A stretch of 44,735 nucleotides of DNA, taken from positions 1-44,735 of IMG/VR virus record IMGVR_UViG_3300043436_004620, one strand, 5' to 3'. A program made the translations under genes and the position numbers. Source of the stretch: a virus. The notes under the pieces are model-generated. The model ran no database searches. It worked only from the letters and a program-made list of their open reading frames with translations, and was not told the origin of the DNA. Below are positions 1-44,735 of the stretch, piece after piece. The stretch's first letter is position 1. Each line of letters opens with the position of its first letter.

Positions 1-300
1 GAAGCTTGGGAGAGTAAACCATCAAATGGTTACCCAACTCCACCTGAATTAAAATATATTAAAAAGGTAGGAGTTCTGAAAAAAACTGATGTAAAGTTGG
101 AATTGATTCAGAACTCCGATTTTTTTTGTATGATAGACGCAATGGATGATGTAGTTGCGTTAGCCTGGGAGAGTGAGGAAGAACAAGGACAAAAAAGACT
201 TGTATTCCGATTCGGAGAAGAGGAACAAAAAATAAAAGACAAACTCTATGAAAGAGATTTGATATTAGAATTTGAAAAGAAAGTTGTATATGAAAACTAA
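1..300 (+). CDS. Hypothetical protein, 5'-truncated by the window edge
   Basis: The frame is open from base 1 to the TAA at 298-300, giving 99 visible codons. A TTG at 97 could be a start, but the upstream part of the frame reads as normal protein, so the gene most likely begins before the window. The visible part is charged and acidic. The short string AWES occurs twice, at visible residues 2-5 and 55-58, which may hint at an internal duplication. I do not recognise a family. Its last 11 bases overlap the start of the next gene, and it lies just upstream of the packaging and capsid genes, so a virion or packaging role is possible but unproven. Confidence 0.6.
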   Translation, partial: EAWESKPSNGYPTPPELKYIKKVGVLKKTDVKLELIQNSDFFCMIDAMDDVVALAWESEEEQGQKRLVFRFGEEEQKIKDKLYERDLILEFEKKVVYEN

Positions 301-1150
301 TTTAAAAGCACTTCAATTAATAGAAAAAGGATTATCGGCAAAAACTGTTCATAAATTAACGGAATCTCAAGTTAATACTCTACATTCGAGATTAATGATT
401 GCTGAGAAAAAAGAAACTAAAGAAGCTGTTACAGTTACAAAAAAAGAGACAACATATCCTGCATCAGAAGTTAATGCGATGAAAGCCAAGGGTCAATCAA
501 TTCCAGGTGGAAGCAGTGTTAGAGTAAATGCTGATGATAGTGTTACCGTAACTGCTGAAGGAGAAGTTAGTGAAGACGAGACAGATGATGTTGGTGACCA
601 AAATGCGTTAGGTGCTGATGCATTACAAAACTTGACAGGACAAGAGGCTCCACATGATGCAAATGATATGGCTCCTGATGGAATGGATGACGATTCAGAT
701 GATAAAAGAGCTATGATGGGTATGGCTGAAGCGAAAAAAGAAAAGGCAAATCCTTGGGCAATATGTCACGCACAGGTAGGTCCTAAAAAAACAAGAAAGT
801 TTGAAAGATGTGTTCAATCTGTAAAAAAACAATTGGGAGAAGGAAAAAATCCTGTATCTTTGTTTTTAGAAAATCAGATTATGAAAATTGTAGAAAGAAA
901 TTTACCTCCGAAGATTACTAAAGGAGAGTTGTTAAAATACTTGGCAGAAGCTGGTCCTGCAACAGCACCATCAAAACCAAAAACTTCTCCAACAACAAAA
1001 CCAGGAAAACCTTCAACTAAACCAAGACCAAGTCATCCAGGAAAAAATCCAAACCCAGGTGAAAAAGAATCACCAAAGGCTAAGAAAGTTTCACCTGAGC
1101 AAGCAAAAGATGAAGTTCTTGACCTTATTATTAATTTATTACAGAAATAG
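290..1150 (+). CDS. Putative virion-associated protein with NPWAIC/Cys motif and Pro-Thr-Lys linker
   Basis: This 286-residue protein starts at ATG 290, overlapping the previous gene; an in-frame TTG at 272 is less likely. The N-terminal 40 residues are basic and helix-like and contain I37-A38-E39. Residues about 75-145 are acidic and low in complexity. Around residues 150-185 lies a compact segment with NPWAIC, then a basic helix with a second Cys (ERCVQSVKK). I know this kind of segment from unnamed proteins of environmental phages. Residues about 222-260 form a Pro/Thr/Lys-rich linker, followed by a short helical tail (EVLDLIINLLQK). The modular linker-and-tag build and the place before terL suggest a virion protein. 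Function is unknown. Confidence 0.7.
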   Translation: MKTNLKALQLIEKGLSAKTVHKLTESQVNTLHSRLMIAEKKETKEAVTVTKKETTYPASEVNAMKAKGQSIPGGSSVRVNADDSVTVTAEGEVSEDETDDVGDQNALGADALQNLTGQEAPHDANDMAPDGMDDDSDDKRAMMGMAEAKKEKANPWAICHAQVGPKKTRKFERCVQSVKKQLGEGKNPVSLFLENQIMKIVERNLPPKITKGELLKYLAEAGPATAPSKPKTSPTTKPGKPSTKPRPSHPGKNPNPGEKESPKAKKVSPEQAKDEVLDLIINLLQK

Positions 1151-1152
1151 TC

Positions 1153-2466
1153 ATGGCAAAAAAATTGAAAGAACAAATAGATTACGGAAATACTCCAGAA
1201 AGAATGGACCCAAGTTTGGAAAGAAAATTGGCTAGTCCTGAAAATTTATATGCATCAAATCCTGCTATGAAAAAAGGGGCTGCTGATGTTCAAAGACTTG
1301 TTAGTAATAGATTCCAAAAAGTTGCTAATAAATTGAGAGAGGTTACTGGGATTGAGAACCTTAGTTCGAAACAAGTTCAGGGAATGGTATACAATGAAAT
1401 GATGAGGAAACTTCCTAATATCATGAGAATTGAGGCCGCACACAAAGACGAATTGAAACAATTAGCCATAGACGCTTCGTTGGAGGAGGGTGAAGTTCCT
1501 GAAGGGTGGTATGAAATTGAGGCTCATTTAGGTGAACAACCTGATACTTCAGATTTTAGATATCAACCTGAAGAACCTGAAGATGAAGAGGAAGAAGATG
1601 ATGATGAAAAAGAAAACTTAGAACTTCCTTCATTTGATATTGAAGATTTAACGGACGAAGAAGAATTTGAATTAGAAAAACACAAGAGAAATATAATCAA
1701 TGCAATCATCCAAGGTGCTGCGAAAAAAGGACATTACATTTTCCAAAAACCTGATGTTAAAGCAAGATTAGACGCTATCGACCCTTCTTTATACAGAGAC
1801 TATTTGGGTATTATGGCAATCAATGATTTCATGTATTTTACCATGGAGCAAATGATTGAAATGATGAGTCAGACAGGACAAGGAGTTGCCGGAAAAGTAT
1901 CTTTAGAAGATGCCGATGATGATGGTGAAGAAGGCGGAGAAGGTGGTGGAGAAGAACAACCTGACACAAAAATAGTTGCCACAGGTATGATTTTCCCTAT
2001 TTTATGTCATGAGATAATCAAAGGATTAGAAGAGGCTAAAGGTAGACATGGTCATTCTAAAAACCCTGATGTTCGTGAAAAAGTTAGAGGTGCTGTTGAT
2101 GTATTATCAAACGAACCGATGCAATTGAGAATAGGCCCTGAAATTGTAGAAAAAATAAGATTTGCCTTACCCGATGAAATGTTTGATGAATCAAACAAAG
2201 GCCTAATAAACTGGTTCCATATCTTGTTATACCAAGTGCCAGCTCAGGAATTTTTGGAAATTGTAGGTAATGCTATTTCCGAAGACCAATCTAAAATCAG
2301 TAGAGCTACTTCAAGATTCGAAGAAATTATGAAGGAAGCGATGCAGATGAAAGAAGAGTTTGAGAATTACAAAGAAGAGAATGACACAGAATCGGACAGT
2401 GATGACGATGATGAAGATGACTTGGATGATTTCTTAGGTAGTTTGGGTATATCGAGACCCAAATAA
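1153..2466 (+). CDS. Hypothetical acidic protein upstream of terminase
   Basis: This 437-residue protein starts at ATG 1153, two bases after the previous stop. It is mostly helical in appearance, with three highly acidic stretches: about residues 137-155, 247-262 and the last 25 residues, which are rich in Asp and Glu. No enzyme motif is visible. It sits directly before the large terminase gene, where T4-like phages often keep gp16 (small terminase) or neck genes. It is much longer than the 164-residue T4 gp16, so I do not assign that role. A packaging or neck function is only a positional inference. Confidence 0.7.
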   Translation: MAKKLKEQIDYGNTPERMDPSLERKLASPENLYASNPAMKKGAADVQRLVSNRFQKVANKLREVTGIENLSSKQVQGMVYNEMMRKLPNIMRIEAAHKDELKQLAIDASLEEGEVPEGWYEIEAHLGEQPDTSDFRYQPEEPEDEEEEDDDEKENLELPSFDIEDLTDEEEFELEKHKRNIINAIIQGAAKKGHYIFQKPDVKARLDAIDPSLYRDYLGIMAINDFMYFTMEQMIEMMSQTGQGVAGKVSLEDADDDGEEGGEGGGEEQPDTKIVATGMIFPILCHEIIKGLEEAKGRHGHSKNPDVREKVRGAVDVLSNEPMQLRIGPEIVEKIRFALPDEMFDESNKGLINWFHILLYQVPAQEFLEIVGNAISEDQSKISRATSRFEEIMKEAMQMKEEFENYKEENDTESDSDDDDEDDLDDFLGSLGISRPK

Positions 2467-2472
2467 TGATTT

Positions 2473-4230
2473 GTGACTAAAGAACAATTAATTATAGAAG
2501 TAACGAAGTGTATGAGGAATACTCCTTATGCACTTCGAACTTATTTACAGACATACGATAACACAGTTTCAAAGTATGTTCCCTTAGACCTTTTTCCTGA
2601 CCAAGTAAGTTTGATTGAAGACTACGATAACCACAATGAAAATATAGCATTGAAATACCGTCAGGCTGGTGTATCAACAGTTACTGCAGCTTGGGCTTCA
2701 AAAAAATTGGTATTTGCCAAAAAACAAAAACCTGAAAAGATTCTAATCATTGCCAATAAGTTAGATACATCTGTCGAGATGGCTAACAAGATTAGAAGTT
2801 TTACAGAACAGTGGCCTGCATGGGTTGGTGTTGGATTTTCAAAAGAAAAAAACTCTCAAAGACACTTCAAACTTACAAATGATTGTGAAGTTAAATCTGT
2901 TGCAACATCTAAAGATGCCCTGAGAGGTTATACCCCAACCATCCTTATCTTTGATGAGGCGGCGTTCATTGAGGCTGACGGGGATTTTTGGTCAGCGTGT
3001 ATGGCCTCACTATCTACGGGTGGTAAGGTTATTGTTGTTTCAACTCCTAACGGATATGACCCAATCTATTATGAAATTTATGACCAATCTTTGAGAAACA
3101 TGAACGATTTCAAAATATCTGAAATGTTTTGGTATCGTGACCCTCGTTATACAAAAGACCTTTTCATGGTTAAAACAAACGATTTGGTTCATTATCTTCT
3201 TAACAGAGAAGAATATTCCAAAGATTTGATTGTTGATTTATCGATTGAAAATCCATATGAAAGAGACCATACTATTACAACAAATTATATAGAACAAGGA
3301 TATAAACCATGTTCCGCTTGGTTTGAAGGAATGGTTAAGAAATTGAAATTCGATAGACGTAAGGTTGCACAGGAATTGGAATGTAACTTCTTGGGTTCAG
3401 GTGATAACGTGTTTGAATCTGAACTTATGCAAAATATTGCCAAGAATATGTTAAGAGAACCATCCGCTAAGTTGATGGGAGGGTCTTTATGGATATTTAA
3501 AGAACCCGTTAACGGTCACAAATATGTTATGGGTGTCGATGTATCGCGTGGAGATTCGGAAGACTTCTCGTGTATCCAAATCATTGATTTCGATGAAAGA
3601 GAACAGGTGCTAGAATATGTCGGGAAAGTTCCACCAGATGTTATTGCGGAAATCGCATATAAGTGGGGAACGATGTATAATGCTTATTGTGTTGTGGATA
3701 TCACGGGAGGTATGGGAGTTTCAACTGCAAGAAAAATGCAGGAAATGTCTTATGGAGGTGGTTTATATGTTGACAATATCGATACAACAAACAAATGGAA
3801 ATGGGACCCCAAATTAAATGAAAAAATACCAGGTATTAACTTCAATAGTAAAAGAGTTCAAATTATTGCAGCATTTGAAGAAGGTATGAGACATGATTTC
3901 AGAGTATATTCAAATAGATTATACAACGAAATGAATACTTTCATTTATATCAATGGAAGACCGGACCACCAAAAAAATCATCATGATGACTGTATAATGG
4001 GGATTTCTATGGCAATCTATGTTGCTGAAAAATCTTTCCAATCTTTAAATAAAGTTACAAATCATACAAAAGCCATGCTAAATTCTTGGACAAGTAATGT
4101 TCATGAAAATAGAAATACTTCTGATTTCTTTAATCCAATGATTCCACAGATGGGTAAAGATTCAAGAGTATGGAATAATGGAGCATCAAAAAAAGACTAC
4201 GAAACATATAAGTGGTTATTCGGGGGTTGA
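2473..4230 (+). CDS. terL: Terminase large subunit (T4 gp17-like)
   Basis: This is the 585-residue packaging motor ATPase-nuclease that cuts concatemeric DNA and pumps it through the portal. It starts at GTG 2473, because the ATG at 2466 hits a stop after four codons. The ATPase half shows a deviant P-loop KYRQAGVST (61-69), a Walker B strand with D161-E162, and a coupling motif STPNG (190-194). The nuclease half shows the RNase H-like acidic residues D356 (in GVDVSRGDS), D409 (CVVDITGG) and D505/D506 (HHDD). The length fits T4 gp17 (610 residues). The portal gene follows after 39 bases, while the tail sheath and tube genes found there in T4 are absent. Confidence 0.96.
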   Translation: MTKEQLIIEVTKCMRNTPYALRTYLQTYDNTVSKYVPLDLFPDQVSLIEDYDNHNENIALKYRQAGVSTVTAAWASKKLVFAKKQKPEKILIIANKLDTSVEMANKIRSFTEQWPAWVGVGFSKEKNSQRHFKLTNDCEVKSVATSKDALRGYTPTILIFDEAAFIEADGDFWSACMASLSTGGKVIVVSTPNGYDPIYYEIYDQSLRNMNDFKISEMFWYRDPRYTKDLFMVKTNDLVHYLLNREEYSKDLIVDLSIENPYERDHTITTNYIEQGYKPCSAWFEGMVKKLKFDRRKVAQELECNFLGSGDNVFESELMQNIAKNMLREPSAKLMGGSLWIFKEPVNGHKYVMGVDVSRGDSEDFSCIQIIDFDEREQVLEYVGKVPPDVIAEIAYKWGTMYNAYCVVDITGGMGVSTARKMQEMSYGGGLYVDNIDTTNKWKWDPKLNEKIPGINFNSKRVQIIAAFEEGMRHDFRVYSNRLYNEMNTFIYINGRPDHQKNHHDDCIMGISMAIYVAEKSFQSLNKVTNHTKAMLNSWTSNVHENRNTSDFFNPMIPQMGKDSRVWNNGASKKDYETYKWLFGG

Positions 4231-4233
4231 TAG

Positions 4234-4240
4234 TATTTAT
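4234..4240 (+). promoter_or_regulatory. Candidate late promoter box TATTTAT (portal)
   Basis: The heptamer TATTTAT lies in the 39-base gap between terL and the portal gene, 29 bases before the portal ATG. It is one of 13 same-orientation copies upstream of genes in this window. Its role is inferred from position only. Confidence 0.5.
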
Positions 4241-4269
4241 ATTATCAAAGAATTAAGTAAAATTGTATC

Positions 4270-6123
4270 ATGGCAGAACAGAATTTAACAGTTTGGCAAC
4301 GATTATCCAAAACTTTTGGTCCAAATTCCCTTTTGGGTCAAGACTATCCAACTTTCAAGTTTGATAAGAAAGAAATATTACGCACAAAAAGTAGAGAAGA
4401 ATATGAGAAGGAAAAACTTCAAGCTCAACAATCATTCTATTTGGCAGGTCAATGGACAAAGGTTGAAAACAATTTATATTCTCAAGCCATCTATTACGAA
4501 CCATCAAGATTATCTGCCCAGTATGATTATGAATCGATGGAGTATACTCCTGAAATTTCTGCAGCATTAGATATCTACGCTGAAGAATCTACAACGACAA
4601 ACGAAGATGGATTCATTCTTCAGATTTATTCTGAATCAAAAAGAATCAAATCAGTATTAGCTGACTTATTCAATAACGCACTTGATATTAACACTAACCT
4701 TCCAATGTGGACAAGAAATACCTGTAAATATGGTGATAACTTTGTTTACTTGAAGTTAGACCCTGAGAGAGGAATTGTTGGATGTCAACAACTACCAACA
4801 ATTGAGATTGAAAGACATGAGGTAGGTGCGAGTCAAAAGATTTCAGTTCAGATTGAAAAAACTGAACCGAACAAAGCCTTAACTTTTACTTGGAAGAACA
4901 AGAACATGGAATTCCAAACTTGGGAGATTGCCCACTTTAGATTATTGGGTGACGATAGAAAACTCCCATACGGAACTTCTATGTTAGAAAAAGCAAGAAG
5001 AATTTGGAAACAATTGTTACTTTCTGAAGATGCGATGTTGATTTATAGAACATCAAGAGCTCCTGAAAGAAGAGTATTCAAAGTATTCGTCGGAAACATG
5101 AATGATGACGATGTTGAAGCATATGTTCAACGTGTTGCCAATAAGTTCAAAAGAGAACAAATTGTAGACAGTAAGACAGGTAACGTAGATATGAGATTCA
5201 ACCAAATGGCAGTTGACCAAGATTACTTCGTTCCTGTGAGAGACCCTGCAGCGCCAAATCCAATTGATACTTTAGCTGGTGCTACAAACTTATCAGAGAT
5301 TGCCGATATTGAATATATTCAGAAGAAATTATTGACGGCTCTTCGTGTTCCAAAAGCATTTTTAGGATTTGAAGAAGTTGTTGGTGATGGTAAGAATTTA
5401 TCTCTTCAAGATATTAGATTTGCCAGAACAATTAATAGGATTCAAAAAAGTATTTTGCAAGAACTAAACAAAATTGCAATTGTCCATTTATTCTTATTAG
5501 GTTTCGAAGATGAATTATCAAACTTTACTTTAGGTCTTTCAAACCCATCTACACAAGCCGACCTATTAAAAATAGATGTTTGGAAAGAAAAAGTATTATT
5601 ATACAAAGATTTAGTTGCAGACCCAGGAAATGGTATTCAAGCAACTTCATCTACATGGGCTAAGAAACACATCTTTGGTTGGTCTGATGAAGAAGTTAAA
5701 CTTGACTTACAACAACAAAGAATTGAAAGAGCAGTTGGTGAAGAATTGAAAGCAACTGCAACAGTTATCACAAAGACAGGATTCTTCGATAATATCGACA
5801 AACTTTACGGAACAACAACAGGAACCACAACAACACAAGGTGCTGAAACAGAAACTGAAAGTCCACTACCATCATTCGGAGGAGGAAGTGAACCAGCTGG
5901 ACTACCTGAACCAGCAGGTGGAGAATTAGGAGGAGGTGAAGCTCCACCACCGGCAGAAGCAGGTGGAGGTGAGGCTGAAGTAACACCTGAATCAAGAAAG
6001 AAGGACTTTAATATTTTAGTTGAAAATAACATGATTAAAGGAGACCAATTCCTTGATTTAGGAAAAGCTAGAGAATCTTTGGGAGAAATTTCAAAAGAAT
6101 TGGATAAGTTATTAAATTCATAA
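4270..6123 (+). CDS. 20: Portal vertex protein (T4 gp20-like)
   Basis: This 617-residue protein forms the dodecameric portal ring at the head vertex, through which DNA enters and leaves and to which the neck binds. Recognisable T4 gp20-type segments include YTPEISAALDIYAEES near residue 95, SEDAMLIYRTSRAPERRVF near 255, the acidic and polar crown/wing region after it, and the C-terminal helical block with IPKAFLG-type sequence (VPKAFLGFEE). Residues about 525-580 are a Gly/Pro/Glu-rich low-complexity linker, followed by a helical tail of about 40 residues. It sits between terL and the protease, as in T4-like head modules. The start is ATG 4270. Confidence 0.95.
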   Translation: MAEQNLTVWQRLSKTFGPNSLLGQDYPTFKFDKKEILRTKSREEYEKEKLQAQQSFYLAGQWTKVENNLYSQAIYYEPSRLSAQYDYESMEYTPEISAALDIYAEESTTTNEDGFILQIYSESKRIKSVLADLFNNALDINTNLPMWTRNTCKYGDNFVYLKLDPERGIVGCQQLPTIEIERHEVGASQKISVQIEKTEPNKALTFTWKNKNMEFQTWEIAHFRLLGDDRKLPYGTSMLEKARRIWKQLLLSEDAMLIYRTSRAPERRVFKVFVGNMNDDDVEAYVQRVANKFKREQIVDSKTGNVDMRFNQMAVDQDYFVPVRDPAAPNPIDTLAGATNLSEIADIEYIQKKLLTALRVPKAFLGFEEVVGDGKNLSLQDIRFARTINRIQKSILQELNKIAIVHLFLLGFEDELSNFTLGLSNPSTQADLLKIDVWKEKVLLYKDLVADPGNGIQATSSTWAKKHIFGWSDEEVKLDLQQQRIERAVGEELKATATVITKTGFFDNIDKLYGTTTGTTTTQGAETETESPLPSFGGGSEPAGLPEPAGGELGGGEAPPPAEAGGGEAEVTPESRKKDFNILVENNMIKGDQFLDLGKARESLGEISKELDKLLNS

Positions 6124-6130
6124 TATTTAT
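6124..6130 (+). promoter_or_regulatory. Candidate late promoter box TATTTAT (gene 6147)
   Basis: TATTTAT lies in the 23-base gap after the portal stop, 16 bases before the next ATG, in gene-sense orientation. Its role is inferred from position only. Confidence 0.5.
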
Positions 6131-6146
6131 ATTCAAATACAAAAAA

Positions 6147-6845
6147 ATGACTTTCGGACAAGTAAAATCCATTATTGAAAAAAATCTTATTGAATCGTAT
6201 AGAAACGAGAAAGAATTTAAAAAATCTTTAAGAGAATTTAAGGAAAATGTTCTCAACAGTAAGTCGTTGTCCAAGGTTTATAACTTGTATGACCAACTTT
6301 CAACTTCTCAAGGTCTGAGTGCTTCAGATGCTAATGAATATGTTAATGAAGGTATTGGTCTTATCCAAAGATTATTACCAACAATCAAAATGCCAAAAAG
6401 TATATCTGAAAGTAATGACAACTTATATTCAGACATTGATACTTTAGTTTATACAAATAAGCTCAATATCCACGAAAGATTACAGGCTAGAAAAAATATC
6501 ATCAAAGTTTTAACTTCAGAAAACAAAATTGTTAAAGAATCTATACAAATTCCAATTAGCACAATGGTGAAAATCGCTAACCAAACTTTGGAAAATTATG
6601 TGGATACTATGGACGAACAATCTAAAAAAACCTTTATTGAAATTCTTAAATCTGATGGTGAAAATTTAAAAGAAGGTTTTTCAGCACTTAAAGAAAAAAC
6701 TATCGAAAAATTGAATTCGATTCTTGGCGAACAAAAAGAAAGTGATGTTATTGAAAAAATAACTGAAACAATTAACAAATTGAAAGGAGAAGAATTCAAT
6801 CAAATTAACTATGTAAAATTAGTTACTTTAGAAAAGAATTTATAA
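6147..6845 (+). CDS. Hypothetical head-module protein, possible prohead core component
   Basis: This 232-residue helical, charged protein starts at ATG 6147. Between portal and protease T4 has the small prohead core genes 67 and 68, so a core or internal head role is a reasonable positional guess, although I see no sequence match. The N-terminus MTFGQVKSIIEKNLIES is an amphipathic helix ending in L14-I15-E16/S17. That pattern fits the T4 prohead protease specificity and resembles the capsid-targeting peptides of T4 internal proteins. The C-terminus converges on and overlaps the bS21 gene on the other strand by six bases. Confidence 0.75.
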   Translation: MTFGQVKSIIEKNLIESYRNEKEFKKSLREFKENVLNSKSLSKVYNLYDQLSTSQGLSASDANEYVNEGIGLIQRLLPTIKMPKSISESNDNLYSDIDTLVYTNKLNIHERLQARKNIIKVLTSENKIVKESIQIPISTMVKIANQTLENYVDTMDEQSKKTFIEILKSDGENLKEGFSALKEKTIEKLNSILGEQKESDVIEKITETINKLKGEEFNQINYVKLVTLEKNL

Positions 6846-7028
6846 TTCGTTAACTTTTCTTTGTTTGTAAATTGCTTTCAACTTCTGAGCTCTTTTCTCA
6901 ACAGATTTTTTTGTGAATTCTTTCCTATTCATCAATTGTTGATTTTGTTTGGTCTTAATAACTTTAGACTTTAAAGTCTTGAGAGCTTTCTCAATGTTTT
7001 CGTTGTTTTTAATTTCTATAATTAACAT
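6840..7028 (-). CDS. rpsU: Phage-encoded 30S ribosomal protein bS21
   Basis: This 62-residue, very basic protein matches bS21 over its full length. It begins MLIIEIKNNENIEKALK, like the Bacteroidota MLIIPIK-GENIDRALK pattern. It continues with the RKEFTKKSVEKRAQ segment, equivalent to the R-x-x-F-x-KPS-x-x-R core, and ends in a Lys/Arg-rich helix. bS21 binds the 30S platform near the anti-Shine-Dalgarno end of 16S rRNA. Phage copies are known from environmental tailed phages. Here the gene runs against the surrounding head genes, overlaps the 3' end of the upstream gene by six bases, and has its own TATTTAT box. That points to expression during infection rather than a decayed fragment. Confidence 0.9.
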   Translation of the reverse strand: MLIIEIKNNENIEKALKTLKSKVIKTKQNQQLMNRKEFTKKSVEKRAQKLKAIYKQRKVNEL

Positions 7029-7036
7029 ATTCTGAA

Positions 7037-7043
7037 ATAAATA
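7037..7043 (-). promoter_or_regulatory. Candidate late promoter box TATTTAT (bS21 gene)
   Basis: Read on the - strand, TATTTAT lies 8 bases before the bS21 start. It shows the same orientation rule as the copies upstream of + strand genes. Confidence 0.45.
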
Positions 7044-7124
7044 TTATTGTTTTTTGTAATTTTTTGACATTGAGTTTTATATGTCTTATTTTTATTGAAA
7101 TAAACTTTAATAACATGAAATTTA

Positions 7125-7553
7125 ATGAAAAAAGGTAAAAGTGTAAAGTTGAATCTTTACAGTCCAATCAAATCAGTATATGGCACTGTCGATTCAAAAA
7201 ATTTAAAATCAATTTACATTAATATCCAATCTTGGGTATGTCCCAAAAAAGACCACGATAATTGGCATAGGGTTGTATGTAATCTCAATCGTGAAATAAA
7301 GCATTCAGTATTCAATTCAATATCTCAAACAGTTTTTATGGATAAAAGCATTGTAGATTTAGATTTAAGAACGAGTGGGATATTAGTCGGAAAAAAATCT
7401 TTTTTTAATTTAGAAGTAAATTTATATACAAATGAAGAATTAGATTTCAAATCTCAAGAATTAAAAGATTCAGTTAAAAGAATCGTTAAAAACATTTTTA
7501 CAAATAACCTTACAAACAATTCTTATTTCGACTTTTATAAAACCAAAAAGTAA
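7125..7553 (+). CDS. Conserved-looking hypothetical protein
   Basis: This 142-residue protein starts at ATG 7125; an ATG at 7116 in another frame stops after seven codons. It alternates beta-like strands with a charged C-terminal helix. The central part, with INIQSWVCP, VVCNLNREIKHSVF and VDLDLRTSGI, looks well ordered, and I recall similar unnamed proteins in marine T4-like phages, but I cannot name a family. It lies between bS21 and the prohead protease. The 96 bases upstream are shared with the divergent bS21 gene and hold the A/T-rich string TTATTTTTATTG near 7090, a poor match to the TATTTAT box. Confidence 0.75.
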   Translation: MKKGKSVKLNLYSPIKSVYGTVDSKNLKSIYINIQSWVCPKKDHDNWHRVVCNLNREIKHSVFNSISQTVFMDKSIVDLDLRTSGILVGKKSFFNLEVNLYTNEELDFKSQELKDSVKRIVKNIFTNNLTNNSYFDFYKTKK

Positions 7554-7581
7554 AATAACAACTAAACTTACTCAATCAGTA

Positions 7582-7588
7582 TATTTAT
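7582..7588 (+). promoter_or_regulatory. Candidate late promoter box TATTTAT (prohead protease)
   Basis: TATTTAT lies 13 bases before the protease ATG, in gene-sense orientation. Confidence 0.5.
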
Positions 7589-7601
7589 TTCTAAAAGAGT
7601 T

Positions 7602-8318
7602 ATGAAGAAATTAAGAATTCTTGAGGCAAATGAATCAGGTCATGGTATTTTGATTGAAATGGATGCTGGCTATGTGTCTCCTCGTGAAGATATGAATGCA
7701 GCTTTTTTAAGAGAGGCTGTCAAAATGGATTATAAAAATCCTTTTGAATTTTATGCTGTTCTACAAAAATACGACACTCCAAACAGAAATGGTAGATTCT
7801 ATCCTGAAAGAATACTCAAGAGAGAGGCTGAAAGATATAAAAAAATGATTGCTAAAGGTTTATCAACTTCAGAATTAAACCATCCAGAATCTTCTTTAAT
7901 TGACCTCGATAGAGTTTCACACATAATAACAGACGTATGGTGGGATAAGAATATATTAATGGGTAAATTAAAATTACTCACTTCACCAGGTTTTCATGAA
8001 AGGGGTATCGTTTCAACTAAAGGTGACCAAGCGGCTAACTTAATGAGACAAGGGGTAACCATGGGTGTTTCATCAAGAGGTGTTGGTTCCTTGAAAAAGG
8101 TTGGGGAAAGAAATGAAGTTCAAGACGACTTCGAGTTAATTTGTTTTGACTTAGTATCCTCACCTTCAACACCTGGTGCTTATCTTTTCTCAGATGTGAA
8201 CGAAAGAGAAAAATATGAAGAAAATCTTGAAGAAGAAAAGAAAGTTTCACAACCTGAGAAGAATTTAGACAAGTCTATTGATTTGATGAAAAAACTTACC
8301 GATTTTTTAGGTAAATAA
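7602..8318 (+). CDS. 21: Prohead maturation protease (T4 gp21-like)
   Basis: This 238-residue protease of the T4 gp21 family cleaves scaffold and capsid proteins before DNA packaging. The diagnostic parts are the N-terminal substrate-like segment NGRFYPERIL (63-72), the catalytic His in ELNHPES (H94), and the catalytic Ser in GVSSRGVGS (S157/S158). These are followed by the conserved strand FELICFDLVSSPSTPGA. The length fits T4 gp21 (212 residues). Its own N-terminus reads I6-L7-E8/A9, a good self-cleavage site for this family. The C-terminal 40 residues are charged and probably removed on maturation (inference). Confidence 0.93.
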   Translation: MKKLRILEANESGHGILIEMDAGYVSPREDMNAAFLREAVKMDYKNPFEFYAVLQKYDTPNRNGRFYPERILKREAERYKKMIAKGLSTSELNHPESSLIDLDRVSHIITDVWWDKNILMGKLKLLTSPGFHERGIVSTKGDQAANLMRQGVTMGVSSRGVGSLKKVGERNEVQDDFELICFDLVSSPSTPGAYLFSDVNEREKYEENLEEEKKVSQPEKNLDKSIDLMKKLTDFLGK

Positions 8319-8329
8319 AAATTAAAATT

Positions 8330-8539
8330 ATGGACGAAAAGTATTTTGTTGCTAAAATCACCTATGACCTTCCTGATGAAAACTCTGGTAAAATTAAAAA
8401 AATTAGAGAAGAAAAATTAGTTAAAGGTTTTTCAGTAACTGATGTTGAGGCAAAAGTTACAAAAAAATATGAAGGGTTTTCTCATGATTGGAGAATAACC
8501 TCAGTTTCAGAGAGTAAAATCGATGAAGTAATTGATTAA
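8330..8539 (+). CDS. Small hypothetical protein, possibly DUF4494-like
   Basis: This 69-residue protein starts at ATG 8330, 11 bases after the protease stop, so the two are probably co-transcribed. It has an alpha/beta pattern with KYFVAKITYDLPDE, then a strand EEKLVKGFSVTDVEAKV and a final SVSESKIDEVI. The EKxLVxxxSxTxxEAxV pattern recalls the small DUF4494 proteins common in Bacteroidota and their phages, but I am not sure of the match. A strong terminator follows directly. Confidence 0.7.
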   Translation: MDEKYFVAKITYDLPDENSGKIKKIREEKLVKGFSVTDVEAKVTKKYEGFSHDWRITSVSESKIDEVID

Positions 8540-8545
8540 AAATCT

Positions 8546-8573
8546 AAAGTGGTCCTAAAGACCACTTTTTTTA
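8546..8573 (+). terminator. Rho-independent terminator after the protease unit
   Basis: A 9-bp stem AAAGTGGTC / GACCACTTT with a 5-base loop CTAAA is followed by a run of T. It closes the 7602-8539 transcription unit just before the next TATTTAT box. Confidence 0.85.
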
Positions 8574-8584
8574 TTTTATGGAAC

Positions 8585-8591
8585 TATTTAT
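8585..8591 (+). promoter_or_regulatory. Candidate late promoter box TATTTAT (gene 8607)
   Basis: TATTTAT, in the wider context CTATTTATAA, lies 15 bases before ATG 8607 and directly after the terminator. A promoter is expected here. Confidence 0.55.
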
Positions 8592-8606
8592 AATAAACTT
8601 TTTAAA

Positions 8607-8927
8607 ATGATTTTTACAATACTTTATAAAGACCAGACAACTACTTCATTAAGTGCTGCAACTTGGTCAGAAGCAACTGCATACGCAGAGGGAACAGGTA
8701 AACAAATTGTAAGTATTACTGAACCCGTAAACCCTACTTTAGTTTTACTTTCACCATCATCAACTAATTTTTATCAGTTAACACTCAAAAATACTACAAC
8801 GGGAGCATCGACTCCATACTTTGTGTTTTCTGAAGATTATGCGTCTTTAGAAAATTGGATTTCAACACAGACGAATTATGTTGTAACCGTTCTTATCAAT
8901 TCGGAAAGAAATTACGTTTCATTATAA
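8607..8927 (+). CDS. Hypothetical protein between terminator and scaffold gene
   Basis: This 106-residue protein starts at ATG 8607. It is rich in Thr and Ser and reads as mainly beta strand: MIFTILYKDQTTTSL, IVSITEPVNPTLVLL and NYVVTVLINSERNYVSL. No Cys, signal peptide or membrane segment is visible. I do not recognise it. It has its own terminator-promoter punctuation upstream and another TATTTAT box downstream, so it can be expressed separately from both the protease and the scaffold. A minor virion protein is a plausible guess from context. Confidence 0.7.
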   Translation: MIFTILYKDQTTTSLSAATWSEATAYAEGTGKQIVSITEPVNPTLVLLSPSSTNFYQLTLKNTTTGASTPYFVFSEDYASLENWISTQTNYVVTVLINSERNYVSL

Positions 8928-8957
8928 GAGAAATAATACTTTTTTCTTATTTGACAC

Positions 8958-8964
8958 TATTTAT
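8958..8964 (+). promoter_or_regulatory. Candidate late promoter box TATTTAT (scaffold and capsid genes)
   Basis: TATTTAT, in the wider context CTATTTATAA, lies 23 bases before ATG 8988. The major capsid gene 29 bases after the scaffold lacks an exact box, so this site may drive both. Confidence 0.5.
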
Positions 8965-8987
8965 AAGTTAAATTAAACAATTTTTCT

Positions 8988-10631
8988 ATGCAAGAAAATA
9001 AAGATGTAGTACAAGAGGCACTCATTCGAATGAAACAAGTCGAAGATGTAATTGCCGAGAATGCAAAAGGAATACTTGCTTCAACTATGAAGGAAGAAAT
9101 CAATCAACTAGTAAAAGAATCTCTATCTGAACAAGATGATGACGAGGTTGAATTAGATGTAGACATGGACGATGACACTGAAGAAGTGGATATGGACATG
9201 GATATTGATAACGAAGACGAAGTCGGAATGGATATGGACTTAGATATGACTGACATGGATTCAGAATCTCCTATTGATTTAACAAACGCTTCTGACGAAG
9301 AAATTCTAAAAGTTTTCAAAGCTATGGGTGAAGAAGACGGTATCATTGTAAAGAAGGATGGCGAAGACATTCATCTTACTGATAACAATTCTGACAACGA
9401 ATACTTAGTAAAACTTGGTGAATCTATGGAAGAAGAAATGGACGAACAAGAAGAGGAAATGGATGAACAAGAAGAAGAAATGGACGAATCATCTCATTGG
9501 GGTGGTAACAAAGGTGACATTTCTAAATCTCGTAAAGACTACATGGAAGAAGACGAAGATGTAGATGCAGTTATTGAAAAGTTATTCTCATCAGATGACA
9601 GCGAAGACATGGATGTTGACGTTGAAGACGAAGAGATTATGTATGAAATCGAATTTGACGAACAAGACGATGACGACATGGATGATTCTGCTGACATGGA
9701 TTTGGACGAACAGGAAGAAGAAATGGATGAGCAAGAAGAAGAAATGGATGAGCAAGAAGAAGAAATGGATGAGCAAAATTGGGAAGAAAGCTTAGATGAG
9801 GCTTACAGTCACAAGAAAGCACCAGGAGTTAAAGGTAGTGGGCCTAAATTCTCTTATGACAAATCTGCTAAAGGTGGATTCAAAGAAGACAAGAAAGTAG
9901 GACCTAAATCTGTAGGAACTGGTAAAGCTAAGTTTGAATACAAGAAAGGCGCGAACATGGAAGGAAAGTCTAAAGTAGTTAAAGCTGAAACGAAAGAAGG
10001 TAAATTCGGAGGCAACAAAGGAGACGATTCTCGTTCTAAAAGAGACTACGAACAAAAGTTTGGTGGTAACAAAGGTGACAAATCTAAAACTCATAGTGGA
10101 AAAGATTATGAGAAGACTGAAACTAAAGAAGCTGCAAGAACTTATGGTATGGGTTCTAAAGAAGGAAGAGGTCTTAGAAAAGGCATCACTAATAACAGAA
10201 ACTATGTTTATGGTAAAAATGGTGTAAAAGTTGAATCTCTTGAATCAGAAGTTAGTATGTTGAGAGAAAAGAACGAAGAGTATAGAAAAGCATTAAATGT
10301 GTTTAGAGAAAAATTAAATGAAGTAGCAATCTTCAACTCTAATTTAGCATATGCAACTAGACTTTTCACTGAACATTCAACAACTAAAAAAGAAAAAATA
10401 AATATCCTGAGAAGATTTGACGGAGTAGAAACACTTAAAGAGTCTAAAAATCTCTATAAGTCTATCAAAGACGAATTAGGTCAGGTTGATTCAAAATCAA
10501 TTAACGAATCAGTTGGAAATAAAATAAATAATACAGTTTCAACTGGCTCATCAACAACATTGATTGAATCAAAAACTTATGAAAATCCACAATTCTTAAG
10601 AATGAAGGATTTAATGACAAAAATTAAATAA
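8988..10631 (+). CDS. 22: Prohead core scaffold protein (T4 gp22-like), enlarged and repeat-rich
   Basis: This 547-residue protein lies directly before the major capsid gene, as gp22 does in T4, and is about twice the T4 length (269 residues). Residues 1-40 form a charged helix. Residues about 50-260 are extremely acidic, with Met-Asp alternations and the heptad EEEMDEQ repeated in two blocks. A basic middle region carries three copies of a GGNKGD-x-S motif. The C-terminal part, from about residue 410, is a coiled coil (SEVSMLREKNEEYRKAL). It is followed by the segment NSNLAYATRLFTEHSTTK and NILRRFD, which I associate with gp22-type scaffolds. The protein is expected to be degraded by the gp21 protease during head maturation. 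Confidence 0.85.
   Translation: MQENKDVVQEALIRMKQVEDVIAENAKGILASTMKEEINQLVKESLSEQDDDEVELDVDMDDDTEEVDMDMDIDNEDEVGMDMDLDMTDMDSESPIDLTNASDEEILKVFKAMGEEDGIIVKKDGEDIHLTDNNSDNEYLVKLGESMEEEMDEQEEEMDEQEEEMDESSHWGGNKGDISKSRKDYMEEDEDVDAVIEKLFSSDDSEDMDVDVEDEEIMYEIEFDEQDDDDMDDSADMDLDEQEEEMDEQEEEMDEQEEEMDEQNWEESLDEAYSHKKAPGVKGSGPKFSYDKSAKGGFKEDKKVGPKSVGTGKAKFEYKKGANMEGKSKVVKAETKEGKFGGNKGDDSRSKRDYEQKFGGNKGDKSKTHSGKDYEKTETKEAARTYGMGSKEGRGLRKGITNNRNYVYGKNGVKVESLESEVSMLREKNEEYRKALNVFREKLNEVAIFNSNLAYATRLFTEHSTTKKEKINILRRFDGVETLKESKNLYKSIKDELGQVDSKSINESVGNKINNTVSTGSSTTLIESKTYENPQFLRMKDLMTKIK
9429..9488 (+). repeat. EEEMDEQ-coding repeat block 1 in the scaffold gene
   Basis: Nearly three tandem 21-base units code for EEEMDEQ, the last ending EEEMDES. 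The units differ at several third-codon positions, so this block is older or more diverged than block 2. Confidence 0.85.
9714..9776 (+). repeat. EEEMDEQ-coding repeat block 2 in the scaffold gene
   Basis: Three tandem 21-base units, gaagaagaaatggatgagca plus one a, are identical at the nucleotide level. This suggests recent slippage or unequal exchange. Block 1 codes for the same heptad 285 bases upstream. Confidence 0.9.
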
Positions 10632-10660
10632 ACAAAATAAAACAAAACAAATATTTTAAA

Positions 10661-12472
10661 ATGGGAGCATTATTAGAATCAGGTCTTGTTGGTAACATCG
10701 GTCTTAAGCACCTTAAAGTTATCAAAGAAGACACAATCGGAAAATGGGACAAATTAGGATTCTTAGAGGGTCTTAAAGGTCACATGAGAGAGAACGTAGC
10801 ACAACTTTATGAAAACCAAGCGTCATACCTTATCAACGAAGCTTCAACAACTTCAGATACAGGTGCTTTCGAAACTGTGGTTTTCCCTATCGTTAGAAGA
10901 GTTTTCTCTAAATTATTAGCAAACGATATCGTATCAGTACAAGCTATGAACTTACCAATTGGTAAATTGTTCTACTTCGTACCTAACATTCAAAACTATG
11001 AAGTAGGTGGTAACCCAACTTCAGATTTTGGAGAACATTATGCACCTTATGGTTCACCAAACCAAACAGCAGGTCAAACACCTAACAGTGGTTATAACTA
11101 TAACACAGGTAGAACATTGTATGACAAGTTCTACGAGGGTGAAGAACCAGCATTAGACCCACCAGGTTTATATGACTATTCTAAAGGTACATTCTCCGCT
11201 GTAACAGGTACTGCAGTAACTGCACAATGGAATAATGTAACATTAAACCTTGACCCTTACGGTTATGCTCTAGGTAACTACAGAAAAGTATTAATTATTA
11301 TGTCAGGTTTTGCATCTGCTGGAGCTGGTAAATTAATTGGTCCTGATGGTCAACCAATCGACAACGAATCATTCTTGTCTGATTTAACTATCTATGGAAC
11401 AAGTGTTACAAACACAAATGCAAATGCTTCAGGTCCTTACTTATTCAGAGTTGTAACTCAAAGATATGGTAAAGGTATTGTTCAATACGGTAACAACAAT
11501 GCTACTTTAGCATTCCCTACCTCAAAAACAGGTGGTGGTCAATACGATGACATTTGTGATGTTGAAGGACAAATTTATCTTGAAGTAGACCTTCAGGTTC
11601 CTGCATGTATTTCTTGCGGTGGTTCAATCGACGGTTACACAGGTTCAACGTTCTCTTCTACAACAGATAATAACAATGCGTTTATTCCTGTTTACAGAAT
11701 TTACAAGAACTTAGAATTCGAAGATAGAATTGGTGAAGTTTCTTTCGATTTACAATCTGTAACAGTTTCTGTAACTGAAAGAAAATTAAGAGCACAATGG
11801 TCTCCAGAAATGGCACAAGACGTTGCGGCATTCCACAACATCGACGCTGAAGCTGAATTAACAGCTTTATTATCTGAGCAAGTTGCTGCTGAAATCGATA
11901 GAGAAATCTTAAGAGACCTTAGAAAAGGTGCAGCATGGAACTTAAGATGGGATTACAACGGTTGGAAGAGATTAGGTACTAACGCAGTTCCTTACACTCA
12001 AAAAGACTGGAACCAAACGCTTATCACAGCAATCAACCAAGTTTCTGCTCAAATCCATAAGTCTACTTTAAGAGGTGGTGCTAACTGGATTGTTGTTTCT
12101 TCTGAAATCAGTGCAATTTTTGATGATTTGGAATATTTCCACGTATCAAACGCAGCTCCTGAACAAGACCAATACAACATGGGTATTGAAAGAGTTGGTA
12201 CTTTAGCTGGTAGATATCAAGTGTATAGAGACCCTTACTTCCCACCAAACCAAGTTTTATTGGGACACAAAGGAACGTCTTTACTTGACACAGGATACAT
12301 CTACGCACCATACGTTCCATTACAACTTACACCTACAATGTACAATCCGTTCAACTTCACTCCAATCAAAGGTATCATGACTAGATACGCTAAGAAGATG
12401 GTGAACAACAGATTCTACGGTAGAATCACAGTTGATGGCGTAAGAACATTCGACTTAAAAGAATTGAGATAA
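10661..12472 (+). CDS. 23: Major capsid protein (T4 gp23-like)
   Basis: This 603-residue protein is the main shell protein of the head. The N-terminal GKWDKLGFLEGLKGH (residues 27-41), NQASYLINEAS (52-62) and the following TVVFPIVRRVFSKLLANDIVSVQAMN are typical of gp23 proteins. So is the C-terminal TRYAKKMVNNRFYGRI segment. The site I58-N59-E60/A61 fits the gp21 protease consensus and sits almost where T4 gp23 is cut (after residue 65). Mature shell protein would therefore be about 543 residues. A variable insertion with a Cys-rich patch (VPACISCGGS, about 305-314) may be a surface domain. A strong terminator follows. Confidence 0.96.
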   Translation: MGALLESGLVGNIGLKHLKVIKEDTIGKWDKLGFLEGLKGHMRENVAQLYENQASYLINEASTTSDTGAFETVVFPIVRRVFSKLLANDIVSVQAMNLPIGKLFYFVPNIQNYEVGGNPTSDFGEHYAPYGSPNQTAGQTPNSGYNYNTGRTLYDKFYEGEEPALDPPGLYDYSKGTFSAVTGTAVTAQWNNVTLNLDPYGYALGNYRKVLIIMSGFASAGAGKLIGPDGQPIDNESFLSDLTIYGTSVTNTNANASGPYLFRVVTQRYGKGIVQYGNNNATLAFPTSKTGGGQYDDICDVEGQIYLEVDLQVPACISCGGSIDGYTGSTFSSTTDNNNAFIPVYRIYKNLEFEDRIGEVSFDLQSVTVSVTERKLRAQWSPEMAQDVAAFHNIDAEAELTALLSEQVAAEIDREILRDLRKGAAWNLRWDYNGWKRLGTNAVPYTQKDWNQTLITAINQVSAQIHKSTLRGGANWIVVSSEISAIFDDLEYFHVSNAAPEQDQYNMGIERVGTLAGRYQVYRDPYFPPNQVLLGHKGTSLLDTGYIYAPYVPLQLTPTMYNPFNFTPIKGIMTRYAKKMVNNRFYGRITVDGVRTFDLKELR

Positions 12473-12490
12473 TCTATTCTTTGACGATAC

Positions 12491-12521
12491 AAAAAAGGTC
12501 CCCCAAAAGGGACCTTTTTTT
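12491..12521 (+). terminator. Strong rho-independent terminator after the capsid gene
   Basis: A GGTCCC / GGGACC stem, extended by A-run/T-run pairing, has the loop CCAAAA and ends in a T-run. It lies 18 bases after the capsid stop codon. Confidence 0.9.
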
Positions 12522-12531
12522 ATGCCCGATA

Positions 12532-12538
12532 TATTTAT
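12532..12538 (+). promoter_or_regulatory. Candidate late promoter box TATTTAT (gene 12543)
   Basis: TATTTAT lies between the terminator and the preferred start, with only 4 bases to the ATG. If it works as a promoter the transcript would be nearly leaderless. Confidence 0.4.
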
Positions 12539-12542
12539 TAAC

Positions 12543-13598
12543 ATGATAAAGCAAACATGGAATATTAGTAGTGAAGAAAAATATAGAATATTAAACCTTC
12601 ATGAATCTGCAACAAAGAATTTATACCTTGTAAAAGAACAAGTTCAAGGAGGACAAGAAGGCGAAAACTCTTGGACAATATGTTCGAGACTTGTTGTTCA
12701 GTCTGGAAACGATTTTTTTGTTATGGTAGGTAAGGGCTCGTATGCTCAAATACCAAGACTGAGTGAAGTTTCTGGTGTTATACAGAATGGGGAATTAGTT
12801 TTAAACCAAAAAACTAAAGACGGACTTGATGTTGGAGAGTGGATGCATGGGTCAATCGCATGTTCAAATGAGTATCCAGAGACTCGACAAGGAAATTATC
12901 GTTGGTTTTGTTATTTTGATGACATAAGTTCGAAATTGGTGGGTAGTAAAGGAGTTGATGAGAGATATGTGAAAGATAATATACCAGTGTTTGGAGTTCT
13001 TGGTTATGATGGGTCTTTAGGAACAGGGAGAGAATATTTTGTCGGTCAAAAAATACCGAAAGATAAAGAAGGTTTAACAGTACAGTTTGGTGTTAGTAGA
13101 ACAAAATCATACATACTTGAAATATCACCAGCAATGGACGGACAAAAAGGTGTACCTCAAAACTTTAAACCTGAACCAAAAAAAGAACCAACAAAAGAAG
13201 TTATTGAGCTCAACATAGAAAGTCCATTCGTTTTTGATAAAACTGATTTGACTCCTGAGGCTGAAACACAATTTAGGGCCTTTATAGAAAAACTTAAGAA
13301 AGATTATCAAAATGTTCCATCAAATGTTGAAGTTATAACTTCAGCATCAATCGATGCGGAACCAAGTTCTAAAGAAAAATATAATATGGACTTGTCTACA
13401 AGAAGAGCAAACGCAATTATAGATAGACTAAAATCTGAATTAGGTCAAACAAAATTAACTTTTACACCAAAACCAATTGGTCAAACAGATAAATTTTCTC
13501 CAGGTTTAAAATGGCCTGAAGTAAAAGATAACACTAAAACAGCACCAAATAGACGATTAATTATAAAATTACCAAAATTAATAATACAACGTAATTAA
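12543..13598 (+). CDS. Virion-candidate protein with C-terminal OmpA-like domain
   Basis: I chose ATG 12543 (351 residues) over the in-frame ATG 12522, which lies in the terminator's T-run. The N-terminus has EEKYRILNLHESATKN, containing L19-H20-E21/S22, a possible prohead protease site. The middle (about 35-210) is beta-like with several Trp and Cys and no known family. The last 130 residues match an OmpA C-terminal (peptidoglycan-binding) domain: FVFDKTDLTPEA, then VEVITSASIDAEPSS, then MDLSTRRANAIIDRLK, and a final NRRLIIKL. OmpA-like domains bind the diaminopimelate of Gram-negative peptidoglycan. No signal peptide is visible. A virion role in entry or wall contact fits the site after the capsid gene, but is inferred. 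Confidence 0.8.
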   Translation: MIKQTWNISSEEKYRILNLHESATKNLYLVKEQVQGGQEGENSWTICSRLVVQSGNDFFVMVGKGSYAQIPRLSEVSGVIQNGELVLNQKTKDGLDVGEWMHGSIACSNEYPETRQGNYRWFCYFDDISSKLVGSKGVDERYVKDNIPVFGVLGYDGSLGTGREYFVGQKIPKDKEGLTVQFGVSRTKSYILEISPAMDGQKGVPQNFKPEPKKEPTKEVIELNIESPFVFDKTDLTPEAETQFRAFIEKLKKDYQNVPSNVEVITSASIDAEPSSKEKYNMDLSTRRANAIIDRLKSELGQTKLTFTPKPIGQTDKFSPGLKWPEVKDNTKTAPNRRLIIKLPKLIIQRN

Positions 13599-13603
13599 AA
13601 AAA

Positions 13604-13630
13604 AATCCCCACTCAAAGGTGGGGATTTTT
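13604..13630. terminator. Bidirectional terminator between convergent genes
   Basis: AATCCCCAC / GTGGGGATT form a 9-bp stem with the loop TCAAAG, flanked by an A-run on the left and a T-run on the right. It can therefore stop transcription of both the + gene ending at 13598 and the - gene ending at 13630. Confidence 0.9.
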
Positions 13631-14040
13631 TAATTTAAGAAGTAAACTGATAGATATTCAGTATTATCATGGTTTGTTGAGTATAGTATTATTAATTTAT
13701 CAGGTTTTTGTGGGTTATATCCATTCATGTTAACATATTCGCTAATCTCTGACTTACCATTAAGTTTAAACCAATTGATGTAAGTATAACTATGATTAGA
13801 AAGATAATTTTGGGATGCGTAAATTCTGAATATGTCATCATATTTTACTCTATAAATTGATGTGGTATCAATATTATTTTTCTTTAATATTTTTTCCAAT
13901 TCAATTTTAGAGTCGGGACTTAACTTACTCATAAAATTGTGTTGGGGGTTACCGAAACTATATGACCTAAGTGGGATGGTCTGAGAATATGACCACAGAC
14001 TTATTACAGAAAATAATAAAAATAAATAAACTTTTTTCAT
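13630..14040 (-). CDS. Small exported protein with signal peptide
   Basis: This 136-residue protein begins with a classic signal peptide: MKK, then a hydrophobic run VYLFLLFSVISLW, then SYS before Gln. The predicted cut before Gln21 is a pattern common in Bacteroidota exported proteins. There is no lipobox Cys. The mature part is small, polar and rich in Tyr, Ser and Asn, with no family I recognise. Unlike its neighbours it has a good host-type promoter upstream (14055-14085) and a strong terminator downstream, so it looks like a self-contained expression unit. A role in modifying the host envelope, for example superinfection exclusion, is speculative. Confidence 0.75.
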   Translation of the reverse strand: MKKVYLFLLFSVISLWSYSQTIPLRSYSFGNPQHNFMSKLSPDSKIELEKILKKNNIDTTSIYRVKYDDIFRIYASQNYLSNHSYTYINWFKLNGKSEISEYVNMNGYNPQKPDKLIILYSTNHDNTEYLSVYFLN

Positions 14041-14054
14041 AGATACAATTTTTA

Positions 14055-14085
14055 CAAAGATATGAAAATTATTATTTCCATCAAA
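14055..14085 (-). promoter_or_regulatory. Candidate Bacteroidota sigma-type promoter (exported protein gene)
   Basis: Read on the - strand there is TTTG (14085-14082), a 19-base spacer, then TATCTTTG (14062-14055), 14 bases before the ATG of the exported protein gene. This fits the published Bacteroides/Flavobacterium consensus of a -33 TTTG and a -7 TAnnTTTG. It is a pattern match only. Confidence 0.5.
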
Positions 14086-14112
14086 ATGATTTTTTAAATT
14101 ATTCTTAGATTT

Positions 14113-14337
14113 TTATTTAGGTAATCGAGTTGAATTCAATACACGTAATGATTTTGAAATTATTTCGGACTCTTCGAGAGTGAATAGATTTTTCTGATAA
14201 CACATATTGATGGCTAAACCAATCATATAAACTGATTGTTCTTCATTGAGTCCGTCTATTAAATTTGATATGTCAGTGGGGGAAAAATATGAAATAGTTT
14301 CAAATAATTCTCCGATTGGTTGTTTTTTGTTTTCCAT
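14113..14337 (-). CDS. Small hypothetical protein
   Basis: This 74-residue, mainly helical acidic protein starts at ATG 14337 (MENKKQPIGELFETI). No motif, signal peptide or membrane span is seen, and no family is recognised. It lies between the exported protein gene and the divergent gene at 14375, sharing a 37-base upstream region with the latter. I found no clear promoter box in its own orientation. Confidence 0.65.
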   Translation of the reverse strand: MENKKQPIGELFETISYFSPTDISNLIDGLNEEQSVYMIGLAINMCYQKNLFTLEESEIISKSLRVLNSTRLPK

Positions 14338-14352
14338 AATAAGATTATATGA

Positions 14353-14359
14353 TATTTAT
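14353..14359 (+). promoter_or_regulatory. Candidate late promoter box TATTTAT (gene 14375)
   Basis: TATTTAT lies 15 bases before ATG 14375 in gene-sense orientation, in the short divergent region with gene 14113-14337. Confidence 0.5.
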
Positions 14360-14374
14360 GAAAATATAATAGTG

Positions 14375-15064
14375 ATGGAAAAAAAACAAATAAAAGAAGC
14401 GACTGGTGGTGGAAGCTCGGGAAGTTTTAAAGTTCCTGTTGTCTTAGCCCCTCAGAACTGGGAAAATGAACAATTAAGTCCGTTTGTTGAACCTGTATAT
14501 GATTATACAAATGCAGAGTTGGCGTATGAAGAGGCTGATGGGGATTTTAAAGAAACACCCGCAAAAAGAGCTGCCATTGAAAGAAGAACAAAAAAATTAT
14601 CTGATGTTTCAAAATATTTGAAACAATTTTATACAGGTCAAAATGATGAAGAAGGTTCTGCAATCAATCCTACTATGAATGGTCTCCCATTGAAAGAGGA
14701 GTTTCTTGATGAAGATTTAGCAGTTTGGTTCGGCACAAAGAAAAAACCTAAAGGAAGTAAACAACCTAAAGGTCCTTGGGTCAACATTTGTAGAAAAGAA
14801 AATGGTAAACACCCTCCATGTGGTAGACCTGAGGCTAAAGATAAAGGATACCCAAAATGTAGAGCAGTTGGTGTTGCTGCAAAAATGAGTGCATCTGAAA
14901 AAAGGTCTGCTTGTCAACAAAAGAGGAGGGCTGAAAAAACTGAACCAAAAACAGGAACTGGTAATGCACCCACAATGACACATTATAAGCCGAAAAACGA
15001 AGGAATCAAAAGTTTAATAAGAAAGGTTCTCAGAGAAAATACTAATCCAACTTCTTCAAAATAG
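14375..15064 (+). CDS. Putative virion protein with four-Cys DUF5872-like core
   Basis: The start is ATG 14375; an upstream in-frame ATG at 14246 would run through the opposite gene and the promoter box. The 229-residue protein has a Gly/Ser-rich N-terminus with I6-K7-E8/A9, a possible prohead protease site, and a helical middle. A basic core follows (about 113-190) with WFGTKKKPKGS, PWVNICR, PPCGRPEAKDKGYPKCR and KRSACQQKRRAE. Cys 139, 149, 162 and 180 could bind metal. I relate this core to the DUF5872-type segments of aquatic phage proteins. The C-terminus GIKSLIRKVLREN resembles the N-terminal tag of the 15481-15945 protein. Its 3' end overlaps the convergent gene by 23 bases. Confidence 0.75.
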   Translation: MEKKQIKEATGGGSSGSFKVPVVLAPQNWENEQLSPFVEPVYDYTNAELAYEEADGDFKETPAKRAAIERRTKKLSDVSKYLKQFYTGQNDEEGSAINPTMNGLPLKEEFLDEDLAVWFGTKKKPKGSKQPKGPWVNICRKENGKHPPCGRPEAKDKGYPKCRAVGVAAKMSASEKRSACQQKRRAEKTEPKTGTGNAPTMTHYKPKNEGIKSLIRKVLRENTNPTSSK

Positions 15065-15452
15065 TTTGTAAAGAATGTTGAATATTACTTCTAATTTCAT
15101 CTTCTAAAAGTTGTCTTTCACCTTCTAAAACTTTATCAAAACTTTCAATAATTTGTTTGAAACCATTATTGTCTGACAAATAAACTGAGTAACTATAAAC
15201 ATGGTTTATCAGGTTTATTGTATGATTTTCGATAACAATAAACATATTTTTGTTTTCATTCTTGATAAACCTTTTGTTGGAAATTGGTGCAAACGTCAGT
15301 TTGGAATCGGGGTCCGAAATTAATTTCTTACAAATCTCAATAGTTATTTTTTCCTCTTCCGGTATTGGGAATGAAGGGTCGAATCTTTCTTTTAAAGTCA
15401 GATATATTTTAAACAATAGACGAGGGATATATCCCACAACTTTATTTTCCAT
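15042..15452 (-). CDS. Hypothetical protein, convergent with gene 14375
   Basis: This 136-residue protein starts at ATG 15452. It has a mixed helix/strand pattern: a basic N-terminal helix (RLLFKIYLTLKERF), a beta centre with FIVIENHTINLINHVYSYSVYL, and a charged helical end (SNIQHSLQTILKKLD). No catalytic motif is visible and I cannot name the family. It has a host-type promoter candidate only 4 bases before its start, and its 3' end overlaps the opposite gene by 23 bases. Confidence 0.7.
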   Translation of the reverse strand: MENKVVGYIPRLLFKIYLTLKERFDPSFPIPEEEKITIEICKKLISDPDSKLTFAPISNKRFIKNENKNMFIVIENHTINLINHVYSYSVYLSDNNGFKQIIESFDKVLEGERQLLEDEIRSNIQHSLQTILKKLD

Positions 15453-15456
15453 TTGA

Positions 15457-15487
15457 CAAATATAAGGAACTATTTAAAAATTAACAA
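15457..15487 (-). promoter_or_regulatory. Candidate Bacteroidota sigma-type promoter (gene 15042-15452)
   Basis: On the - strand TTG (15487-15485) is followed by a 20-base spacer and TATATTTG (15464-15457), with 4 bases left to the ATG. The match to TTG-N19/21-TAnnTTTG is good, but the region is very AT-rich and the -33 part overlaps the end of the upstream gene. Confidence 0.4.
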
Positions 15488-15945
15488 TAGGCACCTGAAC
15501 AATGTTTTTTACCATCTAAACCAGGCATACTTCCTTTACATACTTGAACAGCATATCCGTTTGCATAAGCACTTGGATAAACCTTAAACTTCGATTTTGC
15601 TGCGGCTTTTCCTCTTGCACATAGTTTTGTCCCAGTTTTTTTCTTACCCTCTTGAATATCTTCATAATCTACATATGACTCTTGTTTTTTTGTTTCATTC
15701 ATCATGAAATCAAAAACTTGGTCCATACTAGTTTTGGCTTCACTAACATGGTCATCAGCCCAATCATGACCGTCTTGAATTATACCATCAACTACATTAG
15801 GGTCTAATTTCAACAACATCTCACATTGTCTTTTAATTTGTTCTAAGTTACTAAAGAACATGTAATTTGTCGTTTGTTCTTCTTTCAATACTTTTTTTAC
15901 TAAGTTTGAAATGTCCTTTTCTGTTAGTCTAATTACCTTACTCAT
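15481..15945 (-). CDS. Putative virion protein with N-terminal helical tag and C-terminal Cys core (DUF5872-like)
   Basis: This 154-residue protein has three parts. Residues 1-23 form an amphipathic basic helix, KVIRLTEKDISNLVKKVLKE, ending L20-K21-E22, a possible prohead protease site. Residues 25-100 are an acidic helical spacer. Residues 101-154 carry GTKLCARGKAAAKSKFKVYP, SAYANGYAVQVCKG and a final HCSGAYC, with Cys 109, 136, 149 and 154. I know this C-terminal pattern from many unnamed aquatic phage proteins (DUF5872-type). Its start overlaps the end of the upstream 500-residue gene by 4 bases (ATGA), so the two are translationally linked and probably belong to the same virion programme. 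Confidence 0.75.
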   Translation of the reverse strand: MSKVIRLTEKDISNLVKKVLKEEQTTNYMFFSNLEQIKRQCEMLLKLDPNVVDGIIQDGHDWADDHVSEAKTSMDQVFDFMMNETKKQESYVDYEDIQEGKKKTGTKLCARGKAAAKSKFKVYPSAYANGYAVQVCKGSMPGLDGKKHCSGAYC

Positions 15946-17444
15946 TTTCTATTTACGATTTGGAATGTTAATTGTTTTTTATAAGTATCTTTCTCCCCAC
16001 TAGTATTCACCTGTATGTCAACATAATATTGATTTGGAATTTTGTCTCTCATACTGAACATAAAGTAATACTCATTAGGTGTTCTGTTAATTGGAGTCCA
16101 ATCTTGAACCTGAACCTCGGTAGTTCCTTCTTTAACGTAAACTCTGTAGAATGCAGAAACGTCCAAAAGAACTTGTTGTGCAGTGTAAGCCTTCTTGATT
16201 GTAATACCTACCTTTCTAATATCTGAAGATAATATGTTCTCGTTCTGTAAAATACCATAGAAGTCAAATCCATATTTTTGAGGTTCTTTCGAGATAGAAC
16301 CAATCTGAACTCCAGCACTATAATTCTGTAATGTGAATTGATTTGTTACATTAGGTAAGTATTGACCATTAATTGAAAGATTTTCCCAAACATCATAAAA
16401 GTTACATGGAACAGGACAAGACAAGAACGCATTTGGAACAATTACCTCATAAACACCTTTTGTTCTCAAACAAGTTGTTAGTGCTGATAAACCATCCCAA
16501 AGTTCCCCATTTCTACCCTCAATCCTAACAGTTGGGTTATAATCTAAATTGACTAAATCACCATTCTGATAAACATAAAGATAAAGTTTGTTTACTTGAT
16601 TCTTTAAAAATTGATTTCTGTCATCTTCAATTAAATCATCGTATGTTGTTAGTAGATATGGTTGATAGAATGTTTGTGTGTATTTCGAAAAGAATGCCAC
16701 ACTATAACTGTCAGTCAACCCTGTTATATTTTCGACCGCAGGAACGTATGCGACTCCCCAACCTGTAACACCTGTAATACTACCACTTAAAATACCGTTT
16801 ATTTCATTCGTCATATCCATGTTAAGGTCTTCATTACCAAGGTCAAAGTGTTGAGTTGCAATGATTGTAAGACCTGAATAGTTTACAACACCTGTATTTC
16901 GGTTGTCATAGACCCCTGGTTGAGACCAATTCCTTATTGTGGTAGTTTGATACCAATTGGAAGGACGAGTCGAATATGCCCTACTATCTACGTAAGTTAG
17001 GGGGGACATACCACCTGTGGCTGATGTTTTGTTGATATTGAAGTCATTGTAGTCGTATCCAACACCTTCATCCCAAAATTGTGATTCACCTGTATCACCT
17101 GAAGTTTTCGGAATTCTGAATAATATTAAATCGAATGATGTTGCTCTTCTTCTTTCATCTGACATGAATGTATTAAGTAACTCATTATCAAAAGATGATG
17201 TGTTTGTCATCTTTAAAGTGTGAGTCATTGCGCTTGTGCAACCTGTTGAGATTATGCCTTGTTGAATATCATCGATTAATAGAGCTAAGTCTAAATCAAA
17301 CAGATATCTTGTATAACCATAGTTAGGAACTATGAAATCTGATGCACCGAAGTTTAATTGAACTACAGGATTTCTTGCAGTGTTGACATACGAATTTGAG
17401 GTAATCGTATTGTTCTTATCGATATATGACCTTAAAATTGACAT
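15942..17444 (-). CDS. Putative virion structural protein (tail/baseplate region)
   Basis: This 500-residue, beta-rich protein starts at ATG 17444 (MSILRSYIDKNNTI). It is rich in Asn, Thr and Tyr, with few charged clusters, as is usual for phage baseplate or adhesin-type proteins. Motif-like parts include NPVVQLNFGASDF near residue 25, TQTFYQPYLLTTYDDLIEDDRN near 255, and a C-terminal immunoglobulin-like portion ending KKQLTFQIVNRK. I do not recognise a named family. It follows the spike gene in the same operon and has its own TATTTAT box in the 18-base gap. A baseplate wedge or tail role is inferred. Confidence 0.75.
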   Translation of the reverse strand: MSILRSYIDKNNTITSNSYVNTARNPVVQLNFGASDFIVPNYGYTRYLFDLDLALLIDDIQQGIISTGCTSAMTHTLKMTNTSSFDNELLNTFMSDERRRATSFDLILFRIPKTSGDTGESQFWDEGVGYDYNDFNINKTSATGGMSPLTYVDSRAYSTRPSNWYQTTTIRNWSQPGVYDNRNTGVVNYSGLTIIATQHFDLGNEDLNMDMTNEINGILSGSITGVTGWGVAYVPAVENITGLTDSYSVAFFSKYTQTFYQPYLLTTYDDLIEDDRNQFLKNQVNKLYLYVYQNGDLVNLDYNPTVRIEGRNGELWDGLSALTTCLRTKGVYEVIVPNAFLSCPVPCNFYDVWENLSINGQYLPNVTNQFTLQNYSAGVQIGSISKEPQKYGFDFYGILQNENILSSDIRKVGITIKKAYTAQQVLLDVSAFYRVYVKEGTTEVQVQDWTPINRTPNEYYFMFSMRDKIPNQYYVDIQVNTSGEKDTYKKQLTFQIVNRK

Positions 17445-17455
17445 CTACTTTATCA

Positions 17456-17462
17456 ATAAATA
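17456..17462 (-). promoter_or_regulatory. Candidate late promoter box TATTTAT (gene 15942-17444)
   Basis: Read on the - strand, TATTTAT fits exactly between the stop of the spike gene (17463) and the next start, 11 bases before ATG 17444. Confidence 0.5.
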
Positions 17463-19010
17463 TCAATTCAAACGAATATTTTGATTTAAGATTTTTTTAA
17501 CTGCCTGTTGTAGTTCTGTGAGGATATTGTCGACTGTGGTTCCGTCTTGTGTAACGGGAACTGGAGGAAGACCAGGGTATGCGTGAGTGTGTGTTACAAG
17601 GTATCTGACAATTAGATTAATAAGTTCTAAAAGTTCTTCACCTCTTACCATACTTGATGTGTTTGGAATTATTTCGTCAAAGAACGTTTCACCTGATATT
17701 CCATAAAGTGTTCCGTCAAAATTGATTACTTTTTTTCCTGGTATTGATGATTTGTGTGAAAGTAAAAATACATTATCTGAACCAAGGGCTCCGAATGTAG
17801 TTGGACCGGCTTCGTATGATTGTTGTTCGATTTCTTCAATCTCTGTTTTGGTTGGTATACCCACAGTATTGTTTTTCCAAATTAAACCAAAACCTGGTTC
17901 ATCATTTGGATTCAATTTGATACCGGCATAAATCTCAGATAGATTTTTTTGTATTATATCAGTGTTACCTGTTGGACAAACTGCAGATGGAACAGATTGA
18001 AAGTTTGCAATATTAAATGCTGGATTAAGTTGTTCTGTTGTAATGTTACTTGGTCTGAAATAAATTGGGAATTTGTTAGTGTTTTCACTGAACAATCTTA
18101 CTCCTGTTCTTGTTGTAGTTCCATCATTACATGCTCTAATGAAATTATTGATAAATTGAATTGTATCTAATTTTGATTTCAAGTTGAATGATTCCGATGC
18201 AACTAAGTTCTTCAAGTTTTCAGGTAACACCGAAGATGAAGTCAATTGTTTCGAGTTCGTTCGAGAATCAGGTTTCAATTGGTATAGGTAAACTGCCCCA
18301 CAGAATTTTTCTGCGTTGTTCTCAGGGTTTGTGATAACCCACTCAATCAAATATTTTACTTGAACAACAACTTCGAATGTTTTTGTAACTGTTTTGTTTG
18401 GTGATGTTTTTTTAACCCTGTCAAATTGTGATAACTGTAGAAAGGCTCTTTTGTCGTTTGCTGTGAAATTAAGGTTAGATTGTGGAATTGATTTGTATTT
18501 TCCCGCTCTTAACAATACATCTTGTTTCTTAACAATTAAGTCAGCATTTCCTCTACCTAAAAGAGCATTGTCACCTGGTTCAGGATATAAACCAACCTCT
18601 GATTTGTTCGGATAACTTCCATCTTGGTTTTTAATATTACGTGGGGACTTAAGTTGCATTCCCGTTCCCGTAAACTTATCACCACCTACGTTGTATTGGT
18701 CAAATAAAGCATTTGGTGAATAGAAATTATTTTGAACGTAATATTGGTTCTGATATTTGAAATCTTTATTAACGTAGATTATTTGAATAATCTCATTGAT
18801 TTCAGGAACTTGATAGACGAAATAAGGTAAAAGGGGGTTGAAAAGAAATGGGTCTCTCGCAGTCCATGGGTCTTTTTGGGGATTCCAATTTTCAACTGAC
18901 TTGATAATGTCTTCATAGTTATCAATTCTCAACCTAGCACGAACACGTCCCAACATTAATGGGTCTTGGTTATCGATAACCACACACTGAAAAAATATTG
19001 AACTACTCAT
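17463..19010 (-). CDS. Baseplate hub/spike protein with gp5/VgrG-type OB-fold
   Basis: This 515-residue protein has an N-terminal OB-fold segment with DPLMLGRVRARLRID (residues 16-30), the signature of T4 gp5 N-terminal and Vgr-type spike proteins. It continues with WTARDPFLFNPLLPYFVYQVP and EINEIIQIIYV, the usual second and third strands. The C-terminal part has ELLELINLIVRYLVTHTHAYPG, a helix followed by a His-containing loop often seen in baseplate spike proteins. No lysozyme domain like that of T4 gp5 is visible. Its start overlaps the stop of the 67-residue gene by one base (TAATG). The gp5-like assignment is good; the exact hub role is inferred. Confidence 0.8.
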   Translation of the reverse strand: MSSSIFFQCVVIDNQDPLMLGRVRARLRIDNYEDIIKSVENWNPQKDPWTARDPFLFNPLLPYFVYQVPEINEIIQIIYVNKDFKYQNQYYVQNNFYSPNALFDQYNVGGDKFTGTGMQLKSPRNIKNQDGSYPNKSEVGLYPEPGDNALLGRGNADLIVKKQDVLLRAGKYKSIPQSNLNFTANDKRAFLQLSQFDRVKKTSPNKTVTKTFEVVVQVKYLIEWVITNPENNAEKFCGAVYLYQLKPDSRTNSKQLTSSSVLPENLKNLVASESFNLKSKLDTIQFINNFIRACNDGTTTRTGVRLFSENTNKFPIYFRPSNITTEQLNPAFNIANFQSVPSAVCPTGNTDIIQKNLSEIYAGIKLNPNDEPGFGLIWKNNTVGIPTKTEIEEIEQQSYEAGPTTFGALGSDNVFLLSHKSSIPGKKVINFDGTLYGISGETFFDEIIPNTSSMVRGEELLELINLIVRYLVTHTHAYPGLPPVPVTQDGTTVDNILTELQQAVKKILNQNIRLN

Positions 19011-19213
19011 TATTTACGTGAATCAAATTCTTTTAAAATCCTATTATAAGTTTCTTCAACTTTGTCTAAGTGGTATGTTGATGCGATTATATTTGCTTTA
19101 GTAACATCAAACTCATCACTTAGTTTGTCCATCATTTCAATCAATTTGGCATTAGGTAAATTTTTCAATTCACCTAAAATCATGGTAATATTTTCTAACT
19201 CTTGTTTTTCCAT
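19010..19213 (-). CDS. Small helical protein in the tail operon
   Basis: This 67-residue protein starts at ATG 19213 (MEKQELENITMILGEL), 4 bases after the previous gene's stop. It is predicted to be almost wholly helical and acidic, with a Lys/Arg end. It overlaps the spike gene by one base. No family is recognised. Its tight coupling between two baseplate genes suggests a small tail or chaperone protein. Confidence 0.7.
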   Translation of the reverse strand: MEKQELENITMILGELKNLPNAKLIEMMDKLSDEFDVTKANIIASTYHLDKVEETYNRILKEFDSRK

Positions 19214-19217
19214 AATC

Positions 19218-21344
19218 TTATCTTGGAAGTGTTACCCATCTTGGGACACTACCGGTTTTGTCAGGAACAATAAATGTATCAGATACACCATTTTCAGCTT
19301 GTTCATCCTTATCACCTTTTTGCATTGCTAAAAATGCCTGTAGGTTTATATTTGGTGACCCATCAGGTAATGTTCCTGTTGGTATACCTAATTCCTGCAT
19401 ATATTTTATACCATTAATGGTTGCCCTCTCAGGAGATTCTCCTGGTAGGAAATCAGATAGGATTGCTAAGACTACAGGTATTTTAGACCTTGGTCTTGGT
19501 AATCCGTTCAAAATATTAATAATATTATTAATGTTATCTAACAGTGATTTACACTTTCGATAATCTTCTAATCCTTTGATAATTTCACCGGCAAGTTGAG
19601 TTGCAATACCAACCAATCTTAATATTTTCTTATATCTTTTCTTACGTTCTGAATTTGATATATCCTCAATTATTGCACCTAACAAACCAAGTATATCTTT
19701 TTTAAGTAATTCGAAAAGTGTTCTGATGAATATCGCACCAATTTTAGAAATAACTTCAATACTGAATTTTTTAAATTTTTTCAGAAAAGATGTTGCGTCT
19801 GTAATAATATTATTAACTTGGCTATTAGTTGTGGTTGCAGATTGAATTTGTGTGTTTGCACTTCCAACTGCGGTATTATAATTGTTTACGGCTGTTTTTT
19901 CTAACACGTTTGTCATTACCATAATAGGTAATAAAGTCTTAGGACTTAAGGCTGCACTTGCAACTGCTAAAGCAATATTTTGAATCAGATTATTTCCAAT
20001 AGAACCCGCTGCGTTAAAATTACTATTTGTATATAATTTCCAGTTTGGGTTTTGAGTCACACTGTCGATTATGTTCTCAATTGCTTTGACTTGTTGGTCT
20101 ATAGTTAAACCACTTAATTTGGCACCTAAATCTACAAGTTGTGCGGTTATGTTCACAGAATTAATTGGAAGTTTTACGTTATCACAATCTACAAGTTCGA
20201 TAACCCCATTTTGAACATTTGATACTTGTAAATCGATATTTCTCAAATCGACTTCTGTAAGTTCAAAGAAACTATCATCAATACCATCAAGTTCTGCCAC
20301 TTTGGATACACCACTTACATCAATTTCTCTTCTCGAATCGAAACACAATCCTAAAATTCTCTGAGCTATCAGATAGAATTTTGAACCTTGGGAAATTTCA
20401 CCAGGACCTAATCCGGCTTGATTACTCACAAAATTAAATAGAAACTGCATGATTTGAGTCCCTAAGTTTTGTGTATCAAATAATTTGATTGTGGAAAAAT
20501 AATCATTAAGAAACTCACCGACAGTGTTTCCTGTTGTTGATAGTTGATTTGGTATTTGACTACCAGTTCTATCAATTAAAGCAACTTTGAAAAAATCACC
20601 GAACACACCAAACTCATTTGTTCTTTGATATTGAATATCCATTAGATATTGTCCGCTAGTTCCTTGATAAAATTTTTGATATGTTTGTTGAAATGATTGG
20701 TTGGGTTGTGATATCAACTGATTCAACTGTTTGTTCATTGGAAAGTATTTCTGACCAGCATATGGTTTGAAAACACCATCTGTAACTTCTGGTTTATCTT
20801 GTTCATAAAAAATTGACCCAACTGGTCTATCAACCTGTTGTTTTAACATACCACTAGCCAAACTTATTAAATCCAAGTTTTGAACCGGTATAGTAATTGT
20901 GCTACCAGATGGTAGTAAGTCTAATGGTGTTACTTGAAAAGTGGATGCAGGAACTCCTTGATATTTTTGTTCTGAGGTGCAACCTAAGCTCTTTAGAGCG
21001 GCATCCTGTATAATTGATTTAATTTCAGGTTCTGATTTTATGGCGGTCTGTAAAATTAAATCTCTAACAAAATTTTGTGTATTACCACCACCGCTTGTCA
21101 ATGATATTAAGTCCAACATGTTTCCCATTGATGTTGGAACATTTCTTTGAAATCTTTTTTGTTGTTTGGATATTTTATCTAATTGTTCAGATACTTTTTG
21201 AGATGCAGGTTGTTTAGAATTTGCAGCTTGTCTTCTGAGTTTTTTTTGAGATTTAGAAGTTTCAGCATAAGTGTTTATTGCAGACAAATTACTGTTTGCC
21301 TGTTTCGCAGCACTTGATACATCAACAGATTGACTTTGTTGCAT
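19218..21344 (-). CDS. Large putative tail/baseplate structural protein
   Basis: This 708-residue protein has a Gln/Ser/Lys-rich coiled N-terminus (about 1-75), a beta-rich middle (about 125-400) with many Gln and Asn, and a helical, partly hydrophobic segment about 440-600 (LIQNIALAVASAALSP, AIFIRTLFELLKKDILGLLGAII). The C-terminal block about 625-708 contains SDFLPGESPERATINGIKYM and ELGIPTGTLPDG. The layout recalls hub or tape-measure type proteins such as T4 gp27/gp29, but I see no decisive match and its 708 residues do not settle the question. It sits between the sigma factor unit and the spike gene. Confidence 0.7.
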   Translation of the reverse strand: MQQSQSVDVSSAAKQANSNLSAINTYAETSKSQKKLRRQAANSKQPASQKVSEQLDKISKQQKRFQRNVPTSMGNMLDLISLTSGGGNTQNFVRDLILQTAIKSEPEIKSIIQDAALKSLGCTSEQKYQGVPASTFQVTPLDLLPSGSTITIPVQNLDLISLASGMLKQQVDRPVGSIFYEQDKPEVTDGVFKPYAGQKYFPMNKQLNQLISQPNQSFQQTYQKFYQGTSGQYLMDIQYQRTNEFGVFGDFFKVALIDRTGSQIPNQLSTTGNTVGEFLNDYFSTIKLFDTQNLGTQIMQFLFNFVSNQAGLGPGEISQGSKFYLIAQRILGLCFDSRREIDVSGVSKVAELDGIDDSFFELTEVDLRNIDLQVSNVQNGVIELVDCDNVKLPINSVNITAQLVDLGAKLSGLTIDQQVKAIENIIDSVTQNPNWKLYTNSNFNAAGSIGNNLIQNIALAVASAALSPKTLLPIMVMTNVLEKTAVNNYNTAVGSANTQIQSATTTNSQVNNIITDATSFLKKFKKFSIEVISKIGAIFIRTLFELLKKDILGLLGAIIEDISNSERKKRYKKILRLVGIATQLAGEIIKGLEDYRKCKSLLDNINNIINILNGLPRPRSKIPVVLAILSDFLPGESPERATINGIKYMQELGIPTGTLPDGSPNINLQAFLAMQKGDKDEQAENGVSDTFIVPDKTGSVPRWVTLPR

Positions 21345-21345
21345 A

Positions 21346-21711
21346 TTATCTCAATTTATAGGTTTCTTCATCCGAAGAAACATCTTTCTCAATCAAGTTT
21401 TGTATTAAATCATCATCCAAATCAGAAAGTGTAAATGATTCTGTATTTGCGTTAGATTTCTCCCAAATACTTGATTGTAATTTGGAAAGACTGATTTTCT
21501 TTTCAACACAATCGTTTACGATTTTTTGTTGTTTTTCAATCACTGGTCCAATTGTTGTCATGTCCTCTGCGTCCTTTAACATGGCCAACATTTTATTTTG
21601 TATTCTAATGGCAGTATTTCTCTGCTCTACTAACTCATTGTAAATCTCTTGCATTAAAGCAAGAATGGATTCTTTACTGAAATTTATTTCTTTTCTCTGT
21701 GGTCTAGGCAT
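21346..21711 (-). CDS. Small coiled-coil protein upstream of the tail genes
   Basis: This 121-residue protein starts at ATG 21711 (MPRPQRKEINFSKESI), one base from the next gene. Residues about 12-95 are predicted to be continuous helix with heptad-like Leu, Ile and Met spacing (ILALMQEIYNELVEQRN), followed by an acidic tail (LSDLDDDLIQNLIEKD). No family is recognised. It may assist assembly of the large protein that follows. A TATTTAT box lies only 4 bases before the start. Confidence 0.7.
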   Translation of the reverse strand: MPRPQRKEINFSKESILALMQEIYNELVEQRNTAIRIQNKMLAMLKDAEDMTTIGPVIEKQQKIVNDCVEKKISLSKLQSSIWEKSNANTESFTLSDLDDDLIQNLIEKDVSSDEETYKLR

Positions 21712-21715
21712 ATCT

Positions 21716-21722
21716 ATAAATA
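21716..21722 (-). promoter_or_regulatory. Candidate late promoter box TATTTAT (gene 21346-21711 and tail operon)
   Basis: Read on the - strand the site is CTATTTATAG, in the 16-base gap after the sigma factor gene and 4 bases before ATG 21711. Here the sigma factor gene itself ends and the tail operon begins. Confidence 0.45.
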
Positions 21723-21727
21723 GTTTT

Positions 21728-22477
21728 TTATTGATTTTTCATCCTAGTCTGAATTCCGATGTATAGTTTTTTGAATTTTTTGATAGACCCACGAATTTCT
21801 TTTGTGCTAAGATTGGTCATCTCTCTTAAGGATAATAGAATTATGTTTTTGTTGAATTTGTTATTTTCGTTACCACTGAAAATAGTTTCATAGTTGTCAA
21901 ACAAATCAACTAAAGCAAACCCTAACTTTTTTTCGTTTTCGTTCAAATTTTCACCATCAATAAATTCTTTCAACTCGGAAACATACTCAGTTAGAATTAA
22001 ATTAGTGTCAACAACATCATCATCAATTCTGTAAATCATGTCAGGTCTTTCTTGAATTGATGTTGATATGTCTTCGTATGATACTTTTCTGTTTGTTTCT
22101 TTTTGGTCTTTGATGATTTGACCCATCAAATAGTTTTTACATATTGTTCCAAAGTAGGAATATGCCTTTTTGTTTTTTGAAGGTTTGAATTTGTCTACCT
22201 TCGTCATCAAAAATGAGTGGGTATCACAATGAATCTCTTCAAAGTCCATGTCCTTACGATATAGTTTATATCGTCTTATGATTGATGAAATCATCTTATC
22301 CAAAGGGGCTCTAAGGAATTCGTTATAAATCTTATTCCGTTCCATAGAGTCCTCTGTTATCAAAAATTTTCTGACAGCGTTTTCTTCTCTGACATCAAAA
22401 TAATTTTCTTTTACAGCCTTTCTACCCCTTTTTTTTGATGAAACATCTTCTGTTGTTGCAGTAAGAGTTTCTGACAT
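21728..22477 (-). CDS. 55: Late-transcription sigma factor (T4 gp55-like)
   Basis: This 249-residue protein has the layout of phage late sigma factors. After a basic, low-complexity N-terminus (KKRGRK) comes a sigma region 2-like helical block. It contains FLRAPLDKMISSIIRRYKLY (54-73), the DFEEIHCDTHSFLMTKVDKF segment (78-97) and KKAYSYFGTICKNYLMGQI (103-121), the core-binding and -10-recognition part. T4 gp55 (185 residues) has the same minimal design and works with a sliding clamp. This protein is about 65 residues longer, with a C-terminal acidic and helical extension. Its start overlaps the stop of the upstream glycosyltransferase gene by one base (TAATG). It is the natural candidate reader of the TATTTAT boxes. 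Confidence 0.85.
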   Translation of the reverse strand: MSETLTATTEDVSSKKRGRKAVKENYFDVREENAVRKFLITEDSMERNKIYNEFLRAPLDKMISSIIRRYKLYRKDMDFEEIHCDTHSFLMTKVDKFKPSKNKKAYSYFGTICKNYLMGQIIKDQKETNRKVSYEDISTSIQERPDMIYRIDDDVVDTNLILTEYVSELKEFIDGENLNENEKKLGFALVDLFDNYETIFSGNENNKFNKNIILLSLREMTNLSTKEIRGSIKKFKKLYIGIQTRMKNQ

Positions 22478-23283
22478 TACTCATTCTCTGGTTGATATTT
22501 TATGACTCTATCGTCAGTGAAAAAGTATTCTTTCTTAGCAGATGCAATCCAAAATTTTACTTCATCTTCTAAAATCTTTTCATCACCATATCTATAACCC
22601 CAGAATATTGAACCTTCTCTTAGGTTTGAATGTCTATATCCGAGACGAGGAATTGTCATAATTGAAACTGAGTTATACGTTAATCTTAAAAGAAGTTCGT
22701 AAACAAAAGTTAATTTTATTGAAGGTTTAAATCCTCCAAAATCTTGTAAAACCTCTTTCTTAATAACAGAACCTGCTGTTTGGAAGTTTTGATATTCTTG
22801 TAATGTATCGTTTGTTAGGTATCCGATTTCTTGTGAGAAGTTTGCTGCGAATGTTGCTTCATTTGTGAAACCTGCGAAAGCATCTTTCTCGTCAGTATCT
22901 ACTACGACAGGTAAAAACACTTGAACCTCAGGATATGCTTCCATGTATTTCTTAACATTTTTAAACCAAATTAACGAATACTCGTCGTCAAATTCGAATA
23001 AAGATACCCATTTACCTTTAGCGTTCTCAACACCAAAGTTAACTTGAGCACAATAGTTTGGTTCTTTATCCCAAAGTAATTTTGTTACATTTATATTTCC
23101 AAAATCATATTCATTCAATAAAGTTACTAGTGTTTCTTCTTGAGTATGAACGATAACAAGTTCTTCGAACTCAACTTGTTGTGATTGAAGTGACTTGATA
23201 GCCTTTTCAAAATATTCATTAAAATCTTTTGCTAATGCAGACTTGATTGGTAATATTACCGAAAGTGATAGTTTGTTATCCAT
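22477..23283 (-). CDS. Glycosyltransferase family 2 (GT-A fold)
   Basis: This 268-residue protein starts with SLSVILPIKSALAK, the first GT-A strand of family 2 enzymes. It then has a helical region, NYCAQVNFGVENAKGKWVSLFEFDDEY with D99-D100 in the metal/nucleotide-sugar position, and a later AGSVIKKEVLQDFGGF acceptor-side segment typical of GT2 proteins. No membrane helix is visible, so it should be cytoplasmic. Donor and acceptor cannot be read from the sequence. It lies directly upstream of the late sigma gene and is translationally coupled to it, which suggests late expression. It is the downstream end of the glycan island. Confidence 0.85.
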   Translation of the reverse strand: MDNKLSLSVILPIKSALAKDFNEYFEKAIKSLQSQQVEFEELVIVHTQEETLVTLLNEYDFGNINVTKLLWDKEPNYCAQVNFGVENAKGKWVSLFEFDDEYSLIWFKNVKKYMEAYPEVQVFLPVVVDTDEKDAFAGFTNEATFAANFSQEIGYLTNDTLQEYQNFQTAGSVIKKEVLQDFGGFKPSIKLTFVYELLLRLTYNSVSIMTIPRLGYRHSNLREGSIFWGYRYGDEKILEDEVKFWIASAKKEYFFTDDRVIKYQPENE

Positions 23284-23284
23284 A

Positions 23285-24337
23285 TTATAATTCAGTTTTT
23301 GTAATTTGTTCTTCGAATGAATCCGCTCTTGTTGTTAAAAATGTTTCAAACAAATTTACGACACTAGTTTCAAATTCTTGTTTATTTTGGTATTTTACCA
23401 CAGTTTCTTTCATGTGGTCATACAATTCAGGTTTGATACCATCTTCTAACCAATTTTGAATAAAATCGGCGATGAAGTCTGACATAAGTGTTACATCAGT
23501 AACCCATATCCCGTTATCTTCAGTCATCCACTCAGGTTGTAAATCAGGGATTTTACCGATTGTTGGAACACCACAAGCCATTGATTCTAATGGGAATGTT
23601 CCGAATCCACTTTTATCGTCAATCCAAATACTTAAGAAACATTCTTTCAAAGACTTTGCAAAATCTTTTTCAGATAAACCTCTTAAATCTCTGAATGTAA
23701 ACCATCTGTATTGTGGAAACTTCAAATAGAATGTTTTAATTAAATTAACCGCATCGCTTTGTTCTTTTGTATGAACAGCGACTATTGGCATTGGAGGTGT
23801 AGGTTTTGGTGAAAAGCTCTCTCCGATGTATGGTTTAACAATATCAAAGGTCGATTGTCTCATTACTCTTTCGATATAATCTTTTTGAAGATTTGAAGTT
23901 GTAATACATTTGTAGAATCCGAACTGAGCCCATCCTTGACCTGGTTGTAACGTTTCTAACATGTTAGCGTATTGTTGTGTTAAAACAACTTTTGCACAAG
24001 GTAGTTTGGAAACTTGTTCCATAATGAAACCAAAAATTTCAGGAATGATTAAAAAATCTTCAGGAGATATTTCTAAGTTTTGACCCTCGATTGCTTTGTG
24101 AGGTAATGTCATATATTCTTCACCCAACCATGAGGCGACACCTACATAGTCATTCTTTTCGTGAAGCATAATTGGATTGAATCCGTCTTTTTTAAGCGCA
24201 TCTGCCATTTGATAAATTAATCTAATAGATGCCTTAGCATTACCTTTTGTGTCTTGAACAAAAAAGTAAATTCTTGCTTTTTTCTCTCTTAAGTTTTGAA
24301 TTGAGAGTTGAACTTTTTCTGTTGCTAAATTTCCCAT
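23285..24337 (-). CDS. Glycosyltransferase, GT4-like (GT-B fold)
   Basis: This 350-residue protein has an N-terminal Rossmann-like start (ARIYFFVQDTKGNAKASIRLI) and a C-terminal donor-binding domain. The latter has the hallmark FGTFPLESMACGVPTIG (245-261), the E-x7-E-like region of GT4 enzymes. The middle reads as two domains joined near residue 180. It ends one base before the next gene, so the two glycosyltransferases are probably made together. Substrates are unknown. Confidence 0.85.
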   Translation of the reverse strand: MGNLATEKVQLSIQNLREKKARIYFFVQDTKGNAKASIRLIYQMADALKKDGFNPIMLHEKNDYVGVASWLGEEYMTLPHKAIEGQNLEISPEDFLIIPEIFGFIMEQVSKLPCAKVVLTQQYANMLETLQPGQGWAQFGFYKCITTSNLQKDYIERVMRQSTFDIVKPYIGESFSPKPTPPMPIVAVHTKEQSDAVNLIKTFYLKFPQYRWFTFRDLRGLSEKDFAKSLKECFLSIWIDDKSGFGTFPLESMACGVPTIGKIPDLQPEWMTEDNGIWVTDVTLMSDFIADFIQNWLEDGIKPELYDHMKETVVKYQNKQEFETSVVNLFETFLTTRADSFEEQITKTEL

Positions 24338-24338
24338 A

Positions 24339-24620
24339 TTAATAGTGATTGATAAGTTTTTTATTTAATAATGAATTGAATGCCAATTTGAATGGAATCG
24401 TAGTTTGTGCTGCTGATTTGATTCCTAATTTATCGTCGATATCATCATTTTCAGAGAGAACCACCTCAAGTAACATTTTTACAAGTTCGAACTTAATTAC
24501 GTTAATTCTCATTTCTGTTGCACCTGTCGTTGGTTCTGAAGAAGGACTATCTGACATATCAAGATACCTTTCAACTTCATCCAAGTCGACAAAGTAATTT
24601 TCATTTAAAAATTTAATCAT
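24339..24620 (-). CDS. Small conserved-looking hypothetical protein
   Basis: This 93-residue protein starts at ATG 24620 (MIKFLNENYFVDLDEVERYL), overlapping the upstream gene by 4 bases. After a Ser/Pro/Thr linker it has a helical half with RINVIKFELVKMLLEVVL, KLGIKSAAQTTIPFKLAFNSLL. I recall similar short proteins in marine T4-like phages, but no function is known to me. It lies between a glycosyltransferase and the HAD-like protein. Confidence 0.7.
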   Translation of the reverse strand: MIKFLNENYFVDLDEVERYLDMSDSPSSEPTTGATEMRINVIKFELVKMLLEVVLSENDDIDDKLGIKSAAQTTIPFKLAFNSLLNKKLINHY

Positions 24621-25207
24621 TTTATTTCTTTAATTTTTTCTTCAAGTTCTTTCAATTTTGAGATTGAATACTTTGTTTTAATGTCTGAGTTGTATGTTGT
24701 GTCGTATTTAACCACAACTTTTCCTTCAGGATGGTTTAATAATAATTGTGGATTTGCCGTAAGTAAAATGTCTACGGAATCCCAAAGAGAATTAATTGTG
24801 GATTCACTGTAAAACTTTACAGTTTCAACCAAACATCCAAATTTAGATATGAAAAATAATGATGCTGGTTTAGATTTACCCATTTCATCTGAAACAACAA
24901 GAATGTCGTGTTCGTCACGCATGTTTAAATAAAAATCATTGAAATCCATCATTGATGAAGTTTCAACAGAACCAGCGTGTCCAAAAATTTCCATCGTATG
25001 TTCTTTATATAGGAAATTATACACATCATCTTCGTTTTTAAATGCGAGATGTTCTGAAATATTCAAGGTAGTCAAATCGGAAATCACTTTGTATTCAAAT
25101 TCAGTTTCTTCTTTGAACGGGTTTTCGATATACCACTTTTCATATTCCTGTTGTATTTTTCTCAATGTGTCTCTTAAAACGCCATTAAGTTCAATTCCTA
25201 TTTTCAT
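24617..25207 (-). CDS. HAD-like protein with altered catalytic aspartates
   Basis: This 196-residue protein opens with KIGIELNGVLRDT, the first strand of the HAD/5'-nucleotidase fold. Active enzymes of that type have D-x-D here (as in IGIDLDDVLRD); this protein has E6 and N8 instead. A later DILVVSDEMGKSKPASLFFIS segment would match the HAD core strand II and Lys, and VDILLTANPQLLLNHPEGK the third motif. So the fold seems kept while the nucleophile is lost, which points to a binding or regulatory role rather than a phosphatase. It overlaps the phoH-like gene by 4 bases. Confidence 0.65.
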   Translation of the reverse strand: MKIGIELNGVLRDTLRKIQQEYEKWYIENPFKEETEFEYKVISDLTTLNISEHLAFKNEDDVYNFLYKEHTMEIFGHAGSVETSSMMDFNDFYLNMRDEHDILVVSDEMGKSKPASLFFISKFGCLVETVKFYSESTINSLWDSVDILLTANPQLLLNHPEGKVVVKYDTTYNSDIKTKYSISKLKELEEKIKEIK

Positions 25208-25938
25208 TCTTCGTATCTTTTTAAAATTCCTGTAATCAAAGGATTTCTTACAATATCTTGTCCTCCAAATTCAAAAGTTCCGATATCATTCATATCCTGA
25301 AACTTTTGTAATGCATCCCAAAGACCCGTGTGTGTTTTATCCTTGTGTCTATCAAATTGTTCCAAGTCTCCTGAAATAAAGAATTTAGAGTTAAATCCAA
25401 TTCTTGTTAAAAGAAGTTTCATCTGACTTGGAGTTGAATTTTGTGCTTCTTCAAAAATTAAAATTGAATTGTCAATATTCATACCTCTCATGTAAGCTAA
25501 TGCAAAAACTTCAATAGCTTCGATGTCTTTTAATTTTTCTCTCACATCTTTACCAATAATTTTGTTCAAAAGATAATAAGATGGGAAAATATAAGGGTCT
25601 AATTTTTCTTCTACATTACCTGGGAGACTTCCTAATTTTTCTTCTGCTTCAACTGCTGGTCTGACGATTATTATTTTCTCATAAGGAGTTTCTGGGTCTA
25701 CCAATAAGTCTACAGCACATTTCATTGCTATATAACTTTTACCGACCCCTGCAGGACCTGAACATATTGTTATTTGATTATTTGTGAGAATATCATAATA
25801 ATGTTTCTGACTCTCTGATAAAAATTTTTGTTTAGTTTTCTTTTTTACGATTGAACAAATTAAATCTTTTTTACTTTTAAAATTACCCTCACTTACTGTG
25901 GGAGTTGGTTGTGGACTTCTTCTCGTCAATTTACTCAT
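25204..25938 (-). CDS. phoH: PhoH-like ATPase
   Basis: This 244-residue P-loop ATPase shows Walker A GPAGVGKS (61-68), Walker B SILIFEEAQNSTP (158-170), the conserved IIIVRPAVEAEEKLGSLPG segment (89-107), and SGDLEQFD near the sensor position. PhoH-like genes are very common in marine and freshwater phages; the protein is an RNA/nucleotide-linked ATPase whose phage role is unsettled. The N-terminal 40 residues are a basic, Pro-rich linker. It is translationally coupled to the HAD-like gene and follows the epimerase gene by 5 bases. Confidence 0.93.
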   Translation of the reverse strand: MSKLTRRSPQPTPTVSEGNFKSKKDLICSIVKKKTKQKFLSESQKHYYDILTNNQITICSGPAGVGKSYIAMKCAVDLLVDPETPYEKIIIVRPAVEAEEKLGSLPGNVEEKLDPYIFPSYYLLNKIIGKDVREKLKDIEAIEVFALAYMRGMNIDNSILIFEEAQNSTPSQMKLLLTRIGFNSKFFISGDLEQFDRHKDKTHTGLWDALQKFQDMNDIGTFEFGGQDIVRNPLITGILKRYEE

Positions 25939-25943
25939 TGTTT

Positions 25944-27035
25944 CTATTTTATTTTTATCCGACCTACTTCACCCGGCTTTCTTCTATATACTGTTTCTCC
26001 ATCAGGACTTTCATAAATCCATTTTGTATTTTTTTCAATGTTGTCAACTTCAGACTTAATCCAATTATAGGTTAATTTCATACCCATGTCCAATGGAAAG
26101 AATACATCACTACCTATTTTTTCTTGATATAGTTTATTATCTGAATTTCTACCGTTAACACCTAAGGGACATTTGAAACCATATTTTTGTATGAAGTCAT
26201 CACCCTGTAAGTTTTTGATTGTTAGTTTCTTACCTGAAAGTGCAATTGCAATTTCAGCAAGTTTGTTTATAGTAACCATTTCTTCGCTACCAATATTAAC
26301 TGGTCCTGAGAAATTACTATCCATAAGTTCTAAGATTGCTCTCACACACTCATCAACATATAAGAATGAACGAGTTTGATTACCATCACCCCAAACTTCA
26401 ATCTCATCTCCATCTTTAGATTCTGCGACTTTTCTACACATTGCTGCAGGAGCTTTTTCTCTCCCACCATTCCATGTTCCTTGTGGTCCATATATGTTAT
26501 GGAATCTGGCAATTTTGACATCCAACCCATAGTTCTTTTGAAATGCCAAGTATAATCTTTCAGAGAATAATTTTTCCCATCCATATTCTGAATCGGGATT
26601 AGCGGGGTATGCTGAACTTTCTTCACAGTTAGGGTTCAGTGGGTCTAACTGGTTGTGTTCAGGATACATACATGCAGATGAAGAATAGAATATTTTTTTA
26701 ACCTTTTTAATAACACATTCTTTTGCAACATTGAGATTAATGGCTGCAGAGTTGTGCATTACGTCTGCGTCGTGTTGACCTGTAAATATATACATTGCTC
26801 CACCCATGTCAGCGGCTAGTTGGTATACCTCATCAACATCTTCTTCAATAACTAATTTAACAACATTAGTGTCAGTCAAATCACCAACGATAAATTCGTT
26901 ACAGATTTCATCTTGGAAGAAATATTCGTGTTTTTTTAAATCACAAATTCTGACGTGATTCCCTTGTTCTTTTAGTTTTTTTGCGAGATGACCTCCGATG
27001 AAACCACCTCCACCTAATACAACTACTTTTTTCAT
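25944..27035 (-). CDS. gme: GDP-mannose 3,5-epimerase-like nucleotide-sugar epimerase
   Basis: This 363-residue extended SDR enzyme has the NAD-binding GGGGFIGGHL (8-17). It matches the plant GME family closely: SSSACMYPE (C122), YGWEK (Y151, K155), ARFHNIYGPQGTWNGGREKAP (K194), WGDGNQTRSFLYVDEC, PVNIGSEEMV and NGRNSDNKL. The spacings Cys to Tyr (29) and Lys to Lys (39) equal those of the catalytic residues of Arabidopsis GME (C145, Y174, K178, K217). GME turns GDP-D-mannose into GDP-L-galactose and GDP-L-gulose. A short insertion with KCPLG near residue 292 is unusual. It would supply a donor sugar for the glycosyltransferases around it. Confidence 0.88.
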   Translation of the reverse strand: MKKVVVLGGGGFIGGHLAKKLKEQGNHVRICDLKKHEYFFQDEICNEFIVGDLTDTNVVKLVIEEDVDEVYQLAADMGGAMYIFTGQHDADVMHNSAAINLNVAKECVIKKVKKIFYSSSACMYPEHNQLDPLNPNCEESSAYPANPDSEYGWEKLFSERLYLAFQKNYGLDVKIARFHNIYGPQGTWNGGREKAPAAMCRKVAESKDGDEIEVWGDGNQTRSFLYVDECVRAILELMDSNFSGPVNIGSEEMVTINKLAEIAIALSGKKLTIKNLQGDDFIQKYGFKCPLGVNGRNSDNKLYQEKIGSDVFFPLDMGMKLTYNWIKSEVDNIEKNTKWIYESPDGETVYRRKPGEVGRIKIK

Positions 27036-27079
27036 ATTATCATTTTATATACACGGAATAATAATAGGATAATTTAAAA

Positions 27080-27727
27080 TTATTTGTAGGATAATTTTTT
27101 GAGCTCAAATATTGATTTCATGAATTGACAATCGTTATTTCTATTGAATGTTTTAATTCTATAATGATAGTAATCCATTGGAGTTTCTTCATTTACTGTT
27201 TGAACGTCAAATCTAGGTGATGGTGTTGGGTCAACTTTTAAACTCCGCAATAAAAACCCTAATGCAACATCATCTATAAATCTGTGTTCCCAATATTCCT
27301 TCTTTAAAAGAACTAAATCAACTACATTTTTTGAAATAATGAATCCTGAACCTGATGCAAACAAAATTCCGTGATGATTTCCGATTACTCCTGAATAAAA
27401 ATTAGTTCTTGGTTTATCCTGTAAATAATCCTTTAACATTTGTTTGTCAACATAAGAACTGGAATTTGTTCTAAATATATAATCATATTCGTAATCCTTC
27501 AATAATTCGAATGCTTTTACTGTTTTATGTCCACAACGGCGTAAAGATTCTTTGACATTTGTTTTTATTAAATTTCCCTCAATTTTATCCTCATTATTGT
27601 TTCCCACCAAAAAAAAGGTTTCGACACCCTCGACATCAATAGAATTCCATGATTCATTTTGAGTTTCGAAAAACTTGGTATATTCTCCTCCGTCTAAATG
27701 AGACAAAACTACTATAAGAATTTTCAT
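27080..27727 (-). CDS. Putative glycosyltransferase, GT31/fringe-like
   Basis: This 215-residue protein begins KILIVVLSHLDGGEY and has the element order of GT31-type (beta-1,3-galactosyltransferase, fringe) enzymes. DYIFRTNSSSYVDKQML stands where the DDD metal motif is usual, followed by SGVIG, LFASGSGFIISKNVV (the GGAG-like strand) and RFIDDVALGFLL (the EDV-like helix). The Asp triad is replaced by Asn-Ser-Ser, so metal binding may differ or the enzyme may be altered. It is coupled to the next gene by a one-base overlap. The assignment is by pattern, not by close similarity. Confidence 0.6.
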   Translation of the reverse strand: MKILIVVLSHLDGGEYTKFFETQNESWNSIDVEGVETFFLVGNNNEDKIEGNLIKTNVKESLRRCGHKTVKAFELLKDYEYDYIFRTNSSSYVDKQMLKDYLQDKPRTNFYSGVIGNHHGILFASGSGFIISKNVVDLVLLKKEYWEHRFIDDVALGFLLRSLKVDPTPSPRFDVQTVNEETPMDYYHYRIKTFNRNNDCQFMKSIFELKKLSYK

Positions 27728-28554
27728 TAGAAATTGTATTTTGGTAAATTATTAATAATGTTTTCAATTTTATTTTTATGAGCGGTGTAATTTTTAGTAG
27801 TTAACTCTGAATAATGACCTTCTTTCAAAAGATTGATATTGAAATTCGAATTAATTTTTCCACAAAGGTCTATTCTATTTTTTATCCAATAGTTCCAGAA
27901 AATATCTAAATGAATCAAATCTTCTTGATTTTTATGGACTGAAATTTTTTCAGATGCATAACATTCATCTAAACCCCATAATTTTCCAGGATAATACCTA
28001 TTGTTAAGATGATATCTATTTCTACTGTTATATACTTTTAATATTTCATCTTGCCACTCGTCATTTATTTCAAAAATTTCTTTGAATTTTTTTCCTTTAC
28101 CTACCAAGTGTGACGATGGAAATAAGACGTTGGTTGCGGTGTTGAAATATCCTAACTTATTTTTGTCGTAACCTTTATAAGCGTCAGAAAATCCTATGAT
28201 GAATTTTTCATCAGAAAATTCTAATATTTTTTTAAAAAAAAAGTCACCTAATGGTATTTGGTCTATACCTGATATCATACATGTATCGTTTGGAAATTGA
28301 CTTGCACCCCAAAAAAAAGACCATGTGACACTCCAATCAGGATTTGATTCCGAAACCTCAGGAATTGTGTTTACTATGATATAGTCTTCAGGAGGTATTC
28401 CAAAATTATTATCGTCGAACTCTTTTTGAGTTCCATTGAAAATTAACGTTGGTTTTATGTTAAAATTGTTTTTCCAAACTTCACTTATAATTTTCCAAAA
28501 ATGAGTATAAGTCGGATTGTTGTTCAAAACTAATATTACTCTATCTATTTTCAT
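27727..28554 (-). CDS. Glycosyltransferase-like protein, paralogue A
   Basis: This 275-residue protein begins KIDRVILVLNNNPTY and shares a run of motifs with the protein at 30041-30829: PTLIF, a GIDQIPLG element, WGLDECYAS, a RIDLCGKIN-like strand, and a closing NLPKYNF. The strand CMISGIDQIPLGD resembles a GT-A DxD strand and WGLDE an acceptor helix, so a transferase role is likely. I cannot place it in a named family. It overlaps the acetyltransferase gene by 4 bases. Its sister gene lies just beyond the dehydrogenase, so the pair brackets two sugar-nucleotide enzymes. Confidence 0.6.
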   Translation of the reverse strand: MKIDRVILVLNNNPTYTHFWKIISEVWKNNFNIKPTLIFNGTQKEFDDNNFGIPPEDYIIVNTIPEVSESNPDWSVTWSFFWGASQFPNDTCMISGIDQIPLGDFFFKKILEFSDEKFIIGFSDAYKGYDKNKLGYFNTATNVLFPSSHLVGKGKKFKEIFEINDEWQDEILKVYNSRNRYHLNNRYYPGKLWGLDECYASEKISVHKNQEDLIHLDIFWNYWIKNRIDLCGKINSNFNINLLKEGHYSELTTKNYTAHKNKIENIINNLPKYNF

Positions 28555-29018
28555 TTTACTCTTATAAATTTACAAGGATTTCCATAACATAATGAATTGG
28601 ACGGCATATTTTTTGTAACAACCGAACCAGCACCAATCAAAGTGTTTTCACCGATTTCGTTTCCGCAAACTATTGTGGTGTTTGCACTAATACTACAACC
28701 TTTTTTTAATAGGGTTTTTCTGAACCTGTCTTCCCAATCATTACTAACATCAGGAAAAATGTCATTTGTTGTTATAACATTTGGACCGATGAAAACATTA
28801 TCTTCAATAATTACTCCATCATATATTAATGAGTGATTTTGAATTTTGCAATTATCACCAATTACTACATTTGGACCTATGTAAACACCTTCACCGATGA
28901 CTACATTATTACCAATTTTTGCATTTTTACAGATGTGTGAGAAAGCCCAAATTTTACAATTATTTCCAATTGTTTCTGATTCAACAATTGATGTTGGGTG
29001 TATGAAAGTGTTTTCCAT
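28551..29018 (-). CDS. Hexapeptide-repeat acetyltransferase, WlbB/WbpD-like
   Basis: This 155-residue left-handed beta-helix acyltransferase has the I-G-x-N/D hexapeptide repeats through residues 15-75 (IGNNCKIWAFSHICKNAKIG, IGNNVVIGEGVYIGPNVVIG) and closes with GENTLIGAGSVVTKN and GNPCKFI. The N-terminus FIHPTSIVESE and the loop with TTNDIFPD fit the WbpD/WlbB subgroup. That subgroup N-acetylates UDP-2-acetamido-3-amino-2,3-dideoxyglucuronate using acetyl-CoA as a trimer. The neighbouring dehydrogenase is the partner enzyme of the same pathway, which supports the assignment. Confidence 0.85.
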   Translation of the reverse strand: MENTFIHPTSIVESETIGNNCKIWAFSHICKNAKIGNNVVIGEGVYIGPNVVIGDNCKIQNHSLIYDGVIIEDNVFIGPNVITTNDIFPDVSNDWEDRFRKTLLKKGCSISANTTIVCGNEIGENTLIGAGSVVTKNMPSNSLCYGNPCKFIRVK

Positions 29019-29029
29019 TCGATTCTTAA

Positions 29030-30040
29030 TTATTTAGTATATTTTATATTATCTTTTGAGTATACCTCTTCAATAAGTTCAATGACATTTAATGTCTCTT
29101 TCAACTCAAACTCATCTAAATTTTTATAGACAAATGGATGATTTGGACAAGAACCTTGATAAGAGCCATAACTGTTAGGTTCGGAATTAATATAAAATTT
29201 TTTTTCCAATTTATCAAAAATAACCTGAGAGCCATGAGATAGAAATGTGGCGGACTCGATGATGTTCAATGCCTTTCCACCAACTTTAACATAACCATTG
29301 GCACCTAGAATAGATATTGAACATTCAATGTTCTGAGGTTCCGATGCAATAGTAACTTCACAAGTTCCACCATAGTCTCCGAAATCAAATATGGAATAAA
29401 TCGTGTCTTCAATACCGACATTCTTATGTTTAATTTCATAGGTTTTTGTTCCGATTACAGTTGGTTTTCCAAACAAGTATTGTAATACATCTAAGTAATG
29501 GATTCCACACTCATATAAAGTTCCACCTCCTACAGAAGGTTCTGCTCTCCATCCTGTAAAATATTCTAATGGTCGTTGCCAACGTTGAATAAAATTTACT
29601 CCTCTAATTTCACCTAACAAATTTTGTTTTAAAACTTCTTTGATTAATTGAACTGTTGGGTTCAATCTAACTTGTAAGACACAATATGCCTTTCTATTAT
29701 GTTTTTCGGCTTCTTTCATTATGTCATAAACCTCTTCATCTGTAAACGCAACAGGTTTTTCAATTAGAACATCACATCCGTTTCTTAATGCGAATATTGC
29801 TTGTTCGTGGTGTAATGAGTTTGGTGTGCAAATTGTAACAAAATCGACTTCTTTTGATAATATCATTTCTTTGTAATCAGTATACCAACTAACATTTAAA
29901 CGTTTTGATAAACTTTTAACTAATACTTCTTGGATGTCACAAACTGATTTTAATTCGAAATCATCATTGAAATCGATTGCTTCTAAGTGTCTCGGTAAAA
30001 TTGCTCCACAACCGATTATACCTACTTTATATTTTTTCAT
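29030..30040 (-). CDS. Gfo/Idh/MocA oxidoreductase, WlbA/WbpB-like
   Basis: This 336-residue NAD-dependent sugar dehydrogenase has the Rossmann start VGIIGCGAILPRHLEAI (6-22), EKP (94-96) and the catalytic-site strand GGGTLYECGIHYLDVLQ, with H181 and D184. The segment RLNPTVQLIKEVLKQNLLGE and the Trp/Arg-rich RWQRPLEYFTGWR agree with the WlbA/WbpB group. Those enzymes oxidise UDP-GlcNAc uronic acid at C3. Its neighbour is a WlbB/WbpD-like acetyltransferase. The aminotransferase (WlbC/WbpE) between these two steps is not in this window. It starts one base before paralogue B ends. Confidence 0.83.
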   Translation of the reverse strand: MKKYKVGIIGCGAILPRHLEAIDFNDDFELKSVCDIQEVLVKSLSKRLNVSWYTDYKEMILSKEVDFVTICTPNSLHHEQAIFALRNGCDVLIEKPVAFTDEEVYDIMKEAEKHNRKAYCVLQVRLNPTVQLIKEVLKQNLLGEIRGVNFIQRWQRPLEYFTGWRAEPSVGGGTLYECGIHYLDVLQYLFGKPTVIGTKTYEIKHKNVGIEDTIYSIFDFGDYGGTCEVTIASEPQNIECSISILGANGYVKVGGKALNIIESATFLSHGSQVIFDKLEKKFYINSEPNSYGSYQGSCPNHPFVYKNLDEFELKETLNVIELIEEVYSKDNIKYTK

Positions 30041-30829
30041 TTAAACAAATTTAGGAACGTTGTCGAAAATACTATCTAAGTATTTTTTATGGTTTAAATA
30101 TGGTCTACAAGAATGACATTCAATATATCCATTATTTTTTAATGTATCTAAATTAAAAGGAACTTCAAGACTTCTGTGACAATCGATTCTTCCACCATTT
30201 AATATTTCACCAAATTTTGAAAGACATTCAATTTCTACTTCGTTCTTTTTGTTATACAACACCTGACTTGAATAGGCCTCATCCATACCCCATGTTCCCC
30301 ACATAGAATCTAATTTAATTGATTCAATTTTTTTGATTTCATCCTCAAATGTATCTTCAAAAGAATAAACCTTATTAAATGTTTCACCTTTAGCAATATG
30401 ATATGCTGATGGTGAGTGACCACCTTCAGACCAATCTTTACGACCCATCATTAGTTTATATGCGTCATCAATTAACATCACATATTTGTTTTCATTTATT
30501 TCTTTGATGTAATCGATTAAAAATTTACTACCCATTGGAATTTGGTCGATTCCATTTATCAAACAAACTTCATTTGGAAAATTCTTTGTGAAATAAAAGA
30601 GTGCCCACGTTGTTGTCCAAGACACATCTTTGCTGGGAACAATATCTTGTCTTATGATATCTCCAAACTCTCTCGACAATGGTAAACCTTCTAATTCTTT
30701 CTCACTACCTAAAAAAATCAATGTTGGAGTTATACCAAAATTTTCTTTGTAAACTTTGGACAATGGATTCCAAAATTGATAATACGTTGGATTATTATTT
30801 GTGCTTAATATTACTCTATCTATTTTCAT
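30041..30829 (-). CDS. Glycosyltransferase-like protein, paralogue B
   Basis: This 262-residue sister of the 27727-28554 protein also begins MKIDRVIL, then NNNPTYYQFW, PTLIF, CLINGIDQIPMGSKF, WGMDEAYSS, GRIDCHRSLE and a final NVPKFV. Between the shared motifs the two differ a good deal, so they are diverged duplicates rather than recent copies. The family is not one I can name; a GT-A-like fold is inferred from the DQIP strand and WGxDE helix. It directly follows the 30835-31491 gene. Confidence 0.6.
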   Translation of the reverse strand: MKIDRVILSTNNNPTYYQFWNPLSKVYKENFGITPTLIFLGSEKELEGLPLSREFGDIIRQDIVPSKDVSWTTTWALFYFTKNFPNEVCLINGIDQIPMGSKFLIDYIKEINENKYVMLIDDAYKLMMGRKDWSEGGHSPSAYHIAKGETFNKVYSFEDTFEDEIKKIESIKLDSMWGTWGMDEAYSSQVLYNKKNEVEIECLSKFGEILNGGRIDCHRSLEVPFNLDTLKNNGYIECHSCRPYLNHKKYLDSIFDNVPKFV

Positions 30830-30834
30830 ATATT

Positions 30835-31491
30835 TTATTTAATTGCTTTCCAATCGTCATTAACAGGTAATTCATCAATGCCAATTCTTTCACCAACAAA
30901 TCTAAAGGTATCTCTTTTAGTTGGGAAAGGTTTTTTTTCGAAAAAGTCATCATGAACAACCTTGTCAATTTCAAATGCATTATAGACCATTTTTAAAAAG
31001 GTTTGGTCAATACCATACTTATTTTCTTTACCAACAACAAACTTTTTTATCATCTGTGTTAATGGTAATTGTTTTCCTTTGATACCCCACATACCAGCTA
31101 ATATCCCTAATGTGTTATTACCATAAGGAATACCGTGAGCTGGATGGTCTCTCATAACGTGTAAAGATTTTCCAGTTTCAATCCAAGCATTTACTGCGTC
31201 TCTTTCTCTCAAATTGATTCTTGAATCAGTGTCTCTGAATATTACAAGGTCACAGTCTTCTAAGTCAGATGCAAAAAATCTCCAAAAACAACCATATTCG
31301 AAATCATCAACCTTTACAAGAATACAGTTAAGTGTTTCCAATTTGGAAATAGTTTCAGATGGAACTGAATTGTCATAATACAATATCATTTTCCAATCAG
31401 GGTAAATGAGAGGCATGAGTTCAGCATTTCTTATTGCTCCAACATTATAGAGTGGTTTATCTCCCCACAAACTGAAGCTAACATATTTCAT
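30835..31491 (-). CDS. Putative glycosyltransferase with DTDSR motif
   Basis: This 218-residue protein begins KYVSFSLWGDKPLYNVGAIR and has CFWRFFASDLEDCDLVIFRD followed by TDSRINLRERDAVNAW, a GT-A-type metal/donor motif D-T-D. Next come HVMRDHPAHGIPYG and LAGMWGIKG, and a C-terminal YGIDQTFL helix. I know this arrangement from small glycosyltransferase-like proteins in bacterial and phage surface-sugar loci, but not with a defined substrate. Its start overlaps the upstream two-domain transferase by one base (TAATG). Confidence 0.7.
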   Translation of the reverse strand: MKYVSFSLWGDKPLYNVGAIRNAELMPLIYPDWKMILYYDNSVPSETISKLETLNCILVKVDDFEYGCFWRFFASDLEDCDLVIFRDTDSRINLRERDAVNAWIETGKSLHVMRDHPAHGIPYGNNTLGILAGMWGIKGKQLPLTQMIKKFVVGKENKYGIDQTFLKMVYNAFEIDKVVHDDFFEKKPFPTKRDTFRFVGERIGIDELPVNDDWKAIK

Positions 31492-32903
31492 TACAGAACC
31501 ACCTCCTTTGTCACTGTGTGACCTTGAGTCTTATGTGAATCGGCTTGAACGTGTTCAATCAAACCAGGGAAGAATGATACAGGAACCTGATGTAATAAAC
31601 AGTAGAACGTAACAGCTCTTTCTTGAGCGTGTCCACAGTTTACATCATCTTTAAGATACCCAATAAGTGGAGATACCCATTTCATGTATTTTTCAAATGT
31701 AGCATATTCGAATGTCACATTGTTTGTTGTTCCCCAAACTGGTTCTCTCCCCACCCTTAGGTTTTCAGAAATAACTTGTCTAAGATAAGGTTCAATGTCA
31801 AGTTTGTAATGTGATTTGATTGCCTCAAAAATGGTCTTCACCCAATCAGGATTATCTATGAAATGATAATTTCTCATACTAAATGGGAAATAACTGATAA
31901 TTTTTGGGTTGTGTTTCAACAAATTGTTAAGGAAGAATGTGAATCCTTCTTGTGGGTTTGTATCATATTCCAGAAGTTGAATATACTTTGTTTTACATAA
32001 TTGGTGTCTCCAAATGGAATACCAAGCGGTAAAGGCGGTAAACTTTGGATATTGTTCAATGTTGTGTTTGAGGTCTCTTACGATGATTACGTTAGGATAG
32101 TTTTCAATGTCTGTGAATTCTCCTTTTCCAACATACATAAAAACCAAATGTCCCATTCCATCGTATTTTCCTGACTTGATGTTGGATTTAATGATGTCTT
32201 GGTCGTGACACATTACGTATGTTGTAAGATTATTAATTTCTTCTTCTAAAAGAACCGGTAATATATCCTCATATTTTTCTGCAAAAATTTCTCTGTTCTT
32301 ATCCCACTGTTCGTTTGTTTCACCAATAGAAAGGTGAGTGACTCTGACATCATATGTTACACCTACTTTAACATCCTCTAAGTAGTTCTCAAATGAGAAT
32401 GTTACGTCATAGAAGTGGAATCCATCCACTTCTTCATTAAAGTTCTTTTTGATTTTTCTTTTGTCTAAAGAAATGAATAAACCATCAACCATTGTGGTTG
32501 GGGAAATCTTTCCTTCGTTTGTTGAATATTTTGATTCCCATTTCTTCCCATCTTTGGAATGGTTTACTATTCCTCTCATGGTTATTGGTTTTTCCCACCA
32601 TCTACCTGTTGGAGGCATGTATGTGCTACCAGCTAAACCAATGATTCCATAATCGGTGGTTTGGAAATTAGACAATAGTCTCTTACCCCATTTCTTTGTT
32701 TCGAATAACAAATCGTCATGACACAAAACAATTATGTCAGTTTTTGATTCATTTAAGATTTCGTTATAAACTTGAGATAATGATTTTTCTCCGTTGTTAA
32801 TCTTTTGGATGATATCAACGTCAATACCACATGTCTTTTTTATTTGTTCTATAAATTTTGGATTATCTTCTCTTGTTGAAAATCCTACAGTTATTTGTCC
32901 CAT
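31491..32903 (-). CDS. Two-domain glycosyltransferase (StrF/GT2-like N-terminal half)
   Basis: This 470-residue protein joins two transferase-like halves. Residues 1-220 match the StrF/Glyco_tranf_2_5 type: VGFSTREDNPKFIEQI, SLSQVYNEIL, DIIVLCHDDLLFETKKWGKR, YGIIGLAGSTYMPPTGRWW, and VDGLFISLDKR with GFHFYDVTFS. Residues about 225-470 form a second domain (TYVMCHDQDII, YIQLLEYDTNPQ, CGHAQERAVTFYCLLHQVP) with an LEYD strand resembling a GT-A donor motif. The fusion may add two sugars in sequence, or the second half may hold the acceptor. Its start overlaps a 56-residue gene on the same strand. Confidence 0.75.
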   Translation of the reverse strand: MGQITVGFSTREDNPKFIEQIKKTCGIDVDIIQKINNGEKSLSQVYNEILNESKTDIIVLCHDDLLFETKKWGKRLLSNFQTTDYGIIGLAGSTYMPPTGRWWEKPITMRGIVNHSKDGKKWESKYSTNEGKISPTTMVDGLFISLDKRKIKKNFNEEVDGFHFYDVTFSFENYLEDVKVGVTYDVRVTHLSIGETNEQWDKNREIFAEKYEDILPVLLEEEINNLTTYVMCHDQDIIKSNIKSGKYDGMGHLVFMYVGKGEFTDIENYPNVIIVRDLKHNIEQYPKFTAFTAWYSIWRHQLCKTKYIQLLEYDTNPQEGFTFFLNNLLKHNPKIISYFPFSMRNYHFIDNPDWVKTIFEAIKSHYKLDIEPYLRQVISENLRVGREPVWGTTNNVTFEYATFEKYMKWVSPLIGYLKDDVNCGHAQERAVTFYCLLHQVPVSFFPGLIEHVQADSHKTQGHTVTKEVVL

Positions 32904-33061
32904 TTCTTTTTGGCGGTTTTTATTATTTCATGTTGCGTTATCTCAGGATTTTTTTTAGATAGGGTAATACATTCTAAGATAAACTCGGCAATGAGCCTTT
33001 TTTTCTCGAGTTTTTTTATGAGTTCGATAATATTATCTAAATTTTCGTAATACTTTCCCAT
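32891..33061 (-). CDS. Small 56-residue helical protein
   Basis: On the - strand, ATG at 33061 opens a 57-codon frame that ends in TAA at 32891-32893, inside the start of the two-domain transferase gene (13-base overlap). The product (MGKYYENLDNIIELIKKLEK at the start, KKKWDK at the end) reads as two charged helices, one containing IAEFILECITLSKK and one ITQHEIIKTAKKK. It fills an otherwise empty 168-base gap in a fully coding operon, which supports it being real. No family is recognised; a small DNA- or RNA-binding or regulatory protein is possible. Confidence 0.6.
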   Translation of the reverse strand: MGKYYENLDNIIELIKKLEKKRLIAEFILECITLSKKNPEITQHEIIKTAKKKWDK

Positions 33062-33071
33062 GTGAGTTTAG

Positions 33072-33677
33072 TTAAATACCAGTGCTTCCGAATCCATTGT
33101 CACCTCTATCTTGTTCATCAAAATTATCAGTTTCAATTAGTTGAATGAACTTTCCGTTCATCACAGGACAGATAACACCTTGAGCAATCTTCATTCCTTT
33201 TTCGATTTTGACAGGAGATAATGTTGAATTGAATACAATTACTTTGACTTCACCTGAATATCCTTGGTCTACGGTTCCTGGTGTGTTTAACACGGTTAAA
33301 CCCATCTTGAGGGCTAATCCACTTTTAGGTCTAATTTGTAGTTCATATCCCATTTCAAATTGAAAAGAAAGTCCTGTTGGAACTAATACTCTTCCAAGTG
33401 ATGGAATCTCAACACTCTCAGTTGAGTGAAGGTCGAATCCTGAATCTGATGGATAATTGTATGATGGCATTACCGCATCATCGTTAAGTTTTTTTACCTT
33501 GACAACTTTCATTTGCATGGAGTCATATAACTGTTTCTCCATTTCATCCCATTCCTCATCTGTTATGTTGTCTACTATTTCAGAATAGTTTTCAGTTGGT
33601 TCGTAACCAGCCTCTTCTTTAAGTTTTTCGAACAAACTTTTTAGTTCTTCGATTTGGTTGTTGTCTAATACACTCAT
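33072..33677 (-). CDS. dut: dUTPase with acidic N-terminal extension
   Basis: This protein hydrolyses dUTP to dUMP and PPi, keeping uracil out of phage DNA and feeding dTMP synthesis. It is a trimeric-type dUTPase of 201 residues with all five motifs: SDSGFDLHS (77-85), RPKSGLALK (116-124), GTVDQGYSGEV (134-144), GMKIAQGVI (161-169) and RGDNGFGSTG (191-200). Typical enzymes have about 145 residues. Here the first 55 are an extra acidic, helical segment (NQIEELKSLFEKLKEE and TDEEWDEMEKQLYD) of unknown use. It is coupled to the exonuclease gene by a 4-base overlap. Confidence 0.95.
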   Translation of the reverse strand: MSVLDNNQIEELKSLFEKLKEEAGYEPTENYSEIVDNITDEEWDEMEKQLYDSMQMKVVKVKKLNDDAVMPSYNYPSDSGFDLHSTESVEIPSLGRVLVPTGLSFQFEMGYELQIRPKSGLALKMGLTVLNTPGTVDQGYSGEVKVIVFNSTLSPVKIEKGMKIAQGVICPVMNGKFIQLIETDNFDEQDRGDNGFGSTGI

Positions 33678-34375
33678 GATAATGTCATTAATTTTGATAC
33701 TACGTCTATTAATACTGATACGTCTTTTTCACAATATTTTGCAATTCCTTCGTAATCTTTTTTTACCCAAAAAGCTTCATGAACTTTATTTCCTGTAACC
33801 TCCATAGTCTTTGAAGATTCAACACCTAAACATACACACATTAATTCTAATGAAGCAATTGAACCATATCCACCATATTGCCATAACTCTTTTGTATCTA
33901 ATGCTTTTATCTCCCATGGTTTTGTATCATGACCAGGAAGTATCTTCGGAGGAAGTAATCCGTTCATAATCATTCTTTTTGCTAACACAGGGATATCAAA
34001 ACCCTTAACGTTGTGTCCACACAGATAGAAACCTAAATTTCCAATTCTATGTAATAGTTTTTGAACATCTTTCAAAAGTTTCTTTTCGTCAGGGTCACTG
34101 AAGGATTGCATTTTTGTTTCACCACCATCTGTTACGAACGCGACTGAAACACAAGCAATTCTTGAAAACTCAGGAACAAGGGCTGCTCTGTTTACGAACA
34201 TTTGTTCAACACCCTTATCGGAGTCTTCAGGAAATCTTTTTTGAAACCAGTCAAAATAGTGTTCGAACTGAAATGAAAGAGGCTCTCTGTTTTTCTTCAG
34301 AGAGTCCCAATCAGGTTCGATACCAACTGTCTCAATATCTAAGAATAAAAATTTAGTTAGTGGTATTGATATCAT
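33674..34375 (-). CDS. DnaQ-like 3'-5' exonuclease (PolB-type exonuclease domain)
   Basis: This 233-residue stand-alone exonuclease of the DEDDy type has Exo I FLFLDIETVG (D13, E15), Exo II LCGHNVKGFDIPVLAKR (D127) and Exo III YCEKD (Y214, D218). A middle segment SRIACVSVAFVTDGGE is typical of the PF10108-like predicted PolB exonucleases. It probably degrades single-stranded DNA, trims ends or helps replication fidelity. The genes on both sides overlap it by 4 bases, so it belongs to a tight operon with dUTPase and a glycosyltransferase. Confidence 0.85.
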   Translation of the reverse strand: MISIPLTKFLFLDIETVGIEPDWDSLKKNREPLSFQFEHYFDWFQKRFPEDSDKGVEQMFVNRAALVPEFSRIACVSVAFVTDGGETKMQSFSDPDEKKLLKDVQKLLHRIGNLGFYLCGHNVKGFDIPVLAKRMIMNGLLPPKILPGHDTKPWEIKALDTKELWQYGGYGSIASLELMCVCLGVESSKTMEVTGNKVHEAFWVKKDYEGIAKYCEKDVSVLIDVVSKLMTLS

Positions 34376-35583
34376 ACTATAGATTTATAAAATTCTGCTC
34401 TTTCTTTTGTTACAACATTTAAGTCGTATTTGTCTTTTACTGTTTCGTAAAGTCTTTCACCCATATCTTTAACCATATTTGGATTCTTCACAAGTTTTTC
34501 GATAAATTTGGCCCAATCAGAGTGATTTCTATTTTCATCAACTAAAAGAGCATTCCCATCAACAAAGTTACCATTTTCTAAACAATGTTTCAAATCTATT
34601 GTGTATGGACCTAAATTTGACGCAATAAGTGCTTTCTTGTAAAAACCGGACTCAATAACTTTTAATTGAGATTTCATTCTATTGAACATATGGTTTTTAA
34701 TTGGTGCCAAAGATACGTCAAATTTTGAATAGTTTTTTGCGTAAGATTGAACAGGTTTTGTCCATACACGAACATATGATTCTGAATTTTCGTTTGAGAA
34801 TTCTTCTTGTGTGTAATTTAAAAGATATTTTTTATAATCTTCTGAAACTATAGAATAATTTTGTGTAAAGATTTTTTCATATTGTGCCCACACAGTTTCG
34901 TGAGGTAGAATGTTTCTTTTCTTATGTTCTTTGGTCTGTGCATTGATTTCAGTAACGGTTCCTCTTGTATCAAAACCACAAAGAACGTATTGTAACTTGT
35001 CTGAGTATTTTGTTAATTTGCTGAATGATTGGTCCAACAACTGTAAGTCATGTAAGTGAGACGAACCTCCTAACCAACCAATTCTGATTTTGTCTGATTC
35101 AGGTGTTGGTTCTTTGAATTGAGATTCGTTTGGATTGATTGCGTTTGGAAACACAACAACATTTTTATTGAATTTACTGATTTCGTCAGCAAACAACGGT
35201 GTTGTTGTTGAAACATATTTTGCTGCTTTTAGATTTGCAACAATTTTTTCATTGATTTTATTCACAACAATCATGTCATGAATAGGATGCTCTTTTCCTG
35301 GCATCCAATAGTCATCGATATCTGCAACAGTTGCAATACCACTTTCGTTAAGTTTTTGTATTAACTCAAGTGACTTTTCAAAGTCAGGACTAATACTCCT
35401 ATGGAATGAAACAATTTGATAATCTTTGAAAAAATTCAAATCATTCATAGGAACATCATAAACGATATCAACATGGAAATCGTCAGGATATTGAGTTTGT
35501 AAAAAAATGTGAGGGTCTACTGACCTGAATTTGCCCACTCCTGTTCTGTCAGAAGGAACTACTAAAATTTTAATTTTTGCCAT
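34372..35583 (-). CDS. Glycosyltransferase, GT4-like
   Basis: This 403-residue GT-B enzyme starts KIKILVVPSDRTGVGKFRSV and has IATVADIDDYWMPG, then YVSTTTPLFADEI and NVVVFPNAINP (the usual end of the acceptor domain). KIRIGWLGGSSHLHDLQLL opens the donor domain, and VSLAPIKNHMFNRMKSQLKV with IESGFYKKALIASNLGPY is the E-x-x-K donor site. It is cytoplasmic and its substrate is unknown. It overlaps the exonuclease gene by 4 bases and marks the start of the polycistron that leads into the glycan island. The 53 bases upstream have no clear promoter box. Confidence 0.85.
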   Translation of the reverse strand: MAKIKILVVPSDRTGVGKFRSVDPHIFLQTQYPDDFHVDIVYDVPMNDLNFFKDYQIVSFHRSISPDFEKSLELIQKLNESGIATVADIDDYWMPGKEHPIHDMIVVNKINEKIVANLKAAKYVSTTTPLFADEISKFNKNVVVFPNAINPNESQFKEPTPESDKIRIGWLGGSSHLHDLQLLDQSFSKLTKYSDKLQYVLCGFDTRGTVTEINAQTKEHKKRNILPHETVWAQYEKIFTQNYSIVSEDYKKYLLNYTQEEFSNENSESYVRVWTKPVQSYAKNYSKFDVSLAPIKNHMFNRMKSQLKVIESGFYKKALIASNLGPYTIDLKHCLENGNFVDGNALLVDENRNHSDWAKFIEKLVKNPNMVKDMGERLYETVKDKYDLNVVTKERAEFYKSIV

Positions 35584-35636
35584 TAAATTGTATTATATTG
35601 GGAAATATAACACTTTAAAACAAATAAGAAAAGTCG

Positions 35637-36257
35637 TTAAGATAATTTTTTAACTTTAGTAACTCTACCTTCAAATTGGTGTTTTCCAACTTTGAATGTG
35701 AACATCTCGTTAGTTTTTTCAGTAGATTCTGTGATTAAACCATTTTCTTTCAACGCACTTCTAACTGCCTCGTTAATCATTTTTTGAATTACTTTGTAAT
35801 CAATACCTTGAGATTGAACTTGCGGTTGAGATTGTGAAGTTTGTTGTTTTGGTTTTGCAGATTCAGGAACATAATTACCATTACCCTCTTTCATTAATCT
35901 CGAAGCCTTTTCAATCAATTCACTAGATAATGTCATTTGAGGTTGTTGAGGTTGAGAAATTGGATGTTCCATCATTAACTTTTTGATTTCGTCAGGTAGT
36001 TTTGAATTTTTAATTGCATCTACTGAAGGAACTCCAACTGGTTTTGTGTTTGGAACTTGAGACAAATAGGGTTGTTGAACTTGTTGTTCTTGTAAAAATT
36101 CCTGAGGAATATTGTATTTTGCTTGAGGGATGTCGAAATCCTGAGCCATTGGCATTGATGAATATGATGATTCAGATATTGAATTACTTCTTTTCATACC
36201 ATCATGTCTGTCCATGATAGCTTTTGATTTGATAAGTTTGTCCATTAATTGGTCCAT
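35637..36257 (-). CDS. Hypothetical Gln/Ser/Pro-rich protein
   Basis: This 206-residue protein starts at ATG 36257 (MDQLMDKLIKSKAIM). The first 60 and middle 40 residues are low-complexity Gln/Ser/Pro linkers. Two ordered pieces stand out: KLPDEIKKLMMEHPI followed by LSSELIEKASRLMKEG, and a helical YKVIQKMINEAVRSALKENG. A small C-terminal beta domain follows (MFTFKVGKHQFEGRVTKVKK). I recall similar linker proteins in marine T4-like phages, without a known role. It is the last gene of a five-gene run starting at 38226. Confidence 0.65.
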   Translation of the reverse strand: MDQLMDKLIKSKAIMDRHDGMKRSNSISESSYSSMPMAQDFDIPQAKYNIPQEFLQEQQVQQPYLSQVPNTKPVGVPSVDAIKNSKLPDEIKKLMMEHPISQPQQPQMTLSSELIEKASRLMKEGNGNYVPESAKPKQQTSQSQPQVQSQGIDYKVIQKMINEAVRSALKENGLITESTEKTNEMFTFKVGKHQFEGRVTKVKKLS

Positions 36258-36260
36258 AAA

Positions 36261-36641
36261 TTAAAATTTTGAATTAATAATAACGCTAACCATGCTTTTG
36301 TCACCATTTGGATTGTATCCAGGCTTCATTTCTGTAAAATTTTCTCCTGTCGGTTTCAAAGATAGTATTTTATCCAGTCTGAAAAGTCTCCATCCAGGTA
36401 ATGGTTGCTCACCTTTGTAGGCTGTGTGAGAAGAACCTTCGTTATCCCACGCCCTTACAACTTTATTTCCCGCTTTACTAACTCCCAAACAGACAGGTTC
36501 AATATCTCTTAAACCACGTCCACCTGGTTCATCACCATCATAGTATATAACGCACTTCTTCTTGTTCTTGATACAATCAACAACATCATCTATCGATGCA
36601 AGTTCGCAAATTAAACCTTTAAGTGATTCTTGGAGTTTCAT
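36261..36641 (-). CDS. WYL-like domain protein
   Basis: This 126-residue protein has the order of a WYL (Sm-like beta-barrel) domain: CIKNKKKCVIYYDG, then RGLRDIEPVCLGVSKAGNKV with VRAWDNEG, and LPGWRLFRLDKILSLKPTG. The IEP, WR(L)FRLDKI and hydrophobic strand spacing are the features I rely on. Bacterial WYL proteins bind nucleic acid or nucleotide ligands and often regulate transcription or defence. This one lacks the usual helix-turn-helix and stands alone, so its role is open. It overlaps the upstream gene by one base. The C-terminus with KPGYNPNGDKSMVSVI is well ordered. Confidence 0.6.
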   Translation of the reverse strand: MKLQESLKGLICELASIDDVVDCIKNKKKCVIYYDGDEPGGRGLRDIEPVCLGVSKAGNKVVRAWDNEGSSHTAYKGEQPLPGWRLFRLDKILSLKPTGENFTEMKPGYNPNGDKSMVSVIINSKF

Positions 36642-36943
36642 TATGATATAGGGAAATTAGGGTAAGGTTTAGAAGAGTTGAATTTGTTTATTTTGATTTC
36701 ATTTTTTCTCTCTATCACATCATCAATAGTTCCAGCTGCTGAATTGTAAACATCCAAGAATACACCAGTTCCTCTACCGAGTCTGTCTCCGTCAGCTAAA
36801 GCATCTTCGTTCGTTGAAGAATATGGATTACCTGCTGCGTTATAATCGTTTCTTGGAATTAGTTTTGCTCTTTCAGCATCTGCAAAGGCAGTAAGTGCAT
36901 TCGGAACGTTTTGTGATAAGTCGACTGTAATTTCGTTCGCCAT
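36641..36943 (-). CDS. Hypothetical protein, conserved-looking
   Basis: This 100-residue protein starts at ATG 36943 (MANEITVDLSQNVPNAL). It is polar and Asn/Gly-rich with the ordered stretch NPYSSTNEDALADGDRLGRG, TGVFLDVYNSAAGTIDDVIE and INKFNSSKPYPNFP. I recall closely related unnamed proteins in other aquatic T4-like phages, suggesting a virion part, but no function is known to me. It overlaps the next gene by one base. Confidence 0.65.
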   Translation of the reverse strand: MANEITVDLSQNVPNALTAFADAERAKLIPRNDYNAAGNPYSSTNEDALADGDRLGRGTGVFLDVYNSAAGTIDDVIERKNEIKINKFNSSKPYPNFPIS

Positions 36944-36947
36944 ATTT

Positions 36948-37415
36948 TTATAATTTTGAAATTATTTCGTTTATTCTTTTAAGGCTTTCAGTAACCGCAG
37001 CATCATATTTTTGCATTGTCGATGCGTGTTTTTGAGAAGGTCTAACATTAGTGAAGTCTTTCTTCTCATGTGGTTTAATAAACTGATTAGTCATACCAGT
37101 TTCTTTTTTATTATCTTTTGTAACCTTTAAAGTTTCTCTCATTTTTCTTAATTCGTTGTTCACCCAATTTTTCATTTGAACTCCACCATTAAGAACGAAT
37201 GAACCTTCTTTATGATTACCTTTGAAATTATCAAAAAAGTTTTTGATTCTTTTCAGTTGTTTATAACTGATGAATTTTTTTCCTTGAAGTTCTTGGTTTC
37301 TTTTGTAACCTTCGCTATCCTTATCAACATCACCAACCTTACCGAGAGAAACCCTCATGTGTTCTCTCATGTTTCTTGGAAATTCAATTTCTTTATCGTA
37401 TAAACTTTTATTCAC
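36948..37415 (-). CDS. Hypothetical basic protein
   Basis: This 155-residue, Lys/Asn-rich protein starts at ATG 37415, overlapping the upstream gene by 8 bases. A helical core has KKFISYKQLKRIKNFFDNF, a Gly-rich turn GSFVLNGGVQ and MKNWVNNELRKMRETLK. A disordered basic stretch follows, then a C-terminal helix DAAVTESLKRINEIISKL. The pattern suggests a structural or nucleic-acid-binding protein. No family is recognised. Confidence 0.65.
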   Translation of the reverse strand: MNKSLYDKEIEFPRNMREHMRVSLGKVGDVDKDSEGYKRNQELQGKKFISYKQLKRIKNFFDNFKGNHKEGSFVLNGGVQMKNWVNNELRKMRETLKVTKDNKKETGMTNQFIKPHEKKDFTNVRPSQKHASTMQKYDAAVTESLKRINEIISKL

Positions 37416-38226
37416 TTGATAACATTTTAATTAAATCTTTTTTAGAAAAACCTTGTTTCTCCATTTGTTTTATTAAAGATTTCATATTCTTTTTTAAAAA
37501 TGAAGGAATTTCTTCATCATTTTTCTTTTTAGTAACTTCAGAGTTGTTTGAATTTTTCTTACCCATCAAAATATCTTCAACTACCTTAATCATTTTTTGT
37601 TTCTGAATTTCAGATAAAGTTGCTCTTGTTACAAAATTCTTGTCTTTTTTGAATTTCGAATTTTCATCTTTTTTTCCTGATGGGTCTTTACCTTGTTCTA
37701 AAGTTCTTTCCCAAGCATCTGGTTCAGCCATTTTCAATTCGTCTCTGAAATATTCAAAAGTTTCTTGACCATTCATATCTTTTGTTTCCTCAAATCCAAA
37801 AGCACCCGACATATCTTCTTCTTTAACTTCGTCAACAGATTCACCATAGTAAGTTCTGTAACCACGAGAAATTGGGTCGTTTGTAATTCTTGCGGCAGCA
37901 ACAGTTTGGTCCATAGTTTTTTTCGGATGTAATCTTGGGTCTAAGATTGGAATTTTAGAATTCGAAAACGCTCCGTCTATATTAACCAATTCTTCTAACT
38001 CACCTGTAATTTCTTTTGATGATTTTTTCTTTTTTGATTTGGCACATTTATTCAAATATTTTTTAATTACCTCAACTTTGTCTTTTGGTATTTTCATCAT
38101 TACATCTTTTTTTCTTGCTTCAGTCAAAGTTTCTTCCACAGAATAGTATAATGAATAATCATTTCCTTTATCTCTAAGGAAAAAATAATATGGTGATGAA
38201 TAAAATTCTTTGTCTATAGTAATCAT
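37408..38226 (-). CDS. Hypothetical protein, first gene of the left-going block
   Basis: This 272-residue, Lys-rich protein starts at ATG 38226. A small N-terminal beta domain (DKEFYSSPYYFFLRDKGNDY, SLYYSVEETLTEARKKD) is followed by a basic linker. A compact segment then has ELEELVNIDGAFSNSKIPIL, DPRLHPKKTMDQTVAAARIT and PISRGYRTYYGES, and the C-terminus has two helices. I have seen similar middle segments in unnamed marine phage proteins. It is driven from the divergent promoter region it shares with the large fibre gene. Confidence 0.65.
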   Translation of the reverse strand: MITIDKEFYSSPYYFFLRDKGNDYSLYYSVEETLTEARKKDVMMKIPKDKVEVIKKYLNKCAKSKKKKSSKEITGELEELVNIDGAFSNSKIPILDPRLHPKKTMDQTVAAARITNDPISRGYRTYYGESVDEVKEEDMSGAFGFEETKDMNGQETFEYFRDELKMAEPDAWERTLEQGKDPSGKKDENSKFKKDKNFVTRATLSEIQKQKMIKVVEDILMGKKNSNNSEVTKKKNDEEIPSFLKKNMKSLIKQMEKQGFSKKDLIKMLSSE

Positions 38227-38242
38227 CTGTTTCTTTTTAATC

Positions 38243-38250
38243 TATAAATA
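38243..38250 (-). promoter_or_regulatory. Candidate late promoter box TATTTATA (left arm of divergent pair)
   Basis: Read on the - strand, TATTTATA lies 16 bases before ATG 38226. On the + strand the same site reads TATAAATA, the classical T4 late box, 29 bases before the fibre start. It might thus serve either direction; the - strand reading fits the rule seen at the other genes. Confidence 0.5.
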
Positions 38251-38263
38251 CTAGGAGATAAGG

Positions 38264-38270
38264 TATTTAT
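38264..38270 (+). promoter_or_regulatory. Candidate late promoter box TATTTAT (fibre gene)
   Basis: TATTTAT lies 9 bases before ATG 38280 on the + strand, 13 bases from the left-facing box. The 53-base intergenic region would therefore hold two divergent late promoters. Confidence 0.5.
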
Positions 38271-38279
38271 CATTAGTTT

Positions 38280-41200
38280 ATGTCATATCAGAATATTAAT
38301 CAATACAATTATAGAAGGTGGGCGTTAATTCCATTCAATGAAATCACTGACATTTGCCTTGCATCAGATGAAAAAGACTATGACCAAGAGGTAGTTTTTT
38401 CTCCTTTGTTGATTGGTGAAAATGATGGGAATCGTATGCCGTTTAAGTTTGATATCAATCATTCAGCAACAACTTTATGTCAATCGGCAACATGTTCTTT
38501 TGATAATCAAACAATTGTTTCTGAAAACTATTGGAACCCAACTGATACTGACCCGAACTTTTGTCCGATAATTACTGACTTATGCGATGTTGGTTTAACA
38601 GGTATAGATAATGGACTTGTTAAAAAAATGTCTGGTGAAACAATCCAAATTAATACAGGTTTATATTCAAGTATCTCAGACAAATACAGTAGATACAAAT
38701 ATGATAGGAGAATGAAAATGCATCCTATCACAGGTTTCACTACAACAGCGAATAGACTTTGGAATGATAACTCGTATTCATATGACTTGTCTTATTCAAA
38801 TGAAAATAATAGTGTAGGATGGTTTGCAAAATTGAATGGTGGATTCTTCCAAGGATTTTATAAAATAGCCGGATATGATTATCAAGTTTTTCCTGAAAGA
38901 GTAAATTTAGGATGGACAAGTGAATTCTTATTAAGATATAGATGGACTGGTGATACTTCAGTAGGTTTGAATAACCGATACCCTGATAATAAAGGAACAT
39001 TCTTTTTCATGGGTGCGAGAGCTGAAAACAAATTCTATCACTATGCTGAAGGAAGTCCACCACAAGACACAGGATATACAAGAGTAACCTCAGGTTTAAC
39101 CTGTATGCATACTTGTGGTTGCACAAGTAGTGCTAACACAGCCTCTACTTGTTATTCGGTTTATCAATTATCAGGAATTACAAACACAACTTGTGGTTGT
39201 AGTTGTTCTTGTAGTTGCTCTTCGTCAGCACAATTTCCTGAGAAAGACCCATTATATGATGGTGTTTCGAACGGATTATCTCTGAGGTTGAGTGGTGATA
39301 GTGGTAACCCGAGATTATGTATTAAGACATATAGGATTACAGGTGGTTGCGAATCTACAGGAACTTGTTTGACAGGATTGACATATGTCACTGGAACATC
39401 AGTAACTGAATGGTGTTCTACGAGAGGTATTTTTGATGACTGTAGAAATACAACATATATTAATGTTGAACACTGGGTTCAAATCGATGCCGTGTTCCAA
39501 CGTAATGAATATTTTTCAGGATGTGACCTTTGGGATAAAGGTGGTCTTGGATTAATTGTTTCGGATGAATATACCGCTACAACAGCCAATAACAGTTTAA
39601 GTTTAATTAAACCTCCAATAACCCACGCAGATGTTTATGACCCTGAAACAACTGAGGTTGTTACATTCACAGATATTTGGATGGAGGAGAAAAAATATAG
39701 ATTGGGTAAGTTAAAACTATTCGTGAATGGTAGATTGTTCATGGTTGTTGAAAACTTCGAAGAAATTATTCCACACTTAGTTAACGTTGAAAAAGAAAAA
39801 CAAATTGGGGTTGGTTATAACATTTCATTAGGTGGGGGAACACAAGGTTTAAAAGATAACTTAACATTCTCAGGAACTTGTCCTGCAACTGTTGATGAGA
39901 TAGTTTATCAACAAGACCCTGAATGTTTAACCACACATGACTTAGATAATACGATTTATTCAGGTTTAACAACTCACATCAAATTAGAGGAAATTTTCGG
40001 TGGAAGTATGATAGGTGATATCAGTGCATTTAGAATGTATACTGAACCCCTCAACGCTAGCCAAATTGCACATAACTTCAGAGTCTTAAAGGCAAGATAT
40101 GATTTATTAGACCCTAATTGTCCTAACTGTAGAATCGTTGTTCCTGATAATGATTTAACATACTTAGCATTCCCTTGTAATGATTTGTATTATGAATTAT
40201 TCGATTGCCCTACACCAACACCTACTGTAACATCAACTGTGACTCCAACAATAACACTCACACCGACAATTACTCCTACATCAACTGTCACTCCAACAAT
40301 TACTGAAACTCCTACACAAACTCCTACAAATACTCCCACAGTGACTCTTACAGAAACTCCGACTCAGACTCCGACAATTACTCCTACGGTTACGACAACT
40401 TCAACTGTAACACCAACTGTATCTCAGACTGAAACTCCTACACAAACGCCAACTCAAACACCTACTCCAACACATACAAGATTCCCATTCTTATCCTGCA
40501 CTGGCACAACTTCTGTCGAGGCGTGTGCATGTTCTTCAGGGACTGTGACAATTTGGGGAGATTTTTCTAATTTCGATGAGAATGACTTCTTCTATAACAA
40601 CGCAATAGGAGATGTTACAGTTGATATGACAGGATTTTATGTGTTTGATTCGATAAGTGTTGAGCTGGATTCCAACGGATTTATTGTTGGGTCTTACAAT
40701 CTTTGTCCAACAGTAACACCGACTCAAACACCAACAGTAACACCAACACCTGGTTTATCTCCAACACCAACTTCAACAACAACTCCAACAATTTCAGAGA
40801 CACCGACACAGACACCAACAGTTACTGAAACTCCAACAGTCACACCGACTGAGACTCCTACGCCTACTGTAACAGAAACTCCAACAGAAACACCTACACC
40901 TACTGTTACTGAAACTCCAACTAACACTCCAACTATTACTCAAACAGAAACACCAACTAACACTCCGACTACTACAGAAACGCCAACAGTTACACCTACT
41001 GAAACTCCAACACCTACTGTGACTGAGACTCCGACTAATACCCCAACGCCAGGACTTAGTCCAACACCTACACCAACAATAACACCTACGATATCAGAAA
41101 CTCCAACAAATACACCAACTGAAACCCCAACACCAACACCAACTTTGCCTGATAATAATTTCTTGTTACAAGAAGATTATTTCATGATTCTCCAAGAAGA

Positions 41201-42950
41201 TGGATTCGGAATTTATATTGAAACCGAAATTCCAACACCAACACCTACCCCTACTCAGACTGAAACACCTACTCAGACTCCGACTAATACGCCAACTATA
41301 ACACCTACTCAAACTCCAACTAACACACCAACACCATCTACAACATCAAGTATTGTAAACTCAGGATTGGTTATTCAACTTGATGCATATGAAAGTTCAA
41401 GTTACCCTGAAACAGGAACGACTGTTTTTGACATCACAAGTGGATTCAATCATACATTAATTGGTGCAACTTACACAGTTCTTAATGGTATAAAATGTTT
41501 CGATTGCACAACAGGAACTAATAGAGTTAATTTGGGAGTAACAGGTCCTACACTACCAACATCTGGATACACGTATATCACTTGGGCAAGATTAATAACA
41601 AGTACTGCTGGATTCAGAACATTACTTTACACAAACTCGCCAAAATATACACCAATTACCATTCCTAATGGAACAAATACATTAGGATATTGGGATACTT
41701 CTTTCAAAAGTTCAGGATATGATGTTGCATCTTCAGCTGACGTTTGGGTTCAGTATGCAGTAGTTGGAACAAATACATCTCAAACATTCTACATAAATGG
41801 TTCACAAGTAGGAAGTACTATCAGTGCAGGTGCAGGTGGAACCACACATTGGGGATGGGGTAATAATGATGTCGCTGGTCAACCTTGGGGACATGTTGCC
41901 AACATGTATTTCTATAACAGACAATTAAGCCTTGCTGAAATAACACAACAATACAATTATTTGGCACCAAGATTTGTGGAACCAACACCTACACCTACAA
42001 CAACAAGCACTCCAACGGTTACACCAACTGTAACTCCAACTCCAACTTTACCTGACTTGGATTTCTTATTATTTGAAGATAATTCAGTTGCAACTGCGGA
42101 AAATGATGATAATATTCAAATTGATATTATTCCATCACCTACACCAACAAATACCGCAACACCAACGCCAAGTGTAACTAATACCCAAACACCAACATCA
42201 ACTACAACTCAGACTCCAACAAACACAACAACCACTACTCCAACACCATCTACAACACCTAATGTTGTTACAACTAACCTACAACTTTATTTACAACCAA
42301 GTAGTTATGTTGGTTCAGGAACTGTTTGGGATACTTCAGTTGGAACAACTGATGCTACACTATCAGGTAGTCCAACCTATAACGTATCTAGTGGATTCAC
42401 ATTCAACGGAACATCATCTTTTGGTAGAATACCAAGTGTTAATGGGGTAACAAACTTTACAAATTCTCAACAATATACTGTCGAGGTATGGTTCAACCCT
42501 GCTAACGGTCAACCAAACTCAGGTGAAGCTGAATTATTAGAAAAATGGAACTTAAATAACGAAGCAAGATACCCTTACACTATTAGATTTAACGAAGGTG
42601 CGAGTAGTATGTTAGTTGCCGCCTTTGACGGAACTAACTTCCCTCAGGTAAGTGTAACAGGTTTCCCTGTGAATACTTGGAGACAATTAGTTGCGGTTTA
42701 CGATTTTGTTGGTAAAACTCTCACAGTTTATAGAAATGGTGTATCTGGCGGAACTACAAGTTTAGTTGGTGTGGGACAAGTAAGTAATACGAGTCCTGTT
42801 GGTATTGCGGGTAGAGTTGCAGCAGGAACTGGAGGTTTACAAGTTCCATTCAAAGGAACTGTTGGAATAATAAGAATGTATGATACATCATTAACTTCTG
42901 CACAAGTTTTACAAAACTTCAATGCTGATAAATCCAAATATGGACTATAA
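38280..42950 (+). CDS. Giant tail fibre/adhesin with Thr-Pro linkers and LamG-like domains
   Basis: This 1,556-residue protein is the largest in the window. Residues 1-640 form a beta-rich region with LamG/concanavalin-like strands (HWVQIDAVF, KLFVNGRLFMVVENF, GDISAFRMYTEPLNASQI) and a Cys cluster near 275-316. Long Thr-Pro tracts (about 644-733, 809-957, 984-1022, 1235-1257, 1285-1327) alternate with folded parts. These are a small Cys-containing module, two short FLLxED modules, and two C-terminal LamG-like domains (about 1025-1230 and 1330-1556) with FYINGSQVGS and TVYRNGVSGG strands and LSLAEITQQYNY / LTSAQVLQNFN endings. LamG folds bind glycans, so this is probably a receptor-binding virion fibre. 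No chaperone or peptidase domain is visible. Confidence 0.82.
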   Translation: MSYQNINQYNYRRWALIPFNEITDICLASDEKDYDQEVVFSPLLIGENDGNRMPFKFDINHSATTLCQSATCSFDNQTIVSENYWNPTDTDPNFCPIITDLCDVGLTGIDNGLVKKMSGETIQINTGLYSSISDKYSRYKYDRRMKMHPITGFTTTANRLWNDNSYSYDLSYSNENNSVGWFAKLNGGFFQGFYKIAGYDYQVFPERVNLGWTSEFLLRYRWTGDTSVGLNNRYPDNKGTFFFMGARAENKFYHYAEGSPPQDTGYTRVTSGLTCMHTCGCTSSANTASTCYSVYQLSGITNTTCGCSCSCSCSSSAQFPEKDPLYDGVSNGLSLRLSGDSGNPRLCIKTYRITGGCESTGTCLTGLTYVTGTSVTEWCSTRGIFDDCRNTTYINVEHWVQIDAVFQRNEYFSGCDLWDKGGLGLIVSDEYTATTANNSLSLIKPPITHADVYDPETTEVVTFTDIWMEEKKYRLGKLKLFVNGRLFMVVENFEEIIPHLVNVEKEKQIGVGYNISLGGGTQGLKDNLTFSGTCPATVDEIVYQQDPECLTTHDLDNTIYSGLTTHIKLEEIFGGSMIGDISAFRMYTEPLNASQIAHNFRVLKARYDLLDPNCPNCRIVVPDNDLTYLAFPCNDLYYELFDCPTPTPTVTSTVTPTITLTPTITPTSTVTPTITETPTQTPTNTPTVTLTETPTQTPTITPTVTTTSTVTPTVSQTETPTQTPTQTPTPTHTRFPFLSCTGTTSVEACACSSGTVTIWGDFSNFDENDFFYNNAIGDVTVDMTGFYVFDSISVELDSNGFIVGSYNLCPTVTPTQTPTVTPTPGLSPTPTSTTTPTISETPTQTPTVTETPTVTPTETPTPTVTETPTETPTPTVTETPTNTPTITQTETPTNTPTTTETPTVTPTETPTPTVTETPTNTPTPGLSPTPTPTITPTISETPTNTPTETPTPTPTLPDNNFLLQEDYFMILQEDGFGIYIETEIPTPTPTPTQTETPTQTPTNTPTITPTQTPTNTPTPSTTSSIVNSGLVIQLDAYESSSYPETGTTVFDITSGFNHTLIGATYTVLNGIKCFDCTTGTNRVNLGVTGPTLPTSGYTYITWARLITSTAGFRTLLYTNSPKYTPITIPNGTNTLGYWDTSFKSSGYDVASSADVWVQYAVVGTNTSQTFYINGSQVGSTISAGAGGTTHWGWGNNDVAGQPWGHVANMYFYNRQLSLAEITQQYNYLAPRFVEPTPTPTTTSTPTVTPTVTPTPTLPDLDFLLFEDNSVATAENDDNIQIDIIPSPTPTNTATPTPSVTNTQTPTSTTTQTPTNTTTTTPTPSTTPNVVTTNLQLYLQPSSYVGSGTVWDTSVGTTDATLSGSPTYNVSSGFTFNGTSSFGRIPSVNGVTNFTNSQQYTVEVWFNPANGQPNSGEAELLEKWNLNNEARYPYTIRFNEGASSMLVAAFDGTNFPQVSVTGFPVNTWRQLVAVYDFVGKTLTVYRNGVSGGTTSLVGVGQVSNTSPVGIAGRVAAGTGGLQVPFKGTVGIIRMYDTSLTSAQVLQNFNADKSKYGL
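40210..40480 (+). repeat. Thr-Pro repeat tract 1 in the fibre gene
   Basis: About 90 codons follow the pattern TPT(V/I)TxTxT, as in TPTQTPTNTPT and TETPTQTPT. The DNA is a degenerate ACT/ACA/CCA/CCT array, prone to slippage. Confidence 0.85.
40706..41150 (+). repeat. Thr-Pro repeat tract 2 in the fibre gene
   Basis: About 148 codons contain the recurring decapeptide-like unit TPTVTETPTETPTPTVTETP. The pieces TPGLSPTPT occur twice, near 40745 and 41045, so larger units have duplicated inside the tract. Confidence 0.85.
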
Positions 42951-42971
42951 AAAAAATTAATATAAAATAAA

Positions 42972-43469
42972 ATGGCAAATACAAAAATAAGTGCATTACC
43001 ACTATACACAGGAAACACCAATGGTACTTATCTTGTTATGGATAGTAGCGGATTAACAGAGACATATAAAGTCACTAAAGAAACCTTCTTATCTGGAAGT
43101 ACGGGTGTACCTGTAACGGGAAGTTGGACTTTGACTACAGGTGCAAACACAGTTAGTTTTACAGTTACGCCAGGTCAATCATATGTTATGTGGGTGAATG
43201 GAAATATTCCAAACGGTATTGTTAATTGGAATGCAACAGTAACATTATCAAACAATAATGTACCTGCAATAGGTGTACAATATGGTTGGTATTATCTTGC
43301 GGGAAATGCTTTGGTGTTAACATCAATACCAAGTCAGATAGTTGGAACCGCGGGAAGTATTAGTACCTCATCACCAGCAGTTTCAAATACGAATACATTT
43401 ACATTTGGTATAACCAATAACAGTGGTACATCTCAGGTAATTAATTACGGATATCTTAAAATAAGTTAA
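42972..43469 (+). CDS. Short fibre-like virion protein
   Basis: This 165-residue protein starts at ATG 42972 (MANTKISALPLYTGNTNG). Its first 45 residues share an IS-x-LPL-x-T, then SG-x-T, then SGSTG pattern with the next gene's N-terminus, suggesting a common virion attachment segment. The rest is a beta sandwich-like domain rich in Thr, Asn and Ser (SYVMWVNGNIPNGIVNWNA, GVQYGWYYLAGNALVLTSIP). It lies 21 bases after the giant fibre gene and lacks its own exact TATTTAT box, so it is probably co-transcribed with it. Confidence 0.75.
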   Translation: MANTKISALPLYTGNTNGTYLVMDSSGLTETYKVTKETFLSGSTGVPVTGSWTLTTGANTVSFTVTPGQSYVMWVNGNIPNGIVNWNATVTLSNNNVPAIGVQYGWYYLAGNALVLTSIPSQIVGTAGSISTSSPAVSNTNTFTFGITNNSGTSQVINYGYLKIS

Positions 43470-43494
43470 AATCAAAATACGGACTATAAAAACA

Positions 43495-43501
43495 TATTTA
43501 T
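43495..43501 (+). promoter_or_regulatory. Candidate late promoter box TATTTAT (collagen-like fibre)
   Basis: TATTTAT, in the wider context ATATTTATAA, lies 14 bases before ATG 43516 in gene-sense orientation. Confidence 0.5.
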
Positions 43502-43515
43502 AAAATAAAAATAAA

Positions 43516-44735
43516 ATGCCCAATTTACCAATATCGCAATTACCATTAGCAACATCAGGACAACCAGAATCTTGGATGGCAATTGTAAACTATGATGTAG
43601 ACTCATCAGGAATAACTAATAAAATATATTTTTCAGCTTTAACTGAACAATTTTCAGGTTCAACAGGAACAAGTGGAACTTCTGGTTCTTCGGGAACAAG
43701 CGGTATTGATGGTTCATCAGGAACAAGCGGAACAGATGGTAGCAATGGTTCTTCAGGAACAAGCGGAACAGATGGTAGCAACGGTTCTTCAGGAACGAGT
43801 GGTAGCTCAGGTTCTTCAGGTACTTCTGGCTCAAGTGGAACGGATGGTAGTTCGGGAACTAGTGGTATAGATGGTTCATCAGGAACTTCTGGTTCAAGCG
43901 GAACAGATGGTAGTTCGGGAACTAGCGGATTAGATGGTTCTTCGGGAACATCAGGGTCGAGCGGAACAGATGGTAGTTCGGGAACTAGCGGATTAGATGG
44001 TTCTTCAGGTACTTCAGGTATAGATGGTAGTTCAGGAACAAGTGGAATAGATGGTTCATCAGGAACTAGTGGAACAGATGGCTCAAGTGGAACTTCAGGT
44101 ATAGATGGTAGTTCAGGAACAAGCGGAACAGATGGTTCAAGTGGTACTTCAGGTATAGATGGTTCTTCAGGAACTAGTGGAATAGATGGTTCAAGTGGTA
44201 CTTCAGGTATAGATGGTTCTTCAGGAACTAGTGGAATAGATGGTTCATCAGGTACTTCAGGTATAGATGGTAGTTCAGGAACAAGTGGAACAAACGGCTC
44301 ATCAGGAACTTCAGGAACTTCAGGATTGGTTGCCTCTAATTATGTTGCGAAAGGAGTTAAAAATGGTACACCTCAAACTATACCAAATGAGACCGATACA
44401 ATAGTTACGTTTATAGATGATTTTGACCCTCAAGGTTGGATTACCTCTAACAAGTTTCAACCAAATATTGAAGGTTATTATACAATTCAAGTGGCTGTAT
44501 GGTGGAACCCTGCTACATCAGGAGCAACAGGACAAAACAATATTCAACTTAGAAAAAATGGTACTACACAAGTTGCGATTCAACAATCGCCACTTATACC
44601 TACTGAAGGATATGGTCAAGAAATTGATATTATAGTATTTTTTAATGGTACAACAGATTATGTTGAAGTTACAGCATATAGTGCTAATCCAACATCTCAA
44701 AATATAAATGGAGCGGGAACAGGAACTTGGATTAC
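43516..44735 (+). CDS. Collagen-like fibre protein with C1q-like head, 3'-truncated
   Basis: The frame opens at ATG 43516 (MPNLPISQLPLATSG) and is still open at the window end after 406 codons. Residues 1-47 form an attachment segment related to that of the previous gene. Residues about 48-270 are a Gly-x-y collagen-like array (GTSGSSGTSGIDGSS type). From about residue 272 a globular domain follows with NYVAKGVKNGTPQTIPNETD, TIVTFIDDFDPQG, FQPNIEGYYTIQVAVWWNPA and IQLRKNGTTQVAIQ, the layout of C1q/TNF-like domains. Collagen-like stalks of this kind form trimeric fibres in phages. A host-receptor role is likely. Confidence 0.8.
   Translation, partial: MPNLPISQLPLATSGQPESWMAIVNYDVDSSGITNKIYFSALTEQFSGSTGTSGTSGSSGTSGIDGSSGTSGTDGSNGSSGTSGTDGSNGSSGTSGSSGSSGTSGSSGTDGSSGTSGIDGSSGTSGSSGTDGSSGTSGLDGSSGTSGSSGTDGSSGTSGLDGSSGTSGIDGSSGTSGIDGSSGTSGTDGSSGTSGIDGSSGTSGTDGSSGTSGIDGSSGTSGIDGSSGTSGIDGSSGTSGIDGSSGTSGIDGSSGTSGTNGSSGTSGTSGLVASNYVAKGVKNGTPQTIPNETDTIVTFIDDFDPQGWITSNKFQPNIEGYYTIQVAVWWNPATSGATGQNNIQLRKNGTTQVAIQQSPLIPTEGYGQEIDIIVFFNGTTDYVEVTAYSANPTSQNINGAGTGTWI
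43657..44325 (+). repeat. Collagen-like Gly-x-y repeat array
   Basis: 223 codons follow a Gly-x-y triplet pattern with the dominant nine-residue unit GTSGIDGSS or GTSGTDGSS. At DNA level many copies share strings such as ggaactagtggaatagatgg, so the array is likely to vary in length between isolates and to be hard to assemble. Confidence 0.9.

Follow-up and report, generated by a model that had tools for sequence, protein, structure and literature searches.

An arrangement much like the one analysed here was reported by Chen et al. 2022 (PMC9723584), who described 47 Bacteroidetes phage genomes (myoviruses, 293–331 kb, 31–33.7% GC) with a reverse-strand gene for ribosomal protein bS21 inside the module that encodes the terminase large subunit (TerL), portal, protease and major capsid protein (MCP). 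In these phages residue 54 of bS21 is Tyr or another aromatic, expression of the gene is late and coincides with that of the structural genes; a neighbour encoded on the opposite strand is co-expressed with it, and replacement of host bS21 was proposed. Mizuno et al. 2019 (PMC6375957) showed that the bS21 of pelagiphage HTVC008M is incorporated into 70S ribosomes of E. coli. On the host side, rpsU is autoregulated via an extended Shine-Dalgarno (SD) sequence that is read by bS21-lacking ribosomes (McNutt et al. 2023, PMC9976891). That paper also discusses phage bS21, and its passage on phages holds no analysis of phage leaders; the main text of Chen et al. mentions neither autoregulation nor promoters nor leaderless messages.

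Our locus lies in a 44.7-kb viral fragment (44,735 nucleotides, the window). It shares with the phages of Chen et al. the GC content (33.7%), the presence of PhoH, the aromatic residue 54, a bS21 set apart from hosts in the tree and, in the window as in 80 relatives, a reverse-strand bS21 gene between two hypothetical genes of the TerL/portal/protease/MCP module; it differs in being known as a fragment rather than as a complete large genome. Carriage of bS21 by a myovirus is also shared with HTVC008M, but the protein of that Pelagibacter phage is of the alphaproteobacterial type, unlike ours. While the arrangement and the replacement idea are already known, three observations go beyond earlier work: the host SD control signal is missing from the phage gene, the TATTTAT motif upstream of it is phage-wide, and the gene starts of a 321-kb relative make no general use of SD sequences.

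A bS21 gene antisense within a T4-type head module

The open reading frame at 6840–7028 on the minus strand is intact, starts with ATG and comprises 62 codons (the span includes the stop codon). It encodes a genuine bS21: the HMM search that the preliminary description had named as the refuting check returned Pfam Ribosomal_S21 (PF01165) at 44.2 bits against a cut-off of 27 (E 1.5e-11), the single match to this family across the whole virus record, and NCBIfam S21p (TIGR00030) at 29.0 bits, barely above its curated cut-off of 28.95. The closest solved chain is Flavobacterium johnsoniae bS21 (7jil_z, E 2.7e-9), which aligns with no gaps across residues 1–57, so that the phage Tyr corresponds to position 54. 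An AlphaFold model (mean pLDDT 79, pTM 0.36) shows helices at 12–36 and 41–61, that is, a basic two-helix protein of about 60 residues, as is bS21; all eight Foldseek matches in the PDB are ribosome bS21 chains, yet they are weak (E of at least 0.5) and add little. The HMM scores, the best PDB match and the retained Tyr54 bear out the earlier assignment to the Bacteroidota type. Like Flavobacterium host bS21 (7JIL; PMC9976891), the phage protein combines a gapless alignment over 57 residues with Tyr54 and the C-terminal helix pattern; unlike it, it has a phage-only block at residues 19–30, and its identity to the three host rows aligned is 47–52%.

The gene is antisense between the portal and prohead protease genes, amid plus-strand genes of a T4-type head module: TerL (2473–4230; PF03237, phrog_2), the T4-type portal protein (4270–6123; PF07230), a 232-aa hypothetical gene (6147–6845) that converges with bS21 and overlaps it by 6 nt, a 142-aa hypothetical gene (7125–7553) divergent from bS21, the prohead core protease (7602–8318; PF03420) and a gp23-type MCP (10661–12472; PF07068). 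Its description as opposite to all neighbours is correct for this left module but does not extend to 13.6–38.2 kb, where nearly all genes also lie on the minus strand. The 142-aa gene stands beside bS21 in all relatives that reach that far; its product matched no Pfam or PHROG family and nothing in annotated phage records. From its position we infer that it is the co-expressed bS21_CN gene of Chen et al. Comparison of the divergent intergenic region (7029–7124) across 79 loci with 47 distinct versions revealed a conserved TTTTTGAC...TATTTTT element on the plus strand, opposite to bS21; this agrees with the co-expression that Chen et al. (PMC9723584) describe. Most relatives also have, at about 7115–7127, an out-of-frame ATG 10 nt before the start of the 142-aa gene (ATGAAA.TTAATGAA), possibly a short upstream ORF or an alternative start.

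Elsewhere in the window, PhoH (25204–25938), a dUTPase (33072–33677) and a PolB-type exonuclease (33674–34375) lie amid sugar-metabolism and glycosyltransferase genes. A 1556-aa protein with a C-terminal LamG/ConA-like lectin domain is encoded at 38280–42950, and a tail-fibre-like protein with collagen repeats (43516–44733) runs off the window end.

Gene order and antisense bS21 are the same as in the window in the best 80 of 576 related stretches in viral contigs, as far as each contig extends. Since these are related contigs, they reflect descent from one arrangement and not 80 independent events. Two relatives with the same module measure 317 and 321 kb, and the phage, which is of T4 type, is probably a jumbo phage of Bacteroidota, a host suggested by protein similarity and the literature. 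Among the relatives bS21 evolves under strong purifying selection, with a median dN/dS of 0.056, and residue 54, which stacks on the anti-SD, is aromatic in each of the 80 complete phage rows (Y in 74, F in 5 and H in 1). Moreover, L19, S21, V23, K27 and Q28 are invariant in 47/47 distinct phage proteins, the usual host residues at these sites being Y, R, F, G and T, a set that overlaps the divergent positions marked by Chen et al. (PMC9723584).

The preliminary description had proposed a bS21 phylogeny with host and phage copies. We compared 47 distinct phage proteins with 54 bacterial ones, nearly all from Bacteroidota, in a tree built on 64 columns. The phage proteins form one clade on one side of a branch, separate from host bS21, with support 100/99 and a stem of 1.68 changes per column. 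So few columns leave the inner branching unsure, and a long-branch host row placed beside the phages (L232) may be misplaced. The matches listed in 297 Bacteroidota genomes have at most 58% identity to phage bS21, so the acquisition looks old. Scanning genomes with the phage bS21 as query found no relative, and we saw no recent donor. Annotated phage records yielded only two weak bS21 matches, both from 735-kb uncultured phage records. Some host genomes (G127, G207, G097, G046, G112 and G149) carry two or three bS21 genes.

The bS21 leader and the TATTTAT motif

For each leader we calculated the pairing energy between the 25 nt before the start codon and the 16S tail, which we take to be AUCACCUCCUUUCU; pairing below −13 kcal/mol marks the extended SD of an autoregulated Bacteroidota rpsU. 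Flavobacteriales-type host rpsU lies between −17.5 and −23.3 kcal/mol in 80/80 loci, and among wider Bacteroidota 21 of the 30 best-matching loci of the 297-genome sample fall below −13 kcal/mol. The phage leaders, unlike those of Flavobacterium rpsU, lack this autoregulation signal: all 79 pair at −4.9 kcal/mol or weaker, none has an extended SD, and the leader in the window reaches −1.4 kcal/mol. Counting distinct leaders only, the threshold is passed by 25/25 hosts vs 0/40 phages. Because the extended SD is absent, the phage gene should escape host feedback, and judged by its leader it would stand outside the rpsU circuit.

What the leader does contain is a TATTTAT box (7037–7043, minus strand), 8 nt before the bS21 ATG. 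The preliminary description had noted this box as the gene's own; its presence is confirmed, but the motif is shared with the head genes, where it lies 13–29 nt before the start, and recurs phage-wide. Of its 16 copies in the window, 11 precede a correctly oriented gene start by at most 40 nt (31 times the genome rate), as against 1/16 copies of the reverse complement. TATTTAT also ranks first among the 7-mers found ahead of genes in the 321-kb relative (L212–L228; 26-fold, 100/195 copies). There it precedes only 1 of 105 genes that start at most 5 nt behind a same-strand gene, compared with 95/216 of the same-strand or divergent genes that have wider gaps or are arranged differently. This near-absence from closely coupled genes fits a promoter and disfavours a ribosome-binding motif, with the caveat that the DNA upstream of the 105 coupled genes is coding. 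TATTTAT is a phage-wide promoter-like motif. In sister clades of the window's own, the box some 5 nt ahead of the bS21 start is mostly TATTTGT or TATATGT, and neither variant shows enrichment upstream of genes in the one relative tested (321 kb).

The spacing of TATTTAT in the 321-kb relative peaks at 4–6 nt and at 12–17 nt before the ATG, defining two classes that suggest many leaderless phage mRNAs. The late box of T4 is TATAAATA; if TATTTAT acts like it, the bS21 message and many others would have no leader or almost none. Pfam searches of ten genes with the near-ATG motif revealed no functional class. Among the proteins of the 321-kb relative, one clearly has sigma-70 region 2 and another is a weak candidate.

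Replacement of host bS21 and rival readings

In our view the best explanation, to which we assign a probability of roughly 0.6, is late, feedback-free replacement of host bS21 with the anti-SD kept hidden. A functional bS21 paralogue would be transcribed opposite the virion genes from a phage-type promoter common to those genes. Its mRNA, having no SD, should be readable by normal bS21-replete ribosomes, so host feedback should not restrain it. The product would enter the bS21 site on host 30S subunits, where conservation suggests that its C-terminal helix and Tyr54 keep the anti-SD tail sequestered, and the phage-only block at residues 19–30 would take the place of the host N-helix and loop surface facing the mRNA. 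As the anti-SD would stay hidden by the phage protein, translation of host rpsU should remain low, and the phage copy could gradually displace the host copy, host correction not being triggered. Late replacement, which the preliminary description had also put forward, is plausible and was already a published hypothesis with metatranscriptome support (PMC9723584). Three points count against it: E. coli ribosomes with pelagiphage bS21 are nearly inactive (~5%; PMC6375957), the SD could have been lost passively when the promoter changed, and the bS21 box of sister clades is mostly one of the two variants that show no enrichment upstream of genes in the relative tested. A bolder version would make the replacement one-way, the feedback-free bS21 also shutting off host rpsU translation by hiding the anti-SD, its own mRNA, like many other phage mRNAs from TATTTAT promoters, having little or no leader, and the altered N-terminal helix favouring messages of this kind; we consider this doubtful.

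The preliminary description had suggested that phage bS21 changes start-site choice via the anti-SD. One reading of this idea is that the protein frees the 16S tail and favours SD-bearing phage mRNAs. We reject it as highly improbable, since residue 54 is aromatic throughout the complete phage rows and a relative makes no general use of SD sequences. Across the 323 gene starts of the 321-kb relative, median anti-SD pairing is −1.9 vs −1.5 in composition-matched shuffles, with 5% vs 2% of starts below −8 and 0.3% vs 0.15% below −13; SD-directed start choice is therefore unsupported. An apparent avoidance of SD sequences, seen against random genome positions, vanished against the same type of shuffles. 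The one feature in favour of an exposed tail is a window gene of unassigned function (30835–31491, minus strand) with an rpsU-like extended SD, AAAGGAGGTGG, at −17.8 kcal/mol. However, this SD falls within the last part of the preceding gene's coding sequence, and only relatives of at least 92% identity keep it, those at 71% or less having lost it; the same pattern led us to discard it as a sensor of bS21-lacking ribosomes.

Of the other readings, specialised initiation is compatible with late replacement and would add selectivity to it: following the hypothesis of Chen et al., ribosomes with phage bS21 would prefer phage over host mRNAs through the altered N-terminal half of the protein. The phage-only invariant block at residues 19–28 agrees with this, as does the fact that Chen et al. 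(PMC9723584) placed the divergent positions where mRNA would bind; yet we identified no feature unique to phage late mRNAs that could be recognised, and TATTTAT behaves like a promoter and not like a ribosome-binding motif. We hold such a preference to be possible, at somewhat less than even odds. An extra-ribosomal role, with bS21 packaged in the virion (as also raised by Chen et al., PMC9723584) or acting in head assembly, would explain the location in the head module, a position kept in the best 80 of 576 relatives. Such a role appears improbable given that the residues common to ribosomal bS21, Tyr54 included, are under purifying selection and that the gene lies on the opposite strand, outside the head operons.

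Late replacement thus remains the reading we favour, and its interest lies in the way Bacteroidota use bS21 both to hide the anti-SD and, through ribosomes that lack it, to control its own synthesis. A phage gene in which the hiding residue is kept and the control signal is gone would provide a sharp model of how a virus may take over a ribosomal protein without host correction.
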